A stretch of 45,445 nt of DNA from NCBI GenBank assembly GCA_937872445.1, contig CALMSL010000048.1:1-45445 (forward strand), written 5' to 3'. Positions 1 to 45,445 of the stretch are shown here, piece by piece (the first letter of the stretch is position 1; each line of letters opens with the position of its first letter). Source of the stretch: an uncultured Microbacteriaceae bacterium (lineage in GTDB: Bacteria > Actinomycetota > Actinomycetes > Actinomycetales > Microbacteriaceae). The notes below the pieces were generated by a model. The model was not told the origin of the DNA. It saw only the letters and a program-made list of their open reading frames with translations, and made no database searches. A program made the translations under genes and the position numbers.

Positions 1-192
1 CGGCGTGGCGAGCTCTTCGAACTCGCGGCCGACATCTTCGCCACCGAAACCGCGCAGGCCGATCGGATGCGGGCCGGAACCGACCTCCGGACGCAGTTGA
101 AATTCGCCGAATACCGACGGAAGCAGGAGGCCGATCCGTCGATGACGTTGCGCCGGCACCTGCAGGACTCCGGAAGCGCCATCGAGACCTGA
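1..192 (+). CDS. RraA-like family protein, C-terminal end only
   Basis: An open frame enters from the left edge and stops at TGA 190-192, giving 63 residues. It reads as an alpha-helical tail (GELFELAADIFATETAQ, then LRTQLKFAEYRRKQEADP) that resembles the C-terminus of actinobacterial RraA / 4-hydroxy-4-methyl-2-oxoglutarate aldolase-like proteins, where a similar 'LR.QL.F.EY' helix precedes the end. The catalytic or fold-defining part lies outside the window, so the assignment rests on this tail and is tentative. The next gene starts 64 nt downstream on the same strand and has its own ribosome binding site. Confidence 0.5.
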   Translation, partial: RRGELFELAADIFATETAQADRMRAGTDLRTQLKFAEYRRKQEADPSMTLRRHLQDSGSAIET

Positions 193-255
193 GAACGCCC
201 CCGCCCGCCGACGGGTAGCGTGGATGGTGACACCATTCCACGTGAGGAGAAGACG

Positions 256-483
256 ATGGCCGATTCCTGGCTGCCCACCCTGAAAACTGCGACCCCCGAG
301 GACGGTTTCAACCTCGCGGTGAAGATGTCCAGGATCGGCGTGAAAGTGACCCAGCCCTCCGCCGAAGTTCGGGACAAATTGCGTCCCGGCTACGCCGAGG
401 ACGCGGATGCGCTCATCGCCAGTTCCCAGGTGATCGCCATCAACTTCCAGACGGTTGCCGCCGCGAATGACTACTGGAAGTAG
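256..483 (+). CDS. Hexameric tyrosine-coordinated haem protein (HTHP) family
   Basis: This 75-residue protein matches my memory of the HTHP family almost end to end: WLPTL near the N-terminus, then TATPEDGFNLAVKMSRI, RDKLRPGY, and a C-terminus FQTVAAANDYWK. HTHP is a small hexameric haem protein, characterised from marine Silicibacter (Ruegeria), in which a tyrosine ligates haem iron and weak peroxidase/catalase activity was reported. Tyr46 here is the likely ligand, equivalent to Tyr45 in the known protein. The ATG at 256 is chosen because GAGGAGAAG lies just upstream; an in-frame start at 220 would have no ribosome site. No signal peptide is visible. The physiological role of the family is unknown. 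Confidence 0.85.
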   Translation: MADSWLPTLKTATPEDGFNLAVKMSRIGVKVTQPSAEVRDKLRPGYAEDADALIASSQVIAINFQTVAAANDYWK

Positions 484-494
484 CGGGGAGCACC

Positions 495-869
495 CTACGC
501 ACTTTTCGGCTTTGGGCGCTGCACCCAGTAGTCCGTGAACTCGGACACTCGGCCGTCGGGCCCGAACCGGAGCAGCCACACGTTGTCGTACACGCCGGAC
601 TTCTCCCCGGCCGGGTAGGTGGTGACGGCCTGGATGACCGCGCCCTGATCATCCTCGAGGAAGACGGTGTAGTCGAACGACCAGGTGCCGGGTTCGTCAG
701 CCCAGGACGTCCACTTCGCAACCAGCTGCTCGAGCCCGATCGCGGGATCCGGGTCCGCGGGAAAGCCCCTGTACACGACGTCGTCGGTGAACGCCCGGGC
801 AATGTCCTCGGGGCTGTTCGACGTCCAGGCGGCCAGATAACGCTCGACAAAGGTGTGCGCAGTGTTCAT
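495..869 (-). CDS. SnoaL-like / NTF2-fold protein
   Basis: A 124-residue protein with the cone-shaped NTF2/SnoaL-like signature: an N-terminal helix (TFVERYLAAWTSNSPEDIARAFTDDVVYRG) followed by strands carrying WSFDYTVFLED, GAVIQAVTTYP and VWLLRFGPDGRVSEFTDYW. Such proteins include polyketide cyclase-like and limonene-epoxide-hydrolase-like enzymes and many uncharacterised small-ligand binders, so no reaction is assigned. It converges on the HTHP gene (11 nt between stops). No Shine-Dalgarno is seen at the ATG; GAAAAT six bases before it could be the -10 of a leaderless transcript. Confidence 0.82.
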   Translation of the reverse strand: MNTAHTFVERYLAAWTSNSPEDIARAFTDDVVYRGFPADPDPAIGLEQLVAKWTSWADEPGTWSFDYTVFLEDDQGAVIQAVTTYPAGEKSGVYDNVWLLRFGPDGRVSEFTDYWVQRPKPKSA

Positions 870-938
870 GGCGGAATTTTCGCACGAACGTGCGACAGAG
901 GGGGATCCAGAGCGCGCGACAGTGACGCAACTTTTCGG

Positions 939-1315
939 TGGTGGAGATGGGGGGAATTGAACCCCCGTCCACTGCTGTGGTCATGCGCCTTCTACGGGTG
1001 TAGCCAGTGCAGGCGTTCTACTCGGCTCCGGAATTTGCCACTGGCACCTAATCCGACGAGCCCAGTTTCAGTTCAAGTCCCTCCACGCCCTGAAACACAA
1101 CGTAGAAGCAATCCTCTCTGGATGACGCCAGAAATCCGGGTAGAGAGCATTCCCCGGCCTGACGGACTTCTTATTGCGCTCGCTTAGGCAGCGAGGGCGA
1201 AGTCAGTGCGCTTTGCATTGGCACTTGTTTTTTGCGGGGATCGTTAACGAGATAACCCTGCATCCTCGACCCGCTTCCCACAATCTCGCAGGCAATGTCG
1301 AAACCGATCATCCCC
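939..1315 (-). ncRNA. ssrA: transfer-messenger RNA (tmRNA)
   Basis: Read on the minus strand the gene starts GGGGATGATCGGTTTCGACA and ends with a T-arm (GGTTCAATTCCCCCC) and encoded CCA. The 5' GGGGAUG pairs with 3' CAUCUCC to form the acceptor stem, giving a 377-nt gene. The resume frame lies at 1222-1184 and encodes the tag ANAKRTDFALAA followed by TAA; the ALAA end is the usual degradation signal. The RNA rescues stalled ribosomes together with SmpB. The 3' end of this gene partly recurs at about 2338-2350, next to an insertion element (see findings). Confidence 0.96.
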
Positions 1316-1495
1316 AGGCTGTAAGAGCTGGCCACTGTCGCGCGCTGTTGAGTTATCGACCTGACCAGAAGTTTTCTTCGAGAAGCTTGCCTTCACAGCC
1401 AAACCAACTCAAACGTCACCTAACAGCGCACCGGCACGTCGCTATTGATGAGGAGTTGGAAATATTCAAGAGTTCTTAGCGTTGAGGTGTTGTCC

Positions 1496-2113
1496 TTATT
1501 TTAAGTAGCCGTCGCCCAGTGTCACGCCGTGGCTCCGTAAAAGATTATTAAGAGTAACTATGCTCACTTGACCATTCATTACGCCTCTTGTGGTGTCAAT
1601 CTCATCTTGAGAAAATTTCGCGAGTGCATTGAGAATACTGTCATAAGGTATGTCAGCGTAGTGGCTGTCTGCAACATTGCTAACTTCGTGTATAGTGAAG
1701 TCGTTAAGCTCACTAATCCTGCCCATAGGATTTATAGGTATTTCATTTGTATTAAGACCATACTTATTGAGAATTTTTGTTACCTCGGTGTCGTTAGTAT
1801 AGTCGTAGTCTCCCATAACCTCAAAAATACGGTCAACCTCTTGCTGAGAGGCTTGAGATAGTGCGGCGATTAGTGCACCACGCGTTACCTCTGGTGATGT
1901 GAAGTATCCCTTTAGTTGATCGACATCTGCTATCGCTACGTTGCTCTTGTTGCCTATCTTGGCAAATGGATTATAGTTTGGATCATCTGGAGACGGAAAG
2001 ACTGTAGGGTTTTTGTTTGGTTGTTGGCCTTCGATTCCTGGAGCGCAACCGGTGAGAGCAAGAGTCATCACCGCAACAATCGCCAAGGCGGTGCGAAGCA
2101 AACTGCGATGCAT
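1496..2113 (-). CDS. Putative lipoprotein of unknown function, AT-rich, probably foreign
   Basis: A 205-residue protein with a lipoprotein signal peptide (MHRSLLRTALAIVAVMTLALTGC): a basic start, a hydrophobic core and an LTGC lipobox. The mature part is polar and helical, with acidic stretches, and I do not recognise a family. The ATG at 2113 is preferred over an upstream start at 2275 because it begins a canonical signal peptide and has AAAGG a few bases upstream. Base composition is clearly more AT-rich than the neighbours, with many TTA, ATA and AAT codons, which points to horizontal acquisition. It sits between tmRNA and an IS481 element. It could be a surface or immunity-type protein, but nothing in the sequence proves this. 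Confidence 0.7.
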   Translation of the reverse strand: MHRSLLRTALAIVAVMTLALTGCAPGIEGQQPNKNPTVFPSPDDPNYNPFAKIGNKSNVAIADVDQLKGYFTSPEVTRGALIAALSQASQQEVDRIFEVMGDYDYTNDTEVTKILNKYGLNTNEIPINPMGRISELNDFTIHEVSNVADSHYADIPYDSILNALAKFSQDEIDTTRGVMNGQVSIVTLNNLLRSHGVTLGDGYLK

Positions 2114-2350
2114 GCTTACCTTTCGAATTCCCTCAGATCTTCGATACGCCAGCGCCGTAGGTGCCGCCACATTGAATATAGCGCGTAACAACCCGCTCGG
2201 ACACACTGTTAAAGCAGGAGTGCCTGCGTCGCCGAGGAGGCGGTACTCGTCTGTTGGCCGTGTGGAGTACCGCAACTACACGCGACAGTGATCCGGCTCC
2301 TCCCTGCCTGAAATCAACTGTCTCAGGGCAGGCATGTGTGGAGATGGGGG

Positions 2351-3645
2351 TGTGTGAGTTCAGGACATAGTTGACAGATGAGTCGCGACATCGGTTACAC
2401 CTAGGTAACGTCACGATGGGGCATGTCCAGAGCCCGAGTCATTGTGTTGTCCGTCACCCAGCAGGGAATGAGTGTCGCTGCCGCCGCAGCCCGTTTCGGG
2501 GTGTCACGGCAACACATTTACGTTCTCCTGTCCCGTTACCGACAGGGCGGCATCGAGGCGGTGGAGCCCAGATCCAGGCGACCCAAATCCAACGCGCGCA
2601 GCACAGGCGAAGCGACACGGGCCCGAATCGTGGCGCTCCGCCAGCAGCTGACTGCGGGAGGTCTGGATGCGGGACCGGTCACCATTACCTGGCATCTGGG
2701 TCAGGAAGGCCTGCCGGTTCCCTCGACCTCCACGATTCGCCGCATCCTGCATGCGGCAGGGCTGATCACCCCGGAACCCAGAAAACGACCCAAGTCCTCC
2801 TACATTCGCTTCCAGGCCGATCAACCCAACGAAACCTGGCAATCCGACTTCACCCACTGGGCGCTGGCCGATGGCACCGATGTTGAGATTCTGAACTGGC
2901 TGGATGACCACTCCCGGCTGTTACTGTCGTGCACCGCCCACGAGGTCGTCACCGGCGGCCTCGTCGTAGATACCTTCACCGCCACCATCAACAAATACGG
3001 GCCACCAGCGTCCACGCTCACCGATAACGGACTCGTCTACACGGCCCGATTCCGTGGTTCCCGCAACGCCTTCGAATACCTCTTGGCCAGCCTGGGAATC
3101 CAGCAGAAGAACGGCCACCCCTACCATCCGCAAACCCAAGGCAAAGTCGAACGATTCCACCAAACCCTCAAATACTGGCTCAACAACCGGCCCGCCGCAG
3201 ACACAATCCTCCAGCTGCAACACCAGCTCGACCAGTTCCGCACCATCTACAACGAGCAACGCCCACACCGATCCCTGCCCGGGATCACCCCCGCGCAGGC
3301 CTACAACGCCACCATCAAAGCCACCCCGGCGAGGCGACCGCTCGGCGCCCACTACCGGGTCCGCCACGACACCATCGACCAATTCGGCAAACTCACCCTC
3401 CGCCGCGCCGGCCAACTCCACCACCTTGGCGTCGGCCGAAACCACGCCAGACGTGAAGTCCTCATCCTCGTCGACGAACACGAAGTCACCATCACCGACC
3501 GCGTCACCGGTGAAATCCTCGGCATCTATGACATCAACCCGAACCACAACTACTGGGCCAACAAAACAAAGAAGCCCGGCCGATGGCCGAGCAATTAGTC
3601 AACGATGACGCGACTCATCTGTCAACGATGTCGCGACTCATCACA
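2351..3645 (+). mobile_element. IS481-family insertion sequence, copy 1
   Basis: The element carries one transposase gene and is bounded by TGTG termini. The left end starts TGTGTGAGTT; the right end, read inward on the other strand, starts TGTGATGAGT. After a variable outer part both ends share GTTGACAGATGAGTCGCG at the same distance from the tip (from about position 20 inward), giving imperfect inverted repeats of about 43 bp. The right end holds two tandem copies of a GATGAGTCGCG..CATCGTTGAC unit of about 23 bp, probably transposase binding sites. The right tip lies exactly 1 nt from the CCA end of tRNA-Arg. The left flank does not match the right flank but resembles the tmRNA 3' end. The ends were placed by eye. 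Confidence 0.78.
2423..3598 (+). CDS. IS481-family DDE transposase
   Basis: A 391-residue transposase, apparently intact. The N-terminal helix-turn-helix region (about 1-60: MSVAAAAARFGVSRQHIYVLLSRY) is followed by a second DNA-binding segment and an rve integrase core. The catalytic triad is visible as Asp142 in ETWQSDFTHW, Asp201 in TDNGLVY and Glu243 in GKVERFHQ. The PYHPQTQGKVERF block is typical of the family. The C-terminal region (about 310-391) is a beta-rich tail that carries positively charged residues. The catalytic residues sit at the same positions as in the second transposase at 13755, but the proteins are clearly divergent, so the two elements are related and not recent copies of each other. 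Confidence 0.93.
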   Translation: MSRARVIVLSVTQQGMSVAAAAARFGVSRQHIYVLLSRYRQGGIEAVEPRSRRPKSNARSTGEATRARIVALRQQLTAGGLDAGPVTITWHLGQEGLPVPSTSTIRRILHAAGLITPEPRKRPKSSYIRFQADQPNETWQSDFTHWALADGTDVEILNWLDDHSRLLLSCTAHEVVTGGLVVDTFTATINKYGPPASTLTDNGLVYTARFRGSRNAFEYLLASLGIQQKNGHPYHPQTQGKVERFHQTLKYWLNNRPAADTILQLQHQLDQFRTIYNEQRPHRSLPGITPAQAYNATIKATPARRPLGAHYRVRHDTIDQFGKLTLRRAGQLHHLGVGRNHARREVLILVDEHEVTITDRVTGEILGIYDINPNHNYWANKTKKPGRWPSN

Positions 3646-3646
3646 G

Positions 3647-3722
3647 TGGTGCGCCCGGAGGGATTTGAACCCCCGGCCTATTGATCCGTAGTCAATTGCT
3701 CTATCCGCTGAGCTACGGGCGC
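3647..3722 (-). tRNA. tRNA-Arg (anticodon ACG)
   Basis: The 76-nt gene folds into a standard cloverleaf: acceptor GCGCCCG pairs with CGGGCGC, the D arm contains AGCTCAGCGGATAGAGC, the anticodon stem ATTGA/TCAAT encloses loop CTACGGA with anticodon ACG, and the T arm is GGGGGTTCAAATCCCTC. CCA is encoded. The ACG wobble base is normally deaminated to inosine by TadA. The insertion element at 2351-3645 ends one base beyond the CCA. Confidence 0.97.
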
Positions 3723-3751
3723 AGTCCTGCTGGCCGAAGCCAACCTGAAAA

Positions 3752-4147
3752 CTATACCAGCGGTAGCCCGTCGCCAACGTCGAGCACTTTCAGGTGGCGC
3801 TTCAGCGCGAGAAGGCGATACGAGGTGTCGATGAGCTCCGCGATCTCCCGCCACTCGGTGTTCGGGTCATCCAGCCCGATAGCGAGCCAACCGCTCGGAC
3901 CCCAGTATGGCGGCACCCAGAACCGGTCGTCCTGAAGGAACGCGCGGCGCCCCTCAGCATCCGGCTTAAACACGATCGAGCGGGGGCGATCCATCCCTGA
4001 GCCCACAACGATGAAGATTTTCTTCGCCACCCGAAACGTTGGTCTTCCCCAGGATTGCACCTCGGCAGTCTCCGGATACGCCATACTGATCGCACGCACC
4101 TTCTCGAGATGCGGGTCATTCGGTTCAATGACAAGGGGATGCTCCAC
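3752..4147 (-). CDS. MmcQ/YjbR family DNA-binding-like protein
   Basis: A 131-residue protein with the YjbR (CyaY-like fold) pattern: AISMAYPETAEVQSWGRPTFRVAKKIF early, KPDAEGRRAFLQDDRFWVPPYWGPSGWLAIGLD in the middle and ELIDTSYRLLALKRH at the end. The family is often annotated DNA-binding, but its function is not established. The GTG start at 4147 is favoured over the ATG at 4246: the family begins near here, and TACAGT stands exactly six bases upstream, the layout of a leaderless actinobacterial gene. It is divergent from the sigma factor gene, which shows the same layout. Confidence 0.82.
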   Translation of the reverse strand: MEHPLVIEPNDPHLEKVRAISMAYPETAEVQSWGRPTFRVAKKIFIVVGSGMDRPRSIVFKPDAEGRRAFLQDDRFWVPPYWGPSGWLAIGLDDPNTEWREIAELIDTSYRLLALKRHLKVLDVGDGLPLV

Positions 4148-4237
4148 TCCACCACTGTATTCGCGAGCCACACGCAGGTGCCGAAACGGAAAATGCGCTG
4201 TCGGGCCGTCCTGCCGCGTGTTCGTGCTGGCGCAGCT

Positions 4238-4249
4238 TACGATCAATCG
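4238..4249 (+). promoter_or_regulatory. Putative leaderless -10 element of the sigma factor gene
   Basis: TACGAT at 4238-4243 is followed by six bases and then the GTG start codon at 4250. This places transcription start at or near the first base of the codon. No convincing -35 is visible, which fits an alternative-sigma or extended -10 promoter, but the call rests on a six-base match and its spacing. Confidence 0.4.
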
Positions 4250-4846
4250 GTGGCATCCGAGAGCAACAATGATCCGCGCTCAGCGACATTCGCCGTGACA
4301 CTTGCGGCCGCGCAGAGTGGAGAGCAGTGGGCTTTCGCTACTCTCTGGGTGGAATACGGGCCGGCAGTGAATGCGTTCCTGAGGGCGCGCGGGTCTCGCG
4401 AACCGGAAGACCTCACGAGCGAAGCGTTCATCGCCGTCTTCGATCGGATACCCCAATTTGTCGGCGGTGAGGCAGAGTTCCGGTCGTTACTGTTTTCGAT
4501 CACATATCGACGCCTGGTAGACGAGCTCAGGTTGCGCTCACACCGCGGCGAGTCTTCCGAATGGTTAGCGGAGAATGACACGCGAAGCTCCCCGAGCGCA
4601 GAGCACGATGCGCTCGAACGGGTGGGCGATGCATCAGTCCGCCGCATTATCGAATCGCTGCCCGACGATCAACGGAATGTCATGGCCTTGCGGATCATTG
4701 CGGACCTTTCCATCGAACAGATTGCGGAAATTCTTGGCAAGCGCCCTGGCGCTATCAAGGCGCTGCAGCGGCGAGCTCTTGATCGGTTGCGAAAAAACTT
4801 TCCGCCAAGCCGTACCCCTGACGACAACTTTTTCGATAGCAGGTAG
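4250..4846 (+). CDS. ECF-type sigma-70 family RNA polymerase sigma factor
   Basis: A 198-residue protein with the two ECF domains. Region 2 spans about residues 25-90 (AFATLWVEYGPAVNAFLRARG, DLTSEAFIAVFDRI, FRSLLFSITYRRLVDELR). Region 4 spans about 130-185 (LPDDQRNVMALRIIADLSIEQIAEILGKRPGAIKALQRRALDRLRK) with its helix-turn-helix. Longer upstream frames exist, but the conserved part begins soon after the GTG at 4250, which has a TANNNT box six bases upstream. The next gene starts 4 nt after the stop, so the pair is an operon, and the one-TM partner is probably its anti-sigma or signalling protein. The stimulus is unknown. Confidence 0.87.
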   Translation: MASESNNDPRSATFAVTLAAAQSGEQWAFATLWVEYGPAVNAFLRARGSREPEDLTSEAFIAVFDRIPQFVGGEAEFRSLLFSITYRRLVDELRLRSHRGESSEWLAENDTRSSPSAEHDALERVGDASVRRIIESLPDDQRNVMALRIIADLSIEQIAEILGKRPGAIKALQRRALDRLRKNFPPSRTPDDNFFDSR

Positions 4847-4850
4847 TGAG

Positions 4851-5558
4851 ATGAGAATTCGCAGAATTTCCGAGCGTGACGCCGAGGCGGTCCTTTCCGG
4901 ACGCGCCCCGGAATCGCGCCCGGATCTCGCGCCACTCGCCGACTCGATCGCCGAATATCGTGCGACAGCCTTCGAGCTGCCCGCACAGCCTTCGGTTGAG
5001 TTGGCATCGCGCCTGGGGCCATTGGGGAGTTCCAGAATTGCATCTCACACTGAATCGCGGCCGGGGATCGGCGAATCACGAAAGAGAGTCACGATGTTTT
5101 CATCGATTGCAGGATTGGGTCTGGCGGCCAAGATCGCGCTTGGCGCGGGTGTAGCTGTCGCAGCAACGGCGGGGGCCGGAGCGGCTGGGGTGCTGCCGGG
5201 CGGCGCTCAGGACGCGTTCAATACAGTAGTGTCGACCGTCGTGCCCAGCACGCAGGTTCACGAATCCCCGGACCCTGACCCCGGGACGGTGTCCGGAACG
5301 GACGACGAAACGGACTCGCCGAAGCCGGCAAGCACAGACCACCCTGACAACTTCGGCAAGTGGGTTTCCGAACGCGCCAAGGATCCAGACAAGGTGGGCA
5401 GCACGTTCGGCCAGGAGACGTCGGAGGCCGCGCACGAGAACGGCAACGGCAACGGCAATGGCAATGGCAATGGCAATGGCACTGGCAACAATAACTCTGG
5501 CAGTGGCAACAACGACTCGGGTAACAATGGGGGCCACGGTAAGCCAGACAAACCCTGA
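4851..5558 (+). CDS. Putative anti-sigma-type single-pass membrane protein with Gly-Asn repeat tail
   Basis: A 235-residue protein translated 4 nt after the sigma factor stop. Layout: a charged cytoplasmic N-terminus (about 1-80; LADSIAEYRATAF is a likely helix), one membrane segment (about 83-115, rich in Ala and Gly), then an acidic, proline- and threonine-containing outer part, ending in a low-complexity run of Gly-Asn dipeptides and a Gly-rich, Lys-containing tail. There is no zinc-binding HxxxCxxC motif, so it is not a ZAS anti-sigma factor. The anti-sigma role is inferred only from operon order and topology. The Gly-Asn tract comes from hexanucleotide repeats near 5440-5483 and could vary in length by slippage. 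Confidence 0.7.
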   Translation: MRIRRISERDAEAVLSGRAPESRPDLAPLADSIAEYRATAFELPAQPSVELASRLGPLGSSRIASHTESRPGIGESRKRVTMFSSIAGLGLAAKIALGAGVAVAATAGAGAAGVLPGGAQDAFNTVVSTVVPSTQVHESPDPDPGTVSGTDDETDSPKPASTDHPDNFGKWVSERAKDPDKVGSTFGQETSEAAHENGNGNGNGNGNGNGTGNNNSGSGNNDSGNNGGHGKPDKP

Positions 5559-5575
5559 CGGGCAGGGTAAGTAAC

Positions 5576-5613
5576 GCGATCGGGGCATGCCATTGGGGGA
5601 ATGCCCCGATCGC
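5576..5613 (+). terminator. Strong intrinsic terminator after the sigma factor operon
   Basis: GCGATCGGGGCAT at 5576-5588 is perfectly complementary to ATGCCCCGATCGC at 5601-5613, forming a 13-bp stem with a 12-nt loop. TATTTGT follows. It closes the two-gene sigma operon. Confidence 0.85.
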
Positions 5614-5684
5614 TATTTGTGGGCAAGTACCTTCGCGCCAGTCCGACAGTTAATCGTTGGGCAGAAGAGCCTGAACTCGGGAGC

Positions 5685-6380
5685 TTAGCCCCAGGCGCCG
5701 GGAGGTGCGGTGAATTCTTCAACCGGCCGATAGCTCCAGTGGCCGCCGTTCGCATAGTGGCCGGACGCCCACGGCGAGGCCCAAATGGCCTGCTCGGTGA
5801 CCTCAGTGGGGGCATCCGCTGCGAGCGCAGCAATTATCGCCGCGTATCCGGAATGTCCGTGAAGTGCTTTCGCCGCGTTCTCGGCCGCAATCAGAAGGTT
5901 CGCGTAGCTACCGGTGCCGCCGCCACCGCCTGAACCCCAACCATTATTGAGGGGGTTGTTGCGGTTCCACCAGTTGTTGGGACCGTTCTCCTGGCGCATC
6001 CAGCGAGTGATCACGGTGACGTTGTTCTCGGTGACCGGCCATCCGCCGTCGAGGAGCACAATCTTCGCCCAGTCGTAGTTGGTGCCGTGCTTGGCCAGCT
6101 GGGGGACGCCGGGCATGGCGATGTAGTTGTCGCGGGTGACGGATGCCAGAACGGCCGTATGCTTCACGGTCACCGTTTGCGCGTGCCGCGCGTTGTAGCC
6201 GGCCAGGATCTCGTCCGCCGTCGCAGGGCCGGGAGGCGCCACAACGGTGATCGCCAGAAACCCGAAAGCGAGCAGGCTCGCGCCCACCGCGCGGCGTTCA
6301 CGGACGATCCAGGATACGCGGATGCGCTCCGCCGCTTCGCGGAGTCGCGAGGGCAGTGCATGTCGTGGTGTCTGCTGCAT
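5685..6380 (-). CDS. Secreted lysozyme-like protein, putative cell-wall hydrolase
   Basis: A 231-residue protein with a long basic N-terminus, one hydrophobic export segment (AVGASLLAFGFLAITVVAPPGPATA) and an extracytoplasmic domain. That domain contains VTVITRWMRQENGPNNWWNRNNPLNNGWG and later NLLIAAENAAKALHGHSGYAAIIAALAAD. The Glu in RQEN followed by NNPLN, then a helix of regularly spaced Ala, recalls lysozyme/glucosaminidase-like domains of phage-tail and actinobacterial secreted proteins, with that Glu as the candidate acid. The start is uncertain: ATG 6380 is chosen, while GTG 6413 or TTG 6434 are possible and none has a clear ribosome site. No neighbour explains its role. Confidence 0.62.
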   Translation of the reverse strand: MQQTPRHALPSRLREAAERIRVSWIVRERRAVGASLLAFGFLAITVVAPPGPATADEILAGYNARHAQTVTVKHTAVLASVTRDNYIAMPGVPQLAKHGTNYDWAKIVLLDGGWPVTENNVTVITRWMRQENGPNNWWNRNNPLNNGWGSGGGGGTGSYANLLIAAENAAKALHGHSGYAAIIAALAADAPTEVTEQAIWASPWASGHYANGGHWSYRPVEEFTAPPGAWG

Positions 6381-6485
6381 AGTTGGGTCCGAGGGAGGGC
6401 CGTCGCCGCTCACATCCGCCAGCGAGACTAACAACGCTGAGTGGGAGGCTGCTGAGAAAATTTCCCCGGCGACCGAGGCGGGCCT

Positions 6486-7406
6486 TCACTCTTGCAAAGC
6501 ATATAGGCCGGCGCCGGCGACGGTCGCCAGCGGTCCCAAGGTTGCTCTGTGGATGGCTGCCCGCGACGGGCCGGGTAGAGCTGCAGCTGCGTAAGCCGCC
6601 CGGACGGCTTCCAGGTACAGTTCGCCAATCGAAGCGACACCGCCGCCAATGACGACCGCATCAAGATCCTCGAGATTCATGGCATCGGCAAGCCCAACAC
6701 CCAGAATCGCCGCCGCGGAATGTATGACTTCGCACGCCACTACATCACCACCCAAGTGTTCGCCGCCCGCCGCAAGAGCAGCGATTTCTTTCAGACGGGA
6801 CTTCCGACCTGTGGCGTCGGCATATGCCAGCTCGATCGCCGGGCCGGACGCATACGCCTCAATGTGTCCGGCCTGACCGCATGTGCACACTCGCGGGAGT
6901 TGGTTTCGCGCGGCGGTGTGCCCAAGAGACCCCGCGGTGCCGGACGCCCCTGCCAAGAACTGGCCGTTTCGGTAGATGGCCCCACCCACGCCCGTTCCAA
7001 CTGTCACCATGAGAAACGACTCGAGCGACTTTCCAATGCCTAAACGAGCCTCACCAAGCGCCGCCGCATGAACATCGTTTATTACCCGAACTGGCCGACC
7101 AAGTTCTTTCATCATGGACGGGCCAAGCCCGAATCCTTGCCAGCCCCGGATGGAGTTCGTGGCCGAAAGTATGGAACCATCGGCGCCGATCACCCCTGCA
7201 GAACCCACCCCCACGGCAAGGGAAGCGTCCCCGACGCCCTCCAATGAATTCACCATCTCTACAGCCAACGCGACAATTGTTTCGGGACCCGTGAACGCGG
7301 GCGTATCCTCGGTGATCACTGAACCATCAACAAGCCCACGGGAACCAATCACCCCGGCAGACATCTTTGTCCCACCGATATCGATTCCGATTGCGAGCGC
7401 CATCAT
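6486..7406 (-). CDS. nanK: ROK-family sugar kinase, probable N-acetylmannosamine kinase
   Basis: A 306-residue ROK kinase. The N-terminal ATP-binding signature is GIDIGGTK, the catalytic region reads VINDVHAAALGEA (Asp is the catalytic base), VTVGTGVGGAIYRNGQ forms the sugar/phosphate site, and CTCGQAGHIEAYASG is the zinc motif with His replacing the usual third Cys, a substitution seen in other ROK proteins. ROK specificity cannot be read from the motifs alone. Assignment as ManNAc kinase follows from the four-base ATGA overlap with nanE, whose substrate would be the product of this kinase. It is the last gene of the five-gene operon. Confidence 0.82.
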   Translation of the reverse strand: MMALAIGIDIGGTKMSAGVIGSRGLVDGSVITEDTPAFTGPETIVALAVEMVNSLEGVGDASLAVGVGSAGVIGADGSILSATNSIRGWQGFGLGPSMMKELGRPVRVINDVHAAALGEARLGIGKSLESFLMVTVGTGVGGAIYRNGQFLAGASGTAGSLGHTAARNQLPRVCTCGQAGHIEAYASGPAIELAYADATGRKSRLKEIAALAAGGEHLGGDVVACEVIHSAAAILGVGLADAMNLEDLDAVVIGGGVASIGELYLEAVRAAYAAAALPGPSRAAIHRATLGPLATVAGAGLYALQE

Positions 7407-8104
7407 GACTTTGAGGTGAGTCCGCGTGGGCTTGCCCCAATAAAGCGCGCCGCGATGGCGGACGGATCAGAGATTGCGCCACCAACAACAACAGAAAACG
7501 CGCCCAGATCAAAAGCAGAGCTCACCTCGGAGAGTGTACGGTAACGTCCTTCAGCCACCACACGCACGCCAGCGTCAGCGAGGCGGGACACAAGGTCAAG
7601 ATCAGGGCCGCCGTCGAACGAACCAGACTCCGGTGTGTATCCGGAAAGAGTCGTTCCTACAAGCGCCGCGCCGGTTTCCCAGGCTCGCCGCCCCTCCTCG
7701 AGCGTCGACACATCTGCCATAACAGGAAGTCCCGTCTCTCGAGCAACAGTTGCGATGAGGGAGAAATTCTCGCCCAGAACCTCTGTCGTCGCATCAAGAG
7801 CAATGATGTCGGCGCCGGCCTCAGCGAGACCCGCCGCAAGCGCGAGGCTGGGGGTAATCACATTCCGCCGATCACTCGTCACCTTGTGCAATCCGATAAT
7901 CGGCAGGTCGGTCAACAGCCGCACAGCGCGAATATCCTCAGGACCGTTCAGGCGGAGTCCAGCGGGTTGCGATTCAAGGATCGCCTCCGACATTGCGACA
8001 ATTATTGGCGTCGAACGAAGCGGGCTACCTGCCCGCGCCTGCACCGAAACAACAAGCCCTCCTTCAAGCAAATCTATGACAGAGCTGGATATGCCGTCGA
8101 TCAT
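7403..8104 (-). CDS. nanE: N-acetylmannosamine-6-phosphate 2-epimerase
   Basis: A 233-residue TIM-barrel enzyme of the NanE family that interconverts ManNAc-6-P and GlcNAc-6-P. Family features are VVSVQARAGSPL near the N-terminus, MSEAILESQPAGLRLNGPEDIRAVR, the loop LPIIGLHK followed by ITPS, GADIIALDATTE, VMADVSTLEEG and VVAEGRYRTLSEV. The length is normal. It overlaps the permease gene upstream and the kinase gene downstream by ATGA in both cases, so the three are translationally coupled. No nanA, nagA or nagB is present in the window, so GlcNAc-6-P must be processed elsewhere. Confidence 0.9.
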   Translation of the reverse strand: MIDGISSSVIDLLEGGLVVSVQARAGSPLRSTPIIVAMSEAILESQPAGLRLNGPEDIRAVRLLTDLPIIGLHKVTSDRRNVITPSLALAAGLAEAGADIIALDATTEVLGENFSLIATVARETGLPVMADVSTLEEGRRAWETGAALVGTTLSGYTPESGSFDGGPDLDLVSRLADAGVRVVAEGRYRTLSEVSSAFDLGAFSVVVGGAISDPSAIAARFIGASPRGLTSKS

Positions 8105-8964
8105 TTAAACGCCCCCGTACTGATTCCTCCGATGAAGAACCGCTGGCCCAGAAGAAACAGCAGCAGCGCAGGAAGCGTGAAGAGGACACACGCGGCCATC
8201 AACGGCCCCCACGCAACGGTGTTTTGGCCAAAGAACGAATATAGCCCAATGGATAGCGTGTAAGTGGACGCGTCATTCAAGTAAATCAGCGGGTTGAGGA
8301 AGTCCGTCCACGCCCACATGAATTGGAAAATCGCGGCAGTGATAATCGCAGGACGTGCGATAGGAAGAACAATTGTGGCGTAGGTGCGAAACTCCGATGC
8401 TCCATCAATACGCGCCGCCTCGATCAATTCATCGGGCACACCCAACAGAAATTGGCGAATCAAAAAGATGAAGAAGGGAGTGCCGAGGAATGCCGGAATG
8501 ATCAACGGCAGATATGTCCCCACTGCCCCCAATCCGTTCCAAATGAGAAAGATCGGGATCATCGTCACCTGGGGCGGCAACATCATCGTGGCAAGAACGA
8601 TGATCAACAGCGGTTTTGCACCGCGCCACCGCACTTTAGCCAGTGCGTAGGCGACCAGGGGGCACGCTAGCACAGTCCCCAGGACACTCATCCCGCTGAT
8701 GAACAGTGTGTTGGCCAGGTACCGCCACACCGGAATCTGATCGAACGCCTCCGCAAAGTTGGCCAACGTCCACTCTTTGGGCCACAAGTTCGGCGGCGCG
8801 TGGAAGACATCCGAAGGCAGTTTAAAGGCAGTGGAAACCATGGTGAGCAGCGGGAAAAGGAAAACCAGTGCGAGAAGAATCACGAGGGTGTAGCGGCGAA
8901 TTTGGCGCAACCTATGGCGAGACGGAGTTCGCTTCCCGGGCGCTCGAGCGTCGACTTGCTGCAT
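8101..8964 (-). CDS. Carbohydrate ABC transporter permease (MalG type)
   Basis: A 287-residue inner-membrane permease with about six TM segments. The cytoplasmic EAA loop reads ELIEAARIDGASEFRTYATIVLPIARPAI, which contacts the ATPase. The C-terminal FFIGGISTGAFK is typical of the CUT1 MalG subfamily. The ATG at 8964 is chosen; a GTG at 8973 is equally possible, as neither has a clear ribosome site. It forms the channel with the MalF-type partner upstream (16 nt apart) and overlaps nanE by four bases. No ATPase gene is encoded here, so a shared MsiK-type ATPase is presumably used. Confidence 0.9.
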   Translation of the reverse strand: MQQVDARAPGKRTPSRHRLRQIRRYTLVILLALVFLFPLLTMVSTAFKLPSDVFHAPPNLWPKEWTLANFAEAFDQIPVWRYLANTLFISGMSVLGTVLACPLVAYALAKVRWRGAKPLLIIVLATMMLPPQVTMIPIFLIWNGLGAVGTYLPLIIPAFLGTPFFIFLIRQFLLGVPDELIEAARIDGASEFRTYATIVLPIARPAIITAAIFQFMWAWTDFLNPLIYLNDASTYTLSIGLYSFFGQNTVAWGPLMAACVLFTLPALLLFLLGQRFFIGGISTGAFK

Positions 8965-8980
8965 GGGGGACACCGTCGCG

Positions 8981-9940
8981 TTAATTGTTGGCACTGTGCA
9001 CCCACTTCTTCGAGGTGGCAAGCACGATAAGTGTGATCACCAAAGTCAGCACGAACAGGATCCAGGCCATCCCCGATGCGTAACCCATTTTGAGAAACGC
9101 GAAGGCGTTCTGGTACAGCGACATCGCGAAGGTCAACATGGACCCTCCGGGCCCCGCCGACGGGGTATTGAGTCGTTGCTGAGCGAGGATGAACGGCTGG
9201 GTAAAGATCTGGAGGAAGGCAATCAAGGTGACGATCACTTGAAAGAGAGTGACCGGGCTGATCATCGGCCAGGTGACATTGAGGAACCTTCGCCAGGCAC
9301 CGGCACCGTCAATTTCCGCCGCTTCGTAAAGTTCTTGTGGGACATCCTTGAGTGCCGCGAGATAGATAATCGTGGTCCCGCCAACCGTCCAGAAGGTCAT
9401 CAGCAGGATTGCGGGCTTTGTCCAATCCGGTTCCTGTAGCCAGGCCGGGCCGTCAATCCCGAACAACCCAAGGAAATAGTTGAGGAATCCGTACTGCGTA
9501 TTGAGCAGCCAGCGCCAGAGGTAGCCGCCGACCACGATGGGCACGATAGAAGGCAAATAGACGAGGGCCCGATACAGAGGCTGCCCCTTGACCGGAAAAT
9601 TCAAGAGGTGTGCACCGGCAAGCGAGATGATGATTGCCAAGGGAACACCGATGACAGTGAGGTACAGCGTGTTCCCCAGAGACTGCCAAAATGTTGGATT
9701 TCCGAACATTTGCGAATAGTTGTCCAGGCCGACCCAGCGCGGTGTCTGGAACAGGTTGAAGTCCGTGAAGCTGTAGAACGCGGAAGCGGCAATCGGGTAC
9801 GCAAACAGGAAGAGAAATCCGATTATGAAGGGGGAAGCAAACGCAAGCCCGAGCCACAGTGCCCGGCGGGACGAGTGATCGCCCGGCTTCCGCGCCGACG
9901 AAGGTATCGTCTGTGCGGAAGCCGAGCGACGCAGTGACAC
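8981..9940 (-). CDS. Carbohydrate ABC transporter permease (MalF type)
   Basis: A 319-residue permease with a basic N-terminus and six predicted TM segments (the first is LWLGLAFASPFIIGFLFLFAY). The periplasmic loop NLFQTPRWVGLDNYSQMF and the EAA loop ELYEAAEIDGAGAWRRFLNVTWPMI are CUT1 hallmarks. The GTG start at 9940 has AGGA seven bases upstream. It lies 12 nt after the binding-protein gene, in the same operon. Confidence 0.91.
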   Translation of the reverse strand: MSLRRSASAQTIPSSARKPGDHSSRRALWLGLAFASPFIIGFLFLFAYPIAASAFYSFTDFNLFQTPRWVGLDNYSQMFGNPTFWQSLGNTLYLTVIGVPLAIIISLAGAHLLNFPVKGQPLYRALVYLPSIVPIVVGGYLWRWLLNTQYGFLNYFLGLFGIDGPAWLQEPDWTKPAILLMTFWTVGGTTIIYLAALKDVPQELYEAAEIDGAGAWRRFLNVTWPMISPVTLFQVIVTLIAFLQIFTQPFILAQQRLNTPSAGPGGSMLTFAMSLYQNAFAFLKMGYASGMAWILFVLTLVITLIVLATSKKWVHSANN

Positions 9941-9952
9941 TAGTTTTCCTGC

Positions 9953-11236
9953 CTACTTGGAGTAGCTCGAAACGCGAGACTCAACCTGTTCCAAAGCTTT
10001 CTTGGGGGTCTCGTTCCCGCTGGCTATCGAGTCGAACGCCTTATTCAGATCGGTCATGTACTCGCCGGCGCTGACCGCACTGGAGGGCGCATAGGCGTTG
10101 GGGCTCTTCAGCGCATCTGCGAACGCGCTGAAGTTCTCAATGGCAGAGTAGTCGGCTGAGCTATCCAGCAGGGACGTCAGCGCTGGCATGTTTCCAAGCG
10201 CAACCGTGAACGCCTTCATCGCATCCGGGCTCACCATGTAGGCGAGGAACTTTGCTGCCGCTTCCTTGTGCTTGGAATTGGCGGGGATGAATAGCGTGCT
10301 TGCGGTCACCTCAGTTGTGTCCTTGTATTGAGGGGATGCGCCCGGAATAGTGATCACTCCCCACTCCAGGCCGGGTGCAACTTTCGGGATGCCCACGCCA
10401 TTCCACTCGCCGTCGATCCGCATCGCCAGTTTTCCGCTGAAGAACGGGTCCTGGTCCGATTGGTACTGCCCGTATCCGGCCACGAACTTCGCGATCTTGT
10501 CGGGTCCGATCTTGTTGACGAGGTTCTGGTACCAGGTCATCGCCTGGATGTTGCCGTCGTTCAACGGTGTGGGCTGCCCGTCCTTGTCCCACCACGATCC
10601 GCCAAATGCCGCGGCGATCATCCGCTGGGTTGCACCGGGTGCGGCCTCACCCAGGCCAAGCTGGGTGATGTTTCCGTCTGAATCGGTCTTGGTTAGAGCG
10701 AGGGCGGCATCGGCGAGCTCATCCATTGTCGTCGGCACCTGAACGCCGGCATCCGCAAACATCTTCTTGTTGTACATCAACAGTTGGCTGTGAATTGCAA
10801 TGGGAAGAGAGTAGGTCTTTCCTTCGTACTTCATTTGAGTCAAGGAGCTGGGGACGAAGCCGCTCATGTCGATGTTGTAGTCATCGAGGGGCGCCAGGAT
10901 CCCCTTGGATGCCCAGGAACCAACAACATCGCCGAAGTTGTCGGAGATGTCGAATGACCCGTTGGACGAGGACATCGACGTCAGCTGCTTCTGAAAGTCA
11001 GGGCTGGAGACTCCGATAACCTTGACCTCGCTCTGACTCGCGTTGTAGTCGGCGATAATCTTTTCCAAGGACTCTGCTTCTGGTCCGGACCAAAGGTAGG
11101 AGAACGTAATTGTGGTTGTTCCTTGCGATCCGTCACTACCCCCGCCGGTGGAACACGCAGCCAGCGGGGCAATGACCATTAGACCTGAAACGGAAAGCGC
11201 AGTTGCTCGCGCCCTGCGAGACCATTTGGACTTCAT
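9953..11236 (-). CDS. Extracellular solute-binding lipoprotein (family 1) of sugar ABC transporter
   Basis: A 427-residue binding protein. The signal peptide (KSKWSRRARATALSVSG...PLAACS) ends in an LAAC lipobox. The mature part shows the family pattern: ITFSYLWSGPEAESLEKIIADYNASQ, then LTSMSSSNGSFDISD, LPIAIHSQLLMYNKKMFADAGV (hinge), FFSGKLAMRIDGEW and ASTLFIPANSKHKEAAAKFLAYM. The start at 11236 is chosen from GGAG six bases upstream and the canonical signal peptide; the frame is open a further 70 codons but without a ribosome site. It is the first gene of the nan-type operon. The ligand is inferred to be ManNAc or a glycan containing it. Confidence 0.9.
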   Translation of the reverse strand: MKSKWSRRARATALSVSGLMVIAPLAACSTGGGSDGSQGTTTITFSYLWSGPEAESLEKIIADYNASQSEVKVIGVSSPDFQKQLTSMSSSNGSFDISDNFGDVVGSWASKGILAPLDDYNIDMSGFVPSSLTQMKYEGKTYSLPIAIHSQLLMYNKKMFADAGVQVPTTMDELADAALALTKTDSDGNITQLGLGEAAPGATQRMIAAAFGGSWWDKDGQPTPLNDGNIQAMTWYQNLVNKIGPDKIAKFVAGYGQYQSDQDPFFSGKLAMRIDGEWNGVGIPKVAPGLEWGVITIPGASPQYKDTTEVTASTLFIPANSKHKEAAAKFLAYMVSPDAMKAFTVALGNMPALTSLLDSSADYSAIENFSAFADALKSPNAYAPSSAVSAGEYMTDLNKAFDSIASGNETPKKALEQVESRVSSYSK

Positions 11237-11312
11237 GATGTACTCCATTCGGTGTAAGGATGCGCATAACCGGGGAACTGGAATAGACCAAGTTTGCGCC
11301 TTGCCGGAAATA

Positions 11313-11355
11313 TTGACATAGGTATTGGACGGTGTCAAGATATTGGTCAGTACCA
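11313..11355. promoter_or_regulatory. Divergent promoter/operator of the amino-sugar locus
   Basis: TTGACA (11313-11318) on the plus strand and its complement TGTCAA (11333-11338) form overlapping back-to-back -35 boxes for the GntR gene and the binding-protein operon. TGGTCAGTACCA at 11344-11355 is an inverted repeat of the TGGT-N4-ACCA kind bound by HutC/UTRA-type GntR regulators. It lies close to the GntR start, so autoregulation is likely. Candidate -10 boxes are weak. Confidence 0.6.
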
Positions 11356-11375
11356 TTTTGAATGAGAGGAAATAG

Positions 11376-12116
11376 TTGGTCGCCTCAGATTCAACGCAGC
11401 TGAAAAAACATGAACTTGTTCGGCAGCACCTTAAGGCAAAGATCAATCAAGGTCTGGCACCGCACGAGAAGCTGCCCACCGAGCGAGACCTTGCGGAGCA
11501 GCTCAACGTCAATCGATTGACCATCCGCCACGCCCTCGGGGAACTCGAGCGGGAGGGTGTCATCTATCGGGTACAAGGGTCTGGCACGTTTGTCAGCGCG
11601 TCTCAGATCAGCAAATCCTTCGAGTTCACATCGTTCTCGGAGGACATGCGGATGCGCGATATGGTCCCCGGGTCGCTGTCGGCAGAACTCAGCGTCGAAG
11701 CCGCCGGTATGAAGGTTGGGTACGCCTTGAACCTCAGTCCGACAACGCCCGTCGTTCATGTGCGTCGTGTTCGGACTGCCGACGAGGTCCCCATCTGCGT
11801 CGAGGACGTGTGCATTCCCCACGCGCTAGTGCCCGGCCTTGAAAACGGAATCAACGGGAACTCACTCTACGAGGATCTCGCCGAGCGGTTCGCGATCACA
11901 GTCGAGCGGGCAGACCAGACGATTCAAGCGACAGTGCTGAATGAGTCCGACGCCGCCGAACTTCTCGTACCACCATTCTCACCAGCGTTCCATGTTCAAC
12001 GCACGGCGTTTGATTCGCGCGGCCGCGCCGTGGAGTATGCAGAGTCGTTGTACCGCGGAGACCGGTACTCCTATACCGTGTCCATTACCCGGCCCGCCCA
12101 CTTGCGCGAGACTTGA
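11376..12116 (+). CDS. GntR-family (HutC/UTRA) transcriptional regulator
   Basis: A 246-residue regulator with an N-terminal winged helix (about 8-75: KLPTERDLAEQLNVNRLTIRHALGELEREGVIYRVQGSGTFV) and a C-terminal UTRA effector domain (about 95-240: VHVRRVRTADEVPICVEDVCIPHALVPGL ... RAVEYAESLYRGDRYSYTV). UTRA domains bind small effectors, often phosphorylated sugars such as GlcNAc-6-P. The TTG start is preceded by AGAGGA. It diverges from the ABC/nanE/nanK operon and probably represses it through the operator in the shared region. The DUF4127 gene follows almost without a gap. Confidence 0.9.
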   Translation: MVASDSTQLKKHELVRQHLKAKINQGLAPHEKLPTERDLAEQLNVNRLTIRHALGELEREGVIYRVQGSGTFVSASQISKSFEFTSFSEDMRMRDMVPGSLSAELSVEAAGMKVGYALNLSPTTPVVHVRRVRTADEVPICVEDVCIPHALVPGLENGINGNSLYEDLAERFAITVERADQTIQATVLNESDAAELLVPPFSPAFHVQRTAFDSRGRAVEYAESLYRGDRYSYTVSITRPAHLRET

Positions 12117-12136
12117 CCGTGCCGACGCCTCCCGCC

Positions 12137-13645
12137 ATGCGGATTGCACTCCTGCCGTTGGATGACAGGCCCGTCAACGTTTCACTCCCCCAGGACGTCG
12201 CCCGGGTTGCGGGAGCAGTGGTCGAAGTTCCACCTGCGAAGATTTTGCCAAACTACCGAACGCCGGGTGAAACGGGCAAGCTTTCCGCCTGGCTGCTCAA
12301 CCGCGCCGAAGACTCCGCAATCGATCACCTCGTCGTCTCATTGGACATGCTGTGCTACGGCGGTCTCATTGGAGGCCGGGTAGGACATGACACGACAGAA
12401 ACCGCACTCGCACGCCTCGATGTTCTGCGCACGATCCGGGAACGTCGACCAACTCTAAAAATCAGTGCGGTTTCGCTCGTGATGCGTGCGAGCAATTCGT
12501 ATTCAGCTGCGGAAGAACCTGACTACTGGTCCACCTATGGCAAGGATCTTCACGATCTGGGTGCAAAAGTTCACAATCTGGACGGACAGGCCGTTATTTC
12601 ACCTGTTTTCGAGGAAACCAAAGTTCCTTCTGACGTTGTCGCCGACTTCACCTTGCGGCGACTGCGCAATCACATCGTCAATCTCACGGCACTTCGACTC
12701 GTAGAAGAGGGGACGCTGGATTTCCTCGCTGTGACTGCAGACGACACTGCCCGCCTTTCGGCGGGTTCTGCCGAGCAGGACTGGCTTCGACACTGGATGA
12801 GATTTCTCCCTCACGGCCAGACAGTCCTGATGTATCCGGGGGCGGACGAAGTGGGTGCCGTTCTCGTTGCGCGCGCTGTCGCCGATTTCGCCAACCTTTC
12901 GGTCGCGATTCGCGTCTCGTGCGCGGAGCCGGAAGGCCTTGACCGCGTTCCTTCCTATGAGAATGTTCCCTTGACCGAATCAATCCGACGACAGGTCGCT
13001 GCTGCTGGCGCGTACGTCGTCGACCACGCAGCCGATGTGGTGCTCGTCGTTCATGCTCCCGACCCTGATCGACATGATATGTGGAACCCGATTCCGCCGT
13101 CCGCACACGAGGATGCGGTGGACAGAACCGTTGACGCCGTCCAACGCGAGCTGAACGCCGGCAATTCGGTGGCGCTCGCAGATGTCCGGTATTCGAACGG
13201 CTGCGATATCGAGCTCGTCAGGAAGCTTGTTCAGTTGGGTCTCGTGGAGAAGCTCACGAGCTTCGGTGGTTGGAATACCGCCGGGAACACCCTCGGCGGC
13301 GTCATTGCGACAGCCGTGGCTTACGTCACTGGAGCCGCCACGAGGAGCCTGGATTCGCGCGCGAAAGATCAAGCTCTTCTCACCAGGGTTCTGGATGACT
13401 TCGCCTATCAATCGATTATCCGGCAGGAAGTCGGCGCACAGCTATTCCACAACCACCTGCCGATGACAGATGACCGAGCGGTGGTGGCAGCCGAGACAAC
13501 CATTCGTGACCGCATGAATTACATGCTGGAGCATGAGCTGAATTCCCCCGGCTGGTCCGTAGCCGGGCTAGATCTTCCGTGGCGCCGCAGTTTCGAGGTT
13601 GGAATCGGGCTCAGAGACGCCCACCGTGGCGGCGGGAAATTCTGA
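12137..13645 (+). CDS. DUF4127 family protein
   Basis: A 502-residue protein that begins MRIALLPLDDRPVN, the hallmark of DUF4127. Other conserved-looking blocks are PPAKILPNYRTPG, HLVVSLDMLCYGGLIGGR, SLVMRASNSYSAAEEPDYW, LDFLAVTADDTARLSAG, VLMYPGADEVGAVLVAR, LADVRYSNGCD and FGGWNTAGNTLGGVIATAVAYV. The family has no agreed biochemical function to my knowledge; acidic and Asn residues in these blocks look like an enzyme active site. It has no signal peptide, so it acts in the cytosol. ATG 12137 is chosen because family members start there; TTG 12113 and GTG 12119 are in frame. It is cotranscribed with the GntR regulator, which suggests a step in the same amino-sugar pathway. Confidence 0.83.
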   Translation: MRIALLPLDDRPVNVSLPQDVARVAGAVVEVPPAKILPNYRTPGETGKLSAWLLNRAEDSAIDHLVVSLDMLCYGGLIGGRVGHDTTETALARLDVLRTIRERRPTLKISAVSLVMRASNSYSAAEEPDYWSTYGKDLHDLGAKVHNLDGQAVISPVFEETKVPSDVVADFTLRRLRNHIVNLTALRLVEEGTLDFLAVTADDTARLSAGSAEQDWLRHWMRFLPHGQTVLMYPGADEVGAVLVARAVADFANLSVAIRVSCAEPEGLDRVPSYENVPLTESIRRQVAAAGAYVVDHAADVVLVVHAPDPDRHDMWNPIPPSAHEDAVDRTVDAVQRELNAGNSVALADVRYSNGCDIELVRKLVQLGLVEKLTSFGGWNTAGNTLGGVIATAVAYVTGAATRSLDSRAKDQALLTRVLDDFAYQSIIRQEVGAQLFHNHLPMTDDRAVVAAETTIRDRMNYMLEHELNSPGWSVAGLDLPWRRSFEVGIGLRDAHRGGGKF

Positions 13646-13666
13646 GAAGCCACGTACTAAAGAATG

Positions 13667-13681
13667 TGGCGGTACCGGTGG
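13667..13681. repeat. 15-bp direct repeat, copy of the tRNA-Ser 3' end (left flank of IS481 copy 2)
   Basis: TGGCGGTACCGGTGG here is identical to 14971-14985, the last 15 nt (including CCA) of tRNA-Ser on the plus strand. It sits directly against the left tip of the insertion element, while the other copy lies 1 nt from the right tip. It is best read as a target-site duplication, though a relic attachment site is possible. Confidence 0.8.
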
Positions 13682-14969
13682 TGTCTGGTTTCTTGACATT
13701 GAGGACAGGTGTCTCCAGACATAGAGGACATTCCCGTTGTCTTCTGGAGGCCCCGTGTCCAAGGCCCGTGTCATTGTCACTGCCGTCATTTTGGAGGGCC
13801 GGCCCAAAGCGGAAGTCGCCCGTGACTATGGTGTCGCCCGCTCCTGGGTTTATACCCTGGTCGAGCGCTACCTGACGGGCGGGTGGGAGGCGATCGAACC
13901 CCGATCCAAACGGCCACTTTCGAATCCGAGACACATCAGCTCCGAACTCGAGTCCGAGATCGTGCAGTTGCGTGGGGAGCTCACCGGGCAGGGTCACGAT
14001 GCCGGAGCCCACACCATCGCCTTCCACCTGAATGGACGCCACGGCGGTAGCCCGGCGGTTTCCACAATCTGGAAAGTTCTCAAACGCAACGGGCTGGTCA
14101 CCCCACAACCCGGGAAGCGTCCCCGTTCCTCCTACTTGCGCTTCCAAGCCGAGTTCCCCAACGAGACCTGGCAATCCGACTTCACCCACTGGCGGCTCAG
14201 CACAGGCGTCGGGGTGGAGATCCTCACCTTCCTCGACGATCACTCCCGACTGGCCCTCTCGATCACCGCCCACCCGGTCGTCACCGGACGGATAGTGGTC
14301 ACCGACTTTCGCCAGAACGTCAATGATTACGGGCCACCAGCGTCCACCCTCACCGACAACGGCCTAGTCTTCACCACCCGGGTCCGAGGCGGCAAGAACG
14401 CGTTCGAGAACGAGCTACGGCTGCTGAACATTACGCAGAAGAACGGCCGCCCCAACCACCCACAAACCCAAGGCAAAGTCGAGAGATTCCAGCAGACGCT
14501 GAAGAAATGGCTCACCGCCCAAACCCCGGCCGACACCATCGAGGACCTGCAGAAACAACTGAACACGTTCCGCAGCTACTACAACACCATCCGGCCCCAC
14601 CGCTCCCTTCAGCGAAGCACCCCCGCACAGGCCTACACCACCGGCACCAAAATCGGCCCCGCCGGCACCGTCGGCGGACACTGGAGAATCCGCGACGACC
14701 GCATCGACGACTCCGGAGTCATCACAATCAGATACAACTCAAAACTGCACCACATCGGCATCGGTCGAGCCCACAAAGGAACCAAAGTCCGCATCCTCAT
14801 CCACGACCAACACATTCGCATCATCAACAAAACCACCGGAAACCTCCTCCGCGAACTCAACCTCAACCCCGACATCGACTACCAGCGACAATGAAAAACG
14901 CCCCCACCAACCGGTGAAGGCGTCCTCAATGTCTCGCGACATCTGTCCTCAATGACTGAAGACATCACA
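13682..14969 (+). mobile_element. IS481-family insertion sequence, copy 2
   Basis: The element starts TGTCTGG and ends, read inward from the right, TGTGATG. Both ends share CATTGAGGACAG starting about 16 bases from the tip, then diverged copies of a unit ending AGACAT.GAGGAC, so each end has two tandem subterminal repeats of about 23 bp. The length is 1288 bp. The right tip is separated by a single base from the CCA of tRNA-Ser, and a 15-bp copy of the tRNA 3' end flanks the left tip. The one transposase gene is intact, so the element may be active. Confidence 0.82.
13755..14894 (+). CDS. IS481-family DDE transposase
   Basis: A 379-residue transposase. The N-terminal helix-turn-helix (RPKAEVARDYGVARSWVYTLVERYL) is followed by the rve core with Asp142 (ETWQSDFTHW), Asp201 (TDNGLVF) and Glu243 (GKVERFQQ). 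The GTG start at 13755 is preferred over the TTG at 13737 because GGAGG lies four bases upstream. It is a homologue of the transposase at 2423, with catalytic residues at the same positions, but differs in many residues and in its inverted-repeat sequence. It is transcribed toward the 3' end of tRNA-Ser. Confidence 0.93.
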   Translation: MSKARVIVTAVILEGRPKAEVARDYGVARSWVYTLVERYLTGGWEAIEPRSKRPLSNPRHISSELESEIVQLRGELTGQGHDAGAHTIAFHLNGRHGGSPAVSTIWKVLKRNGLVTPQPGKRPRSSYLRFQAEFPNETWQSDFTHWRLSTGVGVEILTFLDDHSRLALSITAHPVVTGRIVVTDFRQNVNDYGPPASTLTDNGLVFTTRVRGGKNAFENELRLLNITQKNGRPNHPQTQGKVERFQQTLKKWLTAQTPADTIEDLQKQLNTFRSYYNTIRPHRSLQRSTPAQAYTTGTKIGPAGTVGGHWRIRDDRIDDSGVITIRYNSKLHHIGIGRAHKGTKVRILIHDQHIRIINKTTGNLLRELNLNPDIDYQRQ

Positions 14970-14970
14970 T

Positions 14971-15060
14971 TGGCGGTACCGGTGGGATTTGAACCCACGG
15001 TGGGCGTTAACCCACACAACTTTTCGAGAGTTGCACCTTCGGCCGCTCGGACACGGTACC
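14971..15060 (-). tRNA. tRNA-Ser (anticodon CGA)
   Basis: A 90-nt class II tRNA. Acceptor GGTACCG pairs with CGGTACC, followed by G and encoded CCA. The anticodon stem CAACT/AGTTG encloses CTCGAAA with anticodon CGA. A long variable arm (GTGGGTTAACGCCCAC) and T loop GTTCAAATC are present. Its last 15 bases are repeated at 13667-13681 on the far side of the insertion element. Confidence 0.96.
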
Positions 15061-15105
15061 GGGGAAGAGTTTAGTACAGGACGGCGCGAGGCTCGACCGG
15101 GCCGT

Positions 15106-15525
15106 TCAGCGGGAACGGACTTCGGTGACCCGCACGTAATACCCGTCAGGATCGATAAGCCGGAAATCCCGAACACCCCACGGGCGATCGACGAGCGGCT
15201 CCCACGCGCCGCCCAACCCGCTTGCGACCTCGCGGGCCCGGTCGAATGCCTCGATGACATCGGCAACCTCAACGACAATCTCCACACCGACTCCCCGGGG
15301 CCCGGACAGCCTCTCCTTGCTGAAGTGGTGGTCAGGGCGGAGATTGTCGGCGGTTTGCACGCCGATCGTCACCGCACCCGACCGAAGCGGGATATATCCG
15401 TCATACGACCAGGCGTCAGGCGGCGCCAGCCCGAGGGTTGCTTCGTAAAACCGGACCGTGGCCGTGATGTCAGCGACAAACAATTCGAATCGCAGACCGA
15501 CGATTTTTGGTGCGACCGCGACCAT
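15106..15525 (-). CDS. VOC superfamily (glyoxalase/bleomycin-resistance-like) protein
   Basis: A 139-residue single VOC domain: FELFVADITATVRFYEATLGLAPPDAW is the first beta-alpha-beta unit and VEIVVEVADVIEAFDRAREVASGLGG the second, ending RDFRLIDPDGYYVRVTEV, where the acidic residue usually binds metal. ATG 15525 has GGAG five bases upstream. Substrate unknown; families include dioxygenases, epimerases and antibiotic-binding proteins. It ends 45 nt from the tRNA-Ser 5' end. Confidence 0.85.
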   Translation of the reverse strand: MVAVAPKIVGLRFELFVADITATVRFYEATLGLAPPDAWSYDGYIPLRSGAVTIGVQTADNLRPDHHFSKERLSGPRGVGVEIVVEVADVIEAFDRAREVASGLGGAWEPLVDRPWGVRDFRLIDPDGYYVRVTEVRSR

Positions 15526-15550
15526 GTGTACTCCGTTCGTCCGAGAGTGG

Positions 15551-17206
15551 TCAGCGGGGCGGCCGGGGAAGTGCCGCCCGGACCTGGCTCCGCGCCTCCC
15601 CCGCGCTCGTCCCGTTCACGGCGATCGCCGCGAGCGCCCGAGCCTCCGCCAGGCTGTATCGTGCCAAGGCCGCACGCACATCCCTGAGCGCGTTCGGCAC
15701 CATTGACAGGCTCGTCACGCCGAGCCCCACGAGAACGACCGCGAGGAGCGGATCGGATGCGGCCTCGCCGCACACGCTGAGCGGCTTTCCCGAGGCTGTG
15801 GCCGCATCACCAACCATCCGGATGAGACGAAGAACGGCCGGATGCCATGGGTCCTGATAGGCGGCGACCGCACCGTTCTGACGATCCGCGGCAAGCGCGT
15901 ACTGGGTGAGATCGTTGGTACCGATGCTGACGAAATCCACCGCCTCGAAAACCTGGTCCGCCACAATCGCGCACGACGGCACCTCGATCATCACACCGAC
16001 CGTCTTCACGCCATGCTCGCGCGCCAGGTCAGCAAACTGTTTGGCTTCGGTGGCATCGGCGATCATCGGAGCCATCACCCAGAGATCAGAGGGAACTGCC
16101 TCCGACGCCGCAGCGAGCGCGGTGAGCTGGTCGCGCAGCAACTGCTCGTGCCTGATGGCGGTGCGGATGCCCCGCACTCCGAGAGCCGGGTTCTCCTCGG
16201 CATCCATGGGGAGGAACGCCAGCGGTTTGTCGGCCCCGGCGTCCAGTGTCCGGGCGACAGTTTTCCGCCCGTCCATCGCCTTCAGAATCTCCGTGTAGCT
16301 CGCGGTCTGCGCTTCGACCGTTGGTGCCTCCTGTTCTTCGAAGAAAAGGAACTCCGTGCGAAGAAGCCCCACCCCTTCGGCCCCTTTGGTGAGCGCATTT
16401 TCCACGTTGCCGAGGGACCCGACATTCGCGAACAGCGGCACAGCCGTCCCATCGGACAGTTGGCCTGCGCTCAGATCGCCGTCGTCGTCCTCCTGCAGCA
16501 TGAGAGCGCGAACCTGGGCGACTTGCCCGGCGCTCGGCGAACACTCGATGGTTCCCTCCGCCGCATCGACGACGACAATCTCTCCATCGGGGATGTCCAG
16601 CACTCCTTCGGCGGAAACGACCGCGACCAGACCCTTGGCGCGGGCAAGGATGGCGGTGTGCGCCGTCGGACTGCCGCCGGAGGTCACGAGGGCGAGCACG
16701 CAACTCAAATCGAGCAGCGCCGTGTCGGCCGGCGAAAGGTCCTCCGCGATGAGAATGTACGGCTCGTCGCATTCCGGCAGCTCGCCATAGGGCACATCCA
16801 TGAGGGCGGCGACGGTCCGCCGCGAAACGTCGACGAGGTCGCCCGCACGCTCCGCCTGCGTGCCTCCCAGCGACTTGAGCATCAACACGAACGCACCGAA
16901 CGCGTGGAACACGGCCCACTCGGCGGTTTTCCGCTGCACGAGCTGTGCCTCGATGTCGTCCCAGACGTCGGGGTCGCGCGCCATCATCGCCTGAGCGGCC
17001 AAAACATCGTGGGCCTCGCCGCCCGCGTGCTTCGCCCGGGATTCCAGCTCCGCAGCAACCGACTCCAACGCCGTTTTCGCCCGAACCCGCTCCTCCTCGA
17101 CGGAGAGTGCGGAAACCGTGTCGGTCGGGTCCGGTGCGGTGTTGAACATCCGCCGCACCGGACCGACCACGATCCCCAGGCCAACGCCCAGCCCCTGATA
17201 GTTCAC
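15551..17206 (-). CDS. ptsI: Phosphoenolpyruvate-protein phosphotransferase (PTS Enzyme I)
   Basis: A 551-residue Enzyme I, which moves phosphate from phosphoenolpyruvate to HPr. Residues 1-220 hold the HPr-binding and phosphohistidine domain, with the active-site His183 in GGSPTAHTAIL. Residues 250-540 form the PEP-binding barrel with GVGLLRTEFLFFE, SIGTNDLTQYALAADRQN and the acid/base Cys in LSVCGEAASDP. The GTG start at 17206 begins MNYQGLGVGLGIVVGPV, as in the family. It is the last gene of the ten-gene operon, 15 nt after HPr, so this PTS carries its own general energy-coupling proteins. These may also serve other PTS transporters of the cell. Confidence 0.95.
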   Translation of the reverse strand: MNYQGLGVGLGIVVGPVRRMFNTAPDPTDTVSALSVEEERVRAKTALESVAAELESRAKHAGGEAHDVLAAQAMMARDPDVWDDIEAQLVQRKTAEWAVFHAFGAFVLMLKSLGGTQAERAGDLVDVSRRTVAALMDVPYGELPECDEPYILIAEDLSPADTALLDLSCVLALVTSGGSPTAHTAILARAKGLVAVVSAEGVLDIPDGEIVVVDAAEGTIECSPSAGQVAQVRALMLQEDDDGDLSAGQLSDGTAVPLFANVGSLGNVENALTKGAEGVGLLRTEFLFFEEQEAPTVEAQTASYTEILKAMDGRKTVARTLDAGADKPLAFLPMDAEENPALGVRGIRTAIRHEQLLRDQLTALAAASEAVPSDLWVMAPMIADATEAKQFADLAREHGVKTVGVMIEVPSCAIVADQVFEAVDFVSIGTNDLTQYALAADRQNGAVAAYQDPWHPAVLRLIRMVGDAATASGKPLSVCGEAASDPLLAVVLVGLGVTSLSMVPNALRDVRAALARYSLAEARALAAIAVNGTSAGEARSQVRAALPRPPR

Positions 17207-17221
17207 GGCGCAAGACCTGCC

Positions 17222-17548
17222 TTAGTCGTCGGTCTCGTCGGCACCCTCATGGTCAAGCTCCCTCGCCACAAGTTCGGCCATCTCGCGCACCGAATCCTCG
17301 GCACCGTCACCCGTCGACTCCACCACCACGACATCGCCGTGGCAGAAATTCTGGTACAGCACCTTCACGATGCTGCGCGCGTTCACTGCCTGGCCGTCCG
17401 GTTTGCGAAGCGTCACCGGCGGCTCGAGAGTTCCGGCAAGCGCCACCACCATGGCCGCTGGTCTGGCGTGAAGGCCAGACTTCGATCCCACGACAACTTC
17501 CGCGCTGATCACGCCCGACTCCTCCTTGAGTTCGATTTCGGTATTCAT
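17222..17548 (-). CDS. ptsH: HPr-family phosphocarrier protein
   Basis: A 108-residue HPr. GSKSGLHARPAAMVV carries the phosphorylated His27, and VNARSIVKVL carries Ser59, equivalent to the regulatory Ser46 of Gram-positive HPr. Compared with the usual length of about 88 residues it has an N-terminal extension of about 12 residues (MNTEIELKEESG) and an acidic tail (HEGADETDD). ATG 17548 is chosen; the frame continues upstream into the aldehyde dehydrogenase gene and has no better start. It receives phosphate from Enzyme I downstream and passes it to the IIA protein at the head of the operon. Confidence 0.92.
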   Translation of the reverse strand: MNTEIELKEESGVISAEVVVGSKSGLHARPAAMVVALAGTLEPPVTLRKPDGQAVNARSIVKVLYQNFCHGDVVVVESTGDGAEDSVREMAELVARELDHEGADETDD

Positions 17549-17562
17549 AGCTTCGTTTCGAG

Positions 17563-19050
17563 TCAACTGCCAGATGGTGCGGATGTTCGCGTGAAGATGT
17601 TCTTCGTCTGAAGATACTTCTCCATGCCCACCCCACCAACTCCACTGGTCTTGTAGCCTTGCGACGGCGCCTGGAGTCCACCCGGCGCAAACCACTGGTT
17701 GATGTACACCTGACCAGCCTGCAGTTCGCGCGCAGCCTTCTCCGCGCTGTCGACGCTCGTCGTGAAGATGCCAGACGCCAGACCGTACTTCGTGTCGTTG
17801 GCAATCTCGAGCGCCTCATCCAGTGAATCCACCGGGGTGAGCGTCACCACGGGGCCGAAGATCTCTTCCCTCGCGATCGTGCAACTCGGTGCCACATTGC
17901 CGAACACCGTCGGCGGAACGAACCATCCGGCGGAGCGGAGGTCGTCCGAATACCGCTCGCCGCCAGCGAGGAGCTCGCCTTCCCCGCTGGAAATCGCGTT
18001 CTCGATGTATCCCCAGATCTTGCCGTAGTGGTCTTCGCCGACGACAGGACCCATCGCGGTGCTCTCCAGAAGGGGGTCGCCCACGTCGCGAGACTTCGCC
18101 TCCGCGACGAGCCGCGCGCTGAATTCGTCGTAGATGCCGCGCTGGACGAGAATCCTCGACCCGCACACGCACACCTGCCCCGAATTCGAGAACGCGCCCA
18201 TAGTGCTCCACATGACGGCCGTGTCCAGGTCGGCGTCGTCAAGCACGATGTTGGGGTTTTTGCCGCCCAACTCGAGCGACACGCGCTTCACCTGAGAGGC
18301 GGTGTCCTGCAGAACGCGCACGCCGGTCTCAATGCCGCCGGTGAGCGACACCATGGCCACGTCTGGATGCTTCACGAGTTGAGCGCCCACGCGCGATCCC
18401 CGGCCGTTGATGACGGTCAGCACGCCGGGTGGGAGCACATCGGCAACGAGCGAAGCAAGATAGCTGAACGACGCGGACGCCAGTTCAGACGGTTTCATGA
18501 TTGCCACGTTTCCTGCCGCAAGGATGGCGGCCATCCGCTGCACACCCGTCCACAGCGGTCCGTTCCACGGGAGCACCTCCAGCACGACACCGTACGGCTC
18601 TAGGCGCGAACGGTGGCTCACCATCGGGTCGCCGACGTCAACACTGCGGCCGCCCAGATCCTGGGCGCGGCCGGCGAAGTAGGCGAGAGCCGAGAGCGAC
18701 ACCGGCATGTCGCTGTACCGCACCGCTGTCACCGGCTTCCCAATGTCCACGGCGTCGAGGAACTCGAAGTCCGCGGCATGTTTCTCCATGATGTCGGCGA
18801 TCTTCAGCAGGTACTTCCCGCGTTCGAAGCCGGTCAGACCGGCCCACGCGGGAGCTGCCTCCCGTGCTGCCGCGACCGCGCGATCCACCATTGCCTCGTC
18901 GGGCACGGCGAACCGTCCGACGACGCGCTTGTCGCGTGAGGAGGTGATGTCCGACGTTTCCCCGTCGGTGATCAGGTCGCCGGCGATGAGCATGGGGAGC
19001 GTCCGGTCGAGGAGAGCCCAGCGTGCATCCGTCATCAACGCGGTGCTCAT
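17563..19050 (-). CDS. NAD(P)-dependent aldehyde dehydrogenase
   Basis: A 495-residue ALDH superfamily enzyme. Visible catalytic residues are Asn163 (LPWNGPLW), Lys186 (IMKPSE), Glu260 (VSLELGGKNPNIV) and Cys294 (GQVCVCGSR). EEIFGPVVTLTPV is the usual C-terminal block. It would oxidise an aldehyde to an acid; the substrate is probably the aldehyde released by the aldolase encoded just upstream. The start ATG overlaps the aldolase stop (TAATG), so the two are coupled. It could equally act on a semialdehyde; the subfamily cannot be fixed by eye. Confidence 0.9.
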   Translation of the reverse strand: MSTALMTDARWALLDRTLPMLIAGDLITDGETSDITSSRDKRVVGRFAVPDEAMVDRAVAAAREAAPAWAGLTGFERGKYLLKIADIMEKHAADFEFLDAVDIGKPVTAVRYSDMPVSLSALAYFAGRAQDLGGRSVDVGDPMVSHRSRLEPYGVVLEVLPWNGPLWTGVQRMAAILAAGNVAIMKPSELASASFSYLASLVADVLPPGVLTVINGRGSRVGAQLVKHPDVAMVSLTGGIETGVRVLQDTASQVKRVSLELGGKNPNIVLDDADLDTAVMWSTMGAFSNSGQVCVCGSRILVQRGIYDEFSARLVAEAKSRDVGDPLLESTAMGPVVGEDHYGKIWGYIENAISSGEGELLAGGERYSDDLRSAGWFVPPTVFGNVAPSCTIAREEIFGPVVTLTPVDSLDEALEIANDTKYGLASGIFTTSVDSAEKAARELQAGQVYINQWFAPGGLQAPSQGYKTSGVGGVGMEKYLQTKNIFTRTSAPSGS

Positions 19051-19802
19051 TATTTCGCCGCCGAAACTGCCTGCTCCACCGTCGCGTTCTCGTGGAGGAT
19101 CGCGTTCAGACCGCGCACAACGCCGCCGGGGTTCTTCGATGTCCAGATGTTCGTGCCCACCGCGACGCCGAGGACCCCGGCGTGGTTAATCGCGTCCCAG
19201 ATCGGACCGTAGAACTCCTCCAGGGAGTCCTTCGCGTGGCCGCCGAGAATGATCACCGGCACACCCGCGTAGTCGACCACTTTGCGCATCGACTCCGGGT
19301 CGCCCGTGTAGAACGTCTTGACCATGTCAGCACCCGTTTCGGCAGCGACGCGCGCGCCAGCAGCAATGATGTCCGGCGTACGCATGTCGCCACGGCTGAA
19401 TCCACCCGGAACGGGTTCGGCAAGATACGGCAGGCCGACGGCGGATGCTTGCGCTGCGAGAGCGGCGGAGCGGTTCACGCCATCATCGTCTCCAAACGGA
19501 TACACCATGGCTTTGACGCCATCCGCGCCAATGGCGAGTGCACGACTCACCGCGTACGCATCGAACGGTGCTGCCGTGTCCACACTCACGACCACGGATG
19601 ACCGACCGTACTCTTCGTCGTAGCGCTGCGCTGATCCTATGGGAGAGAGGAACGCATCAGCGCCCGCAGCAACCGAATCGCTGATGGTCTTTCCATAGTT
19701 GACGAGTCCATCGACCGGCGCCTGGAGGAATGCGGTGTGGTCCATGGCGACCATCAACATGCGTCCGTCCGACCCGAAAATCTGCTTCATTTTGCGCTTC
19801 AT
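19050..19802 (-). CDS. DhnA/LsrF-type class I aldolase
   Basis: A 250-residue TIM-barrel protein of the DhnA (DeoC/LacD-like) class I aldolase family, which includes archaeal-type fructose-bisphosphate aldolase, LsrF and related sugar-phosphate aldolases. Marks are MLMVAMDHTAF near the N-terminus, GADGVKAMVYPFG (Lys97), LPYLAEPVP, and GADMVKTFYTGD with Lys162 as the likely Schiff-base lysine. IILGGHAKDS is the phosphate-binding loop. ATG 19802 is chosen because GGGAG lies six bases upstream. Within this operon it would cleave a ketose phosphate, or a thiolytic analogue as in LsrF, after oxidation by the zinc dehydrogenase. The true substrate is unknown. Confidence 0.85.
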   Translation of the reverse strand: MKRKMKQIFGSDGRMLMVAMDHTAFLQAPVDGLVNYGKTISDSVAAGADAFLSPIGSAQRYDEEYGRSSVVVSVDTAAPFDAYAVSRALAIGADGVKAMVYPFGDDDGVNRSAALAAQASAVGLPYLAEPVPGGFSRGDMRTPDIIAAGARVAAETGADMVKTFYTGDPESMRKVVDYAGVPVIILGGHAKDSLEEFYGPIWDAINHAGVLGVAVGTNIWTSKNPGGVVRGLNAILHENATVEQAVSAAK

Positions 19803-19864
19803 TGGTTTCTCCCTATTTTCCTGTGCTGTGTGCTGTGGTTGGTTTCGTGCTGTGGATAGTGCTG

Positions 19865-20926
19865 TCACGCCGTGACGATGATGCGGTACGTCCCCGGCAG
19901 AATCGCCTCGTCGAGCGCCGCACTCACCTTGGAGAGCGGGTAGCGATTCTGAATGAGCGGAGTGAGATCGACCTGACCCTGTCGGATCAGTTTCGCCGCA
20001 GTGTAGAAGTCTTCCTTTTCACTCGAGACGACACCGATAATGCGCTTCTCGTTGTTGTGCAGGGCGTTCGGCCCCACTTCGATGGGCGTTTCGGGATGCG
20101 CTGACGCGAATACCACGAACGTGCCGCGCGGGGCAATCATCTGCATGCCCTGCTCGTTTGCGACCCGGTGCCCGATCGCGGCGATCACGATGTCCGCACC
20201 GCGCCCATCGGTGAGCTCCAGCACGGTGGCGATCGGATCCTGCTTTGAGGCGTCGATGGTGACATCCGCACCCATGGCTTTGGCCTTGGCCAGGCGGTCG
20301 GCGTCGATCTCCGACACAATCACGCGCGCACCGTGTTTCTTCATCGCGATGAGATTCATGAGCCCCATGGTCCCGGCCCCCAGGATGACGACGTCGTTGC
20401 CGACTCTGGCGCCCGACAGCCGCGCAGCGTGCAGTGCGCAGGAGAGCGGCTCCGTGAGGCAGCCGACTTCCGCCGGGACGTCGCCGATGGGAAACAGCCC
20501 ATCCGCTGGGTGAATCTTCAGTTCGGCGAAACCGCCAGGGCCCCACCCTTCCGCGTACTCGACAGCGCCGCGGTAGTGTTCAGCGCAGACTCGATCCTTT
20601 CCGGTGTAACACCAGTGGCAGCTTCCGCAGGACGCGGCACCGAGGGCCACACGGTCGCCTACGGAAAGCGCTCCACGGTATCCGGGCCCGAACGACACGA
20701 TCGTACCCGCGACTTCGTGCCCGCCAATGAACGGGAACTTGTTGTCCTGGGCCCCGCTATAGGTGCGTTGTTCCCAGGTGCAAATTGCTGTTGCTTCAAT
20801 GCGCACGAGCGCTTCGCCATAGTCCGGGGCGGGTGTAGGGATGTCGACAAGCTCGACGGCACCGACGCCGGTGATGGCCCCCGCGCGAAAGCTGCTCTTC
20901 AGTGATGTGTCTACGGTGGTTGTCAT
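19865..20926 (-). CDS. Zinc-dependent medium-chain alcohol/polyol dehydrogenase
   Basis: A 353-residue MDR enzyme. Catalytic zinc ligands are Cys49 (ATAICTWE) and His70-Glu71 (GGHEVAG). The structural zinc lobe has Cys100, 103, 106 and 114 (CGSCHWCYTGKDRVC). The NAD-binding Rossmann motif is VVILGAGTMGLMNLIAMKKHGA with an acidic residue (SEIDADR) after the second strand, suggesting NAD rather than NADP. Related enzymes oxidise sorbitol, galactitol-1-phosphate or threonine. The context suggests oxidation of a polyol or sugar phosphate delivered by the PTS. The start overlaps the stop of the EamA gene by ATGA. Confidence 0.9.
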   Translation of the reverse strand: MTTTVDTSLKSSFRAGAITGVGAVELVDIPTPAPDYGEALVRIEATAICTWEQRTYSGAQDNKFPFIGGHEVAGTIVSFGPGYRGALSVGDRVALGAASCGSCHWCYTGKDRVCAEHYRGAVEYAEGWGPGGFAELKIHPADGLFPIGDVPAEVGCLTEPLSCALHAARLSGARVGNDVVILGAGTMGLMNLIAMKKHGARVIVSEIDADRLAKAKAMGADVTIDASKQDPIATVLELTDGRGADIVIAAIGHRVANEQGMQMIAPRGTFVVFASAHPETPIEVGPNALHNNEKRIIGVVSSEKEDFYTAAKLIRQGQVDLTPLIQNRYPLSKVSAALDEAILPGTYRIIVTA

Positions 20927-21975
20927 TTTCTGCCTTCTTCCATCGCTTGAAAAGCGTCTGTGGTGGGGTTGATCGCGTTGGGAAAGTTGAGGAGAGGTTC
21001 GGGGGTGAGTGCGGCGGGGCCGGCGGGCCGCTTTTGAGCGACCAGCACGCCGACGATGATGATTGCGGCACCGACAATCACGGCTGCGGCGATTTCTTCG
21101 TGAAAGACAAGCCAGGCGATGATGATGCCGAAGACGATCACCATGCTGCTGAGCGCGCTGACTGCGGTCACCGTCGTGAACCGCACCGCGAGTGTGATGG
21201 ATGCCAGAGCGACCGCGTTCACCGTACCAGCGAGCACGAGCACGAGTATTTGCGACGGTGTCAGGGCACTGTAGACGAGGTCGAAGCGGCCTCCGCTGCG
21301 CGCAGCAACCGTGATCACCAGTGCGATGACTCCGCCGAAGTTGGTCATGGCCAGCGCCGTAATGAACGTTCGGGGCCGACGCTGCACGGTGCGGCTTGCC
21401 GCGTTGGAAATGGTGTAACACACTCCAGCGCCGAAACTGAAGAGGAAGCCGAGGATGGCCACGAAGCCCGCCTGAACGCTGCCGAACCCGGGCGATGCGA
21501 CCACGGCGAGACCTGCCGCGACGATGCTGACTCCCACCAGCTGCCATCTGTTTGGTGGTTCACGTAGTACCAGTGCCGAAATGAGCGTCCCGCCGATGAC
21601 GATGCCACCCTGGCTTGCGGCGGTGGCAACGGCGAGCCCCACCCAGTCGAGGCCAGAAAACAGCAGGACATTTCCGACGAGGAAACTGATGACGCCCGCG
21701 ACCATGAGCACAGTGACCCACTTCGCACCGATGAATTCGACCGACCGAGGGCGAAGCGCCGGCGGACGAAGGATGAGGAGCGCGAAGCAGGCAATAACCA
21801 GGAGCGGGAGTTGTCGGATCAGCGAGCCCGCGAAGGGGTCGACATCCGCCGCGACGGAACGCAGCAACGCGTTCACTGTCGCGTAGGACGCGGCCGCAAG
21901 CAAGGCGAGCAAAGCGCCGATGCTTGCAGCAGAGCGGGCTTTCACCCACCCCGACGCGGGTCGCTGATCCGACAT
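20923..21975 (-). CDS. EamA/DMT-family transporter
   Basis: A 350-residue membrane protein with about ten hydrophobic segments in two EamA repeats (first about 20-150, second about 170-310: FGAGVCYTISNAASRTVQ ... VSALSSMVIVFGIIIAWLVFHEEI). DMT family members usually export metabolites or take up small solutes. Inside a PTS catabolic operon it may export an end product such as an organic acid, but this is inference. ATG 21975 is preferred to an upstream start because AAGGA lies seven bases before it. It follows the IID gene by 10 nt. Confidence 0.88.
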   Translation of the reverse strand: MSDQRPASGWVKARSAASIGALLALLAAASYATVNALLRSVAADVDPFAGSLIRQLPLLVIACFALLILRPPALRPRSVEFIGAKWVTVLMVAGVISFLVGNVLLFSGLDWVGLAVATAASQGGIVIGGTLISALVLREPPNRWQLVGVSIVAAGLAVVASPGFGSVQAGFVAILGFLFSFGAGVCYTISNAASRTVQRRPRTFITALAMTNFGGVIALVITVAARSGGRFDLVYSALTPSQILVLVLAGTVNAVALASITLAVRFTTVTAVSALSSMVIVFGIIIAWLVFHEEIAAAVIVGAAIIIVGVLVAQKRPAGPAALTPEPLLNFPNAINPTTDAFQAMEEGRK

Positions 21976-21985
21976 TGGTTGTTCC

Positions 21986-22978
21986 TTATTTACCGGTGTT
22001 CGCGGGGACCGGGTCCGGACATGGACCGTACGGCTGAAGGATGGATGATCCACACGCATCCGTGATGTAGTGCGGCTCTGGTCCCATAAACGGGATAGCG
22101 CCGACCACGCACACGATGACGTAGATCACGAGCAACTTGATCGGGTGCCAGCCGCGCATCAGCAGCCACCAGGTCAGGACGACCAACCCCAGCGGCAGGA
22201 GCCCTGGAAGGATCTTGTCGAGCACATCCTGTTGGACGCGGACGGTGGTCTCTCCGGCGTGGACAGTCCAACCCACGTACACCTTGACGAACTGCGCCGT
22301 CAGGCCACCGAGCACGATGTTTCCGAGAACGCTTGCCCCCAGAATCACTTTGTCCATGAGGCCCGACTTGAGCACCGAAGTGACAAACGATCTGCCCTGC
22401 TTGTAGCCCTGCGTATACATGATGTACGTCACGCCGAGGCTGAAGACGGCAACCAGAATGAAGTACAGGATGGGTCCAAGCGGGTTGCCGGTTATCCCCG
22501 AGAGATCTCCCGACTTCTGAACTTCGGTACCGAGACCCGTAATGCTGATCCCGAGTGCGATGAGCAGTGGGACAACGATTCCCTGTCCAATGGTGTCGCC
22601 AATACCCGCCATCGGGCCCATGAGGCCCGTCTTGGTCGAGGTGATGGCGTTCTCCGTGATGGGTTCTCCGTTGGCCTTCTGTTCCTCCATGGCGATCGTG
22701 ACGCCGTGGATGACTGCACCGAAGTCCGGGGACGTATTGAAGAACACGAGGTGGCGCTGCAACGCCTCCCTGGTCTGCTCCTTGTCCCCGCCATACAACC
22801 GTTTGATGATCGGAGTCATGGCGTGGGCGAATGCCGACGCTTGAAGCCGCTCGTAGTTGTAGTTCGAGTGTGAGAAGAACGTCCAGATCAGCCAGGACAT
22901 CAGCAGATCTTTTCGCGTGATTCTCTTTTCGCCGCCGTCGGCGGGCGCACCGCTGGATGCGGTTTCAGTGGCGCTCAT
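21986..22978 (-). CDS. PTS mannose/fructose/sorbose family IID component
   Basis: A 330-residue integral membrane protein, longer than the usual 270-300. Family blocks are SWLIWTFFSHSNYNYERLQASAFAHAM (the cytosolic start typical of IID), HLVFFNTSPDFGAVIHGVTIAMEEQKANG, TKTGLMGPMAGIGDTIGQG, and a C-terminal TM pair. The C-terminus is extended by about 30 residues containing two cysteines (ITDACGSSILQPYGPCPDPVP), which is unusual. With IIC it forms the sugar channel. It overlaps the IIC gene by ATGA. Confidence 0.93.
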   Translation of the reverse strand: MSATETASSGAPADGGEKRITRKDLLMSWLIWTFFSHSNYNYERLQASAFAHAMTPIIKRLYGGDKEQTREALQRHLVFFNTSPDFGAVIHGVTIAMEEQKANGEPITENAITSTKTGLMGPMAGIGDTIGQGIVVPLLIALGISITGLGTEVQKSGDLSGITGNPLGPILYFILVAVFSLGVTYIMYTQGYKQGRSFVTSVLKSGLMDKVILGASVLGNIVLGGLTAQFVKVYVGWTVHAGETTVRVQQDVLDKILPGLLPLGLVVLTWWLLMRGWHPIKLLVIYVIVCVVGAIPFMGPEPHYITDACGSSILQPYGPCPDPVPANTGK

Positions 22979-23937
22979 CGTGCTGCCTCCGTCTTTTCTG
23001 AACTGCCCAATGGATGTTTGTCGGATTTCGGTTTATTCGCATTGCCAACGCGGTCTCCGAGGAAGACCACGTGAAGGAACGCCAGCGCGACACCGATGAC
23101 TGCGAGAACCATGATCGATACCTGGTTGCCGAGAACGACCATGACGAGGTAGCCAACGAAGAAGTACGGAATTGCCGAGCCGAGGAAGATGAACTTCATG
23201 TTCATGGCAATGCCGATTGCCGGCAGGACGCCTCCGGCGATCGCGAGACCGCCGAGCAACCACACCGGGAATCCGTTGATCACATCACCGATGAAGCTCG
23301 CCCCGATGTAGACCGCAATGGTCACCGGGACGAAGGTGATGAGGAACAGCCATGCCTGCGGGTAGAGCACGTTCGCTCGAACAACCCCGCCGATGTCTGC
23401 ACGATCCGCCGCCCGGTCCGCCATGTGCATGAATGCCGAGTCGACGGTCATGCGTGCGTTCCACACCACGGTTCCCAACAGGCCGATCGGAACTGCGATT
23501 GCGAGCGCGGCGCCGTAGTTGAGGCCACCTGCGAGGGCAATCGTGGTTCCAACCCATCCCGCCAACCCGGGGTCGCCGGGAATAGCGCCACCTGCGGAGA
23601 TGAATCCGAGGTAGATGAGGTTGATTGCGGCGCCGATCAGAGCGCCCTGCCCCGGGTCACCGAGGATGAGGCCCACGAGCAGACCTGCGACGAGCGGCCG
23701 GTTCAGCGTGTAAAAGCTGAGGCCGGCGATCCACGGGCTCTGCGAGAGGTAGTAGCCAAGCCCAATCAGGATTGACTGGAACAGTGAGATCGTCACCGTC
23801 GTTGTCGGGACAACCTCCGTCAGCGTCATCGCCTGGACCGCCGTGGGGATCCCGATGATGACAACGAGGGTCGATATCACCAGTGATATCTTTCCTCCCC
23901 GTGTCAGCCGGCGTTCTCCCTTCGGATTCTTAACCAT
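22975..23937 (-). CDS. PTS mannose/fructose/sorbose family IIC component
   Basis: A 320-residue membrane protein. Family features are LSFYTLNRPLVAGLLVGLILGDPGQGALIGAAINLIYLGFISAGGAIPGDPGLAGWVGTTIAL, many glycine-rich hydrophobic segments, and a basic C-terminal tail. ATG 23937 has GGAG seven bases upstream; a GTG two codons earlier is too close to that site. It starts two bases after the IIB stop, so the two are coupled. With IID it translocates the sugar while IIB phosphorylates it. Confidence 0.93.
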   Translation of the reverse strand: MVKNPKGERRLTRGGKISLVISTLVVIIGIPTAVQAMTLTEVVPTTTVTISLFQSILIGLGYYLSQSPWIAGLSFYTLNRPLVAGLLVGLILGDPGQGALIGAAINLIYLGFISAGGAIPGDPGLAGWVGTTIALAGGLNYGAALAIAVPIGLLGTVVWNARMTVDSAFMHMADRAADRADIGGVVRANVLYPQAWLFLITFVPVTIAVYIGASFIGDVINGFPVWLLGGLAIAGGVLPAIGIAMNMKFIFLGSAIPYFFVGYLVMVVLGNQVSIMVLAVIGVALAFLHVVFLGDRVGNANKPKSDKHPLGSSEKTEAAR

Positions 23938-23939
23938 GT

Positions 23940-24440
23940 TCACACTCCATTCGAGTTGGTTGCCGCTGGGGCAACTGATGAGAAAGGAACCGCATTGTCA
24001 TCCGCGACAATGCGGATCTCCACTTTGGTTCCCAGCCGTTCGAGAGCATGCATCGCGTCGATTTCTTCAGTACTCGCCGAGATGTTTTTGTAGAGCTTGG
24101 AACGGTTTGATGCAGCACCCATTCCGCCGATGTTCAACAGCGGGATGGGCACTCCCTGCTCCACCATGCGCAGGACCGAAATGGGGCTTCGGACCAGCAC
24201 AAAGGTGCGTTCTTTGGATCCCGCGAGCTCCGTGACCCGGGCGGCCGCTTCGTCCACGGTGTAGACCTCGACGTCAACCCCGGAGGGTGCGGCGAGGATC
24301 AACACGTCTTTGAGGAATTCGTCTTCGGCAGTTTCATCGTCGGCGACGACGATCACGTCGGCACCGAGTGCGCGCAACCATACGGCGATGACCTGACCGT
24401 GAATGAGCCGGTCATCGACCCTGACGAGTGAGAGTGTCAT
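23940..24440 (-). CDS. PTS mannose/fructose/sorbose family IIB component
   Basis: A 166-residue cytosolic phosphocarrier. The phosphorylated residue is His14 in VRVDDRLIHGQV, the family signature. LVRSPISVLRMVEQGVPIPLLNIGGMGA is the conserved middle part. ATG 24440 is chosen because AAGGAGG precedes it; the frame runs on upstream through the IIA gene as an artefact. A 49-nt gap separates it from IIA. Confidence 0.94.
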   Translation of the reverse strand: MTLSLVRVDDRLIHGQVIAVWLRALGADVIVVADDETAEDEFLKDVLILAAPSGVDVEVYTVDEAAARVTELAGSKERTFVLVRSPISVLRMVEQGVPIPLLNIGGMGAASNRSKLYKNISASTEEIDAMHALERLGTKVEIRIVADDNAVPFSSVAPAATNSNGV

Positions 24441-24489
24441 GTTCTTCGTGCCTCCTTGCACTGAGCTTCGTATTTGTGCCGTGAACGCC

Positions 24490-24879
24490 TTACAGGTCTT
24501 CGCGCCGAAAACGTACGATCGCGCTGGTTTCGCTGATGAAGTCGTCCGGGTTGAGCTGATCCATGTCGACGTTGGACAGGGCAAATTCCAGAAGCAGAGG
24601 GAGCGACACCCCGGCGATGACCAGCCGAACGCTCGGAGTCTGACCGGCCTTCGCGACGAGGTTGGCGACGTTGTCGGGAGTACCACCGGGAAGGTCGGTG
24701 AGGATCAGTTCTGCCGGGAACTCCTCGAGGAGGCGGAGCAAACGATCCCGCAATCGCTGCGGGGAGTCGTCGGTCTCCAGGCAAATCGACGTAACGTCCG
24801 AAAGTTCACCGCCGATCAATCGAGCAGAATCGACCATCGCGTCTGGCAGTGCTCCGTGACCGGCGACCAAAATTTTCAT
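24490..24879 (-). CDS. PTS mannose family IIA component
   Basis: A 129-residue IIA protein with phosphorylated His8 in KILVAGHGALPDAM. LILTDLPGGTPDNVANLVA is the conserved second block. It accepts phosphate from HPr and donates it to IIB. ATG 24879 is chosen, and a GTG three codons earlier is possible. It is the first gene of the operon and lies just downstream of the palindromic operator at 24906-24925. Confidence 0.93.
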   Translation of the reverse strand: MKILVAGHGALPDAMVDSARLIGGELSDVTSICLETDDSPQRLRDRLLRLLEEFPAELILTDLPGGTPDNVANLVAKAGQTPSVRLVIAGVSLPLLLEFALSNVDMDQLNPDDFISETSAIVRFRREDL

Positions 24880-24905
24880 TGCGTACACTCACGTCTTGAA
24901 CTAGA

Positions 24906-24925
24906 TTGTGAAAGAATTTTCACAA
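24906..24925. promoter_or_regulatory. Palindromic operator of the PTS catabolic operon
   Basis: TTGTGAAAGAATTTTCACAA is a perfect 20-bp palindrome with 8-base arms, centred 36 bases upstream of the IIA start codon and in the 174-nt gap before the divergent SorC-type gene. A related half-site (TTGTTCACTT) follows at 24930-24939. On the minus strand TTGTGA could serve as the -35 of the operon promoter, so the bound regulator could block or recruit polymerase. Confidence 0.68.
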
Positions 24926-25053
24926 GAATTTGTTCACTTGACGAATGTCTATCAGTGTCTCGAGAGCGATGTCAAGGACTGCCCGGGAAATCCGCAAAAC
25001 AGCCTGCGACTAAAGTGTCACTATCGCCTCGGCACAAGGGGAGGGGAGCTCAC

Positions 25054-26064
25054 ATGGGTCGGAAATCCGGTGGCCAGGAAGACTCGATGCTGCGGCTGGT
25101 CGCAGACCTCTACTACATCCGGGAACTCAACCTCAAGGAGATCAGCGAGATAACCTCGCTGTCGCCGGCCACGATTTCCCGGATGAATCGTCTCGCCCGG
25201 GAGCGCAAGGTCGTCACCATCAGCGTCGCCGCGGCCGAATCCAATTTCGATGACCTCGCGGCGGACCTCACCACCCAACTGGGGACGCAATTCATCATCA
25301 CGCCGGGCCACCGACTGGATCCGGTGCAGCAAGCCCGAATTTGTGGCGCGGCGGCAGCCCCATTCGTTCTGGAGCGTCTTCCCTTCGACGGTATAGTCGG
25401 CGTGTCTGCCGGGCACACCATCAACGGGATGCTCGCCTCGCTGCGAAAAACGCCACGACCCCGGCTGGGCATTTTGCCGCTCATGGGCGGTTGGAATGCG
25501 GCTTATCCGCATCTGGATGCCAACACGCTGGTTCGTGACATGGCGGATCGCTTCCAGGCGACCGGGTACCCGCTTCACGCGCCTGCCCTGTGCGACAACC
25601 TGGAGACGCGCCGCACGATTCTCCTCAACGACACCGTCCGCGCGACCACCGAGCGCTGGGATCACCTCGACGCTGCGGTGTACGGCGTCGGCGCACCGGG
25701 AATGCTTCGGACGTCGACTTTCGCGTGGACAGGCAGCGCCGATGATGCCATTGCACGCGAGTTCGCCGAACTGGGAGTCGTGGGGAACATCCTCGGCCAC
25801 CTCTACGACGTGAACGGAAAGCTCATCACCCATGAGTGGACGGAGCGGCTCATCACCGTCAGCCGTGCGCAGCTCGCACGGGTAAAGACCTCCATTGCGG
25901 TACTCAGCGGCGACGACAAGGTTCGAGCCCTCGTGGGGCTCGCCCGCACCGGATTGAGTTCGCTGATCATCACGGATGATCTCACCGCTCAAAGCACTCT
26001 GCAGTACCTCGCCGATGAACCCGGCGCCGCAACGGGTCCTGCCCGAGCGAAGTCGACCGCATAG
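25054..26064 (+). CDS. SorC/DeoR-family sugar-binding transcriptional regulator
   Basis: A 336-residue regulator. The N-terminal helix-turn-helix is at about 12-60 (MLRLVADLYYIRELNLKEISEITSLSPATISRMNRLARE), then a SorC sugar-phosphate-binding domain (about 75-320) with FDGIVGVSAGHTINGML, GILPLMGGWNAAYPHLDANTLVRDMADRF, AAVYGVGAPGM and VVGNILGHLYDVNGK. Such regulators sense phosphorylated sugars. ATG 25054 is preferred to the long upstream frame because GGGGAGGGGAG lies directly before it. It is divergent from the PTS operon and is its probable regulator, acting at the palindrome 24906-24925. Confidence 0.9.
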   Translation: MGRKSGGQEDSMLRLVADLYYIRELNLKEISEITSLSPATISRMNRLARERKVVTISVAAAESNFDDLAADLTTQLGTQFIITPGHRLDPVQQARICGAAAAPFVLERLPFDGIVGVSAGHTINGMLASLRKTPRPRLGILPLMGGWNAAYPHLDANTLVRDMADRFQATGYPLHAPALCDNLETRRTILLNDTVRATTERWDHLDAAVYGVGAPGMLRTSTFAWTGSADDAIAREFAELGVVGNILGHLYDVNGKLITHEWTERLITVSRAQLARVKTSIAVLSGDDKVRALVGLARTGLSSLIITDDLTAQSTLQYLADEPGAATGPARAKSTA

Positions 26065-26074
26065 ACACCAGTCG

Positions 26075-26746
26075 CTACGAAACGGTCAGAGTGCTGTACT
26101 CCCCCAACGGGTAGCTCCCGCGGCGTGCATCGGTCGCTTCAATCAGGATGCGGGATTGCCCTGACAGCAGGGTCTCGGCGGGGAACCAGGGACGATCGGG
26201 CGTGACCAGGATGATCAAGCCGTCGATCGTGCCCACCGGGGAGAACCGGTCGCGCGGAGTCAATCCGTAGGGTTCAATGCCGGCTCGTGTAGAGAGGACC
26301 TCCACGGTCGAGAGGACGTCCGGCACCGCAACCCCGACCTCGCTGATGCATTCGAGGTCGTGCGGTCTGAATGCGCCAGCAGCGGCGTTGTCAAGGTCTC
26401 GCCGGATGATGAATTCGAGGACCGTGCCTTCCGGGCCGGGGAAGTAGAGGGAGCGCGCATTCCACCCGGCCGCATACTCAAACTCGTCCTCGCCGCGCAG
26501 GGACATGACTTCCGTACGCTGCGAAACCCAGTGCTTCGAAGCGGCGAATTTGTTCGATGGGATCGTGAAGGCGAGGTGATGACACCCTTGAGCATCGGCG
26601 TTTTCGCGCAGGATCAGGGTGGTCCTGCCCACCGTCACGGTGGCCGCTCCTGGCGTGCGCGCGACCGGTAACCCCATCGTCGAACCATAGAATTCGGCTG
26701 CCTTCCGGCAGTCGCGGACGTCGATGGTAACCTCGCTGATCCTCAT
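26075..26746 (-). CDS. Two-domain VOC (glyoxalase-like) protein
   Basis: A 223-residue protein with an N-terminal VOC domain (MRISEVTIDVRDCRKAAEFYGSTMGLPV, HHLAFTIPSNKF, ARSLYFPGPEGTVLEFIIRRDL) and a second, more divergent VOC-like half (ISEVGVAVPDVLSTVEVLSTRAGIEPYG...). The His of GCHHLAF and Glu of VLEFI are candidate metal ligands. The ATG at 26746 starts the conserved domain. It converges on the SorC-type gene (10 nt between stops), and the substrate is unknown. Confidence 0.82.
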   Translation of the reverse strand: MRISEVTIDVRDCRKAAEFYGSTMGLPVARTPGAATVTVGRTTLILRENADAQGCHHLAFTIPSNKFAASKHWVSQRTEVMSLRGEDEFEYAAGWNARSLYFPGPEGTVLEFIIRRDLDNAAAGAFRPHDLECISEVGVAVPDVLSTVEVLSTRAGIEPYGLTPRDRFSPVGTIDGLIILVTPDRPWFPAETLLSGQSRILIEATDARRGSYPLGEYSTLTVS

Positions 26747-26829
26747 GGCCACAGTCAACCTGATTGGCCCCACAGGGTCAAAGCCGGGTTGCGGGAACCC
26801 GTGTCACCCCTCGGACGTAGTCTGTAACC

Positions 26830-28185
26830 ATGGCCCGCCCGTCCACCGACTACCGCTGCACCGAGTGCGGCTGGACCTCCGTCAAGTGGGTCGGCCGCTG
26901 CGGCGAATGCCAGGCCTGGGGCACCGTCGTCGACACCGCCGAGGCCACCGGTATCCTCCGGTCCGTGAAAGCCGTGCAGGTCACCGACGACCGTGCCGCG
27001 CGGCCCATCACCGAGATTGGCGCCGCGGATGTCGCCCACTGGCCCAGCGGGATCAACGAGTTCGATCGCGTGCTCGGCGGCGGCATCGTCCCCGGCGCCA
27101 CCATTCTGCTGAGCGGCGAACCCGGCGTCGGCAAGTCGACCCTTCTGCTCGAAGTGGCCAGCCGCGCCGCCCAGACCGGGCAACGCGTTCTGTACATCAC
27201 CGCCGAAGAGTCCGCGAGCCAGGTGCGGCTGCGGGCCGGACGCACCGGAGCGCTCCAGGAGAACCTGTACCTCGCCGCCGAAACCGACCTGGCCACGGTG
27301 CTCGGCCAGATCGACCAGGTGAAACCGCAACTCGTCATCGTCGACTCCGTGCAGACCGTCTCCAGTTCGCTGAGCGAAGGGCTCGCGGGCGGCCCCTCCC
27401 AGGTGCGGGAGGTGGCAGCCACGCTCATCCGCGTCTCCAAAGACCGGAACCTGCCGGTGCTTCTCGTCGGGCACGTCACAAAGGACGGGTCGATCGCCGG
27501 CCCGCGGCTGCTCGAACACCTCGTGGATGTCGTCTGCCACTTCGAAGGCGACCGCCAGACCGCGCTGCGCTTCATCCGCGCCCAAAAAAACCGGTTCGGC
27601 CCCACGGATGAGGTCGGCTGCTTCGAGATGACCGGCGAAGGGATCGCCGAGGTTGCCGACCCGAGCGGCCTGTTCCTCAGCCGCAGCAGGCAGGCGGTGA
27701 GCGGAACGTGCGTGACCGTCGCCGTGGAGGGTCGGAGGGCGCTTCCGGTTGAAGTGCAGGCGCTCATTGTGCCCACGAAGACGCCGCAGCCGCGGCGTGT
27801 CGTGAACGGGGTCGACTCGTCCCGCGTCGCCATGCTGCTTGCCGTCCTCGAGCGGCGGGCGGGCCTGAAATTCGGGGACTTCGACGTGTACGTCTCCACC
27901 GTCGGCGGCATCCGCGTCACCGAACCGGGCGCCGACTTCGCGATCGCGCTCGCCCTCGCGAGCGCCCACCGGAACGAAGCGTTGCCGGGCACGCTCGCAG
28001 CGATCGGGGAGATCAGCCTGGCGGGCGAGATCCGGCCCGTCTCCAACGCGAAGCAGCGGGCCGCCGAGGCGAAGCGGCTCGGGTTCGACACCGTGCTGGA
28101 TGCCGACGACGGGAACGTGAAGAGTGCGATCGATCTGGCGTTCGCCATGAAGTCGATCACCGAACTCGAGGCTCCGGAGTTCTAG
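26830..28185 (+). CDS. radA: DNA repair protein RadA
   Basis: A 451-residue RadA, which works with RecA in recombinational repair and branch migration. The N-terminal C4 zinc finger is Cys10, Cys13, Cys24, Cys27. Walker A is GEPGVGKST with Lys102. The diagnostic KNRFG motif is in QKNRFGPTDEVGCFEM. The C-terminal quarter is a Lon-protease-like domain (VYVSTVGGIRVTEPGADFAIALALASA). The length is normal. TAGTCT lies exactly six bases before the ATG, so the mRNA is probably leaderless. Confidence 0.97.
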   Translation: MARPSTDYRCTECGWTSVKWVGRCGECQAWGTVVDTAEATGILRSVKAVQVTDDRAARPITEIGAADVAHWPSGINEFDRVLGGGIVPGATILLSGEPGVGKSTLLLEVASRAAQTGQRVLYITAEESASQVRLRAGRTGALQENLYLAAETDLATVLGQIDQVKPQLVIVDSVQTVSSSLSEGLAGGPSQVREVAATLIRVSKDRNLPVLLVGHVTKDGSIAGPRLLEHLVDVVCHFEGDRQTALRFIRAQKNRFGPTDEVGCFEMTGEGIAEVADPSGLFLSRSRQAVSGTCVTVAVEGRRALPVEVQALIVPTKTPQPRRVVNGVDSSRVAMLLAVLERRAGLKFGDFDVYVSTVGGIRVTEPGADFAIALALASAHRNEALPGTLAAIGEISLAGEIRPVSNAKQRAAEAKRLGFDTVLDADDGNVKSAIDLAFAMKSITELEAPEF

Positions 28186-28188
28186 CTG

Positions 28189-28231
28189 CGCTCCCTTCGA
28201 GACAGCCACTTCGCGGTTTCCTCAGGGAGCG
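28189..28231. repeat. Interspersed palindromic (REP-like) repeat after radA
   Basis: CGCTCCCT at 28189-28196 pairs with AGGGAGCG at 28224-28231; inside are TTCGAGAC and TTCCTC. The same GCTCCCTTCGAGAC...TCCTCAGGGAGC pattern occurs beside lysS at 41185-41280 and 42848-42936. It lies between the converging ends of radA and the next gene and may act as a terminator. Confidence 0.75.
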
Positions 28232-28234
28232 GGC

Positions 28235-28831
28235 TTACTCGAGGATGAACTGCACGTCGTTCGACTTCAGCGTGCCCAGCGTGATGTTCAGGTGGTAGCT
28301 GGCTCCGCCGGCCGGTACCTGCGCTCGGTCCGAAGTACACGTCGTCGCCGAGGAGCGGGTGCGGTCCCAAACGATCGGGGCCGTCGACTTCGGCACGTTC
28401 GGTTCCAGAATGACCGGCGCATCCGTCGCCGCCGACTGGCAGTCCTTCGAGTCCCAGTACAACTCGCTACCGCTCGTGATGCGGTACTCCTGCTGGGTCG
28501 TGCCCGCGTTGATGGTGCACGGCGCACTGCCCCGGTTTGTGACCGTGAGGGTGATCTGTGGCTTTTCGCCTGCTGCGTAAGACGACTTGTCGGTCGCCGC
28601 AGTGATCTCGACGGCGCCGGCGGCGCACGCCGCATCCGGTGAGCTCGGCGCAGCAGTCGTCGGAGTGTTCGTCTTGGTAACGGTGGGTGTCGTCGGCGTG
28701 CCGCCCCGGGGCTGGAACAGGATGAGCAACACAACCACGATCACCGCGAGCAGGGCGAGACCGACGATGATGCGCCGCCGCCAGTACACGCTGCTGGGCT
28801 GGGGGCCGACGGGGTTTCGGAACGTCGACAT
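28235..28831 (-). CDS. Membrane-anchored extracytoplasmic protein of unknown function
   Basis: A 198-residue protein: a short cytosolic start (MSTFRNPVGPQPSSVYWRRR), one TM segment (IIVGLALLAVIVVVLLILF), a Pro/Thr linker, then a beta-rich outer domain (VEITAATDKSSYAAGEKPQITLTVTNRGSAPCTINAG ... SGSELYWDSKDCQS). The domain resembles immunoglobulin-like or BsuPI/DUF4232-like folds; three cysteines may form a disulfide. TACCCT six bases upstream of the ATG suggests a leaderless transcript. No function can be given. Confidence 0.78.
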   Translation of the reverse strand: MSTFRNPVGPQPSSVYWRRRIIVGLALLAVIVVVLLILFQPRGGTPTTPTVTKTNTPTTAAPSSPDAACAAGAVEITAATDKSSYAAGEKPQITLTVTNRGSAPCTINAGTTQQEYRITSGSELYWDSKDCQSAATDAPVILEPNVPKSTAPIVWDRTRSSATTCTSDRAQVPAGGASYHLNITLGTLKSNDVQFILE

Positions 28832-28886
28832 GGTACAAGGGTAGACGGACTGTCGGCGGTATCCGATGCCTGCGGACGGCGAGCCG

Positions 28887-29390
28887 CTAGTTGATGCGCT
28901 TGATCATGCGCGTGTTGCCCAGCGTGTTCGGCTTCACCCGCGCGAGGTCAAGAAATTCGGCGACACCCTCATCGGGTGAACGCACGAGTTCCGCATACAC
29001 GTCAGGGTCGATCGGGTTGTCGCTCATCGGTTCGAAACCGTTCCGCCCGAAGAAATCAACCTCGAAGGTGAGACAGAACAGACGGCGCAGACCCAGGACA
29101 AGGGCATCCGCCTCAAGCTGCCGGAGGATGGCGTGCCCGACGCCGCGATGCAGCCACTCCGGCACGACCGCGAGCGTGCGGACCTCGGCGAGATCCTCCC
29201 ACATGACGTGCAGGGCACCGCAGCCGATCAGGGTGCCGTCGGAATCCTCCGCGACCCGGAACTCCTGGATCGCCTCGAAGAACACCACCGTTTCCTTGCC
29301 CAGAAGGATGCGGCGCTGCACGAGCGGGCCGACCAGCTCCCGGATGAACCACACGTCGCTCGTGCGGGCGGGGCGCACGGTGAACGTCAT
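28887..29390 (-). CDS. argA: Amino-acid N-acetyltransferase (short actinobacterial N-acetylglutamate synthase)
   Basis: A 167-residue GNAT enzyme that resembles mycobacterial Rv2747 ArgA: RPARTSDVWFIRELV at the start, GCGALHVMWEDLAEVRTLAVVPEWLHRGVGHAIL (acetyl-CoA loop), LFCLTFEVDFFGRNGFEPM and the diagnostic ending GVAEFLDLARVKPNTLGNTRM. It makes N-acetylglutamate for arginine synthesis and lacks the kinase-like domain of classical ArgA. TAAGCT stands six bases before the ATG (leaderless). It lies downstream of clpC on the same strand, separated by a long hairpin. Confidence 0.92.
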   Translation of the reverse strand: MTFTVRPARTSDVWFIRELVGPLVQRRILLGKETVVFFEAIQEFRVAEDSDGTLIGCGALHVMWEDLAEVRTLAVVPEWLHRGVGHAILRQLEADALVLGLRRLFCLTFEVDFFGRNGFEPMSDNPIDPDVYAELVRSPDEGVAEFLDLARVKPNTLGNTRMIKRIN

Positions 29391-29432
29391 GGTTCGAGCT
29401 TAGTGACCGCGCAAGCGCGCTCCGCCCTCGCG

Positions 29433-29533
29433 ACTTTCATCATTCAGGAGGTTGTGGGACGGATGATACTGAGGGGACGCCTGCGGCGCCCCTCAAACCA
29501 CACCAGTCACACCACCTCCTGAATGATGAAAGC
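29433..29533. repeat. Long inverted repeat between clpC and argA
   Basis: Two 28-nt arms (29433-29460 and 29506-29533) can pair with three mismatches around a 45-nt loop that itself holds a GAGGGG/CCCCTC hairpin. The core of each arm is TTTCATCATTCAGGAGGT. A third copy of the arm, one base different from the left arm, lies inside panC at 43096-43123. The structure could terminate clpC transcription or be a miniature mobile element. Confidence 0.85.
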
Positions 29534-29565
29534 ACATAGCAAGGGGGTGCTGCGGTTGGGCGAGG

Positions 29566-32055
29566 CTACTTACCGACCTCGGCAGCCTCCAGCTCGTCGA
29601 TCTTCTCGCGGCCCAGCTGCCGGCTCGTCGTGAACACGAACTCGCTGTCCACGAAGTCGACGTGCACGTGGTCGCCCGCGTTCAGTTCGCCCTGCAGGAT
29701 GCGCTCGCTCAGCCGGTCCTCAACCTCGCGCTGCATGGCGCGGCGCAGTGGCCGCGCACCGAGCGCCGGGTCGAACCCGATGTCGATGAGCCGCTCCTTG
29801 GCGGCGACCGTGAGTTCGACGGTGAGGTCGCGATCCAGCATCCGTTCGCTCAGGCGCTTCGTGAACAGGTCCACGATCTGCAGCAGCTCCGGCTTGCTGA
29901 GCTGCGGGAACACAATCGTCTCGTCGACACGGTTCAGGAACTCTGGCTTGAAGTGCTTCTTCAGCTCCTCGACAACCTTGCCGCGCATGCGGTCGTAGCT
30001 CGTCGCGGTGTCGCCCTCCACCTGGAAGCCCACGGGGCCCCCGGTGATGTCCTTCGTTCCGAGGTTCGTGGTCATAATGATCACAGTGTTCTTGAAGTCG
30101 ACGACGCGGCCCTGGCCATCCGTCAACCGGCCCTCCTCCAGAATCTGGAGCAGCGAGTTGAAGATATCCGGGTGCGCCTTCTCGATCTCGTCGAACAGCA
30201 CGACACTGAACGGCTTGCGGCGCACCTTCTCGGTGAGCTGGCCGCCCTCCTCGAATCCAACAAACCCGGGAGGGGCGCCGAACAGGCGCGACACGGTGTG
30301 CTTCTCGCCGTACTCGCTCATGTCGAGTGCGATGAGAGCATTCTCGTCGTCGAACAGGAATTCGGCGAGCGCCTTCGCGAGCTCGGTCTTCCCCACACCG
30401 GTCGGGCCGGCGAAGATGAACGAACCGGATGGCCGCTTCGGGTCCTTGAGACCCGCGCGCGTGCGGCGGATCGTCTTGGCGAGCACCGCGACGGCTTCCT
30501 CCTGGCCGATGACGCGCTCGTGCAGCGCCTTCTCCATGAACACGAGCCGCGCGGACTCTTCCTCGGTGAGTTTGAACACCGGGATGCCGGTTGCCGCGGC
30601 GAGAACCTCGGCGATGATTCCCTCATCGACGACACCGGTCGTGCCAGCGTCACCGTTCTTCCACTGCTTCTCCAGCCGCAGTCGCTCGCCGAGAAGTTTC
30701 TTCTCGTCGTCGCGCAGCGAAGCGGCTTTCTCGAAGTCCTGCTCCTCGATGGCAGCTTCCTTCTGGCCGCGCACTCCGGCGATCTTCTCGTCGAATTCGC
30801 GCAGCTCCGGCGGCGCGGAGAGGATCGACAAGCGCAGGCGGGCACCGGCCTCGTCGATCAGGTCGATGGCCTTGTCCGGGAGGAACCGGTCGCTCACGTA
30901 GCGGTCCGCGAGGTTCGCGGCCGACACGAGCGCGCCATCCGTGATCGAGACCTTGTGGAACGACTCGTAGCGGTCGCGCAGGCCCTTCAAAATGTTGATG
31001 GTGTGCGGAAGCGTGGGCTCGTGCACCTGCACGGGCTGGAAGCGGCGCTCGAGCGCGGCATCCTTCTCGAAGTGTTTGCGGTACTCGTCGAGTGTCGTCG
31101 CGCCGATCGTCTGCAGCTCGCCTCGGGCGAGCAGCGGCTTCAGGATGCTGGCCGCGTCAATCGCGCCCTCAGCGGCACCGGCGCCGACGAGCGTGTGGAT
31201 CTCGTCGATGAACGTGATGATGTCGCCGCGCGTGCGAATCTCTTTCGTGACCTTCTTGAGGCGCTCCTCGAAGTCACCGCGGTAGCGGCTGCCGGCGATG
31301 AGGCTGCCGAGGTCGAGCGTGTACAACTGCTTGTCCTTGAGCGTCTCCGGCACTTCGCCGCGCACGATCGCCTGGGCGAGGCCCTCAACGACGGCCGTCT
31401 TGCCGACGCCCGGCTCGCCAATAAGCACCGGGTTGTTCTTGGAGCGGCGGGAGAGGATCTGCATGACCCGCTCCATCTCCTTCTCTCGCCCGATCACGGG
31501 GTCGAGCTTGCCGTCGCGGGCGGCCTGCGTGAGGTTTCGGCCGAACTGGTCGAGGATCTGGGAACCCGCTTGCGCGCCGGCCTGCTCGTTCGCGCCGACC
31601 TGCACCTGCTCCTTGCCCTGGTAACCCGACAGCAACTGGATGACCTGCTGGCGGACGCGGTTGAGGTCAGCGCCGAGCTTCACGAGCACCTGCGCTGCGA
31701 CACCCTCGCCCTCGCGGATGAGTCCGAGCAGGATGTGCTCCGTGCCGATGTAGTTGTGGCCGAGCTGCAGCGCTTCGCGCAGCGACAGCTCGAGTACCTT
31801 CTTGGCGCGCGGGGTGAACGGGATGTGCCCGGTGGGCTGCTGCTGGCCCTGGCCGATGATGTCCTGCACTTGCTCGCGCACGGCATCCAGCGAAATGCCG
31901 AGCGACTCGAGGGCCTTCGCGGCGACGCCTTCACCCTCGTGGATGAGGCCGAGCAGAATGTGCTCTGTGCCGATGTAGTTGTGGTTGAGCATCTTGGCCT
32001 CTTCCTGGGCCAAAACCACCACGCGGCGGGCGCGATCCGTAAACCGTTCGAACAT
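29566..32055 (-). CDS. clpC: ATP-dependent Clp protease ATPase subunit ClpC
   Basis: An 829-residue Hsp100 unfoldase that feeds proteins to ClpP. It starts [37 protein letters not shown] (the first of two N-domain repeats), followed by AAA module 1 (Walker [25 protein letters not shown]), a UVR-containing middle region ([18 protein letters not shown]) and AAA module 2 (Walker [27 protein letters not shown]). [14 protein letters not shown] and the C-terminal [15 protein letters not shown] are conserved. AAGGAGA lies seven bases before the ATG. In actinobacteria clpC is often essential. Confidence 0.98.
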
Positions 32056-32176
32056 GTCACATCTCCTTGGACACCGTGCAGGTGTGGTGCCTTATAAAGA
32101 GCGTAACGACCGAACCTTGCGGATACTGCCCCTGTTCGCCGTGGGCGTTAATGCTCCAGCTCCCGCCGTCCATTGC

Positions 32177-32256
32177 GGAAATTCAGGAATCTGCGTCAGT
32201 TTCGAGCCGGGATGCCCGTGCCTATCGCTCAGGTCGTCCAGGATTCCTGAATTTCC
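32177..32256. repeat. Inverted repeat upstream of clpC
   Basis: GGAAATTCAGGAATC at 32177-32191 is perfectly complementary to GATTCCTGAATTTCC at 32242-32256, with a 50-nt loop. It lies in the 290-nt gap between the divergent clpC and DUF2975 genes. It shares the core ATTCAGGA and the overall size with the inverted repeat downstream of clpC. The rest of this gap holds the promoter regions of the two genes. Confidence 0.75.
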
Positions 32257-32306
32257 AGAGCTCTCAGGGGTGGCAAGGTTGCGTATCCGATTCGGGATTG
32301 CTAAGT

Positions 32307-32337
32307 TAACGATTGTCGTTGTTATCGTTTATCGTTA
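32307..32337 (+). promoter_or_regulatory. Candidate operator of the DUF2975-XRE operon
   Basis: TAACGAT (32307-32313) and ATCGTTA (32331-32337) form an inverted repeat just upstream of the DUF2975 start, and ATCGTT recurs between them (TTATCGTTTATCGTTA). Such repeated half-sites fit binding by the small XRE regulator encoded downstream. Confidence 0.5.
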
Positions 32338-32345
32338 GGTTGATC

Positions 32346-32963
32346 ATGACTGAGATGTCAAAGCCAGACCGTGTGGGACTCCTCACCATTCAGTTCATCG
32401 CGCTCGTGCTCGCCGCGGTCGCGCTCGCCGCTGGCGCGATCACCGCAGCCGCGGCGCTCACCAGTGAAGGCTTCGACATGGTCCTGCCCGCGGCCGCCTC
32501 ACTGCCGGGCGGTGTGATCGGGGACCCGGAGGCAACGGGTGTCCCTCGGATCCTGAATGGGGAATTCACGGCAGCGACCACATCCGTGGCCGGGCTCAGC
32601 ACGGGGGTGCGCATCCTTTTCGCCGTGGGCGCAGGCATGGGCTCGCTCGTCTTCGTCGCCCTCGCGCTCTCTGTCGCCTACCTGTGCTGGCGGATGTACA
32701 AGGGAAACCCGTTCGGCGAGAGCGTCACCCGCACGTTCTGGATTGCGGCGGCGGCGCTGACCATCGGCAGCCTGCTCAGCCAGGGGATGCTGGGGTTCTC
32801 CACCTGGCTTGCCCTCGACGAACTCCACCTCGACCCCGTGCAGTTCCCCCTCGAAATGCACTTCGACCTCCTGCCCATCGTCGCCGGATTTGCTCTTCTG
32901 CTCGTTGCCGGCGCGTTCCAGTTTGGCGAGCGGATGCAGCGTGACACGGAGGGACTCATATGA
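32346..32963 (+). CDS. DUF2975-like membrane protein
   Basis: A 205-residue protein with four hydrophobic segments (LLTIQFIALVLAAVALAAGAITAAAAL; GVRILFAVGAGMGSLVFVALALSVAYLCW; FWIAAAALTIGSLLSQGMLGFSTW; LLPIVAGFALLLVAGAFQF). The segment LCWRMYKGNPFGESVTRTFW and the C-terminal FGERMQRDTEGLI match the DUF2975 pattern, a family usually encoded beside a small XRE regulator, as here. Function unknown; a sensory or transport role for the pair has been assumed but not shown. ATG 32346 was chosen as the start nearest to the conserved part. Confidence 0.8.
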   Translation: MTEMSKPDRVGLLTIQFIALVLAAVALAAGAITAAAALTSEGFDMVLPAAASLPGGVIGDPEATGVPRILNGEFTAATTSVAGLSTGVRILFAVGAGMGSLVFVALALSVAYLCWRMYKGNPFGESVTRTFWIAAAALTIGSLLSQGMLGFSTWLALDELHLDPVQFPLEMHFDLLPIVAGFALLLVAGAFQFGERMQRDTEGLI

Positions 32964-32977
32964 CCCGCCCCGTCTAT

Positions 32978-33038
32978 CGCGAGTGTGCACTTGTGGTCGT
33001 TTCCAGGGCGCGAGAACAGCCACAAGTGCACACTCGCG
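32978..33038. repeat. Perfect 19-bp inverted repeat
   Basis: CGCGAGTGTGCACTTGTGG (32978-32996) is the exact reverse complement of 33020-33038, with a 23-nt loop. It lies between the DUF2975 and XRE genes, so the operon mRNA contains a strong hairpin. It has no T-tract, and looks like an interspersed palindromic element inserted in the operon. Confidence 0.85.
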
Positions 33039-33057
33039 GGGGTTTTGGGGGGCGAGG

Positions 33058-33288
33058 ATGACCGAGGAGGTTGAGATCACCGGCATCCGGTGTCGGCTCG
33101 ACGAACTGCTCGAGGAGCGCGGGATGACGCTCACCCGGCTCGCCGAGCTTGTGGACTTGAGCATCGTGAATCTCTCCGTGCTCAAGAACGACCGGGCGCG
33201 GGCAATCCGGTTCTCGACGCTTCGAGCAATTTGCGTGGCACTCGAGTGCGAGGTCGGGGAACTGCTCGTGCTCGCGCCTGGTGACTAG
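33058..33288 (+). CDS. Small XRE-family (YozG-like) transcriptional regulator
   Basis: A 76-residue protein that is almost only a helix-turn-helix domain: IRCRLDELLEERGMTLTRLAELVDLSIVNLSVLKNDRARAIRFSTLRAICVALECEVGELL. This is the Cro/C1-type small regulator usually paired with DUF2975. The ATG at 33058 follows a GGCGAGG ribosome site. It probably controls its own operon through the ATCGTT repeats at 32307-32337. Confidence 0.9.
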   Translation: MTEEVEITGIRCRLDELLEERGMTLTRLAELVDLSIVNLSVLKNDRARAIRFSTLRAICVALECEVGELLVLAPGD

Positions 33289-33386
33289 TTCTCCACACAG
33301 ACTGATCTCGTCGCTTCTCCACCGCGAGAGGACTCGCTTACGCCGTTGTGCGTCAAACGAGCCATGGTTGAAGGAGAATCTGTCTT

Positions 33387-33432
33387 TGCATGCACATTGT
33401 CACAACCGCATGCAGACACTTAGACTTGAGCC
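33387..33432 (+). promoter_or_regulatory. Promoter and operator of the vapBC pair
   Basis: TGCATGC (33387-33393) and GCATGCA (33408-33414) form a 7-bp inverted repeat with a 14-nt spacer, as expected for VapBC/FitAB autoregulation. Between the arms lies TTGTCA (33397-33402), a good -35 with 18 nt to TAGACT (33421-33426), a -10 six bases before the ATG. Repressor binding would cover the -35 box. Confidence 0.65.
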
Positions 33433-33699
33433 ATGGGAGTCACCGTGCAAGTTCGCAATCTCGACGCTGGCGTACAAGAGCAATTGCTTAAATCTGCCGC
33501 CAAGGAAGGGCTTTCCCTTTCCGCATTCCTGCGCCGTGAACTGACTTCGCTTGCTCGAAACCTCGAAGTGCGAGAGCGTGCCGATCGTCTGAACGCAAAA
33601 CCACCACGCAATCCACTCGGCGGCCCGTTCCCTGGGCTCCAAGGACTGAGCGCCGAGGAAATTGTCGCTCTGACACGTGAGGATCGGGATTCCAGGTGA
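33433..33699 (+). CDS. VapB/FitA-like ribbon-helix-helix antitoxin
   Basis: An 88-residue protein. The N-terminal half (VTVQVRNLDAGVQEQLLKSAAKEGLSLSAFLRRELTSLA) is a ribbon-helix-helix DNA-binding fold, and the C-terminal tail (NPLGGPFPGLQGLSAEEIVALTREDRDSR) would wrap and inhibit the PIN toxin, with an Arg-rich end. The mRNA is probably leaderless. The stop overlaps the toxin GTG by four bases (GTGA), typical of toxin-antitoxin operons. Confidence 0.9.
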   Translation: MGVTVQVRNLDAGVQEQLLKSAAKEGLSLSAFLRRELTSLARNLEVRERADRLNAKPPRNPLGGPFPGLQGLSAEEIVALTREDRDSR

Positions 33700-34094
33700 G
33701 TGGGGTCGTTATCGATAATTCGGCGGCTGTGCTGCTCTCGGCGCAAGCAACGTTCCCGCTTGACGGTGCCCCACATTACGCTCCCGAGCTCATCGATATT
33801 GAATATGCGAGCGCGCTCCGAAAGCTGGTGATGCGGGGAACCTTGGAGGCAAGCGAGGCGAGCCAGTACATCGAAGACTGGTCAGCGAACTCACTCATCC
33901 GATGCAACCACACGATGCTGCTGACTCGAATCTGGGCTCTCCGTAACAACATCACGCCGTACGACGCCACCTATGTTGCGCTCGCTGAAGCACTTGAGGT
34001 GCCACTCGTTACCGCAGACCGCCGGCTCGCCCACGGCGCCGCTGCATACTGCGACGTCATCACCGTCGGCGACGATGGAGCAGAAAGCCTTTAA
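33696..34094 (+). CDS. VapC-family PIN-domain toxin ribonuclease
   Basis: A 132-residue PIN domain. The acidic metal-binding residues are visible: Asp7 (VIDNSAA), Glu36 (ELIDIEYASAL), Asp90 (TPYDATYVALAEAL) and Asp108 (VTADRRLA). VapC proteins are RNases, often cutting tRNA or rRNA; the target here is unknown. Its stop codon overlaps the converging AHSA1 gene by four bases. Confidence 0.92.
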   Translation: MSGVVIDNSAAVLLSAQATFPLDGAPHYAPELIDIEYASALRKLVMRGTLEASEASQYIEDWSANSLIRCNHTMLLTRIWALRNNITPYDATYVALAEALEVPLVTADRRLAHGAAAYCDVITVGDDGAESL

Positions 34095-34570
34095 CCCAGC
34101 TCTCCCGCCGCGATGAGCGCGTCGAGCCGCTCGAAGTTCTCGTCCATGCCACTATCCATGTCGGAGAGCATGTCGTCGCGGTCGGCAAGCGTCGGGAACA
34201 GCGAGAGCCCTTCGAGCTGGCAGCGGCCGCCAGCCAGGTCGACGAAGTTCAGGATCTCCAGATTCGGATGCTCCGGGTGTCCCTCAAACTCGAACGTCAT
34301 CACGATGCGGCGCGGCTTCGTCACCTCGTGGAACGCACCGTGGAACCCCCACTCTCCGCCGCCGCCCGCCACCACGTAGCTCCAGGCTCCGCCGGAGCGC
34401 GCATCCCACTCGCGCATCCGCACCTCGGTGCCGGCCGGGCCCGTCCACCTCGCGACGAGGTCCGCCTCGGTGTGCGCGCGGAACACGAGCGCCGCCGGCG
34501 CCTCGAACTCGCGAGTGAAGGAAATCGTCTGCTCACCGGGCAGAGCAGTGACAACGCGCTTGCTGGCCAT
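34091..34570 (-). CDS. SRPBCC/AHSA1-family protein
   Basis: A 159-residue START-like domain: ISFTREFEAPAALVFRAHTEADLVARWTGPAG is the family start, followed by GGAWSYVVAGGGGEWGFHGAFHEVTKPRRIVMTFEFEG and the C-terminal helix SGMDENFERLDALIAA. This family binds hydrophobic ligands and is usually encoded with an ArsR regulator, as here (the ATG directly follows the ArsR stop, TGAATG). Ligand unknown. Confidence 0.9.
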   Translation of the reverse strand: MASKRVVTALPGEQTISFTREFEAPAALVFRAHTEADLVARWTGPAGTEVRMREWDARSGGAWSYVVAGGGGEWGFHGAFHEVTKPRRIVMTFEFEGHPEHPNLEILNFVDLAGGRCQLEGLSLFPTLADRDDMLSDMDSGMDENFERLDALIAAGELG

Positions 34571-34918
34571 TCAGGTCTCCTTGAGTTCTTCGAGAACGGC
34601 ATCCAGCCGCTCGTAACGCGATTCGAGCCGCGCACGGTGCGCGTCGAGCCAATCGGCGGTGCGAATGAGGGATGCCGCCTCCAGGTGCACCGGCCGCGAC
34701 TGGGCGACCCTGCTCCGCGAGACGACACCGGCAGCCTCGAGCACTTTTATGTGCCGGGACACCGCCTGCAGCGAGATCGGGAACAGCGCCGCCAGCTCGT
34801 TGACCGTCGCATCGCCCTCGGTGAGCCGCTCCACGATCAACTGCCGCACCGGGTCCCCGAGCGCCGCGAACGTCTCCACGAGCTCCTGGGTTCCCGCCTC
34901 GGACACTGCCACGACCAT
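34571..34918 (-). CDS. ArsR-family winged-helix regulator
   Basis: A 115-residue regulator: FAALGDPVRQLIVERLTEGDATVNELAALFPISLQAVSRHIKVLEAAGVVSRSR is the winged helix. It lacks the metal-binding CxC motif, so it is of the type that partners AHSA1 proteins. It begins the two-gene operon and probably represses it at the palindrome 34929-34948. Confidence 0.91.
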   Translation of the reverse strand: MVVAVSEAGTQELVETFAALGDPVRQLIVERLTEGDATVNELAALFPISLQAVSRHIKVLEAAGVVSRSRVAQSRPVHLEAASLIRTADWLDAHRARLESRYERLDAVLEELKET

Positions 34919-34928
34919 CCACTTCCGT

Positions 34929-34948
34929 ATTCTACCGTTTGGTTGAAT
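34929..34948. promoter_or_regulatory. Operator and -10 of the ArsR-AHSA1 operon
   Basis: On the minus strand ATTCAACCAAACGGTAGAAT is an inverted repeat (TTCAACC-N4-GGTAGAA, one mismatch) of the form often found before ArsR/AHSA1 pairs. It includes TAGAAT, a good -10, ten bases before the ArsR start, so the regulator would block its own promoter. Confidence 0.68.
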
Positions 34949-35010
34949 AAGAGTATGACGACATCCGCGCTATCCGCAAGCCCCTAAGCGACACCGGCTA
35001 CCATGCGGGT

Positions 35011-35988
35011 ATGAGCAACCTCGAAGTCGAGCCGCGCGAACTGGTGTGCGAACCCGCCCCCACCGGCCGGAGCGCAGTCGAGCTTCTCGAACCTCGGGAT
35101 GTGCCGCTCGGCGGGCCCCGAGCGATGACGGTGCGCCGCACCCTTCCGCAACGCGGACGCTCGCTCATCGGAGCGTGGTGCTTCTGCGACCACTACGGGC
35201 CGGATGACGTGTCCACGACGCGCGGGATGGTCGTGCCGCCGCACCCGCACACCAGTCTGCAAACCGTGAGCTGGCTGTTCTCCGGCGAAATCGAGCACCG
35301 CGACTCGACCGGGGCGCACGCGTTCGTGCGACCGGGCGAACTCAACCTCATGACGGCGGGCGCCGGCATCCAGCACTCCGAGGTGTCAACCCCGGCGACG
35401 ACGATCCTGCACGGCGTTCAACTGTGGACCGCGCTTCCCGAATCCGCCCGCCACATCGCACCGAAATTCGAGCGATTCATCCCCGACGTGTTCGACCACG
35501 AAGGCACGAGCGTGCGCGTGTTCCTCGGCAGCCTGCTCGGGCACGAATCCACGGCGAGCGCATTCACGCCGATCGTGGGCGCCGAATTCACGGTTCCGGC
35601 CAACACGTCGATCACGGTCCCGGTTGACGCATCCTTCGAGCACGGTGTCCTCGTGGATGTCGGCTCGATCACGCTCGACGGCACCCTCATCCCGCTCGCG
35701 AACATCGGCTACGTCGCGCCGGGCGCTGCCCGACTCGAACTTGCCACGGGAGACGAACCGGCCCGCATCGTGCTGCTCGGCGGCGAACCGTTCGGCGAGT
35801 CGATCGTCATGTGGTGGAACTTCATCGGCCGCAGCCACGACGAAATCGTCGCATCCCGCACGCAATGGATGGCGGATGTGATCGACGGCGGGGACGCCAG
35901 CGGGCCGTTCGGCCACGTCGACGGTTACGACGGCAAGCCGCTCCCGGCGCCGACCCTGCCGCTCGGGAGGCTCCGCCCGCGGGCCTGA
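35011..35988 (+). CDS. Pirin-family protein
   Basis: A 325-residue bicupin. The N-terminal cupin carries the metal site: PHPHTSLQTVSWLFSGEIEHRDS and NLMTAGAGIQHSE provide three His and a Glu, as in pirins and quercetinase-like YhaK/YhhW. The C-terminal cupin (about 190-300) ends GGEPFGESIVMWWNFIGRSHDEI, also diagnostic. Bacterial pirins may oxidise flavonoids or act as redox sensors. TACCAT six bases before the ATG indicates a leaderless mRNA. Confidence 0.93.
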   Translation: MSNLEVEPRELVCEPAPTGRSAVELLEPRDVPLGGPRAMTVRRTLPQRGRSLIGAWCFCDHYGPDDVSTTRGMVVPPHPHTSLQTVSWLFSGEIEHRDSTGAHAFVRPGELNLMTAGAGIQHSEVSTPATTILHGVQLWTALPESARHIAPKFERFIPDVFDHEGTSVRVFLGSLLGHESTASAFTPIVGAEFTVPANTSITVPVDASFEHGVLVDVGSITLDGTLIPLANIGYVAPGAARLELATGDEPARIVLLGGEPFGESIVMWWNFIGRSHDEIVASRTQWMADVIDGGDASGPFGHVDGYDGKPLPAPTLPLGRLRPRA

Positions 35989-36001
35989 ACGCCAAACGCA
36001 A

Positions 36002-36040
36002 CCGGCCCCCTCCCCGCGTACAGTGCGAGGAGCGGACCGG
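36002..36040. terminator. Probable bidirectional terminator between pirin and nuclease genes
   Basis: CCGGCCCCCTCC (36002-36013) pairs with GGAGCGGACCGG (36029-36040) with two mismatches, loop 15 nt. It lies in the 63-nt gap between two converging genes. T-tracts are absent, as is common in high-GC actinobacteria. Confidence 0.5.
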
Positions 36041-36051
36041 CTACGTCAGCG

Positions 36052-39000
36052 CTAGAACAGGATCCAGAGGAACCGGTAGTTGCTCGTCGAACCCACCGTC
36101 GTATTCAGATCGGCGGGAACGAACTCGGCCCTCACGAAGTAGAACCCGCTGCCCAACTTCGGCAGTGCCGCGCTCACCGTTCCGTTGTCGGCCGCCGTCA
36201 CGGGCACGGTCAGGGTGTTGACCCCGTTCACCGTGATCATGACGGACCCCGTCGGCGGTGTGGCGGCATCCGTCGTCACCGTCACGGTCGCGGTGGTCGT
36301 CCTCCACGAGAACCCGATCACCCGATTGAGCTTGAGGTTCGTCGACGTCGTGGCCTTGACTGCGGCCTCGACGCTGATCGGCACTCGCACGATGGTCCCG
36401 GATGGCGCTGCCGTCATCACGAGAGTTCCCGCCCCGCTCGCATCCGCCGGAACGGTGAACGAAACGGCGGCCGAGCCTCCTGACACGGGCACGGTTCCGA
36501 GCACCGCCGAACTACCTTCCCAGGTGAGCGTCAGGTCGGTGTTCGCCGGGCTGCCCAGAGAGGTGAGGTCGAGCTTCGACACGTTCAGCGACACCGTATC
36601 ACCCGGCGCAACCGGGCCGGCCGTCACATCCGTGACCTGCACCGCGTGCCGCGCGAAGTTCGGCGACAGCGGACTGTTGGTCGTGATGTAGTCGATCCAG
36701 GCATCCCGGTCCACGAGACCGGAGTCGCGGACATCCGAACCGTTCCTGAACTCCCAGAAGTTGTCACCACCCTGCAGGAGGAAGTTGAACGAACCGACAC
36801 GGTAGTTTCGCGTCATATCGATGGGGACCCCATCGATGAAGATCGCGGTCACCCGGTCATCCATGGCCCGGTTCGGGTCATAGGTGTAGGAGACGTTGTC
36901 GCTGAGCCCGAGGTTCAGGAACGTGCGGCCCGAAGTGAACGGCACACCGTTGATGTCGCGCTGCCACTGCTGCTCGAGCACGGTCTTGAACTGCGCACCA
37001 GTGAGCGTCATCGTCCACAGGTTGTTCAGGAACGGCAGCACCGCGTTCGCTTCCGCGTACGTGATGACGCCATCCGCGCCGTACAGAAGGTCGGTACGCA
37101 AACCGCCCGGGTTCACGATTCCGATCTCGGCACCGCCGCGGTCCGCGCTTCCGAGCGAGGCCACGAGCGAGTTCGCGACCAGGTTTCCGATCGTGGACTC
37201 CGATCCGCGATCCTCACTGCCGCCGATGAATGCGCGGGAAATGTCGTCGGTGACCGAGCCCACCGGAACGTTTCCGATGACCGCAGCCTCGGCGAGCGCC
37301 GCGTCGACGATGGTCTTGACCTCCGCTACCCGCGGGTAGGTGGCGATCAGTGTCGCGTCATCGACGGTGGTGCGCGGCACGTTGCGCATCGTGTAACCGG
37401 TCACCTCGTCGGTGGCCTTGTCGAAGGTCAGGACGACCTGCCCGATGTTCGCGCCGTAGCTGCCGGTTTGCAGCACGGGGCGGGTCTTCGCCGGGTCGCC
37501 GGGGATGGGCGCATCCCACGCGTACGCCTGGTGCGTGTGGCCCGTGAACAGCACGTCGACGAGGTTGGACGTGTTGTTCACGATCTCCGCGAACGCGCCG
37601 CCGAGGGCGAGCTGGTTCTCCAGCGTGCCGCCCGCCGCAGTACCCTGGCCTGCACCTTCGTGGTATTCGGCGATGAGCACGTCGGCTTCGCCGTTCGTGA
37701 GGTCACCGTCGGAGAGCTGAGCCGCAACGCGGTTGACCGCTGCCACCGGGTCGCCGAAGTCGAGCATCGCGATTCCGCTCTGCGTGACGAGGCTCGGCGT
37801 TTCTTCCGTGACGGCTCCGATCACACCGACCTTCACGCCGTCGATGTCGACGATCACGTACTCCGGCAGCGCCGGGTTCGTGGTGCCCTTGAAGTAGACG
37901 TTCGCTCCAAGGTAGTCCCAGTTGGTCCACGAGGCGATGTCGCCGGTGAGGTCCGGATATCCGGTGTCGAACTCGTGGTTGCCGACCGACGACTGGAGCA
38001 TGAGCGCGTTCAGCACATCGATCGTGGGCTTGTCGCGCTGACTGGACGAGGCGAACAGCGATGCGCCGATGTTGTCGCCCGCGGAGCCGAGCAGCGTGTT
38101 CGCGTCGCCATACTCGGCGCGCAACTGCTCGATGGTTCCCGCGAACTTCACCGTGTTGCTGTCGATCCGACCGTGGAAGTCATTGATGTTCAGCAGGTTC
38201 AGGTCGACGGTCGTGACCGGCGTCAGATTCAGCCCGAGAATGAGCGGGTCATGGTCGGATGCCCGGTACATGTCGGGCCGGTAGAAGTCCGTGACGTTGT
38301 TGTTGTACCTGCTGTACTCGAGCGCAACGGACTCCGGGGAGTTGATGTTCCAGATGTCGACCATGTTCACCGCCTGGTTGGCTGCCGGGGAGGCCAGCAC
38401 GTGGTCGAGGGATCCGACCGCGCCGCCGAAGGAGTACGTGTACTTGCCCGTCTTCGAACCCTGGTCGACGTAGCCGGCATCGGTGAGAACCTTGATCGGG
38501 TCCTCCATCGTGTACGCGTTGAAGTCGCCCATGAGGAACACCTTGTCGGTGCCGGCGCTCGTCGACATCGCGTTCGCGAAGTCGAGGAGCGCGGTGGCCT
38601 GCGCGACGCGCGACGCGTTCGAGTTGCCCTGACCGTCGTTCTGGTCGGTGTCGCCCGGCAGCGGCCCGGCGGAACCCTTCGACTTGAAGTGGTTCGCGAT
38701 GGCCAGGAACCTGTCGGCATCCGGCGCACCCTTCGCCTTGAACGCCTGAGCGAGCGGATCGCGGGCGTTGTCGAAGGCCGGAGAGCCGATCAGGATGGTG
38801 GAATCCCCGACCGTCTCCGCTGTCGCGTTCTTGTAGATGAACGCGGTGCGGATGACATCCTCCGTTGCCGGCAGCACCGCCGGCGACGGCACGGCCGACC
38901 AGACCGTGCTTCCGGCATTCGCGTTCAGTGCCGCGACGAGCGAGTTCAGCGCCGCGTCGCGGTCGGTGCCGCCACCCGCCGTGGCGGTCGACGCTTCGAT

Positions 39001-40722
39001 CTCTTCGAGCGCGACGACATCCGCACCCAGCGCGGTGATCGCGGCGACGATCTTGTCCTGCTGGCGCTGCAGGTTCGCTGCATCCCACGCACCTCGCGGG
39101 CCATTGGATACGGAGCAGGATCTCGTGGTGATCCCGTTGCCCGCCCGGTCGGTGTACGCCGTGCAGCCGGCAACATCGGATCCGAGCGTCGTGAAGTAGT
39201 TGAGCACGTTGAAGGTGGCGAGCTTCAGTTCGCCGCCGACATCCTGCGGAGTGGCTTCCCGCGTGTTCTCGAACGTCACCGGCTGCACCGAGGCAGCGTT
39301 TGCGACGGTGAGCTGCTGAGTGGGCTGGAACTTCCACGCGCCGTTTCGGAAGTCGAAGAGGATCGGCGACGTGAAGGTCACCGCTTCGCCCACCCGCACC
39401 GGGTTGTCGTTGGAGAGGTACGGAACCGGCGTGCCCTTGTTCGCCGAACTCAGGAAGTTCGTGGTCGCACCATCATCGAGGGTCACCGAAATGTTCTTGT
39501 TGGCGGCAATCGCTGCGGCGTAGGCTGCGACGCCCGGCGCGGCAACCTCGGTCGGCTGCAGGAGAGGCGAGGTGCCCGCGGCGAGCAGAATCTCCGCGTA
39601 CTGGTTGGTGGTGTACGTGTCGGACACCGTGTAGTCGCCCTGCGGGGCGAGGAGCATTCCTTCGAGAGCTTCCCTGGTCGTCTCGCTCGTCGGCCAGTTG
39701 ACGGTGGCCGGAAGCACCGGGGTGACCGTCTCCGTCAGCACGGTCACGCTGGAGGCGTCAGTCGGAACGATCTGGGTCAGTCCGTAGTATTCGCTGATCG
39801 AACCGGCCACTTCGATGTAGTCGCCGACGGCGACCGTGTTGACCGTGCCTGTGCCCGCCGAGTACACGAAGAGCCCGTCGGAGGCGGTGTGGGTTCCGAG
39901 GTCGATTCCGCCACCGGTGCCCGGCGTCTGAATGTAGTAACCGTTGAATCCGCCTGTCGGGTACACCGCGGTGACGATGCCCTTCGTGGTGAGGGTGTCG
40001 TCGCCGACGAACGGGCTCGCGTCGCCCGTGCCCTGGATTTCTTCAATGGTTTTGAACCCGAGGTCCACGGGTGCCGGCGGCACGTATCCGGAGGGCGTCG
40101 GAGTCGGGGCGGCGGTGCTGAAGTCATCCGAGTTGTTGTCGGTGTCGACCCCGCCCGTGCGGTTGATCGACGTCGACACGGATGCTGCGGTTGCGGCCGC
40201 CGTTTCGTAGCTGTTGGACGTGCCGTAACCGACGAGGTCGATGACCCCAGCGGCACCTTGCACAGGGCCCGTGCCGGGGTTCAACGCCGTCGTCTGGTTG
40301 GCGAGGATGACGAGTCCGCCTGCTCCGGCGAAGTTGAGAGTGTTGTCCGACTGATCGGGGGTCGGCAGCGCGGCGCCATTGCCCGCGTTCGACCCGCCGC
40401 CGACCAGATAGGTTCCGTGCGCCGGGATCACACCGGTGAGCGGTACCACCGAGGTGGGGTCACCCGTGCCTGTCCTGGACCGGTACTGCAGGGACATGCC
40501 GGTGAGCGGGATATCCGCGGCTGTCGGGTTGTAGAGCTCGACGAACTTGTCGACGTAGCGTGCGCCACCGGAGCCGCCGTTCAGGTACAGCTCATTGATC
40601 ACCACCCCCGTGCCTGCGATGTTCGCCTGGGCCGGTATCGCCGCGAGTGGTGCGGCTACGAGAACTAATCCGAGAAGTGAGGCAAATGCTGACTTCAGGC
40701 TTTTACGGGGAGTGTGCGACAT
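36052..40722 (-). CDS. Secreted ExeM/NucH-type endonuclease fused to 5'-nucleotidase
   Basis: A 1556-residue exported protein. Order, approximate residues: signal peptide 1-34 (LLGLVLVAAPLAAIPAQA); lamin-tail domain 40-160 (VVINELYLNGGSGGARYVDKFVELYNPTA); OB-fold region 220-420; endonuclease/exonuclease/phosphatase domain 490-830 (TFNVLNYFTTLG, VALEEIEAS, LMGDFNAYTMEDP, SDHDPLILGL); metallophosphoesterase 840-1090 (NINDFHGRID, GNHEFDTGY, LFTGHTHQ); 5'-nucleotidase C-domain 1120-1310 (VNPGGLRTDLL); Ig-like repeats to the end. It would degrade extracellular DNA and dephosphorylate the nucleotides, for phosphate or carbon supply. There is no LPXTG; the end is a beta domain. AGGAG lies five bases before ATG 40722. 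Confidence 0.93.
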   Translation of the reverse strand: MSHTPRKSLKSAFASLLGLVLVAAPLAAIPAQANIAGTGVVINELYLNGGSGGARYVDKFVELYNPTAADIPLTGMSLQYRSRTGTGDPTSVVPLTGVIPAHGTYLVGGGSNAGNGAALPTPDQSDNTLNFAGAGGLVILANQTTALNPGTGPVQGAAGVIDLVGYGTSNSYETAAATAASVSTSINRTGGVDTDNNSDDFSTAAPTPTPSGYVPPAPVDLGFKTIEEIQGTGDASPFVGDDTLTTKGIVTAVYPTGGFNGYYIQTPGTGGGIDLGTHTASDGLFVYSAGTGTVNTVAVGDYIEVAGSISEYYGLTQIVPTDASSVTVLTETVTPVLPATVNWPTSETTREALEGMLLAPQGDYTVSDTYTTNQYAEILLAAGTSPLLQPTEVAAPGVAAYAAAIAANKNISVTLDDGATTNFLSSANKGTPVPYLSNDNPVRVGEAVTFTSPILFDFRNGAWKFQPTQQLTVANAASVQPVTFENTREATPQDVGGELKLATFNVLNYFTTLGSDVAGCTAYTDRAGNGITTRSCSVSNGPRGAWDAANLQRQQDKIVAAITALGADVVALEEIEASTATAGGGTDRDAALNSLVAALNANAGSTVWSAVPSPAVLPATEDVIRTAFIYKNATAETVGDSTILIGSPAFDNARDPLAQAFKAKGAPDADRFLAIANHFKSKGSAGPLPGDTDQNDGQGNSNASRVAQATALLDFANAMSTSAGTDKVFLMGDFNAYTMEDPIKVLTDAGYVDQGSKTGKYTYSFGGAVGSLDHVLASPAANQAVNMVDIWNINSPESVALEYSRYNNNVTDFYRPDMYRASDHDPLILGLNLTPVTTVDLNLLNINDFHGRIDSNTVKFAGTIEQLRAEYGDANTLLGSAGDNIGASLFASSSQRDKPTIDVLNALMLQSSVGNHEFDTGYPDLTGDIASWTNWDYLGANVYFKGTTNPALPEYVIVDIDGVKVGVIGAVTEETPSLVTQSGIAMLDFGDPVAAVNRVAAQLSDGDLTNGEADVLIAEYHEGAGQGTAAGGTLENQLALGGAFAEIVNNTSNLVDVLFTGHTHQAYAWDAPIPGDPAKTRPVLQTGSYGANIGQVVLTFDKATDEVTGYTMRNVPRTTVDDATLIATYPRVAEVKTIVDAALAEAAVIGNVPVGSVTDDISRAFIGGSEDRGSESTIGNLVANSLVASLGSADRGGAEIGIVNPGGLRTDLLYGADGVITYAEANAVLPFLNNLWTMTLTGAQFKTVLEQQWQRDINGVPFTSGRTFLNLGLSDNVSYTYDPNRAMDDRVTAIFIDGVPIDMTRNYRVGSFNFLLQGGDNFWEFRNGSDVRDSGLVDRDAWIDYITTNSPLSPNFARHAVQVTDVTAGPVAPGDTVSLNVSKLDLTSLGSPANTDLTLTWEGSSAVLGTVPVSGGSAAVSFTVPADASGAGTLVMTAAPSGTIVRVPISVEAAVKATTSTNLKLNRVIGFSWRTTTATVTVTTDAATPPTGSVMITVNGVNTLTVPVTAADNGTVSAALPKLGSGFYFVRAEFVPADLNTTVGSTSNYRFLWILF

Positions 40723-40769
40723 TGGTGCTCCTGGATCGACAGTCGTCATTGACAGCGGTGCCCCGAGGG

Positions 40770-40787
40770 TACCCCCAATGGGGGGTA
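40770..40787. promoter_or_regulatory. Palindrome upstream of the nuclease gene
   Basis: TACCCCCAATGGGGGGTA has 7-base arms and a 4-base spacer, about 50 bases upstream of the nuclease start. It could be an operator or a 5'-leader hairpin. The 260-nt gap up to 40982 is otherwise AT-rich (40800-40870, likely the promoter) and then holds a partial copy of the REP-like repeat (GTCTCGAAGGGAGC near 40961). Confidence 0.4.
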
Positions 40788-40982
40788 GACCGAAAGGAGT
40801 AGTACTAGAGTTCTGCTCCACTTGCACATACGAGCGCATTAGAGCATATTTTCTGCACATTTGAGCAACTCGGTTTTCGCTCCCTTGGCCAACGCCGCGG
40901 GTAACGGACGATGCGTCAGCATCGGACGTCCGCGCGGTGGGGAAGGTTGCCCGAAGGGCGGTCTCGAAGGGAGCCGGTCAGG

Positions 40983-41165
40983 TCAGTCTTTGGCAGCAGG
41001 CGGAAGCCCGAGTTTGGCCCGTTCCTCGGCCTCGATTTTCGCGTACGCCTTGCGCTCGGTTCGGTCGGCGTGCACGATGGCCCGCATCACCATCCAGAAG
41101 ATCAGCCCAACGAGGATGGTGGGCACGACCGAGTAGATCGCGTTCGCCCAGAATTCATGAAGCAC
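40983..41165 (-). CDS. Small single-pass membrane protein
   Basis: A 60-residue protein: N-terminal hydrophobic segment (FWANAIYSVVPTILVGLIFWMVMRAIVHA), then a charged amphipathic tail (DRTERKAYAKIEAEERAKLGLPPAAKD). The GTG start is supported by TAGTGT exactly six bases upstream, the leaderless layout also seen at other genes of the window. It lies downstream of lysS on the same strand. I recognise no named family. Confidence 0.72.
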   Translation of the reverse strand: MLHEFWANAIYSVVPTILVGLIFWMVMRAIVHADRTERKAYAKIEAEERAKLGLPPAAKD

Positions 41166-41184
41166 ACGTCAACACTACGCTGCC

Positions 41185-41280
41185 GGCCCCCTTCGAGACG
41201 CCGCCTGCAGCGGCTCCTCAGGGAGCGATCACTGGCCTCGGTCCCTGAGGTTCGAGTGGAGCGTGTCGCGAAGGGAGCGG
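41185..41280. repeat. Pair of inverted REP-like palindromes downstream of lysS
   Basis: The first unit (41185-41227) reads CCCTTCGAGACG ... CTCCTCAGGGAGCG. The second (about 41240-41280) is the same element in reverse orientation with more changes (GTCCCTGAGG ... GCGAAGGGAGC). Together they can form one large cruciform or a terminator for lysS. Confidence 0.7.
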
Positions 41281-41285
41281 GGCAG

Positions 41286-42791
41286 TCACTTCACGAGCGG
41301 AAACAGGATCGTCTCCCGAATGCCCAGCCCGGTGACCGCCATGAGCAGCCGGTCGATGCCCATTCCCATTCCGCCGCTCGGCGGCATCCCGTGTTCGAGC
41401 GCGGCCAGGAATTCTTCGTCGAGCCGCATCGCCTCGTGGTCGCCCTTCGCCGCGAGCGCCGCCTGCGCGACGAACCGCTCGCGCTGGATCACCGGGTCGA
41501 CGAGTTCGGAGTATCCGGTGGCCAGTTCGAACCCGCGGATGTACAGGTCCCACTTCTCCACGCGGCCGGGCTTCGAACGGTGGTCGCGCACGAGCGGCGA
41601 GGTCTCGGCGGGGAAGTCGGCGACGAATGTGGGCCGCTCCAGCTTCGACTTCACGAAGTGCTCCCAGAGTTCCTCCACGAGTTTGCCGGCGGTTGGATGC
41701 TGCACCTCGAGCTCGAGGGAATCCGTCATCCGCGTCAGTTCCGCGATCGGCGTCTCGGTCGTGATCTCGATCCCGGATGCATCGCTCAGCGACTCGTACA
41801 TGGACACCCAGTCCCACTCGCCGCCCAGGTCGTACTCGGTGCCGTCCGCCCACGTGACCACGTGGGATCCGGCGACGGCGAGCGCCGCGTTCTGCACGAG
41901 CTCCTGGGTGAGCGTGGCCATCTGGTTGTAGTTTCCGTACGCCTGGTACGCCTCGAGCATCGCGAACTCGGGGCTGTGCGTGGAGTCGGCGCCCTCGTTG
42001 CGGAAGTTTCGGTTGATCTCGTACACGCGCTCCAGCCCGCCGACGACGGCGCGCTTCAGGAACAGTTCGGGGGCGATGCGCAGGAACAGTTCGGTGTCGA
42101 ATGCGTTGCTGTGCGTCACGAACGGGCGAGCGGATGCCCCGCCGTGCATGGTCTGCAGCATGGGCGTTTCGACTTCGAGGTAGTCGTGCGCAGTGAACGT
42201 CGCGCGCAGCGACGCGTTCACGGCGGCGCGGGCACGCACCGTCGTGCGGGCGGCTTCGCGCGAGATGAGGTCGAGGTAGCGCTGGCGCACGCGCGTCTCT
42301 TCGTTCAACTCGGTATGCAGGTTCGGCAGGGGCCGGATGGCCTTCGCCGCGATCTTCCATTCCTTCGCGAGAATGGACAGTTCGCCGCGACGGGACGAGA
42401 TCACCTCGCCGGACACGAACAGGTGGTCGCCGAGGTCGACGAGGTCCTTCCACTCGGCGAGCGACTCCTCGCCCACCTCCGCGAGAGACACCATTGCCTG
42501 GATGCGGGACCCGTCACCGCTCTGCAGGGACGCGAAACAGAGCTTGCCCGTGTTGCGGAGGTGCACGACGCGGCCCGCGACGCCGACGGTGACGCCGGTG
42601 GTGGCATCCGCTTCGAGTTCGCCGAACTTGGTCCGCACGGCCGGAATGCTGTCGGTGATCGGCAGTTCGACCGGATACGCCTCGGCGCCGGAGGCGATGA
42701 GCCGTTCGCGCTTGCCCAGGCGCACGGCCTTCTGCTCGCTGATTTCTGCGGCGGTCAGCTCCGGCTCGGATGCGGCGGGATTTTCGGTCAT
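41286..42791 (-). CDS. lysS: Lysyl-tRNA synthetase, class II
   Basis: A 501-residue class II synthetase. The N-terminal OB-fold anticodon-binding domain (about 60-150: GVAGRVVHLRNTGKLCFASLQSGDGSRIQAMV) is followed by the catalytic domain with motif 1 (ARAAVNASLRATFTAHDYLEVETPML), motif 2 (RVYEINRNFRNEGADSTHSPEFAMLE) and motif 3 (GMGMGIDRLLMAVTG). RQRYLDLI is diagnostic for LysRS. AGGAGAC lies upstream of ATG 42791. Its length is typical. Confidence 0.98.
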   Translation of the reverse strand: MTENPAASEPELTAAEISEQKAVRLGKRERLIASGAEAYPVELPITDSIPAVRTKFGELEADATTGVTVGVAGRVVHLRNTGKLCFASLQSGDGSRIQAMVSLAEVGEESLAEWKDLVDLGDHLFVSGEVISSRRGELSILAKEWKIAAKAIRPLPNLHTELNEETRVRQRYLDLISREAARTTVRARAAVNASLRATFTAHDYLEVETPMLQTMHGGASARPFVTHSNAFDTELFLRIAPELFLKRAVVGGLERVYEINRNFRNEGADSTHSPEFAMLEAYQAYGNYNQMATLTQELVQNAALAVAGSHVVTWADGTEYDLGGEWDWVSMYESLSDASGIEITTETPIAELTRMTDSLELEVQHPTAGKLVEELWEHFVKSKLERPTFVADFPAETSPLVRDHRSKPGRVEKWDLYIRGFELATGYSELVDPVIQRERFVAQAALAAKGDHEAMRLDEEFLAALEHGMPPSGGMGMGIDRLLMAVTGLGIRETILFPLVK

Positions 42792-42847
42792 TGAGTTGCG
42801 TCTCCTAAAGTCCCGCCAAGTTTACCGAGCGCGCGAGTTACCGTTGT

Positions 42848-42936
42848 GCTCCCTTCGAGACGCGCGCTTCGCGCGCTCCTCAGGGAGCGGGTAAGGTTTC
42901 CGCTCCCTGAGGAGGGCGAAGCCCGTCTCGAAGGGA
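42848..42936. repeat. Pair of inverted REP-like palindromes between panC and lysS
   Basis: Unit one (42848-42890) reads GCTCCCTTCGAGACG, an inner CGCGCGCTTCGCGCG palindrome, then CTCCTCAGGGAGCGG. Unit two (42901-42936) is its inverted counterpart (CGCTCCCTGAGGAGGGCGAA then CGTCTCGAAGGGA). Each can form a hairpin, and both can pair with each other. They fill the gap between panC and lysS and may terminate panC transcription. Confidence 0.8.
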
Positions 42937-42945
42937 ACCGACCGG

Positions 42946-43772
<827 letters not shown>

Positions 43773-43776
<4 letters not shown>

Positions 43777-44492
43777 TCGTCCTCCTCGGGCAGGGGTTCG
43801 AATGCGGGTGTGGTGGCATCCGAGAGTACGTTGTCCACGGTCGATCGTACGAGGGATGCGAGCACGGCGCCGGGCGACTCCACCCCGATGCCTTCCAGCA
43901 GCGCGACGGATTGCCCGATGATGGCGGCAGAGAACTGGGTTGCCGTCTCGATCGCCTCGCCGTAGGCGGCGCGATCCTCCTCGGCGATGAGCACCGGTTC
44001 GGCGCCGAGCTCCACGGCGAGCGCCTGCCCGATCGGCTGCACGGGCGCGGCGGCGGTGACGGCGCACCAGGATTCCCGCAGGCGCGCAAGGTCGAGGCTC
44101 GTGCCGGTGAACGCGAGCGCCGGATGCAGCGCGAGCGGGATCGCCCCCTGCGCTGCGGCCGGGGCGAGCACGGCGACGCCGAGCCCTGCGACCGTGTGCA
44201 GCACGAGCTGGCCCGCCTGCCACGCGCCGGCCGCGGCGAGCCCCTCCACGAGCGGTGCCAGCTCGGCCTCCGGCACGGCGAGCACCACGAGTTCGCTGCG
44301 CTCCACCACGTCGGGCACCGGCAGGACCGGCACCTCCGGGAGCAGCGCCTCCGCCCTGTCGCGACTTTCCGCCGACACCGCCGTGATGCCGACGATCGCG
44401 TGGCCGGCGCCGGCGAGCGCGGCCCCCAGCACGGCGCCGACCTTGCCCGCACCGACAATGCCGACCCCGAGCCGCCCCGACGGCGAGCTCAC
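43773..44492 (-). CDS. Rossmann-fold DUF2520 oxidoreductase-like protein, possible ketopantoate reductase
   Basis: A 239-residue protein. The N-terminal NAD(P)-binding fold is [33 protein letters not shown], with [19 protein letters not shown] and [20 protein letters not shown]. The C-terminal helical DUF2520 domain has [32 protein letters not shown] and [23 protein letters not shown]. It overlaps panC (ATGA) and the PH-domain gene (GTGA). DUF2520 proteins resemble PanG, a ketopantoate reductase that replaces PanE in some bacteria; coupling to panC makes that role plausible but unproven. Confidence 0.85.
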
Positions 44493-45445
44493 GCGGTGGC
44501 CTCCCCCGACCGCCAGCGGTGCGTGGTGTCGGACTGCGCGGCCGACACGGCGACGCGGGCGACATCCTCGAAGAACTGGATGGCGGCATCCCGGTCAATG
44601 GCGCCGATGTCCGCGCTGATCGGCCCCGATACGGTGTGCAGGTGCACGGCGGCGAGCCCGAGCGGGCGCAGCAGCGGACCCTGGTGCATTGACACGCTCT
44701 GCAGTCTGGGCTGCGGCACGATCACGAGCTTGCGCCAGATCGCTCCTTTGCGCAGCACGAGCGACCCTTCCGTGATCGCGAACCCGTTGCGGCGCCACGA
44801 GAACCACCGCAGCACGGCGGCGCGCCGCGGCGAGTTCGTGAACCCGTCATCCGGGCCGCCTGGGGATTCAAGCCCCGACTCGATCACGTTGATCGCCGAC
44901 AGGATGGCCTCCGGCTCGGGTGCCGATGCCGTGTCGGATGAGGGCACGGCGTCGGTGGCGTGCACTTCGCCCGCACTCTGCGCAAGAAGTTCGGGCAGCA
45001 TGAGCTCGAGCACCCGGCGAACATCGTTGCGATCCCCGACCGGCAGGATCGTGGTGTTGGCCTGCCCGTCGGCGCCCTTCGTGGAGGAGTGTCCGGCGCG
45101 GTTGACTTTGATCTCCCACCAGCCGGGCCCGCGCCACAGCAGCGGCTGGCTTACCTGCACGGAATGGATGCGCCCGGGCGGCAGCGTTTCGTTGCTCGTC
45201 GACAGCAGACCGAACCCGACCCGGATGCCGTCCGGCGTTCCCGCAATGCTGTACCGAAGCGACTTCGTGAACCGGCGCAGGTAGTAGCTTCCGAACCCAA
45301 TCGCGCCGGGGACCGCGAACAAGAGGGCCAGGAAGTTGCCGGTCGTGGCGATCCACGCGATGGCGGCCGCGACGACGATGAGGAGGAACACGGTGCTTCC
45401 GCTCAGCGCCATCGACCCGATGAGTCGCCCGAGGTCGAGTTTGAC
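44489..45445 (-). CDS. PH-domain (bPH2) membrane protein, N-terminal end cut by the window edge
   Basis: At least 318 residues. The frame is open to the right edge, so the N-terminus is missing. Near the visible start there are two TM segments ([40 protein letters not shown]). Two bacterial PH-like (YdbS/YdbT, DUF304) domains follow, one with [33 protein letters not shown] and one with [44 protein letters not shown]. Such proteins sit at the membrane with the PH-like domains in the cytosol; function unclear. It begins the visible chain PH - DUF2520 - panC, all overlapping. Confidence 0.88.

Follow-up and report, generated by a model that had tools for sequence, protein, structure and literature searches.

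The stretch of DNA that we analysed, referred to here as the window, is 45,445 nucleotides long and carries two IS481-family elements, each of which has TGT...ACA ends with inverted repeats and a single transposase gene that fills most of its length (Table 1). Open reading frames in other frames, of up to 220 aa, overlap the transposase ORFs. The two transposases are 54% identical to each other, and both score above the NCBIfam IS481 cut-off of 224 bits; a Pfam scan of both found an rve-type core and HTH families, and no Phage_integrase domain. At the right tip of each element the terminal TCACA is followed by one base (G for element 1, T for element 2) and then by the TGG of a tRNA gene. Because both tRNA genes lie on the minus strand, the transposase genes point to the tRNA 3' end. 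The coordinates and the ARAGORN calls thus agree with the initial annotation, in which both elements ended one base from the CCA of a tRNA gene in the same orientation and chance was considered unlikely. Using the tRNA content of genome G047 (45 tRNA genes in 3.56 Mb) in place of the window's own genome, we estimated as ~2.5e-5 the chance that one insertion would land, in a single orientation, on any of four offsets at the 3' end of a tRNA gene.

Table 1. Positions of the two IS481-family elements, their flanks and the associated RNA genes in the window
Feature	Position	Strand	Remarks
First tmRNA gene, unoccupied	939..1315	-	ARAGORN; without an adjoining IS tip
Left flank, element 1	2336..2350		3' end of a second tmRNA gene; remainder absent from the window
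IS481-family element 1	2351..3645	+	1295 bp, TGT...ACA ends
Transposase, element 1	2423..3598	+	391 aa; NF033577, 254.8 bits
Intact tRNA-Arg(ACG), at right tip of element 1	3647..3722	-	ARAGORN
Left target-site duplication, element 2	13667..13681		15 bp, identical to 14971-14985, the tRNA-Ser 3' end
IS481-family element 2	13682..14969	+	1288 bp, TGT...ACA ends; empty site found
Transposase, element 2	13755..14894	+	379 aa, DDE, GTG start assigned; NF033577, 229.3 bits
Extra base between right tip of element 2 and duplicated 15-mer	14970		T
Intact tRNA-Ser(CGA), target of element 2	14971..15060	-	ARAGORN; last 15 bases (14971-14985) are the right duplication copy
T-loop/T-stem motif	14986..14997	-	GATTTGAACCCA (+ strand); adjoins the inner duplication edge; proposed recognition site, from spacing and base preferences

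The 15-mer TGGCGGTACCGGTGG is present on both sides of element 2, and the copy at the far tip had been read as a target-site duplication. This reading is borne out by a genome of the same genus, G448, which matches the joined flanks of element 2 with one 15-mer over 496 of 496 bases at 99% identity and has a single copy of the 15-mer at its empty Ser site, so the tips of element 2 are correctly placed. The other 59 of the 60 genomes searched gave no match across the whole joined-flank string. The left copy of the 15-mer and the empty site of G448 both have G as the preceding base, and the right side has T; since the empty site has G before TGG, this extra T is left over and is not accounted for by the empty site.

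For element 1, no matching duplication was found at its two tips. The possibility of an insertion without a duplication partner was rejected when its left flank, GTGTGGAGATGGGGG, was traced by a pattern search of its own genome, and then in G448, to the 3' end of a second tmRNA gene. This gene is intact and free of IS in G448, where the sequence left of the element 1 junction runs into it. Element 1 is therefore a hybrid of two target sites, with a tmRNA left flank, which the initial annotation had missed, and a tRNA-Arg right flank. An element thus entered the tmRNA 3' end, and its right part is now joined to tRNA-Arg, either by recombination or by a joint in the source assembly, which consists of 214 contigs. 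Recombination is plausible for this join because three copies in the single-contig genome G047 show cyclically exchanged flanks. An element right end also lies at tRNA-Arg in G448, at the start of a contig.

Several further observations concern the tmRNA genes and the other sequences of these genomes. In G448, two tmRNA genes that encode the same tag peptide lie in tandem (L224, positions 2333-2706 and 3729-4105); of the second, nothing but the 3' end remains in the window. A further tmRNA gene in the window's own genome (L199, contig C62) has neighbours that resemble those at the window start; it perhaps derives from a second strain in the assembly, for which contamination is 4.63%. The same genome contains a decayed further copy of the element (L003, contig C44), whose left tip is preceded by ATGGTGCCCCTGGAGG, which resembles a tRNA 3' end.

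The relatives of these elements were picked by a protein-pattern scan of a genome collection without reference to tRNA, and the best 80 of 212 were kept. Right tips were testable in 72 of them, and 70 of the 72 lie at a tRNA 3' end, a tRNA fragment or a stack of elements, as expected if the lineage recognises tRNA 3' ends; homologues scattered at sites away from tRNA genes were not the pattern. The remaining two (L035 and L047) adjoin T-arm-like sequences with no tRNA gene. The best 80 are not all independent by descent, eight of them being loci of Sinomonas sp. ASV486. They comprise 55 elements at an intact tRNA gene, 13 at tRNA 3' remnants (including L078, a tRNA cut by its contig end), one at a remnant cut in the T-loop (L025), one stacked element (L015), the two T-arm-like cases, one that has lost its right end and has a tRNA-Pro-like left flank (L052), and seven at contig ends. 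The suggestion that the tRNA is left intact is thus in line with most of these loci; the gene stays whole because ~15 bp of its 3' end are duplicated. The remnants may themselves have been whole tRNA genes at the time of insertion.

A separate survey of the phylum covered 396 genomes with up to four candidates scored per genome. Within this limit, matches with E <=1e-40 were found in 34 of the genomes (54 matches in total), and tRNA-type elements were counted by hand in 19, the window's own genome included. When the window is excluded, 18 survey elements reach at least 400 bits; 16 of these pass the automatic rule, L123 does so by eye, and one is stacked. Because five cut copies at tRNA genes (L131, L139, L158, L163, and L165) score 156-336 bits, the raw score was replaced as the divider by bits per model position. 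At >=1.15 bits per position over at least 100 positions, 120 elements were obtained, and 109 of the 111 testable ones are at a tRNA gene, a remnant or a stack; the line was drawn after the data had been seen and lies in a gap that spans 1.08 to 1.16. The 120 elements include 83 at intact tRNA genes, 20 at remnants by rule and two by eye, four in stacks (L015, L041, L073, and L126, with L073 classed by inspection), two at T-arm-like sequences, seven at contig ends, and two whose right end is lost (L052 and L136). L136 is a clade member by score, with a left flank of no clear tRNA character. ARAGORN missed the loci whose tRNA genes are truncated; they were recovered by a T-loop rule and compared with the intact tRNA genes of the set, and the sole match to this rule outside the clade (L103) was taken as chance.

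The intact targets at 81 loci are mainly genes for Pro (16), Ser (16), Leu (12), Arg (11), Ala (10), and Met (6), followed by Lys (4), Val (2), and Thr, Tyr, Gly, and Asn (1 each). Phage records yielded two with partial matches, and viral contigs yielded four loci, one of which (L187) is at tRNA-Pro. Among the 50 of 66 plasmid matches listed, one exceeds 36% identity (L191, 51.5%), and it is at a tRNA fragment.

The more distant relatives behave differently. Among 42 elements with 0.3-1.15 bits per position over at least 250 positions, tRNA tips were found in 0 of 39 testable cases; in one, L150, the match ends 348 bases away from a tRNA. The same holds for canonical IS481 elements over the NCBIfam cut-off, which lie partly among these and partly below them in score, with 0 of 16 at tRNA genes by hand count, some of the 16 being near-identical. 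In a tree of 109 rows, 77 rows (the tRNA users and the off-target L035) form one clade with an SH-aLRT of 99, and the rows that adjoin this clade are not at tRNA genes. This was a quick tree with long outgroup branches, thinned from 158 rows and with untestable rows left out; the site label needs three changes on it because two rows labelled as non-users, L047 (T-loop-like) and L052 (right end lost), fall inside the clade. The comparison with other IS481 elements supports the view that the tRNA habit belongs to one clade and not to IS481 at large, which narrows the initial proposal, and on this comparative evidence we regard tRNA 3'-end targeting by this clade as near-certain. The elements of the clade are ~1.27-1.65 kb in size with one transposase gene.

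The insertion geometry is narrow. At 101 loci, under a T-loop spacing rule that admitted 14-20 bases, the terminal ACA and the T-loop border are separated by 15 bases in 56 loci, by 16 in 42, by 17 in two, and by 14 in one. The left duplication copy is exact in 55 of these loci and has one mismatch in eight; the 38 loci without a left copy at 0-1 mismatch include some contig starts, some swapped flanks, and a few that are unaccounted for. The duplication is usually 15-16 bp (14-17 in relatives) and, where found, stops at the T-loop, with the inner cut between tRNA positions 61 and 62 as counted on the printed sites. The 16th duplicated base differs in L002, L042, and L075. A left tip was found in 82 of the 101 loci, and its flank is the element's own duplication in 59, another tRNA end in 13, and neither in 10, while random 15-mers gave 3 matches in 1640 against the same tRNA-end library. 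The count of 10 with neither is too high, since the automatic finder misplaced some left tips (L009 and L061 have exact duplications). A fixed CCA anchor was ruled out, because loci without an encoded CCA, for example L011, show the same spacing. The tRNA 3' end therefore stands as the target, whereas the CCA, which had served as the reference point in the initial annotation, does not; the anchor seems from these spacings to be the T-loop/T-stem, and tmRNA and truncated tRNA genes are also used.

The single-contig genome G047 contains six copies of one element that are 99.4-99.9% identical, one of them frameshifted, and all six are at tRNA 3' ends (Ala-CGC, Ala-GGC, Pro-GGG, Pro-TGG, Ser-CGA, and Ser-GCT). 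The left flanks of three copies are swapped cyclically: the Ala-CGC copy has that of Ser-GCT, the Ser-CGA copy has that of Ala-CGC, and the Ser-GCT copy has that of Ser-CGA. Recombination among the copies would give this arrangement. Stacks of elements, in the order right tip, tRNA-end-like 15-16 bp, and next left tip, were found in L015, L041, L073, L148 (at the position of L126), and L225. In L073 the tRNA end in the middle resembles that at the outer tip, and the stack in L225 matches a tRNA-Ser on another contig (L227). L041 and L148 have different tRNA ends at these two points; stacks therefore do not arise solely from repeated insertion at one tRNA, and exchange between copies contributes. 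These exchanges suggest a class of actinobacterial genome rearrangement with breakpoints between intact tRNA genes.

The AlphaFold2 model of the element 2 transposase (mean pLDDT 84.7, pTM 0.59) has helical N-terminal regions that correspond to Pfam HTH families, an RNase H-like part at residues 138-296, and six C-terminal strands at 310-369, which we read as a barrel. Foldseek matched the model to IstA of IS21, TnsB of ShCAST, retroviral integrases, and MuA, with query TM-scores of ~0.3-0.43. Residues D142, D201, and E243 are invariant in 38 rows, and their role as the DDE triad was assigned from the family. Among related transposases, those of L138, L141, L143, and L096 have open frames of 617-645 aa, and in L096, L141, and L143 a long distance separates the core from the C-terminal match downstream of it, as though an insert had split the two.

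The best explanation, which we consider highly probable, is that this IS481 clade is site-specific for the 3' part of tRNA and tmRNA genes and that the transposase itself reads the T-arm. All the support for this model is comparative. The comparison of loci shows that the right end joins at or beside the CCA end of the tRNA in a single orientation, that the duplicated 14-17 bp reach from the right junction to the T-loop border at tRNA position 61/62, and that a complete tRNA is thereby regenerated next to the element. It also shows that some copies are stacked directly on one another, separated by a tRNA end, and that others have flanks of two different tRNA genes, as would result from recombination among copies. 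We infer that the T-arm is read as double-stranded DNA, with the consensus GGATTYGAACC on the strand toward the 5' end of the gene, and that strand transfer would take place at fixed distances from it. The reader may be the modelled C-terminal beta barrel or one HTH region of the transposase; the C-terminal domain alone does not explain the choice of target, because non-tRNA sister elements match that part of the model too.

Several features bear on what kind of cue is read. The T-loop starts with GATT at 73 of 99 sites as compared to 26 of the 62 tRNA genes in these loci that are unoccupied, although the T-arm base profile involves some circularity, a T-loop pattern having been used to pick the sites. 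In the off-target element L035, an exact 15-bp duplication precedes CCAACCGAACGTGCGAC, which shares CGAACxTGCGAC with T-arms, and there is no tRNA at this place. Taken together with the target range, L035 and the GATT bias point to DNA sequence, rather than folded or transcribed RNA, as the probable cue. The site could instead be read in trans, through the tRNA, through a tRNA-binding or transcription factor, or through an element RNA that pairs with tRNA. Ty3 is a precedent, and the targets here are mostly structured RNA genes (tRNA and tmRNA). V-K CASTs, which work via a guide RNA, are another precedent (PMC11406308). We consider reading in trans improbable, because the T-loop spacing is fixed even in truncated tRNA fragments, an off-target insertion occurred at a T-arm-like sequence without a tRNA gene, T-loops with GATT are preferred among tRNA genes, and many isoacceptors with different acceptor stems are hit.

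That tRNA genes come through the insertion intact would also fit random insertion followed by selection that retains only those copies at safe positions, tRNA 3' flanks among them, but the precision of 1-2 bases in one orientation, the persistence of relatives elsewhere (none of the 39 testable distant relatives and none of the 16 canonical elements is at a tRNA), and the location of all six near-identical copies of one genome at tRNA genes make this very improbable. Equally improbable is carriage of the elements by prophages or by islands that enter tRNA genes through a tyrosine integrase. Such islands rebuild the tRNA 3' end at their junction, whereas here the chemistry is of the DDE type, the 15-16-bp duplication is staggered, and there is no such integrase within the elements. 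Tyrosine integrase genes were found near three of eight remnant loci (L032, L040, and L069) in a scan of 20 selected flanking proteins; however, the duplication borders the IS tips themselves, the empty site lacks only the IS, which excludes such carriage for element 2, and loci with intact tRNA genes outnumber remnants by 55 to 13 in the best 80. Of the 20 remnants, 19 match a tRNA for 21-47 nt, often to the anticodon loop, and L041 does so for only 7; a reach to the anticodon loop is the size of many integrase attachment cores. It is more likely that the IS also hits attachment-site remnants left by islands. Assembly joints at repeats could likewise produce an association with tRNA genes, and element 1 does join two target flanks in a fragmented assembly, but the same pattern is seen in single-contig G047 and in many long contigs, and element 2 has an empty site; assembly joints are excluded as the source of the general pattern, and we give them very little credence, although element 1 by itself may be such a joint.

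Among known systems, the elements share with the IS481 family the transposase family, the TGT...ACA ends, and a similar duplication size. Duplications of 2-15 bp are given for IS481 (PMC10045372), into which the 15 bp of element 2 falls, while the 14-17 bp of its relatives are partly above this range. ISArsp8 is an IS481 member with a 15-bp repeat (PMC6305408); L196, which was taken as the ISArsp8 plasmid element from its plasmid name, is outside the tRNA clade on the tree. The sites named for other members are not tRNA genes, being NCTAGN for ISLxc2 (PMC2516522) and REP sequences for the IS481 element of SBW25 (PMC11708052), according to the available portions of these reports. The word tRNA is absent from the main text, as available, of the IS481 survey cited above (PMC10045372), and no tRNA-specific IS481 element is named in the available portions of PMC2516522, PMC6305408, PMC9208149, PMC11708052, PMC12500396, PMC2909200, and PMC3751702. 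A literature search, with ISFinder, TnPedia, preprints, and most subscription journals outside its scope, retrieved no recognised report of IS481 at tRNA 3' ends.

The closest likeness in behaviour is to the IS1202/ISAjo2 family, which has a lone DDE transposase, TGT ends, and insertion in one orientation at a fixed distance from a short conserved site, but is described as targeting the Xer sites dif and pdif, with a 5-bp duplication and proteins of 441-457 aa (PMC10132070). The right tips in the window lie at tRNA 3' ends and not next to dif or pdif, as judged from tip positions alone. The transposases of elements 1 and 2 score 84.9 and 55.5 bits against ISNCY_2, which we take to be the model of the IS1202 family, below its cut-off of 250. 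Tn7-like transposons and V-K CASTs have TGT/ACA ends as well, and V-K CASTs and some TniQ systems are reported to use tRNA genes as sites (PMC11406308). They choose these sites by TnsD/TniQ or CRISPR RNA, whereas the transposase ORF nearly fills the 1.3-kb elements described here and leaves them with one transposase and none of the TnsB plus TnsC, TniQ or CRISPR parts. Dada elements are DDE transposons that insert in tRNA and snRNA genes, but are described as eukaryotic, with a distantly IS256-like transposase and 6-7-bp duplications (PMC3706591). A site-specific DDE element is thus known as a kind, and the tRNA-aimed IS481 variant appears to be new within the literature searched.

If these comparisons are read as above, the elements present a minimal, one-gene DDE system that locates tRNA genes with base precision, while the prokaryotic DDE systems with tRNA sites described in the available part of PMC11406308 need several proteins or a guide RNA. 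Since the family has lineages with and without the tRNA habit, the residues that set the target can be mapped by comparison or swaps, and the system may provide a compact means of directing DNA to safe sites.

Sister IS481 elements in a genome of the same class (G442; L130, L150, L151, and L152) are located at another shared motif. Where no IS is present, this motif forms inverted pairs 25 bp apart in three places, while pairs ~1.37 kb apart are found around three of the four copies and in one further place; the sister IS therefore seems to interrupt a palindromic repeat exactly in the middle. We can only tentatively propose, and with more doubt than confidence, that the IS481 branch with ~15-bp duplications consists of single-protein site-specific transposons, each lineage with its own small target, and that a short inverted repeat is maybe the common cue. 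If so, the targets would be the T-arm of tRNA and tmRNA genes in the clade studied here and the centre of a palindrome in the G442 sister, each found by a transposase of ~390 residues without TnsC, TniQ, or a guide RNA.

A long perfect hairpin is common in the last ~90 bp before the right tip. Across 96 loci, the mean longest stem in this region is 9.2, as compared to 4.1 in base shuffles, and stems of at least 8 occur in 52% of them. This hairpin could stop transcription that arrives from the transposase side as well as from the tRNA side.
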